Shown piece after piece: positions 1 to 64,000 of a stretch of DNA of 64,000 nt (position 1 is the stretch's first letter; every line of letters begins with the position of its first letter). Below the pieces are notes generated by a model that was not told the DNA's origin, made no database searches, and was given only the letters and a program-made list of their open reading frames with translations. Origin of the DNA: Nonomuraea indica (GTDB lineage Bacteria > Actinomycetota > Actinomycetes > Streptosporangiales > Streptosporangiaceae); the NCBI RefSeq assembly GCF_002850745.1, contig NZ_KZ559466.1, positions 224,512-288,511 of the forward strand, read 5' to 3'. The position numbers were made by a program, and so were the translations under genes.

Positions 1-2139
1 CACCTGCCGGGCGCGGCCGTGGTGCCCGGACGGCCGGTCGAGGTGCAGCTCGCGCCCGCCGCCATCGGCGTCCCGTACGGCTACCACTTCCAGACCAGCC
101 GCCTGCCCGAACCTCTCGCCTACAGCCCCGACGGGGCCACGATCGCGATCGGCAGCGAGGACGGCGGCGTGCTGCTGTGCGTCGGCGGCTCGCCGGTACG
201 CACCCTGCAGGGACACCGGGGCCGCGTCTACGCCGTCTCCTTCGCCGGCGACCTGCTCGCCACCGGCGCCAGCGACGGCAGCGTCCTGCTGTGGAACGCC
301 GCGACCGGCGAGCGGCTGCGCGAGCTGACCGGCCGTCCCGACGGCGTCTGGCCGCTGCGGCTCAGCCCCGGCGGCGACCTGGTGGCCGCCGGCGGCGGCG
401 ACGGCGTGGTACGCCTGTGGGAGACCCCCACCGGACGGCCGGTCCACCAGCTCGCCGGCCACCAGGCACCCGTCTACACCGCCTCGTTCGGCCACGCGAC
501 GCTGGTGACCGGCGACTCGGCGGGCGTGGTGCGGGTGTGGGACCTCGCCTCCGGCGCGGTCGTGGCCACCCTCGGCGGGCACCGCGGCGCCGTCTACCGC
601 GCGGTGCACAGCCCCGACGGGTCGCTGCTGGCCACCGGCGACGAGGCGGGCACCGTACGGGTGTGGGAGACCGCGTCGTGGACGCTGCGGCACGCGCTAG
701 CCGGCCACACGGGCAGCGTCTACTGCGTCACCTTCTCCCCCGACGGCTCGCTGCTGGCCACCGGCGACACGGCCGGCGCCGTGCGGCTGTGGAACCCCGT
801 CGCGGGTGAGCCGCGCGGCGTGCACACCACCCACGCGGCGGCGGTCTACCAGGTGCGCTTCAGCCCCGACGGGCGCACCCTGGCCAGCGGCGACTCCGGC
901 GGCATCGTCCGGCTGCAGGCGCCGGGCGGCTCCACCCGGATCGAGCTGAGCGGCCACCGCAGCTCGGTGTGGCCGTTCGCGTTCCGGCCCGACGGCGGGC
1001 AGCTCGCCACCAGCAGCAACGACGGCACGATCAGGCTGTGGGACCCGGCCTCCGGCACCTGCCAGCGGGTGCTGCGCGGCCACGGCAGGCGCATCTCGTC
1101 CGTACGGTTCAGCGCCGACGGCTCGATGCTCGCCACCAGCGGCAACGACGGCGTCGTCCGGGTGTGGGAGCCGCGCTCCGCGCGGCGGCTGCGCGAGGTC
1201 ACCGGCACCTCCGACCGGCTGCTGTCCGCCCTGTTCTCCCCGGCCGGGCCGGTGCTCGCCACCTCCAGCAACGACGGCGGCGTGCACTTCTGGAACGCCA
1301 CCACCGGCGACTACGAGCGCGAGCTGAACGTCGAGACCGACCACGTGTGGGCCGAGGCGTTCAGCCCCGACGGCACGCTGCTGGCCACCGCCAACGACGA
1401 CGACAGCGTACGCATCTGGTACCGGGCGACCGGCCGGCAGGTCAGCGTCCTGGCCGACCACCGCGGCCGGGTCCGCTCGATCGCCTTCAGCCCCGACGGC
1501 CGCTACGTGGCGACCGGCTGCGACGACCGGCTGGTGCGCATCTGGCACGTCGAGTCCGGCGGCCGGATCGCCACGCTCGACGGGCACACGGACCGGGTCT
1601 ACTCGGTGGTGTTCTCGCCGTCGGGCCGCCACCTGGCCAGCGCCGCCAACGACGGGCTGGCCAAGGTGTGGGAGCTGCGGCCCGGCCAGCCGTGGCAGCC
1701 GGTGCTGCGGCACACGCTCGACCGGCACACCGGGCGGCTGTGGTCGGTGGCGTTCGACTCCACCGGCACCCGGCTGGCCACGGGAGGCGACGACCTGACC
1801 GTGCGGGTGTGGGACGCGGCCACGGGCGCGGAGCTGCACACGCTCACCGGCCACGCACGGCGGGTGTGGTCGGTCGCCTACAGCCCCGCCTCGGACCTGC
1901 TGGCGAGCGCGGGAGACGACGGCGTGGTCATCCTGTGGGAGGGCGGCGAGCGCCGGGCGACGCTGCTGGGTCTGCCCGAGGGGTGGGCGGCGCTCGCCCC
2001 CGACGGCAGGTACAAGGTGCAGGGCGAGGTCGCCGGGCAGTTCTGGCACGTCATCGGGATGTCGAGGTTCGAGCTGGGCGAGCTCGACCCCTACCTGCCC
2101 GGAGTCCGCCAGGTGCCCCTGGACGCGCCCTTCTTCTGA
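1..2139 (+). CDS. WD40-repeat protein, 5' end outside the window
   Basis: The reading frame is open from base 1, so the first in-window GTG (19) is probably internal and the N-terminus lies upstream. About 15 consecutive WD40 repeats fill residues 25-660, with regular GH...V...FSPDG...LATG..DG.VR.W spacing, enough for two beta-propellers. A conserved-looking tail follows (WAALAPDGRYK..., ending in DAPFF). From family knowledge, actinobacterial proteins of this build often carry a STAND NTPase, protease or TIR domain in front of the propellers. Which one applies here cannot be seen. The gene converges on and overlaps by 49 bp the pentapeptide-repeat gene. The WD40 call is sure; the role is unknown. 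Confidence 0.9.
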   Translation, partial: HLPGAAVVPGRPVEVQLAPAAIGVPYGYHFQTSRLPEPLAYSPDGATIAIGSEDGGVLLCVGGSPVRTLQGHRGRVYAVSFAGDLLATGASDGSVLLWNAATGERLRELTGRPDGVWPLRLSPGGDLVAAGGGDGVVRLWETPTGRPVHQLAGHQAPVYTASFGHATLVTGDSAGVVRVWDLASGAVVATLGGHRGAVYRAVHSPDGSLLATGDEAGTVRVWETASWTLRHALAGHTGSVYCVTFSPDGSLLATGDTAGAVRLWNPVAGEPRGVHTTHAAAVYQVRFSPDGRTLASGDSGGIVRLQAPGGSTRIELSGHRSSVWPFAFRPDGGQLATSSNDGTIRLWDPASGTCQRVLRGHGRRISSVRFSADGSMLATSGNDGVVRVWEPRSARRLREVTGTSDRLLSALFSPAGPVLATSSNDGGVHFWNATTGDYERELNVETDHVWAEAFSPDGTLLATANDDDSVRIWYRATGRQVSVLADHRGRVRSIAFSPDGRYVATGCDDRLVRIWHVESGGRIATLDGHTDRVYSVVFSPSGRHLASAANDGLAKVWELRPGQPWQPVLRHTLDRHTGRLWSVAFDSTGTRLATGGDDLTVRVWDAATGAELHTLTGHARRVWSVAYSPASDLLASAGDDGVVILWEGGERRATLLGLPEGWAALAPDGRYKVQGEVAGQFWHVIGMSRFELGELDPYLPGVRQVPLDAPFF

Positions 2140-3200
2140 CGGCCGCCCCTGGCCGCCTTGCGCGACCCCGCCTTGGCCTGCGGCCGCTCCCCCGCCGCCC
2201 GCGCGGCGGGCCAGTGGCCGGGGCGGGTGAACGAGGGCGGCAGCCTGGTCGCACCGTCGCCCTTGGCGGAGTCGAGCTGCGGCTGGGTGAGGAAGACGCT
2301 GCCGGTCAGGTCGGCGCCGGACAGGTCGGCGCCGCGCAGGTCGGCCCCGATGAGGTCGGCGTCCCTGAGGTCCGCGCCCGTCAGGTCGGCCCCGATCAGG
2401 TAGGCGCCGCGCAGGTCGGCGCCCCGCAGGTCGGCCTTCCTGAGGCGGGCGCCGATGAGGTCGGCGCCGCGGCGGCTCCTGGCCCGGTGCGGGGCCCGCA
2501 CCAGCTCGCTGGCGCGCAGCAGCAGCGGGTTGACGGCCTGCCGCCGGGCGGCCACGTCCAGCTCGGCGAGGGCCGCCGGGTCGCGGCGGGTGAGCGCCTC
2601 CGTCTCGTCGAGCGCGCGGCGCGCCTCGGCGTGGACCGGCCGGGCCTCGGGCCGGGCGAGGACCTCCGTGAGGTACCACAGCAGCTCGTGGAGCTGCCGC
2701 ACGACCGGGAACACCGCGAACATGCTGCGCGCCGTCTCGCGGTCCTGCCGCCAGTCACGGCCGCCGAACGTCACCTGGGAGACCTTCTGCCCGGCGCCGA
2801 AGCAGTCGTAGACGGTGCACCCGGGGAAGCCCTCGGGGCGGAGGCGGTCGTGGATGCCGCACCGGAAGTCGGCCCGGAGGTTGTGGCACGGGCTGCCGGC
2901 GGCCTTGTCGACGGCGAAGTCGGCCGAGGCCGAGAAGGGCAGTGCCACGCAGCACAGGCCGAAGCAGCTCGCACAGTCGCCCCGCAGATCGCGCCGCGGG
3001 TCGCGCGACAGGTCACCTCGCGCGCCCTGCGACAGGTCACCCTGCGGGCCGTGCCGCGGGTCGCGCGACAGGTCACCCCGCGGATCCTGCGGCAGGTCGT
3101 CCTGCGGGTCGCGTCGGCCGGCGGCGCTGCCTGCCTCGCTCGGCCGGCTGCCAGGCCGCTCCTCGGTCATGCGTCGAACCGCCACCATCCGCTCGCCCAT
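2091..3200 (-). CDS. Cys-rich pentapeptide-repeat protein
   Basis: This is a 369-residue protein in three parts. Residues 31-75 are a low-complexity Asp/Arg/Pro region of repeated GDLSRDPR-like units. Residues 76-133 form a Cys-rich block (CASCFGLCC, then C at FRCGIH, GCTVYDCFGAGQKVSQ). Residues 245-300 are A-D-L-x-G pentapeptide repeats, predicted to fold as a quadrilateral beta-helix. The C-terminus is basic. The Cys block could bind metal, but this is inference. Start choice is uncertain: ATG 3200, 3188 and 3170 are all possible and none has a strong ribosome site. The 3' end overlaps the convergent WD40 gene. The function is not known. Confidence 0.8.
   Translation of the reverse strand: MGERMVAVRRMTEERPGSRPSEAGSAAGRRDPQDDLPQDPRGDLSRDPRHGPQGDLSQGARGDLSRDPRRDLRGDCASCFGLCCVALPFSASADFAVDKAAGSPCHNLRADFRCGIHDRLRPEGFPGCTVYDCFGAGQKVSQVTFGGRDWRQDRETARSMFAVFPVVRQLHELLWYLTEVLARPEARPVHAEARRALDETEALTRRDPAALAELDVAARRQAVNPLLLRASELVRAPHRARSRRGADLIGARLRKADLRGADLRGAYLIGADLTGADLRDADLIGADLRGADLSGADLTGSVFLTQPQLDSAKGDGATRLPPSFTRPGHWPAARAAGERPQAKAGSRKAARGGRQKKGASRGTWRTPGR
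2976..3110. repeat. Imperfect short tandem repeats inside the pentapeptide gene
   Basis: The stretch encoding residues 31-75 of the pentapeptide-repeat protein holds several imperfect copies of a roughly 24-bp unit containing GGGTCGCGCGACAGGTCAC. The copies encode GDLSRDPR-like octapeptides. Copy number could vary between strains by slippage. Confidence 0.7.
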
Positions 3201-3285
3201 CAGAACCGCCGCCCATCGTACCGCCGGGCCGGACGCCGGACCGTCGCGGTGCTCTTCGTGGTGCTCGTCGTGGTGCTCGTCGTGG

Positions 3286-3888
3286 TCAGCCGCGGGCGGC
3301 GCGGGCGAGCAGGTCCTGCCACACCTCGCCGACCCGGGCTTCGAGCTCCTCCAGCGTGCCCTCGTTGGGAATCACGATGTGGGCGGCCCTGAGCCGTTCG
3401 TCCCGGCCGGCCTGCGCGGCGATGCGGGCCCGGGCGTCGGACTCGGGCATGCCGCGGTGCTCGGCGAGCCGGGCGACCCGCACCTCGTCGGAGGCGTCGA
3501 CGACGATGACGGCGTCGTACATGGGGGCGAGGTTGTTCTCCACCAGCAGCGGAACGTCGTAGACCACGATCGCGTCGGCGGGCGCGCGCGCCTGCAGCTC
3601 GGCCACCCGCTCCCCGACGAGCGGGTGGACGATCGAGTTGAGCACGGCGAGCCGCTCGGAGTCGGCGAAGACGACGGCGCCGAGGCGCTCCCGGTCGAGC
3701 GAACCGTCAGCCCGCAGCACCTCGTCCCCGAACGCCGCCACCACGCGGGCCAGGCCCACCGTGCCGGGCTCCACCACCTCGCGGGCGATCCGGTCGGCGT
3801 CGATGACCACGGCGCCCCTGGCGGCGAGCCTGCGGGACACCTCGCTCTTGCCCGAGCCGATGCCGCCGGTGAGTCCGATCTTCAGCAC
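3286..3888 (-). CDS. coaE: Dephospho-CoA kinase
   Basis: CoaE phosphorylates the 3'-hydroxyl of dephospho-CoA with ATP, the last step of coenzyme A synthesis, in the cytosol. The 200-residue product has the Walker A motif GGIGSGKS at residues 8-15, followed by the family sequence [12 protein letters not shown] and later DVPLLVENN. Length is typical for the stand-alone enzyme; there is no C-terminal GrpB-like extension as in mycobacteria. The gene lies 9 bp after a GNAT gene on the same strand, so the two are probably co-transcribed. Linkage to rpsA is the usual actinobacterial order. Confidence 0.95.
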
Positions 3889-3897
3889 CCGGCAAGC

Positions 3898-4374
3898 CTA
3901 TCCAGTGGCGGGCTCGGCCGGACGGCGCAGGTGGACGAGCGTCAGGTGGTCGTCCATCCGCTCGCGGTGGGTCTCCCGGTAGCCGAGGCGCCGGTAGAGC
4001 CGCAGGTTGCCCTCCGACAGGTGGCCGGTGAACAGGTCGAACGCCGCCGCCTGCGGGACCGTCTCGTGCAGCGCCGCGAGCAGCGCCGCGCCGAGGCCGC
4101 GCCGCTGCCGGTCGGGGGCCACCACGAGCCGTCCCACCAGGCAGGTCGTGCCGGCCAGCCGGCCGCGCACGGCGCCGACGATCCGCCCGGCGTCGGTCGC
4201 CTTGAGCACGACGGCGTCGCCGATGGTGGCGCGGACCTGCTCCATCGACTCCACCAGGGGCGGCAGGAAGGGGTCGCCGTAGAGCTGGGCCTCGGTGACG
4301 TACGCGGCGCGCTGCACGGTGAGAATCTCGCCCGCGTCCGCCGGCACGGCCCGCTCGATCTCCACGGCCAGCAC
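3898..4374 (-). CDS. GNAT-family N-acetyltransferase
   Basis: This 158-residue protein has the GNAT fold: an N-terminal strand with substrate-side helices, then the acetyl-CoA binding signature VAPDRQRRGLGAALLAAL (Q/R-x-x-G-x-G/A) at about residues 87-104, and the C-terminal NLRLYRRLGY motif. It should transfer an acetyl group from acetyl-CoA to an amine; the substrate cannot be deduced. It sits directly upstream of coaE with a 9-bp gap, so it may share its transcript, a pairing that would link acetyl-CoA use with CoA synthesis only by position. Confidence 0.88.
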   Translation of the reverse strand: MLAVEIERAVPADAGEILTVQRAAYVTEAQLYGDPFLPPLVESMEQVRATIGDAVVLKATDAGRIVGAVRGRLAGTTCLVGRLVVAPDRQRRGLGAALLAALHETVPQAAAFDLFTGHLSEGNLRLYRRLGYRETHRERMDDHLTLVHLRRPAEPATG

Positions 4375-4443
4375 CCTACTGCAGGCGGGGGACGTGCCGT
4401 CCAGCCCCCGCCGGACCCGCCCGGCGGGGGCGAGGGTCCGGAT

Positions 4444-5580
4444 TCAGCGCACCAGGGCGAAGAACTCGCGGATGCCGGTTACCACCGACTGCGGCGCCGC
4501 CATGGCGACCATGTGGCTGGGGCTGTGCCCGTCCCCCCAGCTGACGATGCGGTTGCGGCGCTCGGCGAGGCGGCGGAACAGGTCCGGGCCGCCGTGCGAC
4601 ACCCCGGTCGGCACGCGGTCCTGGTCGATCGGCATGCCGGCCGCCCCCTCGTAGTAGGTCCAGGAGGACGACCCGCCCGTGCCCGTCAGCCAGTAGATCG
4701 TCGCGTTGGTGAGCACGAGGTCGCGAGCCACGGGCTCGGCCACCTCGCCCTTCCCGCCGGGCCAGCCGTCGAACTCCTTGAACCGTTCGACCAGGTAGGC
4801 GAGCTGCATGACCGGGGAGTCGGCGAAGCCGAAGGCGAGCGTCTGCGGCCGGTTGGACAGGTAGAGGCCGTAGCCGCTGCCGCCCGCCCACATCTGCCCG
4901 ATGTGGGCGGCCATGGCCCGCTCCTCCTCGTCGGCGTCCGCCAGCTCCGCCGGGTCCCCGGTGGGCATGCCCAGCCCGCCGGTGATGTGGGAGCCGATCA
5001 CGTGGTCGCTGTCGAGGGCGGCCAGTTGGGGGGTGACGAGGGCTCCGGCGTCGTTGCCGTGCGCGCCGTACCGGTCGTAGCCGAGCCGGCGCATCAGTTC
5101 AGCCCAGGTGCGGGCGACCCGCTCGATGCTCCACGGGCGTTCGTCGGCGGGCTCGGGGAACGGCGAGAAGCCGAAGCCCGGCAACGAGGGCGCCACGACG
5201 TGGAAGGCGATGGCGGGGTCGAGCCCGTGGGCGCGCGGGTCGGTGAGGGGGCCGATGACGTCGAGGAACTCGGCGAAGGAGTTGGGCCAGCTGTGGGTGA
5301 GGATCAGCGGGACCGCGTCCGGTTCGGGCGAGCGGACGTGCGCGAAGTGGACGGTCTGGCCGTCGATCTCGGTCGTGTACTGGGGGAAGGCGTTGAGCCT
5401 GGCCTCCTGGGCCCGCCAGTCGAATCCGTCGGCCCAGTACGCGGCCAGCTCGCGCAGGTACTCGACGGTCACTCCTCTGCTCCACCCGCCCGGGAGCTGC
5501 CGGGCCCAGCGGGTGCGGCGCAGCCGCTGCCGGAGGTCGTCGAGGTCGGGCTGGGGAATGGCGATGTGGAAGGACTTCAT
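4444..5580 (-). CDS. Epoxide hydrolase family protein (EHN domain, alpha/beta hydrolase)
   Basis: The product is about 378 residues: an N-terminal EHN domain (FHIAIPQPDLDDLRQRLRRTRW) followed by an alpha/beta-hydrolase fold. The oxyanion motif HSWPNS, the nucleophile region HGNDAGA with Asp, and the C-terminal GDGHSPSHM with the likely catalytic His fit microsomal-type epoxide hydrolases, which add water to epoxides. Plant-type juvenile-hormone-like substrates are not implied. I prefer ATG 5580 because the EHN domain begins there; ATG 5598 is in frame but abuts a palindrome. It lies downstream of the rpsA terminator and so has its own promoter. Confidence 0.85.
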   Translation of the reverse strand: MKSFHIAIPQPDLDDLRQRLRRTRWARQLPGGWSRGVTVEYLRELAAYWADGFDWRAQEARLNAFPQYTTEIDGQTVHFAHVRSPEPDAVPLILTHSWPNSFAEFLDVIGPLTDPRAHGLDPAIAFHVVAPSLPGFGFSPFPEPADERPWSIERVARTWAELMRRLGYDRYGAHGNDAGALVTPQLAALDSDHVIGSHITGGLGMPTGDPAELADADEEERAMAAHIGQMWAGGSGYGLYLSNRPQTLAFGFADSPVMQLAYLVERFKEFDGWPGGKGEVAEPVARDLVLTNATIYWLTGTGGSSSWTYYEGAAGMPIDQDRVPTGVSHGGPDLFRRLAERRNRIVSWGDGHSPSHMVAMAAPQSVVTGIREFFALVR

Positions 5581-5599
5581 GCCGACGACAGTAGACATG

Positions 5600-5624
5600 A
5601 TCGCGGAAAGGTTCGTTCCGCGAT
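5600..5624. promoter_or_regulatory. Candidate operator before the epoxide hydrolase
   Basis: Perfect 9-bp inverted arms ATCGCGGAA and TTCCGCGAT are separated by 7 bp. The site begins immediately upstream of the alternative start 5598 and 20 bp upstream of 5580, where a repressor would block the promoter. The regulator is not in the window next to it; size and symmetry resemble TetR-type sites. This is inference from sequence only. Confidence 0.45.
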
Positions 5625-5653
5625 TGCACCGCCGGCCGGACCGGATCAACGAA

Positions 5654-5686
5654 GAAGGCCCCGCACGATGATCGTGCGGGGCCTTC
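5654..5686 (-). terminator. rpsA intrinsic terminator
   Basis: A 16-bp perfect inverted repeat (arms GAAGGCCCCGCACGAT and its complement) begins 27 bp after the rpsA stop. The U-tract on the minus strand is short (TTCGTT), as usual for high-GC hairpin terminators. Confidence 0.8.
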
Positions 5687-5713
5687 TCACGGACGTTCGG
5701 CTACAGCCTCAGG

Positions 5714-7198
5714 TCAGCTCTGACCGCCGGCGAGCTTCTCGCGCAGAGCCGCGAGAGCCTCGTCGGAGGCGAGGGCGCCGCTGGCCGGAGCGGACGAGGA
5801 CGAGCTGCTGGCCTGGGCCTGCGACTCGCCGCTGTAGGACGAGGGAGCGGCCTCGCCGGCCTCCGCCTCGGCCTTGCGGGCCTCCTCGATCTGCTTGCGG
5901 TGCGCCTCGAAGCGCTGCTGGGCCTCGGCGTACTGCCGCTCCCACTCCTCGCGCTGCTTGTCGAAGCCCTCGAGCCACTCGCCGGTCTCCGGGTCGAAGC
6001 CCTCGGGGTAGATGTAGTTGCCCTGGTCGTCGTAGGTCGCCGCCATGCCGTAGAGCGTGGGGTCGAACTCGACCTCGGTGCCGACACCCTCGTTGGCCTG
6101 CTTCAGCGAGAGGCTGATGCGACGGCGGTCGAGGTCGATGTCGATGATCTTGACGAAGATCTCGTCGCCGACCTGGACGACCTGCTCCGGGATCTCCACG
6201 TGGCGCTCGGCCAGCTCGGAGATGTGGACCAGGCCCTCGATGCCCTCCTCGACCCGGACGAACGCGCCGAACGGCACCAGCTTGGTGACGCGGCCCGGCA
6301 CGACCTGGCCGATCTGGTGGGTGCGGGCGAACTGCTGCCACGGGTCTTCCTGGGTGGCCTTGAGCGACAGGGAGACGCGCTCGCGCTCCATGTCGACGTC
6401 GAGGACCTCGACCGTGACCTCCTGGCCGACCTCGACGACCTCGGAGGGGTGGTCGATGTGCTTCCAGGACAGCTCGGACACGTGGACCAGGCCGTCGACG
6501 CCGCCGAGGTCCACGAACGCGCCGAAGTTGACGATCGAGGAGACGACGCCCTTGCGGACCTGACCCTTCTGGAGGGTGTTGAGGAACGTCTGGCGAACCT
6601 CGGACTGCGTCTGCTCGAGCCAGGCGCGACGCGACAGGACCACGTTGTTGCGGTTCTTGTCGAGTTCGATGATCTTCGCCTCGAGCTCGCGGCCGACGTA
6701 CGGCTGCAGGTCGCGGACACGGCGCATCTCGACCAGGGACGCGGGGAGGAAGCCACGGAGGCCGATGTCGAGGATGAGACCACCCTTGACGACCTCGATG
6801 ACGGTACCGGTGACGATGCCGTCCTCGTCCTTGATCTTTTCGATCGTGCCCCAGGCGCGCTCGTACTGAGCCCGCTTCTTGGACAGGATCAGGCGGCCCT
6901 CCTTGTCCTCCTTCTGGAGAACCAGGGCTTCGACGTGCTCGCCGACCTCCACGACGTCAGCAGGGTCGACATCGTGCTTGATCGAAAGCTCGCGCGAGGG
7001 GATGACACCCTCGGTCTTGTAGCCGATATCGAGAAGGACCTCGTCTCGATCGACCTTGACGACGGTGCCCTCGACGATGTCGCCGTCGTTGAAGTACTTG
7101 ATGGTCTCGTCGATCGCGGCGAGGAAGGCTTCCTCGGACCCGATGTCGTTGACCGCTACCTGCGGGGTGCTCGAGGTGGCCTCAGTGCTGGACGTCAT
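5714..7198 (-). CDS. rpsA: 30S ribosomal protein S1
   Basis: S1 binds mRNA on the small ribosomal subunit and helps initiation. The 494-residue product starts MTSSTEATSS and has four S1 domains (about residues 38-107, 125-190, 211-280 and 297-367), the actinobacterial form with fewer domains than the six of enterobacteria. Domains 3 and 4 carry the typical GAFVDLG-GVDGLVHVSE and GAFVRVEEGIEGLVHISE signatures. A charged, Ala/Ser-rich tail (375-494) follows. ATG 7198 is chosen over in-frame codons up to 7378 because the family begins here and a promoter lies at 7343-7378. A long leader of about 145 nt would leave room for autoregulation. Confidence 0.96.
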   Translation of the reverse strand: MTSSTEATSSTPQVAVNDIGSEEAFLAAIDETIKYFNDGDIVEGTVVKVDRDEVLLDIGYKTEGVIPSRELSIKHDVDPADVVEVGEHVEALVLQKEDKEGRLILSKKRAQYERAWGTIEKIKDEDGIVTGTVIEVVKGGLILDIGLRGFLPASLVEMRRVRDLQPYVGRELEAKIIELDKNRNNVVLSRRAWLEQTQSEVRQTFLNTLQKGQVRKGVVSSIVNFGAFVDLGGVDGLVHVSELSWKHIDHPSEVVEVGQEVTVEVLDVDMERERVSLSLKATQEDPWQQFARTHQIGQVVPGRVTKLVPFGAFVRVEEGIEGLVHISELAERHVEIPEQVVQVGDEIFVKIIDIDLDRRRISLSLKQANEGVGTEVEFDPTLYGMAATYDDQGNYIYPEGFDPETGEWLEGFDKQREEWERQYAEAQQRFEAHRKQIEEARKAEAEAGEAAPSSYSGESQAQASSSSSSAPASGALASDEALAALREKLAGGQS

Positions 7199-7342
7199 GT
7201 GTGGAATTGCTCCGAACGCGGACAGGATGTCGATGTGGCGGATGCGCGGCAGGCCCTCTTCCGCATCAAGCCGAGGAGTTACGACATCGACGTGACCGAG
7301 CGCGAGCCCGCTCCGTCTGAGGCGCGCGCGAGCCCACAGCGC

Positions 7343-7378
7343 AGCGATCAGGATATGAGACAAGGAGCACGGGGTCAA
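7343..7378 (-). promoter_or_regulatory. Promoter of rpsA
   Basis: On the minus strand TTGACC (7378-7373) and TATCCT (7355-7350) are separated by exactly 17 bp, matching the consensus of the housekeeping sigma factor. Transcription would begin near 7343, giving an rpsA leader of about 145 nt. Confidence 0.7.
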
Positions 7379-7410
7379 TCCATGATGCGCGTCAACCGCC
7401 GATCGACTGA

Positions 7411-8520
7411 TCAGTAAGCGTTGACCTGGGCCCCCCGCCGCGCCTCGATATTACCCCGAAGTCGCTCCGGGACGGAGATCCGCTCCGGGTCGCCGTCGGA
7501 GACGAATCGCTCCCGCGGGTGCCTGTCCAGCCATTCGAGCCAGTACTGCGAGCACCACTTGCGGCACTCGCCCTTCTTGCCGTTGCTCTGGATCCGCTGG
7601 ATCGCGCCGCGGTCGAATTTTTTCGCGTAGGGCGAAACCGACGGCTCGGCGCCCGCCAGGAACACCCCGGCGAAGTCGTAGCGGGTGCCCTCCCAGCCTC
7701 CGGAGCGGGCCGCCTTCTTCACGCGCGGCAGGTTCCCGTACGGCAGCGCCATGGTCCTCGACGGGCCGGCTCCCAGCTTCGCCAGCAGGCGCTCCAGCCT
7801 GACGATCTGCCGGCGCACCTGAGAGGTCGGCACCGCGCGCAGGTTGGCGTGCCCCCAGGTGTGGTTGGCGACCTCGAACCCGTGACCGGTCAGCCACCGC
7901 ACGGCCGCCTCCTGCTGGGCCTGGTCGCGCAGCCCGAACGGCTCCCGGTTGACCCAGAGCGTGGCGACGGGCCTAAACGACGGGTACTTCCTGGCCACGT
8001 CGAGGATGATGCCGACCGCCGTGTCCGGACGCGGCCGGCCCGCGGCGTCGAGGCCGAAGTGGGTCGGGTGCCCGTCGTCGAACGTCAGCACCACGGGGAA
8101 CTTCCCCGCGGGCACCCGGATGTCGCCGGTGGCGAACTCCGTCGCGGTGATCGGCACGTACCCCTGCCGGGCGAGCCGCTCCAGCTCCTGCCTGAACTGC
8201 TTGGGCGTGCGGTCGATGGCGGCGTGCCGCCTGGTGACGATCCGGTGGTACATCAGCACCGGCACCAGGCCGGCCTCGTTCGCCTTCACCTGCCGGGCGA
8301 ACTCGGGGGTCGCCACCACGCCGGGCGGCTCCCCGGTCCCCTGCGAGGGCGAGGGGCGCGACTCCGGCCGCTGCGGGGTCTGCTGCTTCGCTGCGGCGCC
8401 GGCCCGTTGCGCCGGGGTCTCCCCGGCGGAGGGGACCACCATGAGGCCGACCGCGGCCACGGCCAGCACCACGGCGTTCGCGATGCCGATGATCGTCGTG
8501 AGGGACGCTGCGGACCGCAC
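7411..8520 (-). CDS. Polysaccharide deacetylase family protein, membrane-anchored or secreted
   Basis: The 369-residue product has an N-terminal hydrophobic segment (about 9-30) that acts as signal anchor or uncleaved signal, a Pro/Gln/Ser-rich linker to about residue 80, and a NodB-like deacetylase domain. Metal and catalytic motifs are visible: LTFDDGHPTHFG (Asp-Asp) and HTWGHANLR (His-x3-His). Such enzymes remove acetyl groups from N-acetylglucosamine-containing polymers outside the membrane; the exact polymer is unknown. A Lys/Cys-rich tail (GKKGECRKWCSQYW) is unusual and could form a disulfide. It stands alone between polA and rpsA, downstream of a 457-bp spacer. Confidence 0.85.
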   Translation of the reverse strand: MRSAASLTTIIGIANAVVLAVAAVGLMVVPSAGETPAQRAGAAAKQQTPQRPESRPSPSQGTGEPPGVVATPEFARQVKANEAGLVPVLMYHRIVTRRHAAIDRTPKQFRQELERLARQGYVPITATEFATGDIRVPAGKFPVVLTFDDGHPTHFGLDAAGRPRPDTAVGIILDVARKYPSFRPVATLWVNREPFGLRDQAQQEAAVRWLTGHGFEVANHTWGHANLRAVPTSQVRRQIVRLERLLAKLGAGPSRTMALPYGNLPRVKKAARSGGWEGTRYDFAGVFLAGAEPSVSPYAKKFDRGAIQRIQSNGKKGECRKWCSQYWLEWLDRHPRERFVSDGDPERISVPERLRGNIEARRGAQVNAY

Positions 8521-8770
8521 AGAACTCCAGTGCCATTCGGGGAGATGACCTGATCAAGGTTAGTGCAGAACCACCATGTGGCGATCCTTCACAAGATGCC
8601 GGAACTGCCCCGACACCTGGCCCCATAACCACCCAGGCACCGACGAACGGGAAATCGTACGCCCTCACCCCACGACGGCGGCTCAGGCCCACCTGCCGCG
8701 CCGACGCCCTCCCGCGAGCCGCGATCGGACCCCGCCCCGCCACGTCCCCCGCCAGGCCCACCCGCGCCCC

Positions 8771-8828
8771 GCGACTCGCCGCACGGCACCGCGCGCTCCG
8801 CGACTCGCCGCACGGCACCGCGCGCTCC
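8771..8828. repeat. 29-bp direct tandem duplication in the polA-deacetylase spacer
   Basis: Two identical copies of a 29-bp unit (beginning GCGACTCGCCGCACGG) lie head to tail, followed by a partial third piece. The whole spacer 8521-8977 is very GC-rich with GCGAGCC-like words; I see no convincing gene, and no clear terminator for polA in it. Confidence 0.85.
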
Positions 8829-8977
8829 GCACGGCCCCTGCGAGCCGCCCGCAGCCGTACCAGCCGTGTAGCCTCGTACGGCCGCCTGGCGTCCTGCGGG
8901 GCAGGCCGGCACCGTTTGCCGGCCGGGCGCACCGTGCGGGCGGGTGGCAGGGCGCTGCTGAGGTCCTCGGCGGGCCT

Positions 8978-11668
8978 CTAGTGGCCGGCGTCCTCCCAGG
9001 TGCGGCCGACGCCGACCGAGACCTCCAGCGGAACGCGCAGGTGGTAGGCGGCGTTCATCTGGTCGCACACCACCTGCCGCAACCGCTCCAGCTCGCCGGG
9101 CGCCACCTCGAAGACCAGCTCGTCGTGCACCTGCAGCAGCATCCGGGAGGCCAGGCCCTCCTCCCGCAGCGCCTGGCGGACGTGGAGCATGGCGACCTTG
9201 ATGATGTCGGCCGCCGACCCCTGGATGGGCGCGTTGAGCGCCATCCGCTCGGCCATCTCCCGGCGCTGGCGGTTGTCACTGGTCAGGTCGGGCAGGTAGC
9301 GGCGACGACCCATGATCGTCTCGGTGTAGCCGTCGTTGCGCGCCTGCCGGACGATGTCGTGCAGGAAGTCGCGGACGCCGCCGAACTCCTGGAAGTACTC
9401 CTCCTTCAGCGCCCGCGCCTCGGCCACCGGGATGTTGAGCTGGCCGGACAGCCCGAAGTCGGACAGACCGTAGGCCAGACCGTAGTTCATCGCCTTGATG
9501 CGGGCCCGCAGCTCGCCGTCGACCTGCTCGGGCGGCAGGTCGAACACCCGGGCGGCCGTGGCCTGGTGGAAGTCGTGACCCGACTCGAACGCCGCGATCA
9601 GCGACTCGTCACCCGACAGGTGGGCCATGATGCGCAGCTCGATCTGGCTGTAGTCGGCGGTCAGCAGCGTCTCGTAGCCCTCGCCCACCACGAAGCCCTG
9701 GCGGATGCGGCGGCCCTCGGCGGTGCGGATCGGGATGTTCTGGAGGTTGGGCTTCTCCGACGACAGGCGGCCCGTCGCGGCGATGATCTGGTTGAAGGTG
9801 GTGTGGATGCGCCCGTCGTCGGCGATCTCCTTGATGAGGCCCTCGACCGTGGTGCGGAGCTTCTGCTGGTCACGGTGCCGCAACATGATCGTCGGCAGCT
9901 CGTGCTCGGTCTGCGTGGCGAGCCAGGCGAGCTGGTCGGCGTCGGTGCTGTAGCCGGTCTTGATCTTCTTGGTCTTGGGCAGGTTGAGCCGGACGAAGAG
10001 GATCTCCTGCAGCTGCTTGGGCGAGCCGAGGTTGAACTGCTCGCCGACGACCCGGTGGGCCTCCTCGGTGGCGTGCTTGACCGCCGCGCCGAACTCGGCC
10101 TCCAGAGCCGCGAAGTATTCGCCGTCGACGGCGATGCCGGCCCGCTCCAGCTCGGCCAGCACGGTCAGCAGCGGCAGCTCCACGTCGGTCATCAGCTGCG
10201 TGCCGCCCCGGCCCGCCAGGAAACCCTCCAGGGCGTCGGCCAGCTCGCGCACGGCGTGGGCGCGCAGCGCCAGCTCCTTGGCCGGGGCGTCCTCGTCGTC
10301 GCCGAACAGCGCGGCCTGGCCGTTGGGCGCCTCCTCGGCGCGCAGGTCGCGGTTGAGGTAGCGGCGGGCGAGGTCCTCCAGCGCGAACGTGCGCTGCCCC
10401 GGCATCGCGAGGTAGGCGGCCAGGGCCGTGTCGCAGGACAGGCCCCTGAGCTCCATGCCCTGCTGCCACAGCGCCAGGATGGGCCCCTTGGCGTCGTGCG
10501 CGGCCTTGGGCCTGCTCTCGTCGGCCAGCCAGGCGCTCAGCGCCGCCTCGTCGGCCTCGGTGAGCTTGACCGGGTCGATGTGGGCCGCCGTGCCGTCGGG
10601 CGAGGCCACGGCGAGGGCGTCGATGCGCCCGGTGCCGCTGCCGTAGACACCGCGGAACGCCAGCCCGGCGCGGCCGGCGGGCATCGCCGCCAGCCAGCCG
10701 GCGACCCGGTCGGGCCCGAGGATGACGGTCTCGACCTCGAAGCCCTGGTCGGGCTCCTGCTCGCCGGTGCCGAGCACCTTGAAGACACGCTCGCGCAGCT
10801 CGCCGCGGATCTGCAGCGTGTCGAACAGCTTGTTGATCTCCTCGCGGTCCCACGCCCCCTGCCTGAGGTCGCCCAGCTCCACCTCGACGGGGACGTCGCG
10901 CAGTAGCTCGGTGAGCCGGCGGTTCATCAGCACCTGGGCGACGTGCTCGCGCAGCTTGTCGCCGACCTTGCCCTTGACCTCGTCGACCCGGTCGACCAGC
11001 GCGGTCAGCGAGCCGAACTCGCGCACCCACTTGGCCGCGGTCTTCTCGCCGACGCCGGGGATGCTCAGCAGGTTGTCGCTGGGGTCGCCGCGCAGCGCGG
11101 CGAAGTCGGGATACTGGACCGGGGTGAGGCCGTACTTCTCCTGCACCGTCTCCGGCGTGAAACGCGTCATGTCGCTGATGCCGCGGCGCGTCATGAGCAC
11201 GGTGACGTGCTCGTCGACGAGCTGCAGCGCGTCACGGTCGCCGGTGACGATCAGCACGCTCATGCCCTCGGCGGCGGCGCGGGTGGCCAGCGTGGCGATC
11301 AGGTCGTCGGCCTCGAAGCCCGCCTTGGACAGGCGCGGGACACGCAGCGTGTCGAGCAGCTCGTAGATGAGCTGCATCTGACCTCGGAAGTCCTCGGGCG
11401 TCTCGCTCCGGTTGGCCTTGTAGGCGGCGTATTCCTCGTGCCGGAACGTCGGCTCCGACCGGTCGAAGGCGACGGCCACGTGCGACGGCTGCTCGTCGCG
11501 CAGGATGTTGGTCAGCATCGAGGTGAACCCGTAGACCGCCTCGGTGTGCTGACCGTCGGTGGTCATGAGGTTGGCGTCCTTGAGCGCGTAGAACGCGCGA
11601 TAGGCCAGCGAATGCCCGTCGAGCAGCAGCAGGCACGGGCGGCTGGGGGTCACTTCACTCTTCGGCAC
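8978..11668 (-). CDS. polA: DNA polymerase I
   Basis: PolA fills gaps and removes RNA primers in replication and repair. The 896-residue protein has the 5'-nuclease domain (about 10-310, with DGHSLAYRAFYAL, GDRDALQLV and SIPGVGEKTA), a middle 3'-5' exonuclease fold (about 330-500) whose first acidic motif is replaced by AGLAFRGVY, and the polymerase domain with motif A LLTADYSQIELRIMAHLSGD, motif B RIKAMNYGLAYG and motif C LLQVHDELVFE. Proofreading is therefore probably absent, as in other actinobacteria. The start is GTG 11668, facing the thioesterase gene; an inverted repeat CCGCAG-N6-CTGCGG (11671-11688) lies in the shared promoter region. Confidence 0.97.
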   Translation of the reverse strand: MPKSEVTPSRPCLLLLDGHSLAYRAFYALKDANLMTTDGQHTEAVYGFTSMLTNILRDEQPSHVAVAFDRSEPTFRHEEYAAYKANRSETPEDFRGQMQLIYELLDTLRVPRLSKAGFEADDLIATLATRAAAEGMSVLIVTGDRDALQLVDEHVTVLMTRRGISDMTRFTPETVQEKYGLTPVQYPDFAALRGDPSDNLLSIPGVGEKTAAKWVREFGSLTALVDRVDEVKGKVGDKLREHVAQVLMNRRLTELLRDVPVEVELGDLRQGAWDREEINKLFDTLQIRGELRERVFKVLGTGEQEPDQGFEVETVILGPDRVAGWLAAMPAGRAGLAFRGVYGSGTGRIDALAVASPDGTAAHIDPVKLTEADEAALSAWLADESRPKAAHDAKGPILALWQQGMELRGLSCDTALAAYLAMPGQRTFALEDLARRYLNRDLRAEEAPNGQAALFGDDEDAPAKELALRAHAVRELADALEGFLAGRGGTQLMTDVELPLLTVLAELERAGIAVDGEYFAALEAEFGAAVKHATEEAHRVVGEQFNLGSPKQLQEILFVRLNLPKTKKIKTGYSTDADQLAWLATQTEHELPTIMLRHRDQQKLRTTVEGLIKEIADDGRIHTTFNQIIAATGRLSSEKPNLQNIPIRTAEGRRIRQGFVVGEGYETLLTADYSQIELRIMAHLSGDESLIAAFESGHDFHQATAARVFDLPPEQVDGELRARIKAMNYGLAYGLSDFGLSGQLNIPVAEARALKEEYFQEFGGVRDFLHDIVRQARNDGYTETIMGRRRYLPDLTSDNRQRREMAERMALNAPIQGSAADIIKVAMLHVRQALREEGLASRMLLQVHDELVFEVAPGELERLRQVVCDQMNAAYHLRVPLEVSVGVGRTWEDAGH

Positions 11669-11730
11669 ACCCGCAGCCTAGTCTGCGGATGCGACAGAAA
11701 ACCCGAGCCCGGAAGAGTGGAGGCGTCCCC

Positions 11731-12144
11731 TTGACGCAGACCAACCCTGACGAACTCGCCCTCTTCGACGGCATGTACGAGGGCACGCTGCCGCACCGGA
11801 TGGGGATCGAGTTCCTCGAGGCCAGCGCCGAGCGCGTCGTGGCCAGGATGCCGGTGGCGGGCAACACGCAGCCGTACGGCCTGCTGCACGGCGGCGCCTC
11901 GGTCGTGCTGGCCGAGACGATCGGCTCGACGGGCGCGGCCATCCACGCCGGTCCCGAGCGCATCGCGGTCGGCATCGAGATCAACGCGACCCACCACCGC
12001 TCCGCCACCTCCGGCCACGTGACCGGCGTCGCCACCCGGCTGCACGGCGGCCGGACGCTGGCCTCGTACGACATCGAGATCACCGACGACCAGGGCCGGC
12101 GCGTCTGCACGTCGCGGCTCACCTGCATGCTGCGCGACCGCTGA
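11731..12144 (+). CDS. PaaI-family hotdog thioesterase
   Basis: A hotdog-fold acyl-CoA thioesterase of about 137 residues. The signature LLHGGASVVLAETIGSTGA holds the HGG motif that binds the thioester and the catalytic acid in the helix, and NATHHRS-SGHVTGVATRLHGGRT follows as in PaaI/YdiI enzymes. Likely substrates are aryl- or naphthoyl-CoA thioesters. TTG 11731 is preferred because GGAGG stands 7 bp in front; ATG 11689 is in frame but lies in the inverted repeat of the divergent polA promoter. Divergence from polA is the common arrangement in actinomycetes. Confidence 0.88.
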   Translation: MTQTNPDELALFDGMYEGTLPHRMGIEFLEASAERVVARMPVAGNTQPYGLLHGGASVVLAETIGSTGAAIHAGPERIAVGIEINATHHRSATSGHVTGVATRLHGGRTLASYDIEITDDQGRRVCTSRLTCMLRDR

Positions 12145-12161
12145 CCCCTGCCCGCCCCGGC

Positions 12162-12241
12162 ACGCGAGCCGCGCGGTCCGAACGCGAGCCGCGCGGACCG
12201 AACGCGAGCCGCGCGGACCGAACGCGGGCCGCGCGGACCAC
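12162..12241. repeat. Four tandem copies of a 20-bp repeat
   Basis: Four copies of a 20-bp unit (ACGCGAGCCGCGCGGACCGA with one or two changes) stand head to tail, starting 17 bp after the thioesterase stop. Degenerate GCGAGCC/GGCGAC copies continue to about 12370. The gap 12145-12782 otherwise holds small GC hairpins (one at 12460-12485) and the control region of the liv operon; I see no gene in it. Confidence 0.85.
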
Positions 12242-12549
12242 CTCCGCGAGCCTGGCGACTCCCCAGCGAGCCGCGCGGGCTGCCCGCGAGCCCGGCGACT
12301 CCCTCCGCGAGCCACCCGGGCTGCCACCGCGAGCCTGGCGACCCGACGCGGGCGGGGCGACGCGGCACGCGACTCACGTCTCCCTTTGCACAGGGCCCCC
12401 GCGGGTCGCTACGGTGGTCCGAGCAGAGCCCGCGGGGGGCGACCGAGTAGATAACGTGTGCGGCCGGGGAAGCCCCGCACGGCCCCAAAGGTCACCCCTC
12501 GGGCTCGTCTCCCTTCCGGCGACCCGCCCCTTCGGGGCCGGCGCCCGTA

Positions 12550-12657
12550 TGTCACCGGGTCATGACACGCAAGCTCCGCGCCGTTCGGCAATGTAGGCCT
12601 TGACCTGCTGACTTGGTTGCTCACGCAAGTGACACGCCGATGTCACTAATTGGTGAC
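12550..12657. promoter_or_regulatory. Cluster of GTGAC/GTCAC half-sites before livH
   Basis: Three half-sites form overlapping inverted repeats: GTGACA (12629) with TGTCAC (12641), and GTCAC (12642) with GTGAC (12653) across 6 bp. A further TGTCA/TGACA pair is at 12550-12567. The 16-mer pattern GTCAC-N6-GTGAC is loosely like a GlnR box. The drop in GC content here, 130 bp before the start, fits a control region. The regulator is unknown. Confidence 0.45.
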
Positions 12658-12782
12658 GAACGATAGTGAACCGGTCGTTCGAGGAATAAGCTCCCGCCGA
12701 CAGCATCCCAGTTGTGCCTGCGATGCCCGCGTGTCGAGATGGAGGGGCACAACCCCGCCTTGACCTATCTGAGGGAGCACCA

Positions 12783-14069
12783 TTGCGCAGAGCCGTGATC
12801 GCGTTCACGGCCTTCCTGAGTGGACTCGTCCTCTTGCTCACGTCGCCCGCCCATGCGGCAGCGCCGGAACAGGGCTTGAGAGGGACACTCACATTCCAAG
12901 GCCAGCCAGTGAACGGCGTGAAAATCGTCGTGACCACCGAAAGCGGACAACCCGTTGCGGAGGTTACTAGTAACGCCCAAGGCACGTGGCAGGTCCCGGT
13001 CGAGAAGCCGGGCAAATACAAGGTCACACTCGATGCCAACACGCTGCCGCAGAACGTCGCGGTCCGGGGCGGCAACAACGTCCGCACACCCACGGTCTAC
13101 GACGGCAACATGTCGACCGTGCTCTTCGCGCTCCAGGCCAAGGGAGCACCCGGCCAGCCAGCGGAGGAGGAGGCCGGGCAGAGCAGCTTCTGGACACAGG
13201 CGGCGCAGCTCGCCTTCGAAGGCCTCAACCTGGGCCTCATCATCGCCCTGGCCGCGCTCGGCCTGTCGCTCATCTACGGCACCACGGGCCTGACCAACTT
13301 CGCCCACGGCGAGCTGGTCACGCTGGGGGCCATCCTCGCCTACGCCTTCAACGCCGGCGTCGGGCTGCATCTCATCCCCGCCGCCGTCATCGCGGTGATC
13401 CTCGCAGGCGGCTTCGGATACGCCCAGGACAGATTCTTCTGGGGCCAGCTGCGCAAACGCGGCACCGGCATCATCGCCATGATGATCGTGTCGATCGGCG
13501 TGGCGCTCTTCCTGCGCTACCTCTTCCTCATCATCTTCGGCGGCCAGACCGAGGTCTACACCCAGTACACCGGCCAGGCCGGCATCCAGGTCGGCCCCAT
13601 CACCGCCGCCCCGAAGAACTTCGTCGCCATGGCCATCGAGCTGCTGGTCCTGGTCGTGGTCAGCCTGGCGCTGCTGCGCACCCGCACCGGCAAGGCCGCC
13701 CGCGCCGTGGCCGACAACCCGGCGCTCGCCGCGTCCTCCGGCATCAACGTCGACCGGGTCATCCGCATCATCTGGACCATGGGCGGCGCCATCGCCGCGC
13801 TGGCCGGCATCATGCTCGGCCTCTCGCAGAGCCTGAAGTTCAACATGGGCCAGGACATCCTGCTGCTCATCTTCGCCGGCGTCACGCTCGGCGGGCTCGG
13901 CACCGCGTGGGGCGCGCTCGTCGGCTCACTCATCGTCGGCCTGTTCATCCAGTTGTCCACCCTCTGGGTGCCGCCGGAGCTCAAGAGCGTCGGCGCACTG
14001 GCCGTACTCATCATCGTGCTCCTCTTCCGGCCGCAGGGCATCCTCGGCCGCCGCGAGCGGATCGGCTGA
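12783..14069 (+). CDS. livH: Branched-chain amino-acid ABC permease LivH with extra N-terminal domain
   Basis: The product is about 428 residues. TTG 12783 is chosen because GAGGGAG precedes it and a signal peptide then begins (LRRAVIAFTAF... cut near AHAAAPEQ). Residues about 30-125 form a beta-rich carboxypeptidase-regulatory-like (transthyretin-type) domain (GTLTFQGQPVNGVKIVV...GTWQVPVEKPGKYKVTLD). From about residue 140 the LivH permease follows, with many membrane helices, IYGTTGLTNFAHGE near the start and GLGTAWGALVGS near the end. LivH lines the inner-membrane channel together with LivM. Ordinary LivH proteins are about 290-300 residues, so this is a fusion. It is the first gene of livHMGF. 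Confidence 0.92.
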   Translation: MRRAVIAFTAFLSGLVLLLTSPAHAAAPEQGLRGTLTFQGQPVNGVKIVVTTESGQPVAEVTSNAQGTWQVPVEKPGKYKVTLDANTLPQNVAVRGGNNVRTPTVYDGNMSTVLFALQAKGAPGQPAEEEAGQSSFWTQAAQLAFEGLNLGLIIALAALGLSLIYGTTGLTNFAHGELVTLGAILAYAFNAGVGLHLIPAAVIAVILAGGFGYAQDRFFWGQLRKRGTGIIAMMIVSIGVALFLRYLFLIIFGGQTEVYTQYTGQAGIQVGPITAAPKNFVAMAIELLVLVVVSLALLRTRTGKAARAVADNPALAASSGINVDRVIRIIWTMGGAIAALAGIMLGLSQSLKFNMGQDILLLIFAGVTLGGLGTAWGALVGSLIVGLFIQLSTLWVPPELKSVGALAVLIIVLLFRPQGILGRRERIG

Positions 14070-14080
14070 CGGGGGGAACC

Positions 14081-15067
14081 ATGGACTGGAACACGATCAT
14101 CTCGACCACCGTCAAGGCCGCCATCGGCGTCGAGACGGTGCTCTACGCGCTCGCCGCGATCGGGCTGAACGTCCACTTCGGCTACACCGGCCTGCTCAAC
14201 TTCGGCCAGGCGGCGTTCATGGCCGTCGCCGGCTACGGCCTCGCCGTCACCGTCACCGTGCTGGGCCTGCCGTTCTGGGCCGGCATCGTGGTCGGCCTGC
14301 TCGCCGCGGCGCTCCTGGCACTGCTGCTGGGCATCCCGACGCTGCGGCTGCGCGCCGACTACCTGGCCATCGTCACCATCGCCGCAGCCGAGATCATCCG
14401 GCTGATCTTCCGGTCGGTGGCGTTCAAGGACGTCTTCGGCGGCTCCGACGGGCGGCGCGGCTTCTCCGACGGCTTCTACGCGCTCAACCCCTTCCCCGCG
14501 GGCGAGTACGGCTTCGGCTGGTTCACCTTCAACCACCGGCTGCTGTGGGTGCTGCTCGTCGGCTGGGTCCTCGTCGGCCTGTCGTGCCTGCTCGTCTACA
14601 TGCTCATGAAGAGCCCGTGGGGCCGCGTGCTGAAGGCCATCCGCGAGGACGAGGACGCCGTGCGCAGCCTCGGCAAGAACGTCTTCTCATACAAGATGCA
14701 GTCGCTGGTCCTGGGCGGCGTCATCGGCTCGCTGGGCGGGTTCGTGTACGGCCTGGCCTTCGCCTCGGTGCAGCCCGACATCTTCGGCACCGAGACGACC
14801 TTCTTCGCCTACACCATCCTCATCCTCGGCGGCGCGGCCCGCGTGTTCGGCCCGGTCGTCGGCTCGATGATCTTCTGGGTGCTGCTGGTCCTCGTCTACG
14901 GCGTGCTGAGCGGAGCGGTCGAAGCCGGGTACATCACCTTCATGACCTCCACTCAGGTCGGCCAGTTCCGTTTCCTTCTCGTCGGGCTGGGACTCATCCT
15001 CTTGGTCGTCTTCCGGCCACAGGGCATCTTCGGTGACAAGAGGGAGATAGCGATCGATGCACGCTGA
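14081..15067 (+). CDS. livM: Branched-chain amino-acid ABC permease LivM
   Basis: A 328-residue polytopic membrane protein of the LivM family, the second channel subunit of the importer. Typical sequences are LYALAAIGLNVHFGYTGLLNFGQAAFMAVAGYG, LRLRADYLAIVTIAAAEIIR and AIREDEDAVRSLGKN, the last resembling the cytosolic coupling loop that touches the ATPases. ATG 14081 has GGGGGG 4 bp upstream. It begins 11 bp after livH and overlaps livG by 11 bp, so it is translated as part of the operon. Confidence 0.95.
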   Translation: MDWNTIISTTVKAAIGVETVLYALAAIGLNVHFGYTGLLNFGQAAFMAVAGYGLAVTVTVLGLPFWAGIVVGLLAAALLALLLGIPTLRLRADYLAIVTIAAAEIIRLIFRSVAFKDVFGGSDGRRGFSDGFYALNPFPAGEYGFGWFTFNHRLLWVLLVGWVLVGLSCLLVYMLMKSPWGRVLKAIREDEDAVRSLGKNVFSYKMQSLVLGGVIGSLGGFVYGLAFASVQPDIFGTETTFFAYTILILGGAARVFGPVVGSMIFWVLLVLVYGVLSGAVEAGYITFMTSTQVGQFRFLLVGLGLILLVVFRPQGIFGDKREIAIDAR

Positions 15068-15995
15068 GACCACGGCCACGGACCGCAAGGCCGCGGCGCT
15101 GGCCGCCTTCAAGGACCTGGACCGCGACCCCGGCGTGGCCAAGCCCGACCCGATCCTGGTGGTCGACGGCGTCGTCCGGCGCTTCGGCGGCCTCACCGCG
15201 GTCGACGTCGACCACGTCGAGGTGCAGCGCGGCTCCATCACCGCGCTGATCGGCCCCAACGGCGCCGGCAAGACCACCTTCTTCAACCAGCTGACCGGCT
15301 TCGACACGGCCGACGCCGGCCAGTGGACGTTCAACGGCCGCAACATGCACGGCGTGCCCCCGCACAAGGTGGCCCGCGCCGGCATGGTGCGGACCTTCCA
15401 GCTCACCAAGGCGCTGTCCAAGCTGACCGTCATCGAGAACATGCGGCTCGGCGCCCAGGCCCAGAAGGGCGAGAGCTTCTGGCGCGCCCTCGTGCCCGGC
15501 TTCTGGCGCGACCAGGAGGCCGAGATCACCGAACGGGCCGAGGAGCTGCTGGTCCGCTTCAAGCTCGACAAGAAGCGCGACGACTTCGCCGGGTCGCTGT
15601 CCGGCGGCCAGCGCAAGCTGCTCGAGATGGCCCGCGCGCTCATGGTGCAGCCGGAGCTCGTCATGCTCGACGAGCCGATGGCCGGCGTCAACCCGGCGCT
15701 CACCCAGTCACTGCTCGGCCACGTCAAGGACCTGCGCGAGCAGGGCATGACCGTGCTGTTCGTCGAGCACGACATGGACATGGTCCGCGACATCAGCGAC
15801 TGGGTCATCGTCATGGCCCAGGGCGCCGTCATCTCCGAGGGCCCGCCGGACACGATCATGTCCGACCCGCGCGTCATCGACGCCTACCTCGGCGCCCACC
15901 ACGACGCTCCCCTCTCGGAGAGCGAGCTCGAGAAGCAGCTGCATGAGGCGGAGGCGGCGCTGGAGGAAGAGATCGTAGAGGAGACGCAGAAGTGA
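15057..15995 (+). CDS. livG: Branched-chain amino-acid ABC ATPase LivG
   Basis: LivG is one of the two ATPases that power the importer on the cytosolic side. The 312-residue protein has Walker A GPNGAGKTT, the signature LSGGQRKLLEMARAL, Walker B ELVMLDEPMAG and the H-loop VLFVEHDMD. An N-terminal extension of about 30 residues and an acidic C-terminal tail (ESELEKQLHEAEAALEEE) are longer than in most LivG. It overlaps livM by 11 bp and livF by 4 bp (GTGA), indicating translational coupling. Confidence 0.95.
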   Translation: MHAETTATDRKAAALAAFKDLDRDPGVAKPDPILVVDGVVRRFGGLTAVDVDHVEVQRGSITALIGPNGAGKTTFFNQLTGFDTADAGQWTFNGRNMHGVPPHKVARAGMVRTFQLTKALSKLTVIENMRLGAQAQKGESFWRALVPGFWRDQEAEITERAEELLVRFKLDKKRDDFAGSLSGGQRKLLEMARALMVQPELVMLDEPMAGVNPALTQSLLGHVKDLREQGMTVLFVEHDMDMVRDISDWVIVMAQGAVISEGPPDTIMSDPRVIDAYLGAHHDAPLSESELEKQLHEAEAALEEEIVEETQK

Positions 15996-16804
15996 ACGCC
16001 GTCCCCGAGTCCACTCCCGCCGCGGCGCAGGACGGCTCCGAGCGGGCCGTCACCGACCGCAGCGAGCACCTGGCCGGCGCCGAGAACGCCGTGCTGCGGT
16101 GCGACGAGCTGATCGCCGGCTACCTGCCGGGGGTCAACATCCTCAACGGCTCCGACCTGTACGTCCAGCAGGGCGAGCTGATCGGCATCATCGGGCCCAA
16201 CGGCGCGGGCAAGTCGACGCTGCTCAAGGCCATGTTCGGGCTGGTCAACATCCGTAGCGGCACAGTGCGGCTCAAGGGTGAGGACATCACGAACATGAAG
16301 GCGCACGAGCTGGTCTCCCGCGGCGTCGGGTACGTCCCGCAGACCAACAACGTCTTCCCCAGCCTCACCATCGAGGAGAACCTCGAGATGGGCGCCTTCC
16401 AGGTGCCCGGCAAGTTCAAGGAGCGCTTCGAGTTCGTCGCCGAGCTGTTCCCCGCCCTGAAGGAGCGGCGCAAGCAGCGCGCCGGCTCCCTGTCGGGCGG
16501 TGAGCGCCAGATGGTGGCGATGGCCCGGGCGCTCATGACCGAGCCGTCGGTGCTGCTGCTGGACGAGCCGTCGGCCGGCCTGTCGCCCAAGCTGCAGGAC
16601 CTGGTCTTCATCCAGGCCCAGCAGATCAACAAGGCGGGCGTCACGGTCATCATGGTCGAGCAGAACGCCCGGCGCTGCCTGCAGATCTGCCACCGCGGCT
16701 ACGTGCTGGACCAGGGCCGCAACGCCTACACCGGCACCGGCCGCCAGCTCGCCAACGACCCGAAGGTGATCGAGCTCTACCTCGGCACCCTGGCCAAGGC
16801 GTAG
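15992..16804 (+). CDS. livF: Branched-chain amino-acid ABC ATPase LivF
   Basis: LivF is the partner ATPase of LivG. The 270-residue protein carries Walker A GPNGAGKSTLL, signature LSGGERQMVAMARAL, Walker B VLLLDEPSAGLSP and VIMVEQNARRCLQI, the family-typical H-loop variant with Gln. About 35 extra residues stand before the ABC domain. The start GTG 15992 overlaps the livG stop as GTGA. The operon ends here with a terminator 10 bp after the stop. Confidence 0.95.
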   Translation: MNAVPESTPAAAQDGSERAVTDRSEHLAGAENAVLRCDELIAGYLPGVNILNGSDLYVQQGELIGIIGPNGAGKSTLLKAMFGLVNIRSGTVRLKGEDITNMKAHELVSRGVGYVPQTNNVFPSLTIEENLEMGAFQVPGKFKERFEFVAELFPALKERRKQRAGSLSGGERQMVAMARALMTEPSVLLLDEPSAGLSPKLQDLVFIQAQQINKAGVTVIMVEQNARRCLQICHRGYVLDQGRNAYTGTGRQLANDPKVIELYLGTLAKA

Positions 16805-16813
16805 CACCCCTCC

Positions 16814-16857
16814 CGAAACGGCGAAGGGGCCTCTCCGGAGGCTCCTTCGCCGTTTCG
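16814..16857 (+). terminator. Terminator of the liv operon
   Basis: Arms CGAAACGGCGAAGG and CCTTCGCCGTTTCG pair perfectly over 14 bp, with a further CCTC/GAGG stem inside. There is no U-tract. The DNA from here to the livJ terminator (16858-17109) is GC-rich and I see no gene in it. Confidence 0.8.
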
Positions 16858-17109
16858 CATGCGCGGCGGGCTCCGCGGTACGGCGCCGACCGGCGCCCCG
16901 GGACGACGAAGGACGCCCGTAAGCGCCGGAGCGCGCCCTGGAGGGCCGCCAGGCGGCGTACGGGCCCCTCAGGTCCTCCCCCCGCCCGCTCCCCCGGCTC
17001 CGGCCGCGTGAGAGCCGCCGCACAGGACCGGCCGCGCACGACCACACCACCGGACCCGCCGCACGGGACCGAACCGGCGCAGGACACGACGGACACGCCG
17101 GGCACACGA

Positions 17110-17138
17110 AAGGGCCCGGTCCGATGGACCGGGCCCTT
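17110..17138 (-). terminator. Terminator of livJ
   Basis: On the minus strand a 13-bp perfect stem (AAGGGCCCGGTCC and complement) with a 3-nt loop ends in CCCTTTCG, 31 bp after the livJ stop. It closes the convergent gene. Confidence 0.85.
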
Positions 17139-17168
17139 CTCGTCGCTGTCAGGTCAGGGAGCGGATCG

Positions 17169-18461
17169 TCAGCCGGCGATGTTGCCGGTGCGGTACTCCA
17201 GGGCCTTCGTCGGGTACTTGTTGTCGTCGCCGTACTGGTAGATGCCGATGGTGGCCACGGCGGGGTCACCGGCCTCGTTGAACTCGACCGGGCCGCTCAC
17301 GCCCTCGTAGTCGATGTCCTTGCCGGCCTTGAGCAGCTCGACGCAGGTCTTGAAGTCGTTGCACTTCTCACCGGTCTTGCTGACCTCGGCCAGCTTGGCG
17401 GCGATGTCGGCGCCCGCGTCGCTCTTGGCGGCCTCGGCGGCCAGCGCGATCAGGTTGGCGGCGTCGTAGGACTCGGGCGCGTAGCTGAAGTCCTCCAGCT
17501 TCGGGTTGACCGCCAGCAGCTTCTTCTGGAACTCCTCCGGCGAGGCGGCGCCGGGGATGGTGCCCTTGACGCCCGTCAGGGTGCCCTTGGGCAGCTTTAC
17601 GTAGTTGGTGTTGGAGGTGTTGCCGTCGACCATGTACCACTTGTGCTTGCTGGCCGGCAGGCCCTGCTTGATCAGCTCCTGGATGACCTTGGAGGTCTCC
17701 TCGAAGCCGATCAGCACGATGCCCTTCGGGTTCTTGGCCTTGAGCTTCGCCACGTCGGCGGAGAAGTCGGCGGCCTTCGGGTCGTAGTCGACCCGCTCGA
17801 CGACCGTGCCGCCGCCGTCGGTGACGGTCTTGGCGACCTGGTCGGCGAGGCCCGTGCCGTACGAGTCCTGCATCGCCAGGATGCCGACCGTGTCGTTGCC
17901 GTCGGCCACGATCAGGTCGCCGAGCACGCGGCCCTGCAGCTTGTCCGGCGGCGAGGTGCGGAAGTAGAGACCCTTGTCCTCGATCGTGGTGAACTTGTCG
18001 GAGGTGTTGGCCGGCGAGAAGTGGATCACACCGGCGCCCGTGATCTTGTCGATCACGGATTCCGACACCGACGAGGACGCGGCGCCGATGATGGCGTCGG
18101 CCTTCTGCGCGAGAAGCTTGTCCACCGACTGCGAGGCGATGTTCGTGGTGGTGTCACCGGAGTCGGTGTCGAACTTCGTCACCGGCTTGCCGAGCACGCC
18201 GCCGGCCTCGTTGATCTCCTTGAGCGCCGCGTCGACGCCCGCGAACTCGGGCGGGCCGAGGAACGCGAGGGAGCCCGTCTGCGGCAGCAGCGTGCCGAGC
18301 GTCAGGGTGCCGTCACCCTTCGCCGCGGGAGCCGCGGAGGATGGCGCGGCCGATTCGGACGGCTGGGTAGCGGTATCGCTGCCACCACCGCAAGCTGTCA
18401 GGGCGAGGCTGGTGACAGCCGCGACAGCCAGCGCCCGCCCCACGGGAGCAATGCGGACCAT
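17169..18461 (-). CDS. livJ: Branched-chain amino-acid ABC substrate-binding lipoprotein
   Basis: This 430-residue protein is the extracellular ligand-binding part of the importer. The signal peptide ends in the lipobox LTAC (Cys at residue 24), and the mature protein has the Leu/Ile/Val-binding type I periplasmic fold: GTLLPQTGSLAFLGPPEFAG near the start, ASSSVSESVIDKITGAGV in the middle, and GVSGPVEFNEAGDP near the end. It is convergent with livHMGF instead of being in that operon, so it has its own promoter in 18462-18628. Specificity for branched-chain amino acids is inferred from the family and the neighbour genes. Confidence 0.93.
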   Translation of the reverse strand: MVRIAPVGRALAVAAVTSLALTACGGGSDTATQPSESAAPSSAAPAAKGDGTLTLGTLLPQTGSLAFLGPPEFAGVDAALKEINEAGGVLGKPVTKFDTDSGDTTTNIASQSVDKLLAQKADAIIGAASSSVSESVIDKITGAGVIHFSPANTSDKFTTIEDKGLYFRTSPPDKLQGRVLGDLIVADGNDTVGILAMQDSYGTGLADQVAKTVTDGGGTVVERVDYDPKAADFSADVAKLKAKNPKGIVLIGFEETSKVIQELIKQGLPASKHKWYMVDGNTSNTNYVKLPKGTLTGVKGTIPGAASPEEFQKKLLAVNPKLEDFSYAPESYDAANLIALAAEAAKSDAGADIAAKLAEVSKTGEKCNDFKTCVELLKAGKDIDYEGVSGPVEFNEAGDPAVATIGIYQYGDDNKYPTKALEYRTGNIAG

Positions 18462-18628
18462 GAAGTGTCTCCTTCATCTCCAGGCCGGGACCGGTCAGCG
18501 CCGACGTTCCCGATCGAATGACGGAAAGGTACAAAACCACCGCGGGTCGCAACCAGATGCAACGATGAACTGTCGGCACTTGGATGCGGAGTCGTAATCA
18601 GTCCTCAACTTACGAGAGGGCCTCTAGC

Positions 18629-19507
18629 TTGCCTAATGTGCCAGAAGTGAAGCGATTTAGGGTCCCCCTGGCTCTCTCGGCCGCCGTCGCGGTCGCGCTC
18701 GCCGGTTGCGGTGCCGCCGACAAGGGCGCCGAGCCTGCGGCGCCCCCGCCGGACGGCGTCTCCGTGTCCCTGGCTCAATGGCGTTCGGACGAACCCGTGC
18801 ACGCGCTGCAGATCGCCGTACGCAATACCACCACCACGCCCGTGTATTTCGCCGACGTCCAACTGGTCACGGCCTCTTTCAAAACGCTACCGCCGCAGAG
18901 CGCCGACGCCACGATCCGCCGCACCGAGCGCACCGATCTCCCCATCACCTACGGCGAGGCCAATTGCTCGCCGTCCGGCCTTCCCCAGGCCCAGCCGGCC
19001 ACGGTCGTGGCCCGCGTCCGCACCGGCGACGGGCCGCTGCGGAAGGTCGTCTTCCCCGTGCCGCACCCCGACCCGCTGCTGTCGCGGCTGCTGCGCGACG
19101 AGTGCTCGGCGTTCCTCGTCAAGCAGGCCGCCACCCTGTCGTTCGGGCCGGACTGGAAGCAGGACGGCGAGGTGATGCGCGGCTCGCTGGTGCTCACCCG
19201 GCGAGGCACGGGCGCGGTGAGCGTGGCCTCCGTGGAGGGCACCACCCACTACATGGTCACGCCCGGCGTCAAGCGCCGGCCGCTGGTGACGCTGGAGGCA
19301 GGCGAGCAGCGGGCCGAGGCGCCCATCGCCCTGTCTCCTGGCCGCTGCGACCCGCACGCGTTCGCGGAGGCCAAGAAGGCGTTCCTGTTTCCCGTACGGG
19401 CCTCGGTCGACGGGGGCGAGGAGCGGGTCGTCATCGTCGAGCCGCCCAAGCCCCTGCAGGAACGCCTGATCGACTACGCCCTGCGGATCTGCGGCCTGGG
19501 CGGGTGA
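18629..19507 (+). CDS. Putative lipoprotein of unknown function
   Basis: I do not recognise the family. The protein has a lipoprotein signal (KRFRVPLALSAAVAVALAGC) with Cys about 27 residues from the start, then an acidic/Pro linker and a beta-rich body of about 250 residues with two likely disulfide Cys pairs (EANCSPSG, DECSAF, GRCDPH, RICGLGG). TTG 18629 is preferred because GAGAGG is 9 bp upstream; GTG 18638, GTG 18647 and ATG 18584 are alternatives. It is divergent from livJ and convergent with pdtaR. It probably sits on the outer face of the cell membrane. Confidence 0.78.
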   Translation: MPNVPEVKRFRVPLALSAAVAVALAGCGAADKGAEPAAPPPDGVSVSLAQWRSDEPVHALQIAVRNTTTTPVYFADVQLVTASFKTLPPQSADATIRRTERTDLPITYGEANCSPSGLPQAQPATVVARVRTGDGPLRKVVFPVPHPDPLLSRLLRDECSAFLVKQAATLSFGPDWKQDGEVMRGSLVLTRRGTGAVSVASVEGTTHYMVTPGVKRRPLVTLEAGEQRAEAPIALSPGRCDPHAFAEAKKAFLFPVRASVDGGEERVVIVEPPKPLQERLIDYALRICGLGG

Positions 19508-19639
19508 GCGCGCACGGGGCTTCGTCCGGATGCGCGACCCGCCTTGCGCCCGCCCACCTCGTACGGGCCGAGCCCGCTTGGACGCCCAGTCGTGACCGGA
19601 TCAACACCCGAGACGACGCATGCGGTGACGCAGGACCTC

Positions 19640-20224
19640 TCAGCCGGACTTCTCCGCGTCGTCGACCACGATCTGGGCGACCTCACGCATGCTCAGCCGG
19701 CGGTCCATGGACGCCTTCTGGATCCACCGGAACGCCTGCGGCTCGCTCCAGCCGTGCGCGGCCATCAGCAGGCCCTTGGCCCGCTCGACCAGCTTGCGCG
19801 TCTCCAACCGGTCGGACAGGTTGGAGACCTCCTTGCTGAGCGCCACCATCTCCTCGTGCCTGCTGACCGCCATCTCGATCGCCGGCACCAGGTCGGCCTT
19901 CGTGAACGGCTTGACCAGGTAGGCCATGGCGCCCGCGTCCCTGGCCCGCTCGACCAGGTCGCGCTGGGAGAACGCGGTCAGGATGAGGCACGGGGCGATC
20001 CGGTCGGCCACGATCCGCTCGGCGGCGGAGATGCCGTCGAGCACCGGCATCTTGACGTCGAGGATGACCAGGTCGGGCTTCAGCTCGGCGGCCAGGCGGA
20101 TCGCCTGCTCACCGTCACCGGCCTCGCCCACGACGACGTAGCCGTCCTCCTCGAGCATCTCCTTGAGGTCGAGGCGGATCAGCGCCTCGTCTTCCGCGAT
20201 CACCACTCGCCGCTGCGTACTCAC
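19640..20224 (-). CDS. pdtaR: ANTAR-domain response regulator PdtaR
   Basis: The 194-residue regulator has a receiver domain (residues 5-120) with the acidic pair ED at 11-12, phosphoacceptor Asp56 (ILDVKMP) and Lys in VKPF, and a C-terminal ANTAR RNA-binding domain (about 135-194, RKLVERAKGLLMAAHGWSEPQAFRWIQKASM). When phosphorylated by the kinase PdtaS it acts on RNA hairpins as an antiterminator. The kinase is not in the window. GTG 20224 gives the usual N-terminus VSTQRRVVIAEDE. The gene is in its conserved place between liv and pyk. Confidence 0.94.
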   Translation of the reverse strand: MSTQRRVVIAEDEALIRLDLKEMLEEDGYVVVGEAGDGEQAIRLAAELKPDLVILDVKMPVLDGISAAERIVADRIAPCLILTAFSQRDLVERARDAGAMAYLVKPFTKADLVPAIEMAVSRHEEMVALSKEVSNLSDRLETRKLVERAKGLLMAAHGWSEPQAFRWIQKASMDRRLSMREVAQIVVDDAEKSG

Positions 20225-20262
20225 GAGCAGAAGAGTACCGATGTCCGCTAGATTAGAGCCAC

Positions 20263-20311
20263 GTCGGCACTGTCCCGCTGCACCAGCTGCGGGTTCGAGC
20301 AGTGCGCCGAC
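20263..20311. other. Long interrupted inverted repeat upstream of the tRNA
   Basis: GTCGGC-ACTG (20263-20272) pairs with CAGT-GC-GCCGAC (20300-20311), enclosing a second stem CCCGC/GCGGG. It contains GGGTTCGAG, reminiscent of a T-loop. It lies between the pdtaR start and the tRNA and could be a degenerate tRNA remnant, a processing signal or a regulatory hairpin. Confidence 0.5.
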
Positions 20312-20314
20312 GCC

Positions 20315-20388
20315 GCCCCGATAGACCAACCGGCAGAGTCGATGGCCTCAAAATCCATTCAGTGTGGGTTCGAATCCCACTCGGGGCA
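20315..20388 (+). tRNA. tRNA-Leu (anticodon CAA), short variable arm
   Basis: A cloverleaf can be drawn: acceptor GCCCCGA/TCGGGGC, D-arm GAC...GTC with GG in its loop, anticodon loop CTCAAAA with anticodon CAA (reads UUG), T-arm GTGGG-TTCGAAT-CCCAC, discriminator A followed by CC. The anticodon stem ATGGC/TCCAT has a C-U mismatch next to the loop. The variable region is only about 5 nt, whereas bacterial tRNA-Leu are class II with a long arm. The name rests on the anticodon. A terminator follows 8 bp later. Confidence 0.85.
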
Positions 20389-20396
20389 CCTGGAGA

Positions 20397-20423
20397 CGCC
20401 CGGCCTTCCGGCCGGGCGTTTTT
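20397..20423 (+). terminator. Intrinsic terminator after the tRNA
   Basis: CGCCCGGCC and GGCCGGGCG pair over 9 bp with a TTCC loop, followed by TTTTT. This is the clearest rho-independent terminator in the window. Confidence 0.93.
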
Positions 20424-20450
20424 GTCGCACCCTCCTGCCACATTCTCCGC

Positions 20451-21204
20451 ATGTACGATCTCACGGTACGTCACCATGTCCTGCGCCTGCTGCGATCAGG
20501 GCTCAGCGTCAGCGAGGCAAGCCGCCAGAGTGGCGTCAGCCGGTCCACGATCCGCGAGTGGCGCGACCGCGGGACGCGCGGCTCCCCCATGGCCTCGACG
20601 TGCCCGCGCTGCGCCGACCCCCCAGCACTCCTACGCCTATCTGCTGGGCCTCTATCTGGGCGACGGCTGCCTCAGCCGTGTCGGCGACCCGGCCAAGGGC
20701 GTCTGGTCGCTGCGCATCATGTGCGCCGACGCCTGGCCTGGGCTGATCCGCGAATGCGTCGACGCGCAACGGGCCATCCGCCCGGCCAACAAAGTGCGCA
20801 TCGTGCCCAAGCAGGGCTGCCGCGAGGTCAACTCCTACTCCAAACACTGGCCGCACCTTCTCCCCCAGCACGGGCCGGGCCGCAAACACCACCGCGCGAT
20901 CGCGCTCCACGACTGGCAGCGGGAGATCGTCGCCGCGCATCCTGGATGGTTCGTGCGGGGTCTGATCCACTCCGACGGTTACCGGGGCGTCAACCACGTC
21001 CGCCGGACGCTGCCCGGTGGCGTGCGCTACTACTCCTATCCGCGCTACCTGTTCAAGAACGAGTCGGCCGACATCCTGGCGCTGTGCGGTGAGGCGCTCG
21101 ATCTGCTCGGGGTGGCCTGGCGGCACAACAAACGCAACGAGATCTCCGTCGCCCGCCGGGAGGCCGTGGCGCTGCTGGACGTGTTCGTCGGCCCCAAATA
21201 CTGA
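20451..21204 (+). pseudogene. HTH plus LAGLIDADG-like protein, frameshifted
   Basis: From ATG 20451 the frame gives an HTH domain (MYDLTVRHHVLRLL..LSVSEASRQSGVSRSTIREWRDRG) and a CPRC knuckle, then loses meaning after a run of six C (20618-20623). In the +1 frame the rest of the family continues: QHSYAYLLGLYLGDGCLS (a LAGLIDADG-like dodecapeptide), SYSKHWPHLLPQHGPGRKH, RGLIHSDGYRGVNH and a C-terminal DVFVGPKY. Removing one C restores a single protein of about 250 residues. These actinobacterial proteins resemble homing-endonuclease-like HTH proteins of unknown role. It is either a true pseudogene, a slippery phase-variable site or a base-call error. Confidence 0.8.
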
Positions 21205-21308
21205 CGTGGGGGTCGTGCGCTGTCGTCGCCAAAGCTGGGCAAAGAAACCGCATCCGCGTCTGCTGCCGGTCTCGGACGGGTGATGTACCCGTTGAGGGGG
21301 TGCGGTTG

Positions 21309-21728
21309 ATGTCATTGAGCGTGGCCGAGCGGGAGGCGTTCCTCGCCGATGCGCACATCGCGGCGGTCGCCGTGGACGCCGGCGCGGAGCGGGCGCCGCT
21401 GAACGTGCCCGTCTGGTACGACTATCGGCCTGGTGGCGAAGTGCGGTTCCTGACGGGTGGCGACTCGCTGAAGGCGCGGCTGATCGTCAAGGCGGGGCGC
21501 TTCTCGCTGCTCGTCCAGCGGGTGAGCCCGACGTACCGGTACGTCAGCGTCGAGGGGCCCGTGGTCGCCGCCACGCCGACCACGCTGGAGGAGCTGGCCC
21601 GGATCGCGGCGCGCTACCTGCCGGCGGACGCCGTGCCCGGTTACGTGGACAGCTCGGACGCGCGGGCTCTGGTGACGTTCCGGATGCGGCCGGAGCGGTG
21701 GCTGTCGGCCGACCTGGGCGCGCTGTGA
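21309..21728 (+). CDS. Pyridoxamine 5'-phosphate oxidase family protein
   Basis: A 139-residue split-barrel protein (MSLSVAEREAFLADAHIAAVAV..., NVPVWYDYRPGGEVRFLTGGDSLKARLI, YRYVSVEGPV). The family binds FMN or F420; the last type is frequent in actinobacteria and reduces or oxidises small molecules. The substrate is unknown. ATG 21309 is preferred because GAGGGGG lies about 10 bp in front; GTG 21300 is in frame but overlaps that site. It stands alone between the broken HTH gene and dapD. Confidence 0.82.
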   Translation: MSLSVAEREAFLADAHIAAVAVDAGAERAPLNVPVWYDYRPGGEVRFLTGGDSLKARLIVKAGRFSLLVQRVSPTYRYVSVEGPVVAATPTTLEELARIAARYLPADAVPGYVDSSDARALVTFRMRPERWLSADLGAL

Positions 21729-21864
21729 CCCGGCGGACCCGGAAACCGGGACCGGCTGACCGGAAACCGGTCCCGGCGGGCCGGGAGCCGGGCGATGCGC
21801 GGTCGATGGGCGGTGCACTCCCGGTGCACTCGCGGTGGGCGGCCGGTGGGCGGTGCGCGGTCGT

Positions 21865-21890
21865 GGGCGGTGGGCGGGCGGTGGGCGGGG
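21865..21890 (+). other. G-run cluster before dapD
   Basis: Five runs of three or four G (65-67, 72-74, 76-78, 83-85, 87-90 of 218xx) with loops of 1-4 nt lie 20 bp upstream of the dapD start, in a region of GGTGGGC heptamer repeats (21800-21893). The coding strand, and so the mRNA leader, could fold as a G-quadruplex. Whether it does is not known. Confidence 0.5.
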
Positions 21891-21909
21891 TGACGGTATT
21901 TTGAGGGCC

Positions 21910-22872
21910 GTGACTGCTACAGATCCCACCGTGACCGGCGCGCACGGCATCGGCCTGGCCACCGTCGCAGCCGACGGCACCGTTCTCGACACCTGGTTCC
22001 CCGCTCCGGAGCTGGGCGACCCGCCTGCCACGGGCACCGAGCGGATCGACGCCGCCGAGGCCGGCGAGCTGGCCGCGCTCGTCGGTCCCGACGAGGCGCG
22101 GGGCGTCGAGGTGGTCGCGGTGCGCACCGGCATCGCCAAGCTCTCCGAGCCGCCGGTGGACGCGCACGACGCCTACCTGCGGCTGCACCTGCTCTCGTCC
22201 CGCCTGGTCAGGCCGCACGGCCTGAACCTGGACGGACTGTTCGGCCTGCTGGCGAACGTGGTGTGGACCAGCCACGGCCCGTGCGCCGTGGAGGGCTTCG
22301 AGCGGACGCGCCTGCGGCTGCGCGCCCGGGGCCCGGTGGCCGTGTACGGGGTGGACAAGTTCCCGAGGATGGCCGACTACGTGATGCCGTCGGGGGTGCG
22401 CATCGCCGACGCCGACCGGGTGCGGCTGGGCGCCCACCTGGCGCCCGGCACCACGGTGATGCACGAGGGCTTCGTGAACTTCAACGCCGGCACCCTGGGC
22501 GCCTCCATGGTGGAGGGCCGCATTTCGGCGGGGGTCCTGGTGGGCGACGGCTCCGACGTGGGCGGCGGGGCCTCGATCATGGGCACCCTGTCGGGCGGCG
22601 GCAAGGAGGTCATCTCCATCGGCGAGCGCTGCCTGCTTGGGGCCAACGCCGGGATCGGCATCTCGCTGGGCGACGACTGCGTCGTGGAGGCGGGTCTGTA
22701 CGTGACGGCCGGCACGAAGGTGGCCCTGCCCGACGGGCGCACGGTGAAGGCCAGGGAGCTGTCGGGCGGCGACGGCCTGCTGTTCCGCCGCAACTCCCAG
22801 ACGGGCGCCGTGGAGGTCTCGCCTCGCACGGGCAGCGGCATCGAGCTCAACTCGGCTCTGCACCAGAACTGA
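21910..22872 (+). CDS. dapD: Tetrahydrodipicolinate N-succinyltransferase
   Basis: DapD transfers succinyl from succinyl-CoA to tetrahydrodipicolinate in the diaminopimelate/lysine pathway. The 320-residue product is the long actinobacterial type: an N-terminal alpha/beta part, then a left-handed beta-helix with hexapeptide repeats ([61 protein letters not shown]). GTG 21910 is taken as start because the family N-terminus ([18 protein letters not shown]) begins there; TTG 21901 is also possible. It ends facing hmp across a shared hairpin. Confidence 0.93.
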
Positions 22873-23002
22873 GCCCGTTTCCGGGGCCCGGCGGGAGCCC
22901 GTTCGGGGCCTGTCGCCGGGCGGACGGAGCCTCGCGGTGGGGGCGGGTGCGCGCCACGGCCGAAGCAGGTGAACGGCCGCGGTTCAGGCGCCGGGCCTGG
23001 CG

Positions 23003-23040
23003 GGCCCCGGCCACCCGCCGCGCGGGGTGTGGCCGGGGCC
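23003..23040. terminator. Hairpin between convergent dapD and hmp
   Basis: GGCCCCGGCCAC (23003-23014) pairs perfectly with GTGGCCGGGGCC (23029-23040). Placed between two convergent genes, it could stop transcription in both directions; no U-tract is present. Confidence 0.6.
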
Positions 23041-23070
23041 GGGCGAGGTCCGTCGTGGGAGGGGGTGGGG

Positions 23071-24297
23071 TCAGTTGTGGGCCAGCCACAGGTCGGGGCC
23101 GAAGACCTCGTAGTGGATGTCGCGCGGCGCCACGCCCGCCTCGATGAGCTGTTCGCGCACGTGCCGCATGAACGGCAGCGGCCCGCACAGGTAGGCCGCC
23201 GCGCCCTCGGGGATGTCGACGCCGGTGAGGTCCATCGTGCCGGCCCGGACGGTGCCCGGGGCCGTGGCGGTGCCGCCCTCCGGCTGCTCCTCGTACCAGA
23301 ACACCCGTGATCCGCCCGGCAGCGCGTCGGCCAGTGCGGTCATGTCGGCGCGCAGGGCGTGGGCGGGCTCGGAGGTGTCGGCGTGCAGGAGCAGGACGCG
23401 GCGGTCGGAGCCGGTGTCGGCCAGGTGCTGGAGCATCGCGGTGATGGGCGTGCAGCCGATGCCGGCGGAGGCCAGTACGACGGGCGCGCCCTTCCCGGCG
23501 GTGTGGACGTCGTCGAGGGTCACGTCGCCGAACGGCGCCGACAGGGTCAGCTCGTCGCCTTCCTTGACGGTGGCGTACAGCAGGTTGGACACCTCGCCTT
23601 CGGGCTGGTCGCCGCCGTGCACGCGCTTGACGGTGATGCGGCGCAGCCCGTCCTCGCCGAAGCCGGACAGCGTGTACTGGCGCAGCTGGCTCACCCCGTC
23701 GGGCATCCGGACGCGGACGCTGACGTACTGGCCGGGCCGGGCGGCCGGTGCGGGCCCGCCGTCGGCCGGCCGCAGCACGAAGGACACCACGTCGGCCGTC
23801 TCCGCACGCCGTTCGACGACCCGCCACTGCCGCCAGGTGTCGCCTCCGTGGGCGCCGGCCTCGGCGTAGAGGCGGGCCTCGGCGGCGATGAGGGCGCCGG
23901 CCATCAGCCAGTAGACCTCGTCCCACGCGGCTGCCACCTCGGGCGTCACGGCCTCGCCCAGCACCTCGACGATCGCGGCGAACAGGTACTTGTGCACGAT
24001 GACGTACTGGTCGTCGGTGATGCCGACCGCGGCGTGCTTGTGCGCGATGCGGCCGAGCAGCTCGTCGGGCCGCTCGTCGGGGCGGTCCAGCAGCATGCCG
24101 GCGAAGGCGGCGATCGAGCCCGCCAGGGCCCTGCGCTGCTCGCCGCTGCGCTGGTTGCCCCGGTTGAAGAGACCGTCGAGCAGTTCGGGCCGTTCGGCGA
24201 ACATCGTCTCGTAGAACCGCGTGGTGATGGCGTCCAGCGCGGCGCCGACGGCGGGAAGCGTGGCTCGGACGATGGCGGCGCTCTCCGCGGACAGCAT
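23071..24297 (-). CDS. hmp: Flavohaemoprotein, nitric oxide dioxygenase
   Basis: Hmp converts NO and O2 to nitrate using NAD(P)H. The 408-residue product has a globin domain (1-135; B10 Tyr29 and proximal His at about 88 in IAHKHAAVGI), an FAD-binding domain (about 150-255, RQYTLSGF) and an NAD-binding domain (about 262-400, GIGCTPITAML and the C-terminal EVFGPDLW). ATG 24297 has AGGAGG 5 bp upstream. It lies just downstream of nsrR on the same strand, with a candidate NsrR site between them, so it is probably derepressed by NO. Confidence 0.95.
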   Translation of the reverse strand: MLSAESAAIVRATLPAVGAALDAITTRFYETMFAERPELLDGLFNRGNQRSGEQRRALAGSIAAFAGMLLDRPDERPDELLGRIAHKHAAVGITDDQYVIVHKYLFAAIVEVLGEAVTPEVAAAWDEVYWLMAGALIAAEARLYAEAGAHGGDTWRQWRVVERRAETADVVSFVLRPADGGPAPAARPGQYVSVRVRMPDGVSQLRQYTLSGFGEDGLRRITVKRVHGGDQPEGEVSNLLYATVKEGDELTLSAPFGDVTLDDVHTAGKGAPVVLASAGIGCTPITAMLQHLADTGSDRRVLLLHADTSEPAHALRADMTALADALPGGSRVFWYEEQPEGGTATAPGTVRAGTMDLTGVDIPEGAAAYLCGPLPFMRHVREQLIEAGVAPRDIHYEVFGPDLWLAHN

Positions 24298-24341
24298 GTG
24301 TACCTCCTGCTCCAGGGCAGCCCAAGACCGGCCCAAAGAAA

Positions 24342-24364
24342 AATTGGAATCTGAGATACATATT
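24342..24364. promoter_or_regulatory. Candidate NsrR operator before hmp
   Basis: An AT-rich imperfect palindrome with 11-bp arms (AATTGGAATCT and AGATACATATT, 8 of 11 positions paired) around one central base overlaps the nsrR stop codon and lies 45-67 bp before hmp. NsrR sites have this 11-1-11 form. It stands out in GC-rich DNA. Binding is inferred. Confidence 0.65.
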
Positions 24365-24845
24365 AGGGAGCCGTTCGGGTGGTCTCCCCACCGGGAGGGG
24401 CCAACGCCTCGGGACGGCCGGCCAGCGACAGCAGGGCGGGGCCGGTGGGCGCGGCCACGAGCGAGCCGACCGTGACCGTGTCGAGCGAGGCGTAGAAGGC
24501 CTCGTGGGCCTCGCGCAGCGCCGCGCGGAGCCTGCACGCCGCCCGCAGCGGGCACGGCGGGTCGTCGTCGCAGCCGACCACGTCGCCGCCGCCCTCCAGG
24601 CTGCGCACGATGCCGCCGACCGAGGCCTGCCGGCCGGCCTCGGTGAGCTGCAGCCCACCGCCCCGGCCGCGTCTGGTCTCCACCAGCCCCAGCTCGCTGA
24701 GCCGCGCCACCGCCTTGGCGGCGTGGGTGTAGGGCACGACGAGCAGCTCGGCGACCGCGCGGGTGGTCACCAGCTCGTCGCGACCGGACACGGCCAGCCG
24801 CATGACGATGCGCAACGAGATGTCGGTGAAGGCGGTCAGCCGCAT
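24363..24845 (-). CDS. nsrR: Rrf2-family nitric-oxide-sensing repressor NsrR
   Basis: The 160-residue product is a winged-helix Rrf2 repressor (MRLTAFTDISLRIVMRLA...). Three cysteines, C92, C98 and C104, form the C-x5-C-x5-C pattern that holds an Fe-S cluster in NsrR; NO damages the cluster and frees the DNA. ATG 24845 starts the family-typical sequence; a further 9 residues to 24872 are possible but unlikely. It precedes hmp by 65 bp and diverges from a nitronate monooxygenase gene, which supports the NO role. Confidence 0.92.
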   Translation of the reverse strand: MRLTAFTDISLRIVMRLAVSGRDELVTTRAVAELLVVPYTHAAKAVARLSELGLVETRRGRGGGLQLTEAGRQASVGGIVRSLEGGGDVVGCDDDPPCPLRAACRLRAALREAHEAFYASLDTVTVGSLVAAPTGPALLSLAGRPEALAPPGGETTRTAP

Positions 24846-25018
24846 AACCCTACGGTAGGCCCTCCAGGTCACCGGCCGGGATCGGTGAAAAAGGGCCGGG
24901 CGCCCCTGCGATCAGGGACCTTCGTCACTACGGCCGCGCGGTGCCGCGGTGATGGACTCCTCCGGGGCCGGCCCGGACCCCAGGCACCACCGGGCCGGCC
25001 GGAAACGGAGGTCTTCTT

Positions 25019-26482
25019 TTGTCCACCGCCGAGTCGATCAGCGAACCTCTGGCCGGCGGCCACCGCCACCTGCCCGGGCCGCCCGCCCTCATCCAGGGCG
25101 GGATGGGCGTCGGGGTGTCCGGGTGGCGCCTGGCGCGGGCCGTCGCCCGCGCCGGGCAGCTCGGCGTGGTGTCCGGGACGGCTCTGGACGCCACCCTGGC
25201 CCGGCGGCTGCAGCTCGGCGACCCGGACGGCCGGCTGCGCCACGCGCTGGCGCACTTCCCGGTGCCCGAGGTCGCCGAGCGGATCCTGCGGCGTTACTAC
25301 GTGGCGGGCGGGACGGCCCCCGGCGTCCCGTACCGGCCCGTGCCGCGACTGGGGCTGCGGCCGAACCGGGCCCGCGACGAGCTGACGGTGGTCGCGAACT
25401 TCGCGGAGGTGTTCCTGGCCAAGGAGGGCCATGACGGCCTGGTCGGCGTCAACTACCTGGAGAAGATCCAGCTGGCCACGCCGGCCGCGGCCTACGGGGC
25501 GATGCTGGCCGGGGTGGACTACGTCCTGGTCGGCGCCGGCATCCCGGCCGAGATCCCGCGGCTGCTCGACGACCTGGCGGCGGGCCGGGCGGCGGAGCTG
25601 ACGGTCACGGTGGCGGGCGGCGACGACTCGGCGCAGGGTCACCAGGTCCGCCTGGACCCGGTGGCGCTGCTCGGGCCGGAGCTGCCGCCGCCGCCGCGGC
25701 CGCGGTTCCTGGCGATCGTCTCCTCGCACATTCTGGCCGCGTACCTGGCCCGGTCGCCGGCGACGCGGCCGGACGGGTTCGTGGTGGAGTCGCCGGTGGC
25801 GGGCGGGCACAGCGCGCCGCCGCGCGGGCGGCTGCAACTGGACGACGCCGGCGACCCCGTGTACGGGCCGCGGGACGAGGCCGACACCGCGAAGCTGACG
25901 GCGATCGGGCTGCCGTTCTGGCTGGCCGGCGGCTACGGCACGCCCGGCGGGCTGGCGCGGGCCCGGGCGGCCGGGGCCGCGGGGATCCAGGTGGGTTCGG
26001 CGTTCGCGCTGTGCCGGGAGTCGGGGCTGGACGGCGAGCTGCGGGAGCGGATGCTGCGGCGTGCCCGGGCGGGCACGCTGCGGGTCCGCAACGATCCGCG
26101 GGCCTCCCCCACCGGCTTCCCGTTCAAGATCGCGGACGTGCCGGGGACGATATCCGACCCGGCCGTGTACGCCGCGCGGCCGCGGCTGTGCGATGTGGGC
26201 TACCTTCGTACGCCGTTCGTCAAGCCGGACGGCGCGATCGGGTACCGCTGCCCGGCGGAGCCGGTCGACACCTTCGTCCGCAAGGGGCGCCCGGAGGAGG
26301 AGGCCGCCGAACGGCACTGCCTGTGCAACGGGCTGCTCTCCGCGATCGGGCTCGGCCAGACCCGGCCGGACGGCTACCAGGAGCCGCCGCTGCTCACCCT
26401 GGGGCAGGACACGGGGTTCCTCGCCGGGCTGCCTGACGACCACTCGGCCGCCGACGTGGTCGCGCACCTCCTCGGCGGCTGA
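25019..26482 (+). CDS. Nitronate monooxygenase family protein
   Basis: A 487-residue FMN-dependent TIM-barrel enzyme of the nitronate monooxygenase/2-nitropropane dioxygenase group. Visible elements are LIQGGMGVGVSGWRLARAVARAG at the start, GGHSAPPRG with the likely catalytic His, and the phosphate-binding LAGGYGTPGGLARA...AAGIQVGSAFALC. It oxidises alkyl nitronates with O2; the longer C-terminal part (from about 390) with several Cys is like PfaD-type members. TTG 25019 follows GGAGG by 9 bp. Divergence from nsrR suggests shared control in nitro/nitrosative stress, which is inference. Confidence 0.85.
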   Translation: MSTAESISEPLAGGHRHLPGPPALIQGGMGVGVSGWRLARAVARAGQLGVVSGTALDATLARRLQLGDPDGRLRHALAHFPVPEVAERILRRYYVAGGTAPGVPYRPVPRLGLRPNRARDELTVVANFAEVFLAKEGHDGLVGVNYLEKIQLATPAAAYGAMLAGVDYVLVGAGIPAEIPRLLDDLAAGRAAELTVTVAGGDDSAQGHQVRLDPVALLGPELPPPPRPRFLAIVSSHILAAYLARSPATRPDGFVVESPVAGGHSAPPRGRLQLDDAGDPVYGPRDEADTAKLTAIGLPFWLAGGYGTPGGLARARAAGAAGIQVGSAFALCRESGLDGELRERMLRRARAGTLRVRNDPRASPTGFPFKIADVPGTISDPAVYAARPRLCDVGYLRTPFVKPDGAIGYRCPAEPVDTFVRKGRPEEEAAERHCLCNGLLSAIGLGQTRPDGYQEPPLLTLGQDTGFLAGLPDDHSAADVVAHLLGG

Positions 26483-26778
26483 GCCCGCCCGCACAGCGGC
26501 GCGGGCCGCGCGCCTGGCGCGATCTGACGGAGGCATGCCCCGACACGGGCGGCGTGGGGGGTCGTCGGCGGGTCCGGCTTCGGTGAGCGGGGCGGCGCCG
26601 AGGGCGGTAACGGACCCGCGCGGTCTTCTCGGGCACGGGAATGGTTCCAGCCGGTCGCGGCGGTGCCGGCGCCGCCGGTCAGGGTCAGGGGCGGATGGCC
26701 GGGGGGTACAGCCCAGTGCCGCAGACCTTCGCCTGCGTCTCGTCAGGTGATTCGCGATCTGAATGGCTCGGTCGGTGA

Positions 26779-26931
26779 TCAGCTCGTTCGGTTCGGCCCC
26801 GATGACGGGCAGCGGGCGGACAGCTTGGCGACGCCGCGCCAGATGTCAATGGGGTTGACGCCTTGGCGGAGCCGCCTCTCCTGCTGGGCGGTGCGGGTGA
26901 GCTGCTCCATCTGCCTGAAGAGCTGGTTCAT
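26779..26931 (-). CDS. Possible small protein of 50 residues
   Basis: An ATG-started frame (MNQLFRQMEQLTRTAQQERR..., then GVNPIDIWRGVAKLS) has a residue composition like a real helical, Gln/Arg-rich protein and lower GC at third positions than random frames here. No ribosome site is visible, and I do not recognise it. It lies downstream of pyk. The rest of the gap 26483-26990 shows nothing I can support. Confidence 0.3.
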   Translation of the reverse strand: MNQLFRQMEQLTRTAQQERRLRQGVNPIDIWRGVAKLSARCPSSGPNRTS

Positions 26932-26990
26932 GCCGAAACGCCCGGCCGCGGGCGCGACCGGGCGGAAGGTGTCGAGGGTGTGGAAGGTGG

Positions 26991-28421
26991 TCAGTTGCCG
27001 TGGGAGACGGCGGAGCCGATCGTGTGGACGCGCAGGGCGTTGGTGGAGCCGGGGGTGCCGGGCGGGGAACCCGCCACGATGACCACCTTGTCGCCCTTCT
27101 CCAGGCGGCCGAGCGACAGCAGCGACGCCTCCACCTGGCGCACCATGTCGTCGGTGTGGTGCACGAACGGCACCTGGAACGTCTCCACCCCCCACGTCAG
27201 CGAGAGCTGCCCGCGCACGTGCGGGGCGGAGGTGAAGGCCAGCAGCGGGATGGGCGAGCGGTAGCGGGCCAGCCGTCGGGCGGTCTCGCCGGACATGGTG
27301 AACGCCACCAGCGCCTTGGCGCCGACGATGGCGCCCACCTCGGCGGCGGCGCGGGCGATGGCGCCGCCCGTGGTCTCCGGCATGCGCTCCAGCGTGTGGG
27401 TGGCCTGGAGCGAGGACTTCTCCGCCGCGCAGGCGATGCGGTCCATCGTGGAGACGGCCTCGATCGGGTAGTTGCCCACCGAGGTCTCGCCGGACAGCAT
27501 GACCGCGTCGGCGCCGTCCATGACGGCGTAGGCGACGTCGGAAGCCTCGGCGCGGGTGGGGCGGGGGGCGCTCATCATCGAGTCGAGCATCTGGGTGGCG
27601 ACGATGACCGGGCGGGCCTTCTCGCGGCACAGCTCGATGATGCGCCGCTGCACGATGGGCACCTGCTCCAGCGGCAGCTCCACGCCGAGGTCGCCGCGGG
27701 CGACCATGATGCCGTCGAACGCCTCGACGATCTCGGGGAGCCGCTCGACCGCCTGCGGCTTCTCGATCTTGGCGAGCAGCGGGAGGCGGACGGCCTCCTG
27801 CTCCATGATGTTGCGGACCACGTCGGCGTCGGAGGGGCGGCGGACGAAGGACAGGGCGATCATGTCGAAGCCGGTGCGCAGCGCCCAGCGCAGGTCGGAC
27901 TCGTCCTTGTCGGTGAGCGCGGGGGCGCTGACGTTGACGCCGGGCAGGTTGAGGCCCTTGTTGTCGGAGATCATGCCGCCGATGACGACGCGGGTGGTGA
28001 CGCGCTGGCCGTCGACGCGGGTGACCTCCAGCACGAGGCGGCCGTCGTCGACCAGGATGGTGTCGCCGGGGCGGACGTCGCCGGGCAGGCCCTTGTAGGT
28101 GGTGGAGACCTGGTCGCGGTCGCCGGGCACGTCCTCGGTGGTGATGGTGAAGACGTCGCCGAAGCCGAGCCGCACCGGGCCCTCCTCGAACCGGCCGACG
28201 CGGATCTTGGGGCCCTGCAGGTCGGCGAGCACGCCTACGCCGCGGCCGAGGTCGGCCGCCACCTCCCTGACCCGGTCGTAGACCTCTTTGTGCAGGTCAT
28301 GGTCGCCATGGCTGAGGTTGAACCGGGCAACGTCCATGCCGGCGGAGATCAACTCGCGCAGGCGTTCGGGGGAGGACGTGGCGGGGCCGAGAGTGCAGAC
28401 GATTTTCGCGCGACGAGTCAC
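26991..28421 (-). CDS. pyk: Pyruvate kinase
   Basis: Pyk makes pyruvate and ATP from phosphoenolpyruvate and ADP, the last glycolytic step. The 476-residue product has RRAKIVCTLGPATSSPERLRELISAGMDVARFNLSHG at the start, the active-site region LPLLAKIEKPQAVERL with catalytic Lys, MVARGDLGVELPLEQVP, and MLDSMMSAPRPTRAEASDVAYAVMDGADAVMLSGET. GTG 28421 follows AGGTAGGA. Length and order of domains A, B and C are normal. It lies alone between the small frame and the subtilase gene, all on the minus strand. Confidence 0.96.
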   Translation of the reverse strand: MTRRAKIVCTLGPATSSPERLRELISAGMDVARFNLSHGDHDLHKEVYDRVREVAADLGRGVGVLADLQGPKIRVGRFEEGPVRLGFGDVFTITTEDVPGDRDQVSTTYKGLPGDVRPGDTILVDDGRLVLEVTRVDGQRVTTRVVIGGMISDNKGLNLPGVNVSAPALTDKDESDLRWALRTGFDMIALSFVRRPSDADVVRNIMEQEAVRLPLLAKIEKPQAVERLPEIVEAFDGIMVARGDLGVELPLEQVPIVQRRIIELCREKARPVIVATQMLDSMMSAPRPTRAEASDVAYAVMDGADAVMLSGETSVGNYPIEAVSTMDRIACAAEKSSLQATHTLERMPETTGGAIARAAAEVGAIVGAKALVAFTMSGETARRLARYRSPIPLLAFTSAPHVRGQLSLTWGVETFQVPFVHHTDDMVRQVEASLLSLGRLEKGDKVVIVAGSPPGTPGSTNALRVHTIGSAVSHGN

Positions 28422-28576
28422 GAGTCCTACCTTAATTGGTACAGACCACTTGGCGTCACCGACGACGGAGAACAGCGTTGCGGCGCCCCCGTGCCCGGCC
28501 GCTGCCGGCGGGCGTTCGACGCGGTGACGCCGGACGGCTCTGCCCAGCCTACGACGGGCGGCGCGGCCGGGGCACG

Positions 28577-30262
<1,686 letters not shown>

Positions 30263-30328
30263 TCTTCCCCCGTCCACCACATTTGCGCAGATTCTGCATC
30301 TTCCCGGCAGTTCGCCGATGATGCAACT

Positions 30329-31540
30329 TCACCCCCGTACGGGAGCGTGGACGGGAGGGGCCGGGGTGAAGCGCACCGGCAGCGACTCGTACCCGGAGAC
30401 GAAGTTGGCCGGCCGGCAGGCGGGCTCGCGGTCGTCCACCGGCTCCATGTCGGGCAGGCGGGCCAGCAGCCGCTCCATCATGGTGCGCAGTTCCAGCCGG
30501 GCCAGGCTGTTGCCGAGGCAGAAGTGGCTGCCGAAGCCGAAGGCGAGGTGGTCGTTGGGGGTGCGCGCCACGTCGAAGCGGTGCGGGTCGGCGAAGACGG
30601 ACTCGTCGCGGTTGGCGGAGGGGTAGAGCAGCAGCACCTGCTCGCCCTCACGCAGCCGCTGCCCGCCGAGCACGGTGTCGGCGGTGACGGTGCGGGCCAT
30701 GTTCTTGATGGGCGAGACCCAGCGCAGCATCTCCTCGACCGCCGCCGGGATGCCGGCCGGGTCCTCGATGAGCGCGCGGCGCTGGGCGGGATGGGTGAAG
30801 AGCTGGTACGCGCCGCCGGACAGGACGTGCCGGGTGGTCTCGTCGCCGCCGATGAGGATGAGCAGCGACTCGTAGACGAGGGAGGCGTGGTCGAGGCGCT
30901 CCCCGGCGACCTCGGCGTGCACGAGCGTGCTGATGAGGTCGTCGCGGGGGCATCCGCGCCGGTCGGCGATGACCCGACCGGCGTAGGCCTCGTACTGCTC
31001 GAACGCCTCGGCGGCGCGGACCAGCAGGTCGCTGTCGGACTGGCCGACGAGGCCGCGCAGCATGTCGTCGGACCAGCGCATCAGCGCGTCCCGGTCCTCG
31101 GGCGCCACGCCGAGGGCGTCGCCGATGACGATCAGCGGGAGCGGCGCGGCGATGTCCCAGACGAAGTCGCACGCGCCGCGCTCGCAGACCCGGTCGAGGA
31201 TCCGGTCGCACAGCAGGCGGATGCGCCCGGCCTGCGCGGCGACCCGGCGCGGCGTGAACCCGCGGCTGACGAGCCTGCGCCGGAGCAGGTGCGCGGGGTC
31301 GTCCATGTCGATCATCATGGGCAGCGCTGCGGCGTCCGGCCGGATGCCGCGCGCGCTGGAGAACGTCCGGGGGTTCAGGGAGACGTGGCGGACGTCGTGG
31401 TGGGAGGCGACGCCCCACACGCGGCCGTCCCAGTAGACGGGGGCGTTCTCGCGCATCCACCGCAGCTCCTCCTGCGGGTCGCGGCCCCAGAAGGTCCCGC
31501 TCACCAGGTCGATGGCGTCGTTGACCGGATGCTCTGTCAC
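30329..31540 (-). CDS. Cytochrome P450, CYP142-like steroid C26/C27 monooxygenase
   Basis: The 403-residue P450 has GGDETT in helix I (231-236), E270-x-x-R273 in helix K and the haem loop FGFGSHFCLGN with ligand Cys341. Long stretches match the CYP142 type I recall (GIRPD-ALPMMIDMDDPAHLLRR, CERG-CDFV-D-AAPLP, LLILIGGDETTRH, RPANFVSG-ES-PV-FTP). CYP142 oxidises the cholesterol or cholestenone side chain. No ferredoxin or other steroid gene is adjacent. GTG 31540 is the start of homology. Subfamily assignment is from memory of motifs, not from a search. Confidence 0.88.
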   Translation of the reverse strand: MTEHPVNDAIDLVSGTFWGRDPQEELRWMRENAPVYWDGRVWGVASHHDVRHVSLNPRTFSSARGIRPDAAALPMMIDMDDPAHLLRRRLVSRGFTPRRVAAQAGRIRLLCDRILDRVCERGACDFVWDIAAPLPLIVIGDALGVAPEDRDALMRWSDDMLRGLVGQSDSDLLVRAAEAFEQYEAYAGRVIADRRGCPRDDLISTLVHAEVAGERLDHASLVYESLLILIGGDETTRHVLSGGAYQLFTHPAQRRALIEDPAGIPAAVEEMLRWVSPIKNMARTVTADTVLGGQRLREGEQVLLLYPSANRDESVFADPHRFDVARTPNDHLAFGFGSHFCLGNSLARLELRTMMERLLARLPDMEPVDDREPACRPANFVSGYESLPVRFTPAPPVHAPVRG

Positions 31541-31780
31541 GGATCCATCGAACCAAGCAAGCGATAGCTTAACAAGCGTCGACCTGAAAGTTTCACGCGA
31601 CCGCCCCGGCGGCCCGCCCGCCCGTCCGGCGGCCCTCCGGGCAACGGCCGGTCGCGACGCACCCGAACGGCCGACCACCATCCCACGGGGCTTGCCGGCC
31701 GTTCCGGCCGCCCTACCATGCGCGGGACGGATCACCACGCCCTAGCCTGGACCGCCTCCCCCGCTCGACGTGGCGTCGGG

Positions 31781-32794
31781 TCAGCGGCCGCTGCCGGCGA
31801 CGATGCCGGTGTACGAGCCGATCACCCGCACCTGGGCGGGCTCGGCGGTCTTCGGGGGGATGTACGCCACCACCTGCAGCAATTCGCCCACTTTCATCCA
31901 CATGTAGTACTTGCGGGGGAGGATGCCGTTGTTCTTCTGGAAGACGTAGTTGCGCTGCGAGCCCTGGATGACGTCGTAGCGCTTGGTCCGCTGGAGCGTG
32001 GTGAAGGCGAGCGCGCCGCCGTCGGCCGTGCGCAGGGCGTAGGAGGGGTACTCGGTCGCCGGCTTGACGCTCTCGGCGAGCCGGGCGTACCGCTTCATCG
32101 TGATCCTGTTGCCGGCGGCGCCGGTGGTGAGCGGGTCGGCCGCGAAACGGCTCTTGGCGGCGGTCGTGCCCTTGCCCGCCAGATGGACGGCGTAGCTCCT
32201 GGCGAAGTCGGCGGGCGACATCATCAGGCCGGTGGCGTCCGCCTGGTCCACTTCGGTGGCAGCGCCGGAGGCGTCGGTCCGGAGCTTCGGCAGGTCCCGA
32301 GCGGCGAGCTCCTCGAAGACGTCGGGAGAGTACACCTGCCGCCAGACATCCCCGTCGCGGGCGAACACCAGGTAGGTCGGATCCTCGGCTGTCTCGTTCC
32401 TGCCCTTCCAGTACACGCTCGCCAGGAACCACCGCTGCGTGGCCGGCACCACGAAGGTGGGCCTGACGTAGCTGAACGGCGTGTACGCGTCGTCGCCCAG
32501 CTTGCGCTGGGACAGGTAGGAGGCCTTGTCGATGGCGAGGCTGGAGCCGCCCTCGTAGGCGGCGAGCAGTTCGTCGCTCAGGGCCTCGTTGGCCGCGTTG
32601 TTGCGCTCGATGTAATCCTCGAGCACCGCGTCGGCCGCCAGGGCAGGGGCGGCCGCCGAAGGCTTCGGCGTGACGGTGGCGGCGGGCGTCGCCGGCCTCT
32701 CCTGCGCCGCCCGGTTCAGCCCCGGCAGGACCGAGCAGCCCGCCACCAGGCTTCCGGCCAGCACGCCACCGACCACGCGTCCGAACTGCCGCAC
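31781..32794 (-). CDS. Putative lipoprotein of unknown function
   Basis: A 337-residue protein with a lipoprotein signal (VRQFGRVVGGVLAGSLVAGC) and an Ala/Pro/Thr linker to about residue 50. The mature part is alpha+beta with many aromatic residues (FSYVRPTFVVPATQRWFLASVYWKGR, KYYMWMKVGELLQVVAYIP). I do not recognise a named domain. GTG 32794 is preferred because GAGG stands 8 bp before it; GTG 32803 is in frame. It follows gltD on the same strand but after a terminator-like hairpin. The preceding gap 31541-31780 holds no gene I can see. Confidence 0.8.
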   Translation of the reverse strand: MRQFGRVVGGVLAGSLVAGCSVLPGLNRAAQERPATPAATVTPKPSAAAPALAADAVLEDYIERNNAANEALSDELLAAYEGGSSLAIDKASYLSQRKLGDDAYTPFSYVRPTFVVPATQRWFLASVYWKGRNETAEDPTYLVFARDGDVWRQVYSPDVFEELAARDLPKLRTDASGAATEVDQADATGLMMSPADFARSYAVHLAGKGTTAAKSRFAADPLTTGAAGNRITMKRYARLAESVKPATEYPSYALRTADGGALAFTTLQRTKRYDVIQGSQRNYVFQKNNGILPRKYYMWMKVGELLQVVAYIPPKTAEPAQVRVIGSYTGIVAGSGR

Positions 32795-32880
32795 CTCACA
32801 CACCTCACAGAATGGTCGTTCAAAGTGCCCAAAACTACCAATAACGGCCTCGCCGGCCGGCCAGGGCCCCGCAACGCCCC

Positions 32881-32915
32881 GAGCGCCCGCCCGGACGAGG
32901 TCCGGACGGGCGCTC
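32881..32915 (-). terminator. Terminator of gltBD
   Basis: Arms GAGCGCCCGCCCGGAC and GTCCGGACGGGCGCTC pair at 15 of 16 positions around a GAG loop, 16 bp after the gltD stop. There is no U-tract. Confidence 0.75.
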
Positions 32916-32930
32916 GGTGCGTCAGCGCGC

Positions 32931-34409
32931 TCAGACGAGCGGCCGCGCCGTGGGCAGGATGGGGTAGGGCAGCTCCGTGTCCCCCGTCAGGTAGCGGTCC
33001 ACGCCCGAGGCGGCGGCACGCCCCTCGGCGATCGCCCACACGATGAGCGACTGGCCGCGGCCCATGTCACCCGCGACGAAGACCCCGTCCACCTTCGACA
33101 TGTACGTCTTGTCGCGCGCGACGTTGCCCCGGGCGTCGAAGAAGCCGTCACCGGCGTCCTCGGCAAGGTCCCGCAGCAGGGCGCCCTTCTCGGGGCCGAC
33201 GAAGCCCATCGACAGGGTGACCAGCTCGGCCGGGATCTCCCGCTCGCTGCCGGGGACGGGCTTGAAGCCGTTCTGCGGCCCCTCCACCTCGACCAGGCGC
33301 AGCGCGCGGACGTTGCCGGCCTCGTCGCCGACGAACTCGGTCGTCGAGACGGCGTAGACCCGCTCGCCGTCGCCGGCCGCCAGCTCCTCGTGGGCGCTCT
33401 CCATCTTGAACAGGATGGGGAACGTCGGCCACGGCTGGCTGCCGGGCCGCGACGCGGGCGGACGCGGCATGATCTCCAGCTGGGTGACGGAGGCGGCGCC
33501 CTGCCGGATCGCGGTGCCGATGCAGTCGGCGCCGGTGTCACCGCCGCCGATCACGACCACGTGCTTGCCCTCGGCCGAGATGGGCGACGCGGCGAGGTCG
33601 CCCTCCTGCACCTTGTTGGCCAGCGGGAGGTACTCCATCGCCTGGTGCACGCCGTTCAGCTCGCGGCCGGGAACCGGCAGGTCGCGCCACTGGGTGGCGC
33701 CGCCGGACAGCACGACCGCGTCGAACTGCTCGCGCAACTGGGCGGCGGTGACGTCGACTCCGACGTTCACGCCGGTGCGGAACTCGGTGCCCTCGGCCCG
33801 CATCTGGGCCAGCCGGCGGTCGATGTGCCGCTTCTCCATCTTGAACTCGGGGATGCCGTAACGCAGCAGCCCGCCGACGCGGTCGGCCCGTTCGAACACG
33901 ACGACGTCGTGCCCGGTGCGGGTGAGCTGCTGGGCGGCGGCCAGCCCGGCGGGGCCGGAGCCGACGACCGCGACGCGCTTGCCCGTCTTGCGGGCGGGCG
34001 GCTGCGGGGTGACCCAGCCCTCGGCGAACGCCCGGTCGATGATCTCGACCTCGACCCGCTTGATCGCGACCGGGTCGGCGTTGATGCCGAGCACGCACGC
34101 CGCCTCACACGGAGCCGGGCAGAGCCTGCCGGTGAACTCGGGGAAGTTGTTCGTGGCGTGCAGCCGCTCGATCGCCTCCCGCCAGTCGGTGCGGAAGACC
34201 AGGTCGTTCCACTCGGGGATGAGGTTGCCGAGCGGGCAGCCGTTGTGGCAGAACGGGATGCCGCAGTCCATGCAGCGGGCCGCCTGCCTGGTCAGCTTCT
34301 CCTGGGAGAAGTCCTCGTAGACCTCGCGCCAGTCGCTGATGCGGACGTCCACCGGGCGGCGCGCCGGCAGCTCGCGGTCGTAGGTGAGAAACCCCTTCGG
34401 GTCAGCCAT
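32931..34409 (-). CDS. gltD: Glutamate synthase small subunit
   Basis: GltD passes electrons from NADPH through FAD to GltB, which makes glutamate from glutamine and 2-oxoglutarate. The 492-residue product has N-terminal cysteines for two Fe-S clusters (CMDCGIPFCHNGCPLGN and CPAPCEAACV), the FAD-binding VVGSGPAGLAAAQQL and the NADPH-binding VVVIGGGDTGADCIGTA, ending with GVFVAGDMGRGQSLIVWAIAEGR. ATG 34409 is 14 bp from the gltB stop, so the two are one operon. A hairpin terminator follows. Confidence 0.96.
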   Translation of the reverse strand: MADPKGFLTYDRELPARRPVDVRISDWREVYEDFSQEKLTRQAARCMDCGIPFCHNGCPLGNLIPEWNDLVFRTDWREAIERLHATNNFPEFTGRLCPAPCEAACVLGINADPVAIKRVEVEIIDRAFAEGWVTPQPPARKTGKRVAVVGSGPAGLAAAQQLTRTGHDVVVFERADRVGGLLRYGIPEFKMEKRHIDRRLAQMRAEGTEFRTGVNVGVDVTAAQLREQFDAVVLSGGATQWRDLPVPGRELNGVHQAMEYLPLANKVQEGDLAASPISAEGKHVVVIGGGDTGADCIGTAIRQGAASVTQLEIMPRPPASRPGSQPWPTFPILFKMESAHEELAAGDGERVYAVSTTEFVGDEAGNVRALRLVEVEGPQNGFKPVPGSEREIPAELVTLSMGFVGPEKGALLRDLAEDAGDGFFDARGNVARDKTYMSKVDGVFVAGDMGRGQSLIVWAIAEGRAAASGVDRYLTGDTELPYPILPTARPLV

Positions 34410-34423
34410 CGGTTACGCCTCCC

Positions 34424-38938
<4,515 letters not shown>

Positions 38939-39177
38939 TGAATCCCTCCCGTCGTCTTCGTCTGTTCAGAACTGCTCAACAGGCGGGGACGACGTTGGCC
39001 CTGCTGCATGTTGTGGGTAGAGATTACCGCACCCACATGGAGTGGTGCCCGCTCTGTCCGTATTGCGAACATTCACTGTGTCTTGACATGCGGACTCCCC
39101 CGTACCGAACAGCGGGATCACGTCCCTCATTCCCGGCCGGTACGACGTTTTTCGTCTGCTCGCCTCCTGGGCTATCT

Positions 39178-39201
39178 TTTGAACTGACCAGTCAGTTCAA
39201 A
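39178..39201. promoter_or_regulatory. Perfect palindrome, likely operator of the TetR operon
   Basis: Arms TTTGAACTGAC and GTCAGTTCAAA (11 bp each, 2-bp centre) form a perfect 24-bp palindrome 15 bp before the start of the ABC-like gene. TATCTT (39173-39178), a possible -10 element, touches it. TetR repressors recognise such sites, and a tetR gene ends this operon, so autorepression is likely. Confidence 0.75.
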
Positions 39202-39215
39202 GAGGGAGGGTGGTC

Positions 39216-39770
39216 GTGATCGTCGCCAAGGGCCTGTCGGTCGAGGAGGTGTTCGCGGACGTCACGTTCACGGCCGGGCCCGGCACGCTGACCGTGGTGG
39301 CCGGCCCTTCGGGCAGCGGCCGGACGAGCCTGCTGCTCACCCTGGCCGGCCGGATGCGACCGGCCGGGGGCACGCTGAGCGTGCACGGCCACACCCGGCC
39401 CCGCGCCATCCGCCGCGTCGCCGCGCTCGCGCTGGTGGACGGGGTGACCGACCTCAACCGGTCCCTCACCGTCGGCGAGCACCTGCGCGAGCGGCGACGG
39501 GGCGCGTACGCCGACGCGCTGGAACGGGCCGGGCTCGACACCGGCGAGGCGACCCTCGTGCGCGAGCTGGACCGGGAGGACCAGGTACGGCTCGGCGTGG
39601 CGCTGGCGCTGCTCGACGACCCCGCGGTGATCGTCGCCGACAACGTGGACCAGGGACTGCCCCCCGACCGGCAGCGGGCGCTGTGGACCCTGCTCGGCGG
39701 GCTCGGCCGGACCGTCGTGGCGTCCTGCGTGCTCCCGCCCGCCCGTTACGACCACATCGTGGAGCTGTGA
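39216..39770 (+). CDS. ABC ATPase-like protein with degenerate motifs
   Basis: A 184-residue minimal ABC fold (AKGLSVEEVFADVTFTAGPGTLTVVAGPSGSGRTSLLLTLAGRMRPAGGTL). Walker A has Arg in place of Lys (GPSGSGRTS). The signature region LDREDQVRLGVALAL lacks LSGGQ, and Walker B reads VIVADNVD, with Asn instead of the catalytic Glu. It may bind nucleotide but probably hydrolyses poorly. It is coupled (TGATG) to a YhgE/Pip membrane protein and seems to be its partner. GTG 39216 lies 7 bp after GAGGGAGG; GTG 39210 is in frame. The 277 bp before it hold no other gene. Confidence 0.82.
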   Translation: MIVAKGLSVEEVFADVTFTAGPGTLTVVAGPSGSGRTSLLLTLAGRMRPAGGTLSVHGHTRPRAIRRVAALALVDGVTDLNRSLTVGEHLRERRRGAYADALERAGLDTGEATLVRELDREDQVRLGVALALLDDPAVIVADNVDQGLPPDRQRALWTLLGGLGRTVVASCVLPPARYDHIVEL

Positions 39771-41836
39771 TGCGGGGCATGCTGCGCTCCAGGCTGACCC
39801 GGCTGGCGCTGGCCGCCGTCGTGGTGCTGCCGCTGCTGTACGCCGGCCTGTACCTGTGGTCGTTCTGGGACCCGCAGGGCAACCTCGACCGGGTGCCCGT
39901 CGCCCTGGTCATGGAGGACCGGCCCGCGACCGTGTCCGGCCGGACCCTGCACGCGGGCCGCGACCTGGCGGCCGAGCTGCGCGAACGGCGGGTCTTCGGC
40001 TGGCACGAGGCCACGGCGCGGCAGGCGGCCGACGGCGTGCGGGACGGCAGCTACTACCTGGCCCTGACCATCCCCGCCGACTTCAGCGCCCGCCTGGCCT
40101 CCCCCTCCGACGACCGGGCCACACCCTCGCCCGCCCACCTCGGCCTGCGCGTCGACACCGGCCGCAGCTACGTCGTCGGCAGCATCTCCGACGCCGTGTT
40201 CAACGAGGTACGGGCGGCCGCCGAGCGCACGGTCATCCACGACTACTTCGACCGGGTCTTCGTCTCCATCGGCGACATCCACGACCAGACCTCCGAGGCC
40301 GCCGACGGGGCGGGCGAGCTGCACGACGGCACGGTGCGGGCCGGGGACGGAGTCGCCAGGCTCACCACCGGCCTCGGCACCGCCGGGGCGGGCGCCCGCA
40401 GGCTCTCGGCCGGGCTGGACAGCGCGGGCGACGCCGTCACCCGGCTGCGCGACGGCTCCGCCCAGGTCACCGGCGGCCTCACCCGGGCCGCCAAGGGCGT
40501 CGGCGAGCTGAGCGGCGGCCTGGCCAGGCTGCGCCGCGACGGCACGGCCGAGCTGCGCAGGGGCGCCCGGCAGGCCGCCGACCAGGTGCACGCCCAGACC
40601 GGCGACGTCAACCGGATCGCCGACACCTACGTCCCCGTGCTGAACGAGTGGGGCCCCCGCGTCGCGGACGCGGCCGACAGGGTCGCCGAGCAGGCCGGGC
40701 GGATCGACGACCCGCGGGCGCCGGAGCTGAGCGCCGCCGCCCGCGAACTGGCCGAGTCCGCCCGCAAGGTCTCCGCCGTGGCCCCCGAGCTGGGGCCCCG
40801 GCTCGACGAGGTCCGGCGGCAGGTGAACGCGCTGGACGCCGGCCTGGCCAAGCTCGCCGACGGCGCCGCCACCGTCGACGCCAAGCTCGGCGAGGCCGGC
40901 CAGGGGGCCAGGAAGCTGCAGCAGGGCGCCACCAGGCTGCGCGACGGCTCCGCCAAGATCACCGGCGGCCTCACCAGGCTCGGCGGCGGCCTGACCGAGC
41001 TGGGCGACGGCGCCGACCGGCTCGCCACCGGCGTCGACCGGCTGCGGGACGGCGCCGGCCGGCTCGACAGGGGCCTCACCCGGCTGGCCGAGGGCTCCAA
41101 GGACCTGGCCGACGGCCTCGGCGACGGGGCCGAGCAGATCCCCGACTACGACCGCCGGGAGCGCGAGGCCCGCGCCGGCATGATGAGCGACCCCGTGCGC
41201 CTGGCCAAGCAGGTGGACAACGAGGTGCCCGACTACGGCACCGGCTTCGCCCCGTTCTTCCTGCCCCTGGCGCTCTGGGTGGGCGCGATGATCGCGTACA
41301 TGGTGCTCAGGCCGCTCAACCCGCGCCGCCTGGCGGGCACCACGGGGGCGGTGCGGATCGCGCTGGCGGGCTGGCTGCCCGCCATGGCGCTGGGCGCGGC
41401 ACAGGTCGTCGCGCTGGTCGCGGTGCTGAGGTTCGGCCTCGGCATGCGGGCGGCGCACTGGGCGGGCGTCGCGGGGCTGCTCCTGCTGACGGCGGCGGCG
41501 TTCCTCGCGGTCGTGCAGGCGGTCAACGCGCTGCTCGGACCACCGGGACGGGTCGTGGCGCTGGCGCTGCTCATGCTCCAGCTCACCTCCGCCGCCGGCA
41601 CCTACCCGATCGAGACCTCGCCCGGCTTCTTCCAGACCATCTCGCCGTGGCTGCCGATGAGCTGGGTGGTCGCGGCGCTGCGCCGGCTGGTCAGCGGCGG
41701 TGACCCCACCGTGGTGTGGCAGGCTTGCGGGGTGCTGATCACGTTCCTCGTCGCCGGTCTCGCGCTGACCACGCTCGCCGTGGAGCGCGGCCGTACCTGG
41801 TCGGTCAGGCGGCTGCACCCGGAGCTGGCGCTGTGA
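39770..41836 (+). CDS. YhgE/Pip-family membrane protein, ABC-2 permease-like
   Basis: A 688-residue protein: one N-terminal membrane helix (about 8-30), a large extracellular part (to about 490) and about five or six C-terminal helices (490-670) of ABC-2 permease type. The extracellular part has tandem coiled repeats (GGLTRLGGGLTELGDGADRLATG and similar, residues 170-270 and 350-460), the X-heptads of phage-infection-protein/YhgE proteins. The family is linked to ESX-type secretion or drug export in some bacteria; the function here is unknown. It starts in the stop of the ABC-like gene and overlaps tetR by 4 bp. Confidence 0.88.
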   Translation: MRGMLRSRLTRLALAAVVVLPLLYAGLYLWSFWDPQGNLDRVPVALVMEDRPATVSGRTLHAGRDLAAELRERRVFGWHEATARQAADGVRDGSYYLALTIPADFSARLASPSDDRATPSPAHLGLRVDTGRSYVVGSISDAVFNEVRAAAERTVIHDYFDRVFVSIGDIHDQTSEAADGAGELHDGTVRAGDGVARLTTGLGTAGAGARRLSAGLDSAGDAVTRLRDGSAQVTGGLTRAAKGVGELSGGLARLRRDGTAELRRGARQAADQVHAQTGDVNRIADTYVPVLNEWGPRVADAADRVAEQAGRIDDPRAPELSAAARELAESARKVSAVAPELGPRLDEVRRQVNALDAGLAKLADGAATVDAKLGEAGQGARKLQQGATRLRDGSAKITGGLTRLGGGLTELGDGADRLATGVDRLRDGAGRLDRGLTRLAEGSKDLADGLGDGAEQIPDYDRREREARAGMMSDPVRLAKQVDNEVPDYGTGFAPFFLPLALWVGAMIAYMVLRPLNPRRLAGTTGAVRIALAGWLPAMALGAAQVVALVAVLRFGLGMRAAHWAGVAGLLLLTAAAFLAVVQAVNALLGPPGRVVALALLMLQLTSAAGTYPIETSPGFFQTISPWLPMSWVVAALRRLVSGGDPTVVWQACGVLITFLVAGLALTTLAVERGRTWSVRRLHPELAL

Positions 41837-42399
41837 GCCGGCCGGACACCCGGGCCAGGGTGTTCGCCGCGGCGATCGACCTCATGGCCGAGCAGGGCTA
41901 CACCGCCACCACCGTCGAGGCCATCGCCGAACGGGCCGGGGTGGCCAAGGGCACCGTGTTCTACAACTTCGGCAGCAAGGAGGCGTTGTTCGCCGCGCTG
42001 CTGGAGCACTCGGTCGCCAGGCTGGCCGAGGCGCTGTCGCAGGCCGCCACCGGCGACAGCCCGCTCGCCCGGCTCGACAACGTGGTGCTCGGCCAGTTGC
42101 GCTTCTTCGACGAGCACGGGCCGCTGGCGCGGGTGCTGCTGGCCGAGATGTGGCGGACGGCCTGGCAGGAGGCGGTGGCCCGGCTGCGCGAGCACGCCCT
42201 CGGCGTCTACGCCGGCGTGCTGCGCGACGCCGTGGCGGCCGGCGACATCAGGCCCGGCCTGGACGTGGAGACGGCGGCCACGGCCCTGTTCGGCATGGTG
42301 CTGACCGTCTCCATCGAACGCCGGGCCCTCTACCCCGGCCGCCCGCTGGAGCAGACCCACGCGACGCTCCTGGAGCTGATGCACGGCCGTCTCAGGTGA
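41833..42399 (+). CDS. TetR-family transcriptional regulator
   Basis: A 188-residue one-domain repressor with the N-terminal HTH (ARVFAAAIDLMAEQGYTATTVEAIAERAGVAKGTVFYNFGSKEALFAALL) and a C-terminal ligand pocket/dimer domain with the TetR_C sequence YAGVLRDAVAAGDIRPGLDVE. The start GTG 41833 overlaps the stop of the YhgE gene as GTGA, so it is made with the transporter. Its likely target is the perfect palindrome at 39178-39201. The inducer is unknown. Confidence 0.92.
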   Translation: MSRPDTRARVFAAAIDLMAEQGYTATTVEAIAERAGVAKGTVFYNFGSKEALFAALLEHSVARLAEALSQAATGDSPLARLDNVVLGQLRFFDEHGPLARVLLAEMWRTAWQEAVARLREHALGVYAGVLRDAVAAGDIRPGLDVETAATALFGMVLTVSIERRALYPGRPLEQTHATLLELMHGRLR

Positions 42400-42499
42400 G
42401 CGCGAGGGGCGGCGCGGCGTCGAGGTCGATGCGGGTGGAGTCGGACACCGGCACCGGCGTCACCCCGGTCGCCGGGCGGCACCGCTCTCGTGCCGCGGC

Positions 42500-43093
42500 T
42501 CAGGTGGCCGCCAGGACGCGGGACTGGACGACGCGGCCGAGACCGTCGAGGGCGACGAGCGTCTTGACCGGGTCGGCGCCGGGGCCGCTCGCGCCCGCCC
42601 AGGCGACCGTGACGTAGTGTCCGAGCGCCCGCGCCGCCGCCCGGCTGCGCGAGGCGTCGAACGGGACCGCCTGCCGGACGAAGCCGTCCTCGGCGAGCGC
42701 GGCCACCAGCGCGTCGGCCGCCCGCCCGTCGGGCAGGTTGAAGATGACGAACTGGCCGGCGTCGCCCGACGCGCTCGTGTACGTGGCGCGCAGCGCCTGG
42801 GTGCAGCCCGTCGCGGTGACGCCCCACAGGGCCTCGTCGCAGTCGTCGAGCTGCTCGGCGGAGGCGCGGGCGAGCGTGCCGAGCGTCCGGCCGGCCGGCG
42901 TGAACACCTCGTCCAGCCGCAGCGGCGCCGCGTCGGCCTGCCGCGAGCCGATCAGCGCGTACAGGGCCGAGGTGGGCTCGCCGGTGAAGGCGGCGGGCCG
43001 GGGCTCGGCGCGGCCCCACCACAGCCAGGCGCCGGCGGCCAGCACCGCGAGCCCGGCCAGGGCCGCCAGCGGGACGACGAGACGGCGCGACAT
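42500..43093 (-). CDS. Membrane-anchored protein, paralogue of upstream neighbour
   Basis: A 197-residue protein with one N-terminal helix (MSRRLVVPLAALAGLAVLAAGAWLWW) and an extracellular domain. Two cysteines in DDCDEALWG and TGCTQALRATYTS and the words GQFVIFNLPDGRAADALV and ALGHYVTVAW recur in the gene just upstream, so the two arose by duplication. I do not know the family. It begins in the stop codon of the upstream paralogue (TGATG), so they are coupled. It is the last gene of the lgt group. Confidence 0.78.
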   Translation of the reverse strand: MSRRLVVPLAALAGLAVLAAGAWLWWGRAEPRPAAFTGEPTSALYALIGSRQADAAPLRLDEVFTPAGRTLGTLARASAEQLDDCDEALWGVTATGCTQALRATYTSASGDAGQFVIFNLPDGRAADALVAALAEDGFVRQAVPFDASRSRAAARALGHYVTVAWAGASGPGADPVKTLVALDGLGRVVQSRVLAAT

Positions 43094-43929
43094 CAGGACG
43101 CCGGTCCCGTGATCGTGACGACCCTCCGGTAGACGGCCTTCTCGGCGCCTCGCAGGGTGATCGCCAGAGCGACGAAGTCGTCGCGGGTGGTCGGCTCGGC
43201 GCCGTCGGCCCTGCCGTACCAGACGAGCCCGACGTAGTGGCCGAGCGCGTATCCGGCCGCCTCGGTGTGCCCGCCGGCCGGGAAGGCGGCGCCCTGGGCG
43301 GTCAGCGAGCGGGTCCAGCCGCCCCGGTAACCGGTCTTCAGCCGCTCGACCAGCTCGGCGGCGGCTCGGCTGTCGCGCAGGTTGAGCAGGGTGTACTGGC
43401 CGACGTAGCGGCCGTCGGCGGTGGTGTAGAGGCCGCGGGCGGCCTGGTTGCACTCGGCGTCCGCGACCAGTTCGAGCAGGGCCTCGCCCCACAGGGCCGC
43501 CGCGCAGTCGGCGTCGACCTGCTTGGCCACGAGCCTCAGCCGCAGCTTCTTCTCCCCCGCCAGGGTCTTGCTCGCGAAGACCTCCTTCTCGGTGAGCGGC
43601 TTGGCGTCCTTGGCCCGGTCGGCGATCGGGTCGAACAGCTTGGACGCGGCCCACCCCTGGTAGGAGGAGGGGAGCCCGCTGTCGCCCTCGCCCACGGCGG
43701 CGCTGGCCGGGCGGTCGGAGACGTAGCCGCCGCCGAGCGAGAGGATGACGGCGGCCAGCCCGCAGGCTCCGGCGACCGCGCCGAGGACCGAGGCGATGAT
43801 GACGAGCAGACGCTGCTGCTCCGGTCTGAGCCCCCAGTCGGTGAGCAGCGGGAACTGCCAGTCGGAGCGCGGCGTGCGGCGCCGTTTGCGCGCGGCCGTC
43901 CGGGTGGGGGGCTGTCCGCTTCCGGTCAC
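43093..43929 (-). CDS. Membrane protein with basic N-terminus, paralogue of downstream neighbour
   Basis: A 279-residue protein: a basic cytosolic head of about 40 residues (TRTAARKRRRTPRSD), a membrane helix (about 45-70), and an extracellular domain with paired cysteines (DADCAAALWG, DAECNQAARGLYTT) and ALGHYVGLVWYGRA, shared with the 197-residue neighbour. The function is unknown. GTG 43929 overlaps the stop of the VIT-like gene (GTGA), supporting this start over in-frame codons up to 44097. Confidence 0.78.
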   Translation of the reverse strand: MTGSGQPPTRTAARKRRRTPRSDWQFPLLTDWGLRPEQQRLLVIIASVLGAVAGACGLAAVILSLGGGYVSDRPASAAVGEGDSGLPSSYQGWAASKLFDPIADRAKDAKPLTEKEVFASKTLAGEKKLRLRLVAKQVDADCAAALWGEALLELVADAECNQAARGLYTTADGRYVGQYTLLNLRDSRAAAELVERLKTGYRGGWTRSLTAQGAAFPAGGHTEAAGYALGHYVGLVWYGRADGAEPTTRDDFVALAITLRGAEKAVYRRVVTITGPAS

Positions 43930-44630
43930 AGGCCCGCCGCCCCGATCAGGTTGCCGAGCGCGAACGTGAGCCCGGCCGCCAGCGCGCCGACGAGCAGCTG
44001 GCGCAGGCCGGAGTACCACCAGGTGCGCGCCGTGACCGTCGAGACCAGCGCGCCCGCGCCGAACAGCGCGACGCACGACACCACGGCGGACACCCACAGC
44101 TCGGCCACGCCGAACAGGTAGGACACCAGCGGCAGGATCGCCCCCGCGGCGAACGACAGGAACGACGAGACGGCCGCCACCGTGGGCGAGGGCAGGTCGG
44201 CGGGATCGACGCCGAGCTCGTTCCGGCTGTGCACGCGCAGCGCGCGCTCGGGGTCACGCGAGATCTGGGCGGCCACCTCGGCCGCGGTGTCGGGGGCGAC
44301 TCCCTGGTCGACGAGGGCCTGGGCCAGCTCGGCCTGCTCGGCTTCGGGATGCCGCTCCAGCTCACGTCGCTCGACGGCGATCTCGGCCAGGGCCAGCTCG
44401 CGCTGGCTGGCCACGGAGACGTACTCGCCGCCGGCCATGGAGAACGCGCCCGCCGCCAGCCCGGCGCCGCCGGCGAGCAGGATGATCGTGGTGTCGGAGG
44501 TGCCGCCGGCGACGCCGGCGATGAGCGCGAAGTTGGACACCAGCCCGTCCATCGCGCCGAACACCGACGGCCGCAGCCAGCCGCCGGTGACGTCACGGTG
44601 CTGGTGGTGCTGCTCCGCGCGCCCGGTCAT
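43926..44630 (-). CDS. VIT/CCC1-family metal transporter
   Basis: A 234-residue membrane protein of the vacuolar iron transporter type. The first helices carry SVFGAMDGLVSNFALIAGVAGGTSD and GLAAGAFSMAGGEYVSVASQRE, the cytosolic domain is rich in Glu (ELERHPEAEQAELAQALVDQG), and three helices follow. Relatives move Fe2+ or Mn2+; direction in bacteria is thought to be export from the cytosol. It overlaps lgt by 4 bp (ATGA) and the following membrane protein by 4 bp. Confidence 0.9.
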   Translation of the reverse strand: MTGRAEQHHQHRDVTGGWLRPSVFGAMDGLVSNFALIAGVAGGTSDTTIILLAGGAGLAAGAFSMAGGEYVSVASQRELALAEIAVERRELERHPEAEQAELAQALVDQGVAPDTAAEVAAQISRDPERALRVHSRNELGVDPADLPSPTVAAVSSFLSFAAGAILPLVSYLFGVAELWVSAVVSCVALFGAGALVSTVTARTWWYSGLRQLLVGALAAGLTFALGNLIGAAGL

Positions 44631-45754
44631 CGCGCGTTCTTCTCCTCCGGCACTGCCACCCTGTCGGACGCCGCCGTCGCCTCGGGGCCCGCGGTGCCCT
44701 CCGTGCCGTCGAGGTCGCCCGCGGCGGCGCTCTTCGGCCCTTCGGGGCTCTTGGGGCCTTCCACGTCCTCCAGACTATCCGCGCCCTCGGGATGATCAGC
44801 GCCCGAGGACTCGCCGGGCCCGTCGCCGCCGGACGGGTCCGCCGGGCGGCGCAGCTCGTCCTCGTCGGCCTGGTCGGCCGGGTGGGCCGGATCGGCCGCC
44901 GCCCCGTCGTCGCCCTGCGCCGAGGCCGGGACCACGATCTCCGCGGTGTCCTTGCCGCGGGTCGCCCACAGGTAGATCAGCGCACCGGCGAACACGACGA
45001 TCGACGTCCACTGGTTGATCCGCAGCCCCAGGAACGTCACCGCGTGGTCCACGCCGCCGACCGGGTCGATCCGCAGCCCCTCGATCCAGAAGCGTCCCAG
45101 CGTGTAACCGGCCACGTAGAGGGCGAACAGCCGGCCGTGGCGCAGCGAGAACCACTTGCCGGCCAGGATCAGCGCGAAGCCCAGGGCGACGTTCCAGATC
45201 GACTCGTACAGGAAGGTCGGGTGGTAGAGCACGCCCGGCTCGCCGCCGTGCCGGACGTCGATCTCCAGCCCCCACGGAAGCGTCGTGGGACCGCCGTACA
45301 GCTCCTGGTTGAACCAGTTGCCCCAGCGGCCGATGGCCTGCGCGAACGCGATGCCGGGCGCGACCGTGTCCGCCACGGCGCTCAGCGACAGGCCGCGGCG
45401 GCGGCAGGCGATCCACACGCCCACGCCGCCCAGGGCGATGGCCCCCCAGATGCCGAGCCCGCCCTCCCAGATGAACAGCGCCTGGTAGGGCTTCTTGATC
45501 GCACGATCGCCGAAGTAGGTCTGCCAGTCGGTGATGACGTGGTAGAGGCGGCCGCCGATCAACCCGAAGATCACCGCGGGGACCGCGATGTCGATGATCG
45601 TGCCGCTCTGGCCGCCTCGGGCGCGCCAGCGGCGCTCACTCAGCCAGACGGCGACGACGACACCGAGGACGATGCACAGGGCGTAGGCCCGGATCGGGAT
45701 GAACCCGAGATACCAGACCCCCTCGGAGGGGCTGGGAATCGAGGCAAGGGGCAT
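44627..45754 (-). CDS. lgt: Prolipoprotein diacylglyceryl transferase
   Basis: Lgt moves diacylglycerol from phosphatidylglycerol to the lipobox Cys of prelipoproteins, in the cell membrane. The 375-residue protein has about seven helices; GRWGNWFNQELYGGPT is the Lgt signature with the essential Arg/Asn/Glu, and HPTFLYES and GRFWIEGLR follow. About 110 residues after the last helix are acidic and Pro/Gly-rich, a cytosolic tail absent from the enterobacterial enzyme. ATG 45754. It serves the several lipoproteins encoded in this window. Confidence 0.95.
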   Translation of the reverse strand: MPLASIPSPSEGVWYLGFIPIRAYALCIVLGVVVAVWLSERRWRARGGQSGTIIDIAVPAVIFGLIGGRLYHVITDWQTYFGDRAIKKPYQALFIWEGGLGIWGAIALGGVGVWIACRRRGLSLSAVADTVAPGIAFAQAIGRWGNWFNQELYGGPTTLPWGLEIDVRHGGEPGVLYHPTFLYESIWNVALGFALILAGKWFSLRHGRLFALYVAGYTLGRFWIEGLRIDPVGGVDHAVTFLGLRINQWTSIVVFAGALIYLWATRGKDTAEIVVPASAQGDDGAAADPAHPADQADEDELRRPADPSGGDGPGESSGADHPEGADSLEDVEGPKSPEGPKSAAAGDLDGTEGTAGPEATAASDRVAVPEEKNAR

Positions 45755-45780
45755 GTCAGGTGAGGGTAGCGGACGCGGGG

Positions 45781-46533
45781 CTACTTGGCCGCCTTCGTGA
45801 CCTGTTCGCGCAACTCCTGCGGCGTGAAGATGACCTGGCTGTCCATGACGATGCCGTCGAGCTTGACGGTGGGCGTGCCCTCGATCTTCGCTTCCTTGCC
45901 GGTCTTGTCGCTGAAGGAGATCTGGGCGTTGGCGTGCTTCTGGCCCTTGACGCAGCTCTCGAAGTCGGGCGAGGTCACCCCCGCCTCCTTGCCCCAGCTC
46001 ACCATGTCGTCGACCTTGAAGCCCTCGGCGGCCTCGCTCGGCTGGTTGGCGAACAGCAGGTCGTGGAAGGCCATCCACTGCTTGCCGTCGGCCACGCAGC
46101 GGGCGGCGGCGCCGGCGCGGACGGAGTTGCCGCGCGTGGGCTCCTGGCTGAAGATCGTGATCGGGTGGAAGACGACCTTGGCCTTGCCCTCGGCGGCGAG
46201 GTTCTTGAACGTCTGGCCGCTGACCTCCTCCAGCTGCTTGCACGCCGGGCACTGGAAGTCTTCGTAGATGTCGATGACGGGCTTGGTGACACCCTGCTTG
46301 GCCATCACCACCGAGCCGTTGGCGTCGACCGTGATCGGGGCCAGCGGCGCCGCCGCCTCCTCCGACTTGGACTGGCTGAAGGACCACAGCCAGCCGGCGC
46401 CGATGGCCGCCACGGCGACCACGCCGGCGGTGGTGTAGGTGACGATGCGCTTGCGCTTCTCCCGCGCCCGGTCGGCGGCCTGCTGCTCCTTGATCCGCTC
46501 GCGTGCCGTCTTCTGGCGCTCGCCCTTGCTCAT
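45781..46533 (-). CDS. DsbA-like thiol-disulfide oxidoreductase, membrane-anchored
   Basis: A 250-residue protein with a basic coiled head (1-30), one helix (31-52) and an extracellular thioredoxin-fold domain with the redox motif C95-P-A-C98 and the cis-Pro loop EGTPTVKL. It likely oxidises or isomerises disulfides in exported proteins. The start overlaps the stop of the MauE-like gene (ATGA), so the two are coupled and are probably redox partners. It is 26 bp upstream of lgt. Confidence 0.9.
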   Translation of the reverse strand: MSKGERQKTARERIKEQQAADRAREKRKRIVTYTTAGVVAVAAIGAGWLWSFSQSKSEEAAAPLAPITVDANGSVVMAKQGVTKPVIDIYEDFQCPACKQLEEVSGQTFKNLAAEGKAKVVFHPITIFSQEPTRGNSVRAGAAARCVADGKQWMAFHDLLFANQPSEAAEGFKVDDMVSWGKEAGVTSPDFESCVKGQKHANAQISFSDKTGKEAKIEGTPTVKLDGIVMDSQVIFTPQELREQVTKAAK

Positions 46534-47081
46534 CGGACTGTCTCCTCCTCGTGCTCGTCATGTCGTGCGTCGGCCTCTCGTGCGGCGGAGCCGGTCAGAC
46601 CGAGGGCCGCGTCGAGCGCGTAACGCCCCGGCGGGAACCTGACCACCCAGCCGCCCAGCAGCACGAGCCCGAAGTCGCGCACGATGTCGAGCAGGTAGGT
46701 CGGCTCCTGCCCGGCCGCCAGCTCCCCGCCCCCGCCGAAGCAGCCGCAGTCGATCCGCAGCCCGTTGGCCCACGCCCAGGCGATGCCGAAGACGAACGCG
46801 AACATGAGCAGTGTCGCGACCGCCCCGGCCACCCTGGTCAGCAGGCCGACCACCAGCAGCACGCCGACCACGATCTCCAGCATCGGCAGGACGTAGCCCA
46901 CCGCCGTGGCGATGTCCTCGGGCAGCAACCGGTACGCCTTGACCGCCACCACCGAGTCCCACGGCTTGGTGACCTTGAGCCCACCGGACACGATCAGCAC
47001 CCCGCCCAGGACCAGCCGGGCGGCGGTCGTCACCCAGGGTATCGCCGTTCTGGCGTTACGTGACACCGGCAACGCGATCAC
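46530..47081 (-). CDS. MauE/DoxX-family redox-associated membrane protein
   Basis: A 183-residue protein with four helices of the DoxX/MauE type and a conserved-looking Cys pair in RIDCGCFGGGG between helices 3 and 4. MauE-like proteins appear to pass electrons across the membrane to thioredoxin-like partners, and the coupled downstream gene encodes such a partner (DsbA-like). The 148-bp gap toward trpA (47082-47229) should hold the promoter for this minus-strand group. Confidence 0.88.
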   Translation of the reverse strand: MIALPVSRNARTAIPWVTTAARLVLGGVLIVSGGLKVTKPWDSVVAVKAYRLLPEDIATAVGYVLPMLEIVVGVLLVVGLLTRVAGAVATLLMFAFVFGIAWAWANGLRIDCGCFGGGGELAAGQEPTYLLDIVRDFGLVLLGGWVVRFPPGRYALDAALGLTGSAAREADARHDEHEEETVR

Positions 47082-47229
47082 AGCTCATCTCCTTGTCTAC
47101 GGCCTCCGGACCGCACAGTATCCGGAGCACATCCGATCACGGGCCGAATAAGCGGCGGCTAAGGGGGAAACCGCCAGGCCGGAGGCCGGAAACGGGCCCG
47201 GGCGCGCCGGGAGGGACGATCATCGGCGC

Positions 47230-48030
47230 TCAGCCGCGGGAGCGGACGCCCTGCGCCATCTCGCGGGCCAGCTCGCCGATCGAGACGCGACCGGCCTGCT
47301 CGTCGGGCGCGTCGAGCATGCGGCGGATGAACGCCGAGCCGACGATGACGCCGTCGGCGTACGCGGCCACCTCGGCGGCCTGCGCGCCGGTGCCGACGCC
47401 CAGACCCACGCACACCGGCAGGTCGGTGTGCGCCCGGGTGCGCTTGACCAGGTCGCCGGCGGCGACGTTGACGCTCTCACGCGCGCCTGTGACGCCCATC
47501 AGGGACGCCGCGTAGACGAACCCGGTGCAGCACTCGACGACGGCCTGGATGCGCTCGTCGGTCGAGCTGGGCGCCACCAGGAAGACGGTGTCGATGCCGG
47601 CGGCGGCCGACGCCTCGCGCCAGGGGCCCGCCTCCTCGGGGGTCAGGTCGGGCGTGATGGTGCCGACGCCGCCCGCGGCGGCGAGGTCGCGCGCGAACCG
47701 GTCGGCGCCGTAGCGGTCGATCGGGTTCCAGTACGTCATGACGAGCGTCGCCGCGCCCGTGGCCGCCACGCCCTCGACCGTGCGCATGACGTCGGCGATG
47801 CGGGTGCCGTTGGTCAGCGAGCGGTGCACCGCGTCCTGGATGGTCGGGCCGTCCATGAGCGGGTCGGAGTAGGGCAGGCCGATCTCGATGACGTCGCAAC
47901 CGGCCTCGACCAGGGCGGCGGCGGCGGCGATGGCGCCGTCCTTGGACGGGAAGCCCGCGGGGAGGTAGCCGACGAGCGCCGCGCGGTTGTCCGCCTTCGC
48001 CTTGGCGAACACCGTCTGAAGAGTTGTCAT
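47230..48030 (-). CDS. trpA: Tryptophan synthase alpha chain
   Basis: TrpA splits indole-3-glycerol phosphate into indole and glyceraldehyde 3-phosphate and sends indole to TrpB. The 266-residue product has the catalytic Glu49 (DVIEIGLPYSDP) and Asp60 (LMDGPTIQDA), at the canonical numbers. The usual tight coupling to trpB is missing: 220 bp lie between the two genes. A 20-codon frame ends in the start codon of trpA as ATGA. Confidence 0.95.
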   Translation of the reverse strand: MTTLQTVFAKAKADNRAALVGYLPAGFPSKDGAIAAAAALVEAGCDVIEIGLPYSDPLMDGPTIQDAVHRSLTNGTRIADVMRTVEGVAATGAATLVMTYWNPIDRYGADRFARDLAAAGGVGTITPDLTPEEAGPWREASAAAGIDTVFLVAPSSTDERIQAVVECCTGFVYAASLMGVTGARESVNVAAGDLVKRTRAHTDLPVCVGLGVGTGAQAAEVAAYADGVIVGSAFIRRMLDAPDEQAGRVSIGELAREMAQGVRSRG

Positions 48031-48089
48031 GATCGTCCGTTCTCAGTGGTCGAGGCCGCTACGCCGCCGCTGCCGCCCTCGCGCTCCAT
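48027..48089 (-). CDS. Possible 20-residue leader frame coupled to trpA
   Basis: In the trpB-trpA spacer an ATG at 48089 opens a 20-codon frame (MEREGGSGGVAAS...) whose TGA overlaps the trpA ATG. GGAGGAGGGG stands about 20 bp before it. It might help ribosomes to reach trpA. It contains no Trp codons, so it is not a Trp attenuator. The rest of the spacer 48090-48250 is GC-rich without visible features. Confidence 0.25.
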   Translation of the reverse strand: MEREGGSGGVAASTTENGRS

Positions 48090-48250
48090 GGTGCCATCGC
48101 CCGCCGCCCCTCCTCCGGAGCCGCCGCCGGTGTCGCCGCGACGCCGCCGCCGGGGATGCGTGGTGTCACCCGCCGGCCGCGACGCCGGTGCCGCCGCCGA
48201 GGTCCGCCGGGCGCCGTACGGCCGCACGCGCGCGCGTGGCGACCGTGGCG

Positions 48251-49492
<1,242 letters not shown>

Positions 49493-49494
49493 TG

Positions 49495-50334
49495 CTATCC
49501 CTCTGCTCCGTGGTCGGGGCGCGTCGCCGGGTGGGCGCCGGCCGTCACCAGCGCCTCGACCGCCTTGCGCGGGTCCTTGCCGGTGACCAGGCTCTCACCC
49601 ACCAGCACGGCGTCGGCGCCGGACCTGGCGTAGGCGAGCAGGTCGTGCGGCCCGCGGACCCCCGACTCCGCGATCTTGATGACATTGTCCGGGATCTTAG
49701 GCGCGATCTTCGCGAAGACGTCGCGGTCGACCTCGAGTGTCTTCAGGTTACGCGCGTTGACCCCGATGACGCGGGCACCGGCCGCGACGGCGCGGTCGAG
49801 CTCCTCCTCGGTGTGCACCTCGACCAGCGGGGTGAGCCCGATCGACTCGGCCCGCTCGATCAGCGACACCAGCGCCTCCTGCTCCAGGCAGACGACCATG
49901 AGCAGCGCCAGGTCGGCGCCGTGGGCCCGCGCCTCCCACAGCTGGTAGGAGGTGAGGATGAAGTCCTTGCGCAGGATCGGGATGTCGACCCGCGCGCGGA
50001 CCGCGGCCAGGTCGTCGAGGCTGCCGCCGAACTTGCGCCGCTCGGTCAGCACGCTGATGACGTGCGCGCCGCCCTCCTCGTAGTCGGCGGCCAGCGCGGC
50101 GGGATCGGCGATCGCGGCGAGCGCACCCTTGGACGGGCTGGAGCGCTTGACCTCGGCGATCACCGACACCCGGTCGCCGCCGAGCGCGCCGAGCGCGTCT
50201 CGGGGGTCGGGAGCCCGCTCGGCCCGCCGCTTGAGCTCGTCGAGCGAGACGGCCTGCTGGCGTGCGGCGAGGTCGGCGCGCACCCCGTCGAGGATGTCGT
50301 CGAGGACACTCGGCCCTTCGGTACGCTCACTCAC
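49495..50334 (-). CDS. trpC: Indole-3-glycerol phosphate synthase
   Basis: TrpC closes the indole ring from carboxyphenylamino-deoxyribulose phosphate. The 279-residue TIM barrel contains [35 protein letters not shown] and IKIAESGV, the family motifs. GTG 50334 is preceded by GGAGGG at good distance. It is a single-function enzyme; the preceding isomerisation is expected from PriA in this window. No leader with Trp codons is seen in 50335-50452. Confidence 0.95.
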
Positions 50335-50452
50335 GCGCTTGGGATCCCTCCGGTCGGCAGTTGGGGATGGCTGAGAGTTCGCGTCGCGTCCGCTCCCGGC
50401 CTGTCCTGCGATGGTATCGGCCCCACCGGCCCAGCCCGGCCACAGCCCCCGG

Positions 50453-50902
50453 CTAGGGCGCCAGGAACGCCCCGAACGGAAGGTTGCGCACGACCCAGTA
50501 GACCATCACGACGCCGATGAGAGCCCACAGCCAGGCGGGATGCGCCAGGGTGGTCCTGCGCGGCCGGCCCTGCCAGGCGCGGACCAGCCAGCGGCCCCAC
50601 CAGAAGACGAGGAACGGGACCGTGGCCACGGCCAGCGGGTTGAGGCCGAGCGCGGCCACCGGGTCGAGATGCGCCAGCGCGTGGATCGTGCGCAGCGTCC
50701 CGCAGCCGGGGCAGTAGAGGGGCAGGCCGAAGATCTCACCCGTGGCCCACAGGAAGGGGCACGTCGGGTAGTGGCCTGGCTCGTTCGGGTCGACGAGGCC
50801 GACGAACGCCACCACGGCGCCGGCGGCCGCCGCGACGCCGAGCGGCGCCAGCACCGACCGCGATCGTCCGGTGCCGCGCCGCTCGAGGTTCGCGATGCCC
50901 AT
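50453..50902 (-). CDS. DUF2752 membrane protein
   Basis: A 149-residue membrane protein with about three helices and the DUF2752 motif [10 protein letters not shown] preceded by HYPTCPF. The cysteines are conserved in the family, whose function is unknown. ATG 50902 is preferred because sequence before it is unlike protein. It is 14 bp downstream of a CD225-like gene and often neighbours such genes in actinomycete trp regions, as here. Confidence 0.85.
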
Positions 50903-50916
50903 CAGGCATAGTCCCG

Positions 50917-51423
50917 TCAGTAGCTCGGCGTGTTCGCCGCGATGACCACGAACAGCAGGATGTAGCCGATGATGACCAGGCCCCACCAGATGGCGCCGGC
51001 GATCAGCGAGCGCTTCCACCAGGTCTTGGCCTCCTCGGAGGCCTCCGCCGCACCCTGGTAGTCGCCCATCTGCCACTTCGAGTTGACCTGCGACGACTTC
51101 ACGATCGACACGATGCCGAGGGGAAGGCAGCAGAACAGCGTGGTCAGGATGGCGGCGACCAGGTGGTTGTCCGGCGGGGGCTGCTGGCCGTAGCCGCCGG
51201 GCTGGCCGTAACCGCCACCGGGGGGCTGGCCGTAACCGCCGCCGCTCGGCGGCTGCTGACCATAGCCGCCGCCGCTCGGGGGCTGCTGGCCGTAACCGCC
51301 GCCACTCGGGGGCTGCTGGCCGTAGCCGCCGCCGTAACCACCGCCGCTCGGCGGCTGCTGCCCGTAGCCGCCGCCCGGAGGCTGGGCGCCGTAGCCGCCG
51401 TCGCCCTGGTTTCCGTAGCTCAT
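50917..51423 (-). CDS. CD225/dispanin-like membrane protein with [10 protein letters not shown] repeats
   Basis: A 168-residue protein. Residues 1-85 consist of about seven imperfect copies of [10 protein letters not shown], a disordered prion-like composition. Two membrane segments follow (VAAILTTLFCCLPLGIVSIVKSSQVN, with the CD225-like CC...GIVSIVKS...VN pattern, and SLIAGAIWWGLVIIGYILLFVVIAA). The role in bacteria is unknown. It sits in the trp region beside a second protein with similar repeats, so the two may act together. Confidence 0.85.
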   Translation of the reverse strand: MSYGNQGDGGYGAQPPGGGYGQQPPSGGGYGGGYGQQPPSGGGYGQQPPSGGGYGQQPPSGGGYGQPPGGGYGQPGGYGQQPPPDNHLVAAILTTLFCCLPLGIVSIVKSSQVNSKWQMGDYQGAAEASEEAKTWWKRSLIAGAIWWGLVIIGYILLFVVIAANTPSY

Positions 51424-51566
51424 GCTCGTTGACTCCTCATGCGTTCATTGTCTGCCGAGTTGCGCGCGGCAGCCTAGCGACAAACCATGAGCGACATGGA
51501 TCAACGCCCTATTTAGGGACATTTCGTGATCGGACTGCAACGGTGTGCACGGTTCGTGACAGCGCG

Positions 51567-52220
51567 TCAGTAGCTCGAGGTCGTCGCGGCGGCGGTGAGG
51601 CCGAACAGGGCGAGCCACATCCCACCGAAGATCACCCAGAGTATCAGCCACAGGACGATCGTGATGTAGGAGGTCACCAGGCCGCCCATCGCCATGCCGT
51701 GGCCCTCCTCCCCCGTCTTCTTGATCCGGTTGAGCGCGATGTGGCCCACGATGGCGCCGGGGATGCTGGTGAAACCGCAGAAGATCAGCCCCACGATGCC
51801 GAGGATCAGCGACGTCACGGCCATGCCGTTGGTCGTTCTCGCGGGTTGCGGCTGTCCGTATCCGGCGTATCCCTGCTGCCCGTATCCCGGCTGCCCGTAC
51901 GCCTGGCCGTAGTCGGGGTTCGGCTGGCTGTACCCGCCGGACCCGTATCCCTGCTGTCCGTAGCCACCACCGCTGGGGGGCTGCTGACCGTAACCGCCCT
52001 GTCCGTAGCCACCGCCACTGGCCGGCTGCTGACCGTAGCCACCCTGACCGTAACCGCCGCCGCTGCCCGGCTGCTGACCGTAGCCACCCTGACCGTAGCC
52101 ACCGCCGCTGCCCGGCTGCTGACCGTAGCCACCGCCGCCGCTCGGCGGTTGCTGACCGTAACCGCCGCCGGGCGGCTGTGCGCCGTAGCCCCCGCTGCCG
52201 CCCTGGTCCCCGTACGTCAT
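51567..52220 (-). CDS. DUF4190 membrane protein with GYGQQP repeats
   Basis: A 217-residue protein. Residues 1-125 are Gly/Tyr/Gln/Pro-rich repeats like those of the neighbouring CD225-like protein. The C-terminal DUF4190 part has two membrane helices ([44 protein letters not shown] and [20 protein letters not shown]). Functions of the family are unknown. It is separated by 143 bp from the CD225-like gene and may have its own promoter there. Confidence 0.85.
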
Positions 52221-52330
52221 GCCTTCGGCTCCTCCGTGTCGTGGCGAGTGACGTGGCCAGCTTATTGATCTGACGCCCGGCCGGTCCGGGTTCGTGGCAG
52301 ACCGTCGGCCATTCGTGACCTCGCCGCCGC

Positions 52331-52993
52331 TCAGGAGGTGGGGTCGTCTCCCCGGTCAAGGGCGTCCCACAGGGCGCGGTCGTCCGCCGCGGGCGCGCGC
52401 CGCCGCGCGGGGTCGCGCTCGTAGCGGTCGCCCATGCCCGCCCACCGGCCGCCGCGCACCACCGCGACCAGCCCGCCGGCCGTCATGATCGCCGCGCCGA
52501 GCCCGGACGACGCGGGCCACAGCGTCACGACGTCCCACTGCAGGGCGTCCGTGGCCTGCAGCACGTTGTGCTCGCCCAGCCAGTCGAGCGCCGCGTCGCC
52601 GCCGGCCGCCAGCCAGGTGGCGATTCCCGCCACGAGACCGCACAGCGCCACCAGCGCGCCGATCAGCCGCCGGGCGACGCCCTTGGCCGCCAGCGCCGCC
52701 ACCACGCCAGCCAGCCCGGCGAGCGCCACCGGGACGAGGGCGGGGCCGAGGTCTCCCCCGGTGGGAACGGCGAGCGTGCCGGAGCCGCCGTGGCCTCCCG
52801 TCGCGCGCACGCCGGTCACCCAGGGGCGGGTCGTCGCGAACAGGACGAGCGCGCACCCCAGCGCGGTGGCCAGCACCCACGCGCCCAGCTCGCGCCCGGA
52901 CCGCCGCCGTTCGCCGGCGCCCCCGCCGTTCGCCGCCTCCCCGGGAACGGCCGCGCCCGGCCCGGGCACGGCGGGACGTTCGGGCGAGCTCAT
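52331..52993 (-). CDS. Trp-operon-associated membrane protein (TIGR02234 type)
   Basis: A 220-residue protein with about four helices and an acidic/Arg-rich tail. The sequences [19 protein letters not shown] and GLVAGIATW fit the membrane protein found in actinobacterial trp operons, next to trpE in most genomes. The molecular role is not established. ATG 52993 overlaps the stop of a 17-codon frame (ATGA), itself a copy of this gene's own 5' end. Confidence 0.85.
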
Positions 52994-53093
52994 GAGGCCG
53001 CCGCGGGACAGGCGGGCGCGGCCGGACGTCCGGGCGAGCTCATGAGGCGGCCGCGGGGATGACGGGCACGGCGGGACGTTCGGGCGTGGTCAT
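52990..53093 (-). repeat. 50-bp tandem repeat with two coupled 17-codon frames
   Basis: Three start codons stand exactly 50 bp apart (53093, 53043, 52993). The first two open 17-codon frames, [17 protein letters not shown] and [17 protein letters not shown], which both end in TGA overlapping the next ATG as ATGA; the third opens the Trp-operon membrane protein ([10 protein letters not shown]...). The first ATG in turn overlaps the hisI stop. The unit is thus a triplicated gene start. The frames may be translated by termination-reinitiation. Confidence 0.85.
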
Positions 53094-53440
53094 GGCGCCG
53101 CCCCCACCTCCAGTGGGTCGGCGTCGAAGCAGGTGCGGTCACCGGTGTGGCAGGCGGCGCCCACCTGGTCGACCTTGAGCAGCACCGTGTCGCCGTCACA
53201 GTCGAGCGCGACGGCCCGGACATGCTGCACGTGACCGGACGTGTCGCCCTTGACCCAGTATTCGCCGCGGCTGCGCGACCAGTAGGTCGCCCGGCCGGTG
53301 GTGAGGGTGCGGTGCAGGGCCTCGTCGTCCATCCAGGCGAGCATGAGGACCTCGCCCGTGTCGTGCTGCTGGACGATCGCGGGCACCAGCCCGTCGCCGT
53401 TGCGCTTCAGCCGCGAGGCGATCTTGGAATCCAGGGGCAT
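53090..53440 (-). CDS. hisI: Phosphoribosyl-AMP cyclohydrolase
   Basis: HisI opens the adenine ring of phosphoribosyl-AMP in histidine synthesis. The 116-residue product shows the core [40 protein letters not shown] and the zinc/magnesium ligands in [13 protein letters not shown] and [13 protein letters not shown] 53440 begins the family sequence; the in-frame 53476 is less likely. The pyrophosphohydrolase domain (hisE) is not fused. The stop overlaps the first of the coupled mini-frames. Confidence 0.95.
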
Positions 53441-53491
53441 GCCGCCATTCAACCAGCCTCGCCGGCCGCCCTTCACATCGGACGCCGCCGG

Positions 53492-55279
53492 TCAGGAGCG
53501 GGCCGCCGACACCCAGGACGCGTGCAGGTCGGCGTAGACGCCCGGCTGCCGCACCAGCTCCGCGTGCGGCCCGCGCTGGACGAGCCGGCCGCCGTCGAAC
53601 ACCAGCACCTCGTCGGCGTTCTCGGCGGTGGACAGCCGGTGCGCGATCGAGACGGCGGTGCGCCCCCGGGTGACCCCCTCCAGGGCCCGCGCCAGACGGA
53701 CCTCGGTGGCCGGGTCGACGGCGGAGGTCGCCTCGTCGAGCAGCAGCAGGTCGGGGTCGGCCAGGTAGGCGCGGGCCAGCGCGACGAGCTGCCGCTCCCC
53801 CGCCGACAGCGACTCCCCGCGCTGCCCCACCGGCGTGTCGAGGCCTGCGGGCAGTCCGTCCACCCAGTCGGCCAGGCCCAGCTCGGTCATCGCGAGGGTG
53901 ATCTCCTCGCGGGTGGCGGCCGGCCGGCCGTACCGGATGTTCTCCTCCAGCGTGCCGTCGAACAGGAAGCCGTCCTGCGGCACCATGACGATGCGCTCGC
54001 GCAGCGACGAGAAGCGCACGCGGCGCAGGTCGTGCCCGTCGACGGTGACCCGGCCGGAGGCGGGGTCCATGAGCCGGGTGAGCAGCTTGGCGAACGTCGT
54101 CTTGCCGGACCCCGTCTCGCCCACGATCGCGACCCGCGAGCGCGGCGGGATCTCCAGGGACACCTCGCGCAGCACGGGCTCGCCGCCCGGATAGGCGAAG
54201 TGGACGTCCTCGAACGCCACGGAGATCGGGCCGCGCGGCAGCTCCACGCCGTCGGCTCCGGGGTCGGCGACGTCGGGCGGGGTGTCGAGGACGCCGAGGA
54301 TGCGCCGCCAGCCGGCGACGGCGTTCTGGGCCTCGTTCAGCACCTCGGTGGCTGTCTGCAGCGGAGCGACGAACAGCGTCACGAGGAAGAGGAACGCCAC
54401 CAGCCTGCCCTCGCTGATGTCGCCCGACAGGCCGAGCCGCACGCCCAGCAGCACGATGCCGGAGATGGCCACGGCGGCCACGATCTCGGTGAGCGGGAAG
54501 ACGAACCCGACGATGGTCTGCGCCTTGACCTGGGCCGCCTTGTTGGCGTCCACGGCCGCGTCGATGCGCTCGGCGGTGCGCCGCTCGGCGGCGTACGCCC
54601 GGATGACGGTCGCGCCCACGACCGACTCGCTGACGGCCGACAGCATGTCGCCGGTGCGTTCGCGCACCCGCGTGTAGGCCCGCGAGAGCCAGCGCTGGAA
54701 GCGCGGCAGCGCGATCATCAGCGGCACGAAGCAGGCCCACACGAGCAGGGTGAGCTGCCAGGAGTAGACGAGCATGAGGACGCTGGCCACGAACAGCTGG
54801 CCGACCGCCACGATGATCATCAGCCCGCCCCACTGCATGAACGTGCTGATCTGGTCGACGTCGTTGGTGACGCGCGAGACCAGGGCGCCGCGCCGCTCGG
54901 TGTTCTGGGTGAGCACCGACAGGTCGTGGACGTGACGGAAGCCCCTGACGCGCAGCGAGGCGAGGGAGGACTCGGTCGCCTTGTACAGGCGGACGTTCAT
55001 GACGTAACCGGCGATGGCGGTCAGCACCACCGCCGCCGCGCACAGCAGGACGGCCGTGGTGATGGAGGAGAGGTCGGGGGTGCCGCCCCGCAGGCCGTCG
55101 TCGATGGTCTGCTGCACGGCGATCGGCACGATGATCTTGCCGGTGGTGGCGATGACGGCCAGCGCGAGGGTGCCGGCGAGCCCCTTGCGGAACTCCGGCG
55201 TGAGCGACAGGCCGTGCCGGACGGTGGCCAGGGCCGACCGCTCGGCGTTGCGGCCGATGCCGCCCGTGGTGACGCTCAC
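53492..55279 (-). CDS. ABC exporter, permease-ATPase half (catalytically intact site)
   Basis: The 595-residue half-transporter has six membrane helices (to about 320) and an ATPase domain with Walker A VGETGSGKTTFAKLL, a variant signature LSAGERQLVALARAY and Walker B LLLLDEATSAVD with the catalytic Glu. It overlaps the preceding half by 4 bp (GTGA), so the two make a heterodimer. Its intact Walker B pairs with the normal LSGGQ of its partner. The exported compound is unknown. Confidence 0.93.
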   Translation of the reverse strand: MSVTTGGIGRNAERSALATVRHGLSLTPEFRKGLAGTLALAVIATTGKIIVPIAVQQTIDDGLRGGTPDLSSITTAVLLCAAAVVLTAIAGYVMNVRLYKATESSLASLRVRGFRHVHDLSVLTQNTERRGALVSRVTNDVDQISTFMQWGGLMIIVAVGQLFVASVLMLVYSWQLTLLVWACFVPLMIALPRFQRWLSRAYTRVRERTGDMLSAVSESVVGATVIRAYAAERRTAERIDAAVDANKAAQVKAQTIVGFVFPLTEIVAAVAISGIVLLGVRLGLSGDISEGRLVAFLFLVTLFVAPLQTATEVLNEAQNAVAGWRRILGVLDTPPDVADPGADGVELPRGPISVAFEDVHFAYPGGEPVLREVSLEIPPRSRVAIVGETGSGKTTFAKLLTRLMDPASGRVTVDGHDLRRVRFSSLRERIVMVPQDGFLFDGTLEENIRYGRPAATREEITLAMTELGLADWVDGLPAGLDTPVGQRGESLSAGERQLVALARAYLADPDLLLLDEATSAVDPATEVRLARALEGVTRGRTAVSIAHRLSTAENADEVLVFDGGRLVQRGPHAELVRQPGVYADLHASWVSAARS

Positions 55280-57093
55280 GCGCTGATCCCTTCTTCCTCT
55301 TCGGCCTCGGCGGCGATGGCGGCCCGTTCGGCCTCCTCGCGCTCGTAGGCGGTGACCAGGTTGCGGTAGCCGGGGCAGCGCTCCAGCAGCTCCGCGTGCG
55401 TGCCGCGGTCCTCGACCCGGCCGCGTTCGAGGTAGACGACCTCGTCGGCGAGTGCGATCGTGGCCAGCCGGTAGGCGACGACCACCACGGTCGACGCCTG
55501 CGCCGCGTCACGCAGGCCGTGCAGGATGCGCGCCTCGACCTGCGGGTCCACGCTGGAGGTGGCGTCGTCGAGGACGAGCAGCCGGGGCCGGCGCACGACC
55601 GCGCGGGCCAGCGCGAGGCGCTGGCGCTGCCCGCCGGACAGGGTGGCGCCGCGCTCGCCGACACGGGTGGCGAGCCCGTCGGGGAGCCGGGCGACGAACC
55701 CGTCGGCCTGGGCGAGCCGCAGCGCGGCCCACACGTCCTCGTCGCCGGTCTCCAGGCCGAGCGCGACGTTGCCGCGCACGGTGTCGTCGAACAGGAACGT
55801 CTGCTGCGGCACCAGCGCGACCGACTCGGCCACGCCGCCGTACGGCAGCTCGCGCAGGTCCACGCCGTCGAGCAGGACCCGCCCGGAGCCGGGGTCGACG
55901 AGCCGGGCCAGGAGCTGGACGAGCGTGGACTTGCCGGAGCCGGTCGGCCCGACCAGGGCGACCGTGCGGCCCGGCGGCACGTCGAAGCGCACCTTGTGCA
56001 GCACGTCGCCGGAGCCGTAGGAGTAGGAGACGTCCTCCACGTCCAGGCGGGCGGGCGTGGAGGTGGCGGGTACGGGGGTCCGGCCGTACTCCATGGAGCC
56101 CTCCGCCTCCAGCACGGCGCTCACCCGCTCCCAGCCGACGACGCTGCGCGGCAGCTCGGCGAGCACCCAGCCGAGCGCCCGGATGGGGAAGGCGAGCAGC
56201 GTGAACAGGTAGGCGACCTGCACCAGCTCGCCGGCGTCGATGGCGCCGGCGGCCAGGCGCAGCGAGCCGACGCCCAGCACGGCGAGCACGCCGAGGGTGG
56301 GCAGCGCCTCCAGCATCGGATCGAACAGCCCGCGCACCCGGCCCACGGCGATGTTGGCGTCGCGCAGCTCGTGGGCGCGGCGCCGGAACCGCTCGGTCTC
56401 CAGCGACTCACGGCCGAGCGTCTTGACGACGAGGGCGCCGTCGAAGCTCTCGTGCGCGATCTCGCTGACCTCGGCGCGCAGTTGCTGGGCCCGGGTGGCG
56501 AGCGGGCTGAGCCGGCGCTGGTAGACCAGGTTGAGCACGGCGACGGCCGGGAAGATCAGGAAGCCGACCAGGGCCAGCACGGGGTCGGTGAGCACCATCG
56601 CTACGGCCGCCGTCACCAGCATGACGATCACGCCGACGGCCATCGGCAGGGGCGCGATCGGCGCCCAGGCGGCCTCGGCGTCGGAGCTGGCGTTCGAGAG
56701 CAGCTGTCCGGTCGGGTGGCGGTGGTGCCAGGCGAGCGGGAGCCGGAGGTACTGCTTGGAGACGTCGCGGCGCGAACGGGCCTGCATGCGGTACTGCATG
56801 ACGCCGGCCAGGATGCGCCGCCCGGCCACGCCGACGGCCCGCAGCAGCGCGGTGCCCACGATGAGCAGCACGCCCGTCCAGAGCGCGCCGGAGCCGACCC
56901 CGCCCTGGTCGAAGGCGGGCAGCACGATGTTCTCGGTGGCCCAGCCGAGCGCCCACGCCGAGGCGACGGTCATGCCGCCGTAGACCGCGCTGGCCAGCAC
57001 GGCCGACGCGAACACCGCCTTCTCCGCGCGAATGGCGACTCCGAGAACCCGGAGCCCCTGACGCATGACGGCCGAGGTGACCTTGCTCGCCAC
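55276..57093 (-). CDS. ABC exporter, permease-ATPase half (degenerate Walker B)
   Basis: The partner half-transporter (605-612 residues) has a six-helix domain and an ATPase with Walker A VGPTGSGKSTLVQLL and signature LSGGQRQRLALARAV, but Walker B ends LLVLDDATSSVD, Asp in place of the catalytic Glu. Heterodimeric exporters such as BmrCD have the same asymmetry. GTG 57093 has GGAAGGA in front; GTG 57114 is in frame but without a good site. It is divergent from the TIGR03085 gene. Confidence 0.92.
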   Translation of the reverse strand: MASKVTSAVMRQGLRVLGVAIRAEKAVFASAVLASAVYGGMTVASAWALGWATENIVLPAFDQGGVGSGALWTGVLLIVGTALLRAVGVAGRRILAGVMQYRMQARSRRDVSKQYLRLPLAWHHRHPTGQLLSNASSDAEAAWAPIAPLPMAVGVIVMLVTAAVAMVLTDPVLALVGFLIFPAVAVLNLVYQRRLSPLATRAQQLRAEVSEIAHESFDGALVVKTLGRESLETERFRRRAHELRDANIAVGRVRGLFDPMLEALPTLGVLAVLGVGSLRLAAGAIDAGELVQVAYLFTLLAFPIRALGWVLAELPRSVVGWERVSAVLEAEGSMEYGRTPVPATSTPARLDVEDVSYSYGSGDVLHKVRFDVPPGRTVALVGPTGSGKSTLVQLLARLVDPGSGRVLLDGVDLRELPYGGVAESVALVPQQTFLFDDTVRGNVALGLETGDEDVWAALRLAQADGFVARLPDGLATRVGERGATLSGGQRQRLALARAVVRRPRLLVLDDATSSVDPQVEARILHGLRDAAQASTVVVVAYRLATIALADEVVYLERGRVEDRGTHAELLERCPGYRNLVTAYEREEAERAAIAAEAEEEEGISA

Positions 57094-57184
57094 TCGCTGG
57101 ATGTCCTTCCTCACGCGGATGAAATGCCCCTATGAGCCAATCACTCCCGATCAACACGTTATTCCCCTGGGTAGGGTGGTGACC

Positions 57185-57814
57185 GTGACTCATGCTCGTG
57201 GCGAACGGTCCGCCCTCTGCGATCTGTTCGACCGGCTCGGCCCGGACGCCCCGACCCTGTGCGAGGGGTGGACGACCTACGACCTGGCCGCCCACCTGGT
57301 GCTGCGCGAGCGCCGTCCCGACGCGCTGCCGGGCATCGCGCTCAAGCCGCTGGCCGGGCACACGGCGTCGGTCCAGGAGCGGCTCAAGGCCCGGCACCCG
57401 TACCCGGAGCTGGTCGGCCTCGTGCGCAGGCCCGGCGGGGTGTACGGGATGCTGCCGTTCCTGGACGAGGCGGTCAACACGCTGGAGCTGTTCGTGCACC
57501 ACGAGGACGTGCGCCGGGCGCAGCCCTCGTGGGAGCCGCGCGCGCTGCCCGACAGCCTCGAACGGCTCTTCTGGAAGCGGGTGTCGGCCGGGGGGCGGCT
57601 GATGCTGCGACGCTCGCCGGTGGGCGTGGTGCTGCACCGGCTCGGCGGCGGCGTGGCGCTCGGCGGGCCGCAGATCGGGCCGAAGGTGGAGGTCACCGGC
57701 TCGGCGGGCGAGCTGCTGCTGTTCTGCTTCGGGCGGCAGGCGCACGCGGCGGTGGAACTGCGGGGCGACCCGGACGCGATCGCGCGCCTCAGGGACGCCA
57801 AGCTCGGCCTCTGA
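57185..57814 (+). CDS. TIGR03085-type maleylpyruvate isomerase-like protein
   Basis: A 209-residue protein of the DinB-like/mycothiol-dependent group. THARGERSALCDLFDRLGPDAPTLCEGWTTYDLAAHLVLRERRPDA carries the metal-binding His in the DLAAHL motif, and ELFVHHEDVRRAQP holds two further likely ligands. The family is found in mycothiol-producing actinobacteria; its reaction is not known. GTG 57185 lies 8 bp after AGGGTGG. It diverges from the ABC exporter. Confidence 0.87.
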   Translation: MTHARGERSALCDLFDRLGPDAPTLCEGWTTYDLAAHLVLRERRPDALPGIALKPLAGHTASVQERLKARHPYPELVGLVRRPGGVYGMLPFLDEAVNTLELFVHHEDVRRAQPSWEPRALPDSLERLFWKRVSAGGRLMLRRSPVGVVLHRLGGGVALGGPQIGPKVEVTGSAGELLLFCFGRQAHAAVELRGDPDAIARLRDAKLGL

Positions 57815-57850
57815 CGACTCCCCCGAGCCCCCCGTGACCGGGCCGCCCCG

Positions 57851-58513
57851 TCAGTGACCGGCCTGCCCCGTCCCAGGCGGGCCGCTCGGGGAGGGCCCGT
57901 GCAGGCGCTGCGCGACGTGCGCCTGGGCGAGCCTGCGCAGCGAGGTGATGATCGTGTCGCCGAGCTGCGTGCCGAGCACCACGATCTCCAGCGCCCGCTC
58001 CCGGTCGAGCAGCTCGCCGACCACCCGCAGATCCGCCTCGGCGACCCGCTCGGCCGCCACGGCGTAGTCGTCGAGGACGTCCAGCATGTCCTCACGGCCG
58101 AGCTCGGACAGGCTCCGCACCAGCCCGATGAGGGTGTGGCGCGACGGGTGGCGGTCCAGGTCGTGCCAGCCGTGGCGCGCCAGCAGATCGTCGACGATCT
58201 CCTCCGCCCGGTCCTTCGGCCCCGCCGGCGGTTCATGCTGGGCGGTCACCGTGAGCTGGGCGGCGCCCAGCAGGTCGCCGCCGCGGACGTCGGAGTCGTC
58301 CAGGTGCCGCACCAGGTCGCGGATGACGGCGATGCTCAGACCTCCGTACTCGACGAGCGCACGGACGAGCTTGAGCCTGCGGACGTGCGCCCGGCTGTAT
58401 TCGGCCTGGTTGCGGCCCAGGGCGCGGCCCGGCGGCAGCAGTCCCTCACGCAGGTAGTACTTGATCGTCGGAACAGGGACACCTGTCTCCGCCGTAAGGT
58501 CCGCCATTCGCAC
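57851..58513 (-). CDS. MerR-family transcriptional regulator
   Basis: A 220-residue regulator with the N-terminal MerR HTH (MADLTAETGVPVPTIKYYLREGLLPPGRALGRNQAEYSRAHVRRLKLVRAL) and a long C-terminal effector part without a metal-type Cys pair. GTG 58513 follows AGGAGGAG; ATG 58507 is also possible. It is divergent from a membrane-protein pair and shares with it a 45-bp AT-rich promoter region with an inverted repeat. It is a good candidate regulator of that pair. Confidence 0.9.
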   Translation of the reverse strand: MRMADLTAETGVPVPTIKYYLREGLLPPGRALGRNQAEYSRAHVRRLKLVRALVEYGGLSIAVIRDLVRHLDDSDVRGGDLLGAAQLTVTAQHEPPAGPKDRAEEIVDDLLARHGWHDLDRHPSRHTLIGLVRSLSELGREDMLDVLDDYAVAAERVAEADLRVVGELLDRERALEIVVLGTQLGDTIITSLRRLAQAHVAQRLHGPSPSGPPGTGQAGH

Positions 58514-58557
58514 GTCTGCGACTCCTCCTCTTGTGGTCAGTGGAGAGTTTAGCTATA

Positions 58558-58579
58558 GATAGTGAGAAGTAGCACTATC
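58558..58579. promoter_or_regulatory. Candidate MerR operator in the divergent promoter
   Basis: GATAGTG and CACTATC, perfect 7-bp arms separated by 8 bp, lie in an AT-rich stretch midway between merR and the membrane gene; related words ATCTATAGC and TTATCTAA flank it. MerR proteins bind such dyads within stretched promoter spacers. The assignment to this regulator is inferred. Confidence 0.6.
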
Positions 58580-58598
58580 CATTATCTAAGGAGGCACC

Positions 58599-59561
58599 GT
58601 GCTCCGCTGGCATCGGCCGTTGATGCTCTCCTCCGGGCTCATGGCGCTCCTTGCCGTGGCCCTGCTCGTCCCGTTCGTCGTGGACGAGCGCACCCTCGAC
58701 GGCATGCCCCTGTGGGCCAAGCCGCTGAAGTTCGCCGTCTCCGTCGCCGTCTACTCCTTCACCTGGGCCTGGCTGCTCTCCCTGCAGCGCCGGGACCGCC
58801 GCTGGGGCCGTTGGGCCGGCACCGTCCTCGCGGTCGCCGGGGTGGCCGAGGTCGCGGTCATCGTCTTCCAGGCGGCGCGCGGCCACCGCAGCCACTTCAA
58901 CGCCTCCAGCCCGCTGGACGCCGCCCTCTTCGGCGCGATGGGCCTGATGATCATCGCTCTCATGCTGGCGAACATCGTCGCCGCCGTCGCCGTGCTGCTC
59001 GACCGCCAGGCCGACCGCCCCACCACCTGGGCCGTCCGGCTCGGCCTGGTCATCTCCACGCTCGGCCTGGCAGGCGGCGGCCTCATGCTCGGCCTGCGGC
59101 CCGGCCAGAGCCTCGCCGGCGGCATCATCGGCGCCCACACGGTCGGCCTGCCCGACGGCGGACCCGGCCTGCCCCTGCTCGGCTGGAGCACCGCGGGCGG
59201 CGACCTGCGGGTGGGGCACTTCGTCGGCATGCACGCCCTGCAGCTGCTCCCGCTGCTGCCGCTCGCACTCGCGGCCCTGTCCCGCCGCATGCCCGTCCTC
59301 GCCCCCGAGCGCGTACGGCTCGGCCTGACCCTGACGGCGGGCGGCGGGTACGCGGCCGTGTTCGCGCTGACCGTCTGGCAGGCCCTGCGCGGCCAACCGC
59401 TGATCCAGCCCGACGCCGTCACCCTCGCCGCAGCGGCCGCCGTCCTCGTGGCCGTCCTCGCGGGGGCGGCACTCTCCCTGCGGCCCGGCCCGCGACGCGC
59501 GGACGCCGGGGACGTGACGAAGATCACTGCGTCGGCCGCCACCGCGGGAGCCGTGCGATGA
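58599..59561 (+). CDS. Polytopic membrane protein of unknown function
   Basis: A 320-residue protein with about eight hydrophobic segments and the words GMPLWAKPLKFAVSVAVYSFTWAWLLS, HFNASSPLDAALFG and RVGHFVGMHALQLLPLLPLAL, which contain conserved-looking His residues. I do not recognise a named domain. GTG 58599 follows AAGGAGG. It overlaps the ABA4-like gene by 4 bp (ATGA) and is divergent from merR, so the two membrane proteins form a small regulated unit. Confidence 0.82.
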   Translation: MLRWHRPLMLSSGLMALLAVALLVPFVVDERTLDGMPLWAKPLKFAVSVAVYSFTWAWLLSLQRRDRRWGRWAGTVLAVAGVAEVAVIVFQAARGHRSHFNASSPLDAALFGAMGLMIIALMLANIVAAVAVLLDRQADRPTTWAVRLGLVISTLGLAGGGLMLGLRPGQSLAGGIIGAHTVGLPDGGPGLPLLGWSTAGGDLRVGHFVGMHALQLLPLLPLALAALSRRMPVLAPERVRLGLTLTAGGGYAAVFALTVWQALRGQPLIQPDAVTLAAAAAVLVAVLAGAALSLRPGPRRADAGDVTKITASAATAGAVR

Positions 59562-60043
59562 GCACCGAGGCCCTGTTCGACCTCAGCTTCATCCTCGCCG
59601 CCCCGTTCTGGGCGCTGATGATCCTCGCCCCGACCTGGTCGGTCACCCGCAGGGTGGCGGCCTCCCCGCTGATCGTGCTGCCCACCCTCGCCGTGAACCT
59701 CGTCCTGCTGGCGCCGCTGCTCGCCGACTTCTGGCCGGTGGTGACCAGGCCGTCCCTGGCCGGCCTCCAGGCGCTGGTCTCGAGCCCTGCCGCGCTGGCC
59801 GCGCTCTGGGCGCAGATCATCGCCTGGGACCTGTTCCTCGGCCGGTGGATGTACCTCGACAGCCGGCGGCGCGGCGTCCATCCCCTGCTCATGGCCCCGA
59901 TCATGGTGCTGACGATCCTGCTCTCGCCGATCGGGCTGCCGATCTATCTCCTGGCGCGCCTGCCGTACCGGGAGAAAACGGACCCAGAGCGAACGGACAT
60001 GGCTCCAGGGTCAAGCGCGATTCAAGCACGTACCATGGCTTAG
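59558..60043 (+). CDS. ABA4-like family membrane protein
   Basis: A 161-residue protein with four helices of the ABA4-like family (DLSFILAAPFWALMILAPTW, AGLQALVSSPAALAALWAQIIAWDLFLGRWMYLDSRRRGVHPLLMAPIMVLTILLSPIGLPIYLLAR). Plant ABA4 takes part in neoxanthin synthesis; bacterial members are not characterised. Start ATG 59558 overlaps the upstream stop, indicating coupling. It has an extra hydrophilic tail of about 20 residues. Confidence 0.87.
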   Translation: MSTEALFDLSFILAAPFWALMILAPTWSVTRRVAASPLIVLPTLAVNLVLLAPLLADFWPVVTRPSLAGLQALVSSPAALAALWAQIIAWDLFLGRWMYLDSRRRGVHPLLMAPIMVLTILLSPIGLPIYLLARLPYREKTDPERTDMAPGSSAIQARTMA

Positions 60044-60146
60044 GAAACAAGCCCCCCGGTTAGGATCAAGAACATCTTCATAGAAGATGCCAGTGATCGC
60101 CCAGATCCGGGTATATACGGCTGGGAATGGACTGCAGGAGGCCCCC

Positions 60147-60308
60147 ATGCAGGTCAAGAAGGTAGCCACGTACGTGCTCGTGGCCTTCGTGATCTTCTAC
60201 CTGTTCACCCGGCCGGCCCAGGCCGCCGCAGCGGTCAACGGCGTGTTCGACGGCATCATCCAAGGAGCCAACCAACTTTCCGTCTTCTTCACCAACGTGC
60301 TGACCTGA
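60147..60308 (+). CDS. Small single-pass membrane protein, 53 residues
   Basis: ATG 60147 follows GGAGG by 5 bp. The product has a lysine start (MQVKKVATYVLVAFVIFYLF) with one helix, an A-rich centre and an amphipathic end (GVFDGIIQGANQLSVFFTNVL). Such small proteins occur in related actinomycetes by my recollection; the role is unknown. It has its own AT-richer upstream region (60044-60146), with an ATCTTC/GAAGAT dyad at about 60073-60088. Confidence 0.72.
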   Translation: MQVKKVATYVLVAFVIFYLFTRPAQAAAAVNGVFDGIIQGANQLSVFFTNVLT

Positions 60309-60765
60309 GATCACCGGTTTCCTGCGTCGAGCGCTTCCCCGAAGGCGCGGATCGTGTCACGCAGGCAGGATGACAGATCGCCAGAGTGTCACCCGGCCAC
60401 ACCCGTGCCGGCCACGGGGGCGTGATCCGCGGCGAGGCGGCATCCCGGTCCAGGCCGGCCCAGCACCCCGTCACGGGGCGTCGGGCCAGGGTGGCCATGA
60501 CGGCGATGACATGCTCGCCGGCTTCGGCCGGCCGAGCACACGGAGTCAGGTGGGCGAACGAGCATCCCCCGGCCCCACGATCTACGTCCCGCTCACTCAC
60601 ACACCGGGAGCCGCGGCTACGCCGCCGATCCCACGGCGGTTCGACGGCTCCTTCCGGACACCCCCACGCCCCGCCGGCCACCGGATGCGGCGGCCCCCGT
60701 CACCGGTGACGGGTGGCAGTCCACGGCACGGGGCCATCGCCGCCGTTCCGACCGCGACGTGACAG
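60309..60765. other. Spacer without recognisable gene
   Basis: Between the small membrane protein and the hisF terminator I see no frame with protein-like composition on either strand, no RNA gene and no repeat. It separates two convergent groups. Confidence 0.6.
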
Positions 60766-60792
60766 TCTGCCGCCGGTCCCTCCGGCGGCAGA
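60766..60792 (-). terminator. Terminator after hisF
   Basis: TCTGCCGCCGG and CCGGCGGCAGA pair perfectly over 11 bp with a 5-nt loop, 8 bp after the hisF stop on the minus strand. There is no long U-tract. Confidence 0.78.
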
Positions 60793-60799
60793 GCGCACC

Positions 60800-61561
60800 C
60801 TAGCGGACCGGGTGGCCCGCGTTCCGGAGGGTCTCCTTGACGTCAGCGATCTTCAGTGTGCCGAAGTGGAACACCGACGCGGCCAGCACCGCGTCCGCCC
60901 CCGCCGCGACCGCCGGCGGGAAGTCCTCCAGCCGGCCCGCGCCGCCGGAGGCGATCACCGGCACCCGCACCGCCGCCCGGACCGCGCGCAGCATCTCCAG
61001 GTCGTAGCCCGCCCGCGTGCCGTCGCCGTCCATCGAGTTGAGCAGGATCTCCCCCACGCCCAGCTCCTCGCCGCGCGCCGCCCACTCCACCGCGTCGATG
61101 CCCGTGCCGCGCCGCCCGCCGTGCGTCGTCACCTCGAACCCGCTCGGCGTGCCCGCGGCCCGCCGCGCGTCCACCGACAGCACCACGCACTGCGCGCCGA
61201 ACCGCTGCGACGCCTCGGTCAGGAGCTCGGGCCGGGCGATGGCCGCCGTGTTGAGCGCCACCTTGTCGGCGCCCGCCCGCAGCAGCCGGTCGACGTCCTC
61301 GACCGAGCGGACGCCGCCACCCACGGTCAGCGGGATGAACACCTGCTCGGCCGTGCGCCGCACCACGTCGAGCATGGTCTCGCGCTCGCCCGAGGAGGCG
61401 GTGATGTCGAGGAAGGTCAGCTCGTCGGCGCCCTCCTCGTCATAGCGCCTGGCCAGTTCGACGGGGTCGCCCGCGTCGCGCAGATTGGTGAAGTTGACGC
61501 CCTTGACCACCCGGCCCGCGTCCACGTCCAGACAGGGGATCACCCTGATGGCTACCGTCAT
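60800..61561 (-). CDS. hisF: Imidazole glycerol phosphate synthase cyclase subunit
   Basis: HisF joins ammonia from HisH to PRFAR and forms the imidazole ring. The 253-residue TIM barrel has the N-terminal catalytic Asp in [18 protein letters not shown], the phosphate site [13 protein letters not shown] and the second half-barrel motif [16 protein letters not shown] 61561 overlaps the ridA stop (ATGA). It is the last gene of the his operon in this window. Confidence 0.96.
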
Positions 61562-61962
61562 GCCCGTAGTGCCTCGATCTCGATCTCGACCAGCATGTTC
61601 GGGTCGACCAGCCCGGCCACCCGTACGCCCGTGCACGCCGGCCTGACGTGCCCGAACATCTCCGCGATGGCCTGCCCCACCAGGTCGAAGTGGCGCTGGT
61701 CCACCACGTAGTAGCGGACCATGACCACGTCCTCGCGCGTCAGCCCGCCCGACTGGACGGCCTCGACGGCGATGCCCATCGCGGTCACGCTCTGCAGGTA
61801 GGGGTCCCCGACGTGACGGACCTCGCCGTCGACGGTGGCGGTGCAGCCCGACACGATGACCCTGTCGCCCACGACGACCGCGCGGGCATAGCCGTAGCGT
61901 TCTTCCCAGATGCCACCAGAAAACACCCGCGAACCGGTGACTTCCATGCTCATGCTGCCCAC
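61558..61962 (-). CDS. RidA-family protein
   Basis: A 134-residue trimeric-type RidA/YjgF protein ([75 protein letters not shown]). RidA enzymes hydrolyse reactive enamine/imine intermediates from amino-acid metabolism; members of subgroups may lack the catalytic Arg, here probably replaced by Val-rich sequence around [15 protein letters not shown] 61962 has AGGAGG 7 bp upstream; ATG 61953 is in frame. It lies coupled between hisA and hisF. Confidence 0.87.
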
Positions 61963-61973
61963 CACGGCCCCTC

Positions 61974-62702
61974 CTACGACAGACCGCGCACTGCCGCCAG
62001 CGCGCTCTCGAGCGTGAACGCCTGGGCGTACAGGGCCTTGCCGACGATGGCACCCTCCACGCCGAGCGGCACCAGCGACGCCAGGGCCACGAGATCGTCG
62101 AGCGACGACACGCCGCCGCTGGCGACGACGGGGCTGTCGGTGCGCGCGCACACCTGCCGGAGCAGGTCCAGGTTGGGACCGCGGAGCGTGCCGTCCTTGG
62201 TGACGTCGGTGACCACGTAGCGGGGGCAGCCGTCGGCCTCCAGCCGGTCGAGCACCTCCCACAGGTCGCCGCCCTCCTCGGTCCAGCCGCGCGCCGCGAG
62301 CGTGGTGCCGCGCACGTCCAGGCCGACCGCGATCCGGTCGCCGTGCTCGGCGATGATCTTGCGGCACCATTCGGGGTTCTCCAGCGCCGCCGTGCCGATG
62401 TTCACCCGGCGGCAGCCGGTCGCCAGCGCGGCGGCCAGCGACTCGTCGTCGCGGATGCCGCCGGACAGCTCCACGTTCACGTCGAGCCGGCCGATCACGC
62501 CGGTGATCAGCTCCCGGTTGGAGCCGCGGCCGAACGCGGCGTCGAGGTCGACCAGATGGATCCACTCCGCGCCCGCCTCCTGCCAGGCCAGCGCGGCGGC
62601 CAGCGGCTCGCCGTAGCCGGTCTCGGTGCCGGCCTCCCCCTGGACCAGCCGGACGGCCTGGCCGTCGGCCACGTCCACGGCGGGGAGCAGTATGAGAGAC
62701 AT
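61974..62702 (-). CDS. priA: ProFAR isomerase HisA/PriA
   Basis: The 242-residue TIM barrel isomerises ProFAR in histidine synthesis; in actinobacteria the same enzyme also does the TrpF reaction. Catalytic Asp10 ([21 protein letters not shown]) and the second acid in [15 protein letters not shown] are visible. No separate trpF is in the window, which fits the double role. ATG 62702 is in the stop of the upstream membrane gene (TGATG). Its stop carries the ribosome site for ridA. Confidence 0.94.
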
Positions 62703-63031
62703 CAGATCCTCCGGTCGAAGGCAAGGGTCACGACAACAGGTATCAGCAGCAGGGACAGCACGACCGCGCCGAAGCTCACCAGCGGGGAGCCCCAGAGCAG
62801 CCACACCAGCGCCTGGACGAGCACGAAGCCGAGAGCCACCACGGCGTTCTGGGCGCGCCGGCGCCGGGCCAGCAGGCCGCCCGGCCGCGCCAGGCGCACC
62901 GGACGCGGCGTCAGGCGGCCGAGCACGGCGCGACGGCGGGCAGCGCGCGCCTGCCGTCGCTCGTTGAGCCGGATCGCACGCTGCCGCTCCGCCTCACGCA
63001 CGGCCCGGCGGCGCGCCCGCTCCTTGCTCAC
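62702..63031 (-). CDS. Small basic membrane protein in the his operon
   Basis: A 109-residue protein: a very basic head ([21 protein letters not shown]..., about 60 residues, a third Arg) and two helices ([39 protein letters not shown]). It is typical of small membrane proteins found in actinomycete his operons by position; the role is unknown. It starts 31 bp after hisH and is coupled to priA by TGATG. Confidence 0.82.
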
Positions 63032-63062
63032 GGCACCTCACCGGGCGAACCGGCGCGGCCCC

Positions 63063-63692
63063 TCACAGGATGCCGAGCCAGTTCTGCAACAGCGCGGCCC
63101 CCGCGTCGCCGGACTTCTCCGGGTGGAACTGGGTGGCCATGAGCGGGCCGTTCTCGGCGGCGGCCACGAACGGCACGCCGTGCTCGGCCCAGGTGACCAG
63201 CGGCTCGGCGAACCCGTCACCGGGCCGCAGCTCCCACTCGCGCACCCCGTACGAGTGCACGAAGTAGAACCGCGTCGCGGCGTCGATCCCGTCGAACAGC
63301 ACGCTGCCGGCCGGAGCCTTGACGGTGTTCCAGCCCATGTGCGGCAGGACGGGCGCCTCCAGCCGCTCGACCGTGCCAGGCCACTCGCCGCAGCCCTCGG
63401 TCTCGACCCCATGCTCCACTCCCCGCGCGAACAGGATCTGCATCCCGACGCAGATGCCCAGCACCGGACGGCCGCCGGCCAGGCGCCGCCCGATGGCGCG
63501 CTCGCCGCGCACCCGGCGCAGGCCCGCCATGCAGGCCGCGAACGCGCCGACGCCGGGCACCACGAGCCCGTCGGCCTCCATGGCCGCGTCGAGGTCCGAC
63601 GTGACGGTCACCTCGGCGCCCACCCTGGCCAGGGCACGCTCCGCGGAACGCAGGTTGCCCGACCCGTAGTCGAGTACGACGACCCTCTTCAC
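63063..63692 (-). CDS. hisH: Imidazole glycerol phosphate synthase glutaminase subunit
   Basis: HisH releases ammonia from glutamine for HisF. The 209-residue class I amidotransferase has the nucleophile Cys81 ([11 protein letters not shown]) and the His/Glu pair in [12 protein letters not shown] near the C-terminus. GTG 63692 gives [16 protein letters not shown] and overlaps the previous stop as GTGA; GTG 63695 and 63698 are alternatives. Confidence 0.95.
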
Positions 63693-63844
63693 CACCACAT
63701 CACCCCCGCTGTGATCGCCATCGCCGCACCGACCGCGCAGACGACGGCGCCGATCTTCAGCCCCTGCTTGGCGAGCGAGATCACGCCGCCGATCAGGAAC
63801 AGCCCGACGAACACCATCGCCACCGCGATCATGTTCTCGCTCAT
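63689..63844 (-). CDS. Small membrane protein, 51 residues, in the his operon
   Basis: ATG 63844 overlaps the hisB stop (ATGA) and the TGA at 63689-63691 overlaps the hisH start (GTGA), so the frame is exactly fitted between the two. The product has two hydrophobic stretches ([21 protein letters not shown] and [22 protein letters not shown]). I do not know a function. Confidence 0.75.
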
Positions 63845-64000
63845 AGAACGCCCTTGGTGCTGGGCACCCCCGTGGCCCGCGGGTCGAGCTCCGACGCCTC
63901 GCGCAGCGCCCTGGCCAGCGCCTTGAACTGGGCCTCGACGATGTGGTGGGCGTTGCGCCCGTAGGGCACGTGGACGTGCAGGCAGATCGCCGCCTGCGCG
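63841..64000 (-). CDS. hisB: Imidazoleglycerol-phosphate dehydratase, C-terminal part
   Basis: The frame runs off the right edge; only the last 52 codons are visible. They read ...[29 protein letters not shown], then SELDPR and KGVL before TGA, the conserved metal-binding end of HisB with the HH-x-x-E motif. The enzyme dehydrates imidazole glycerol phosphate. The stop is coupled to the small membrane gene. Confidence 0.93.

Follow-up and report, generated by a model that had tools for sequence, protein, structure and literature searches.

The window analysed here, a 64,000-nt stretch of Nonomuraea DNA, appears to carry on its minus strand at 47230-53476 the gene order hisI, trpM, DUF4190, CD225, a small membrane gene, trpC, trpB and trpA, in which the DUF4190 and CD225 assignments come from Pfam and the last three genes are those that we take, from their translations, to be trpC, trpB and trpA. 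No trpE lies between hisI and trpM. Repeats at 51199-51405 and 51954-52203 code for parts of the CD225 and DUF4190 proteins that are rich in Gly, Tyr, Gln and Pro. hisI, encoding phosphoribosyl-AMP cyclohydrolase, was called at 53090-53476 (PF01502, PRA-CH, E 1e-34; NF000768), and its TGA is part of an ATGA at 53093. The true start of hisI is probably an inner ATG near 53440 (MPLDSK...), since in the nearest relative, G029, a stop interrupts the corresponding frame upstream of it. We use trpM for the gene of the Trp_oprn_chp membrane protein directly downstream of hisI, which here occupies 52331-52993 (220 codons; PF09534, E 3.7e-37) and scored 56.3 bits against TIGR02234, under the cut-off of 71.15. 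trpM is intact, with a dN/dS of 0.36 against G029 when computed from residue 33. Thirteen of its amino acid changes are unique to this genome, 6 are unique to G029 and 10 are unassigned, and 13 versus 6 branch-specific changes leave room for a possible relaxation of constraint on trpM.

The hisI/trpM junction consists of three ungapped 50-nt tandem copies on the minus strand (52963-53112), found by two programs, one of which was TRF. With copy 3 (52963-53012) as the reference, copy 2 (53013-53062) was 84% and copy 1 (53063-53112) 74% identical to it; in the register of the ATG, identity was 80% between copies 1 and 2, 72% between copies 2 and 3 and 76% between copies 1 and 3. The copies place ATG codons at 53093, 53043 and 52993, all of them within ATGA, and trpM starts at the third. 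Ahead of it lie mini-frame 1 (53040-53093) and mini-frame 2 (52990-53043), each of 17 codons and each overlapping the next ATG at its end, and the stop/start overlap of -4 or -1 that is characteristic of termination-reinitiation was found at all three ATGA junctions. The original prediction of a triplicated gene start, with ATGs 50 bp apart, a frame shift at every copy, a TGA overlapping each next ATG and two 17-codon frames between hisI and the membrane protein gene, was thus borne out, and the layout appears compatible with a relay of ribosomes. The TRF score of the array was 185, whereas 20 dinucleotide shuffles of the entire window reached no more than 82; at lag 50, 74/90 positions matched, and the highest value over all lags of 20-120 in 300 shuffled 2-kb sequences was 54. 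These comparisons ruled out a chance origin of the array. As TCATGA is its own reverse complement, the plus strand at 52992-53062 holds a mirrored 50-nt ATGA mini-frame as an automatic by-product.

The three copies are not a fresh, near-identical repeat. They differ by 20-28% (at 5, 3 and 2 sites over their first 31 nt), against an identity to G029 of 96.8% for hisI over 339 nt (92.9% at third positions) and of 86.9% for trpM from residue 33. The suggestion that the repeat was a recent accident that had been tolerated therefore holds in part: a tolerated accident is the best-supported origin, while its recency is doubtful with 10-14 of 50 sites differing.

The junction was then compared in a genus set of 54 Nonomuraea genomes including this one, with one genome per species, 53 of which have trpM. 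The genus name is taken from a search of a named collection, where the best 21 of the 40 matches listed were 20 Nonomuraea and one [Actinomadura] parvosata, and the remaining 19 came from more distant actinomycetes. The comparison covers 51 relatives, leaving out G041, in which the contig ends before hisI, and G032, which gave no trpM match; the trpM start in relatives was taken as the first in-frame ATG or GTG. hisI lies immediately before trpM in all 51 relatives with both genes readable. The two genes overlap by -4 in 17 of the 51 (9 ATGA and 8 GTGA) and by -1 in one. G029, the closest of them with a trpM that is 80% identical, carries one ATGA only, and its Shine-Dalgarno sequence is strong. 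Neither the 50-nt repeat nor an ATGA chain was present at this junction in any of the 51 relatives, as judged by reading the junctions and by TRF, and the array is private to this genome among them. The original prediction had joined two separate matters in its refuting condition, absence of the repeat from close relatives and a lack of ribosomes on the mini-frames; the repeat was indeed absent, but coupling is not refuted thereby. The trpM N-terminus is variable and repeat-prone, with a TRF array score of at least 50 in 10/51 relatives, in all of which the best-scoring period is divisible by three; a best period that shifts the frame was found among such arrays in this genome only. In-frame repeats lie in or beside this variable N-terminus in L005, L007, L011, L013, L022, L024, L026, L032, L034 and L042; in-frame repeats of 18 nt in L022 and 6 nt in L016 hold extra in-frame ATGs.

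The persistence of coupling across copies follows from the reading frames. In ATGA the stop is one base out of frame relative to the start, and when the duplicated unit measures 3k-1, the frame of the upstream copy falls on the next stop, so that the -4 overlap recurs at each junction wherever the frame is open. Fifty is 3 x 17 - 1, i.e. 2 mod 3, and each copy shifts the frame; by the same arithmetic, the chain into trpM stays open whether one, two or three 50-nt units are present. Coupling through a frame change is an arithmetical outcome for one third of possible unit lengths. It had been described as unusual, a view which we do not uphold, as it is automatic for a 2 mod 3 unit with an open frame and is recurrent in the genus.

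This recurrence was assessed by counting ATGA-N-ATGA-N-ATGA in the 54 genomes at six spacings, each with a reversed control; the spacings were chosen after the first match, and the six usable ones are 2 mod 3 and 1 mod 3 only, a scan at 51 having been dominated by coding periodicity and set aside. At the 2 mod 3 spacings there were 15 matches in 12 genomes (spacing 50), 13 in 10 genomes (47) and 5 in 5 genomes (53), the reversed control being 0 for each. The 1 mod 3 spacings gave 13 matches in 9 genomes (46, control 1), 4 in 3 genomes (49, control 0) and 22 in 10 genomes (52, control 1), and the lag-52 statistics leave out 9 of these 22 rows, which belong to arrays of G013 and G023 that other rows already represent. 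Arrays were counted only if the unit equalled the scanned spacing, half-period or shorter arrays (25, 26, 23 and 17/33 nt) being excluded, and tandem loci were then frame-walked; the G042 array, below the 0.6 identity line of the script, was counted via TRF (period 50, 83% match). Twelve 2 mod 3 arrays were obtained in this way (6 at 47, 5 at 50 with this locus included, and 1 at 53, weak with a TRF match of 68%), together with six 1 mod 3 arrays (3 at 46, 1 at 49 and 2 at 52, one of the latter from 13-nt units).

Eleven of the twelve 2 mod 3 arrays can be followed without interruption into an ORF of 150 codons or longer, and in ten the chain also starts, through a -4 or -1 overlap, from an upstream ORF that exceeds 100 codons, the exceptions in this group being L188, without clear genes, and L165, without a clear upstream gene. 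Among the 1 mod 3 arrays, two of six (L201 and L202) lead into an ORF of 150 codons or longer, and only L202 has an upstream gene, its 46-nt unit being made of coupled 32- and 14-nt steps, each 2 mod 3; no clear gene pair could be made out at L201, L203 or L199. Chaining from gene to gene thus differed as 10/12 versus 1/6 (Fisher p 0.013), on small, post hoc numbers and with a contrast that is partly built in, because 2 mod 3 ATGA arrays with an open frame chain arithmetically. Post hoc comparisons of arrays at co-directed gene junctions only (10 versus 3) and of all arrays (12 versus 6) gave a one-sided p of 0.046 and a p of 0.12, respectively.

The arrays lie at diverse gene pairs. L187 leads from an amidohydrolase to a DegT aminotransferase via three 16-codon frames, L189 sits at a solute-binding protein to permease junction, and L190 at a sulfotransferase to glycosyltransferase junction. 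L160 joins two likely ABC-2 membrane genes, the second under the Pfam cut-off, by GTGA steps, and L159 has three 17-codon frames at a gene pair without a Pfam match. At L192 and L168, two of the eleven, the first frame (43 or 70 codons) runs straight to the last start, bypassing the inner copies. No similarity was found among the first units of 13 loci at E 1e-3. Two of the 1 mod 3 arrays, L167 and L197, are broken. L167 (G044:C233, 1124-1222) is a 49-nt triplicated start with a broken chain, upstream of an ORF that spans no fewer than 593 codons, and has a strong Shine-Dalgarno sequence at every start (-10.3 to -11.9 kcal/mol). L197 (G010:C21, 1365-1965) is a long mixed array in which about 10 start units, most of them spaced by 50-52 nt, precede a 252-codon ORF, with four 17-codon frames ending in ATGA and a broken 52-nt chain. 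Apart from these, L204 (G002:C1:5943878-5943998) is a 23-nt TCATGA array with chained 8-codon frames on both strands.

Within the genome itself, 824,000 bases (the window and 38 stretches, overlaps included) were scanned for open 2 mod 3 ATGA or GTGA arrays with a period of at least 40 and an identity of at least 0.75, and only this array, its mirror image on the plus strand and a GTGA stretch of 59 nt were found. Searches of the 8.29 Mb genome with the 50-nt unit, each with 40 candidates scored, found no second copy, the next best match being of about 40 nt at E 0.002. In 396 genomes of the phylum, scanned at spacing 50 only, there were 30 matches in 28 genomes versus 13 in the reversed control. 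Besides this locus, L207, L208 and L209 were tandem with chained open 17-codon frames, entering ORFs of 480, 114 and 413 codons; among these three, a long frame ahead of the first start in the walk was seen only at L208. L210, from the same scan, has 25-nt units. The tandem ATGA pattern at spacing 50 is sparse outside the genus.

Taken together, these data make it fairly probable that the array is a start repeat born locally, that it is used as a relay, and that it persists since every step keeps the -4 overlap. The trpM start region would have been duplicated in tandem, ending at three copies, and with a 50-nt unit that spans the hisI/trpM ATGA overlap the TGA of each copy would have come to overlap the next ATG. 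A ribosome ending hisI would most likely re-initiate at 53093 and read 17 codons, re-initiate at 53043 for another 17, and finally at 52993, from where the membrane protein would be translated. Such an array would persist because each of these steps retains the -4 overlap that termination-reinitiation needs. Start repeats of unrelated sequence elsewhere in the genus, at different gene pairs, would have arisen by the same process, and this locus looks like one case of a recurrent pattern rather than a lone oddity. We put forward only tentatively the broader proposal that start duplication recurs in Nonomuraea and scattered actinomycetes, is filtered by selection to 2 mod 3, and yields serial mini-frames whose copy number tunes the downstream gene.

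The initiation signals bear on whether trpM could instead be started independently, at 52993 or at an inner GTG at 52969, with the mini-frames inert. De novo initiation at overlaps is known for some E. coli pairs, namely bioF and menH, at nearly 40% for the latter, according to the available part of PMC6728339, and 33/51 relatives begin trpM 0-10 nt past the hisI stop, mostly with a weak Shine-Dalgarno sequence. However, a strong Shine-Dalgarno sequence precedes only the first of the three ATGs, a GGAGGTG at 53105-53111 (minus strand) inside hisI; the duplex energies were -13.8, -1.7 and -5.0 kcal/mol for ATG1, ATG2 and ATG3, so that 52993 stands near the local mean of -4.4, against -13.1 for the single ATGA starts of G029, G008, G028, G033 and G035. 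Without the mini-frames, moreover, the start of trpM would be 96 nt past the hisI stop. Re-initiation drops steeply with distance and was nearly abolished at +38 nt in three E. coli pairs (available text of PMC10666635), and 96 nt would therefore be too far, outside the range of measured re-initiation. Since the last 15 nt of an upstream frame were enough for re-initiation in the pairs described there, a 17-codon frame would be long enough for a relay step. No unusual mRNA folding was found at the array (z +0.83; 167/200 shuffles fold at least as well), and a special RNA structure was rejected as an explanation. We regard independent initiation as unlikely.

A selected damping or metering device, in which copy number sets trpM output through lossy, repeated re-initiation, is a less likely reading still. 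Two of the three starts lack a strong Shine-Dalgarno sequence and copy number varies among the arrays of the genus, as such a device might lead one to expect. Removal of the Shine-Dalgarno sequence reduced re-initiation in four of five E. coli pairs (PMC6728339), a finding that counts against the relay as well, and the need for it varies in the portions available of PMC10666635 and PMC6728339; with no strong one at ATG2 or ATG3, a lower trpM output from the relay is plausible. Nevertheless, the array is absent at this locus in the 51 relatives, L189, L192 and L160 carry a Shine-Dalgarno sequence in every unit, so that damping is not a property which the arrays have in common, and a maintained copy number finds no support in these comparisons.

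Insertion of a mobile repeat of the type of the mycobacterial interspersed repetitive unit (MIRU) at the start codon would give the same architecture, a repeat ORF coupled to the gene at -4 nt (PMC12548453, in the part available), yet it is very improbable given the lack of a second unit in 8.29 Mb and the unrelated first units of the 13 loci. The own-genome searches, which placed the unit at one locus only, likewise disfavoured a dispersed or mobile repeat in general. Finally, a function for the 17-residue peptides themselves is hardly credible: neither frame is interrupted and both begin with residues that recur at the N-terminus of the protein encoded by trpM, but the differences between copies 1 and 2 are spread over all three codon positions (2, 5 and 3), no counterpart of the peptides occurs at the junction in the 51 relatives, and the mini-frames of other genus arrays encode different peptides.

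If the locally born relay is real, gene-start duplications would amount to a natural experiment on serial termination-reinitiation, with two to four serial overlapping starts, with and without Shine-Dalgarno sequences, at unrelated gene pairs. They would show how an operon could absorb frame-shifting insertions while the downstream gene is kept, suggest a simple origin for MIRU-like elements, and predict unannotated mini-frames and mis-called starts at such junctions in actinomycetes.

Among known systems, each step of the proposed relay has the ATGA junction and the presumed mechanism of termination-reinitiation as outlined in the available text of PMC6728339 and PMC10666635; that process normally involves one overlap between two real genes, whereas here there are three serial overlaps and frames of 17 codons. 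Bicistronic designs and leader ORFs similarly use a short ORF to hand the ribosome to a coupled gene (PMC12548453, as far as available), but are engineered or consist of a single uORF, while the frames here are repeated and derived from the target gene. Phase-variable repeats also have tandem units near a gene start, with a copy number that slippage could in principle alter (accessible part of PMC3711429), a source in which tandem repeats and translational coupling are treated as separate classes; in contrast, by frame arithmetic a gain or loss of a unit here shifts the frame, yet the gene is not closed and can still be reached through a chain. The closest known system, likened here by its published description, is the MIRU, a repeat which inserts at start codons and carries an ORF whose -4 nt coupling reportedly keeps the impact on the gene small (excerpted text of PMC12548453, a 2025 review). 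Both are start repeats with a small -4-coupled ORF, in our case as read from the sequence layout, and the 77 and 53 bp units of the senX3-regX3 MIRUs (PMC4213456, part available) are by our arithmetic 2 mod 3, like 50 and 47. MIRUs are described as a dispersed and apparently mobile family, whereas the array here looks like a copy of the gene start at which it lies and turned up at a single place in the genome; neither the own-genome searches nor the comparison of the first units of 13 loci revealed a dispersed family. Among the matches listed, the titles and abstract openings of the openly accessible literature held no report of locally derived, ATGA-chained tandem starts. Relative to the MIRU, what is new at this locus is that the start repeats are locally derived and serial.
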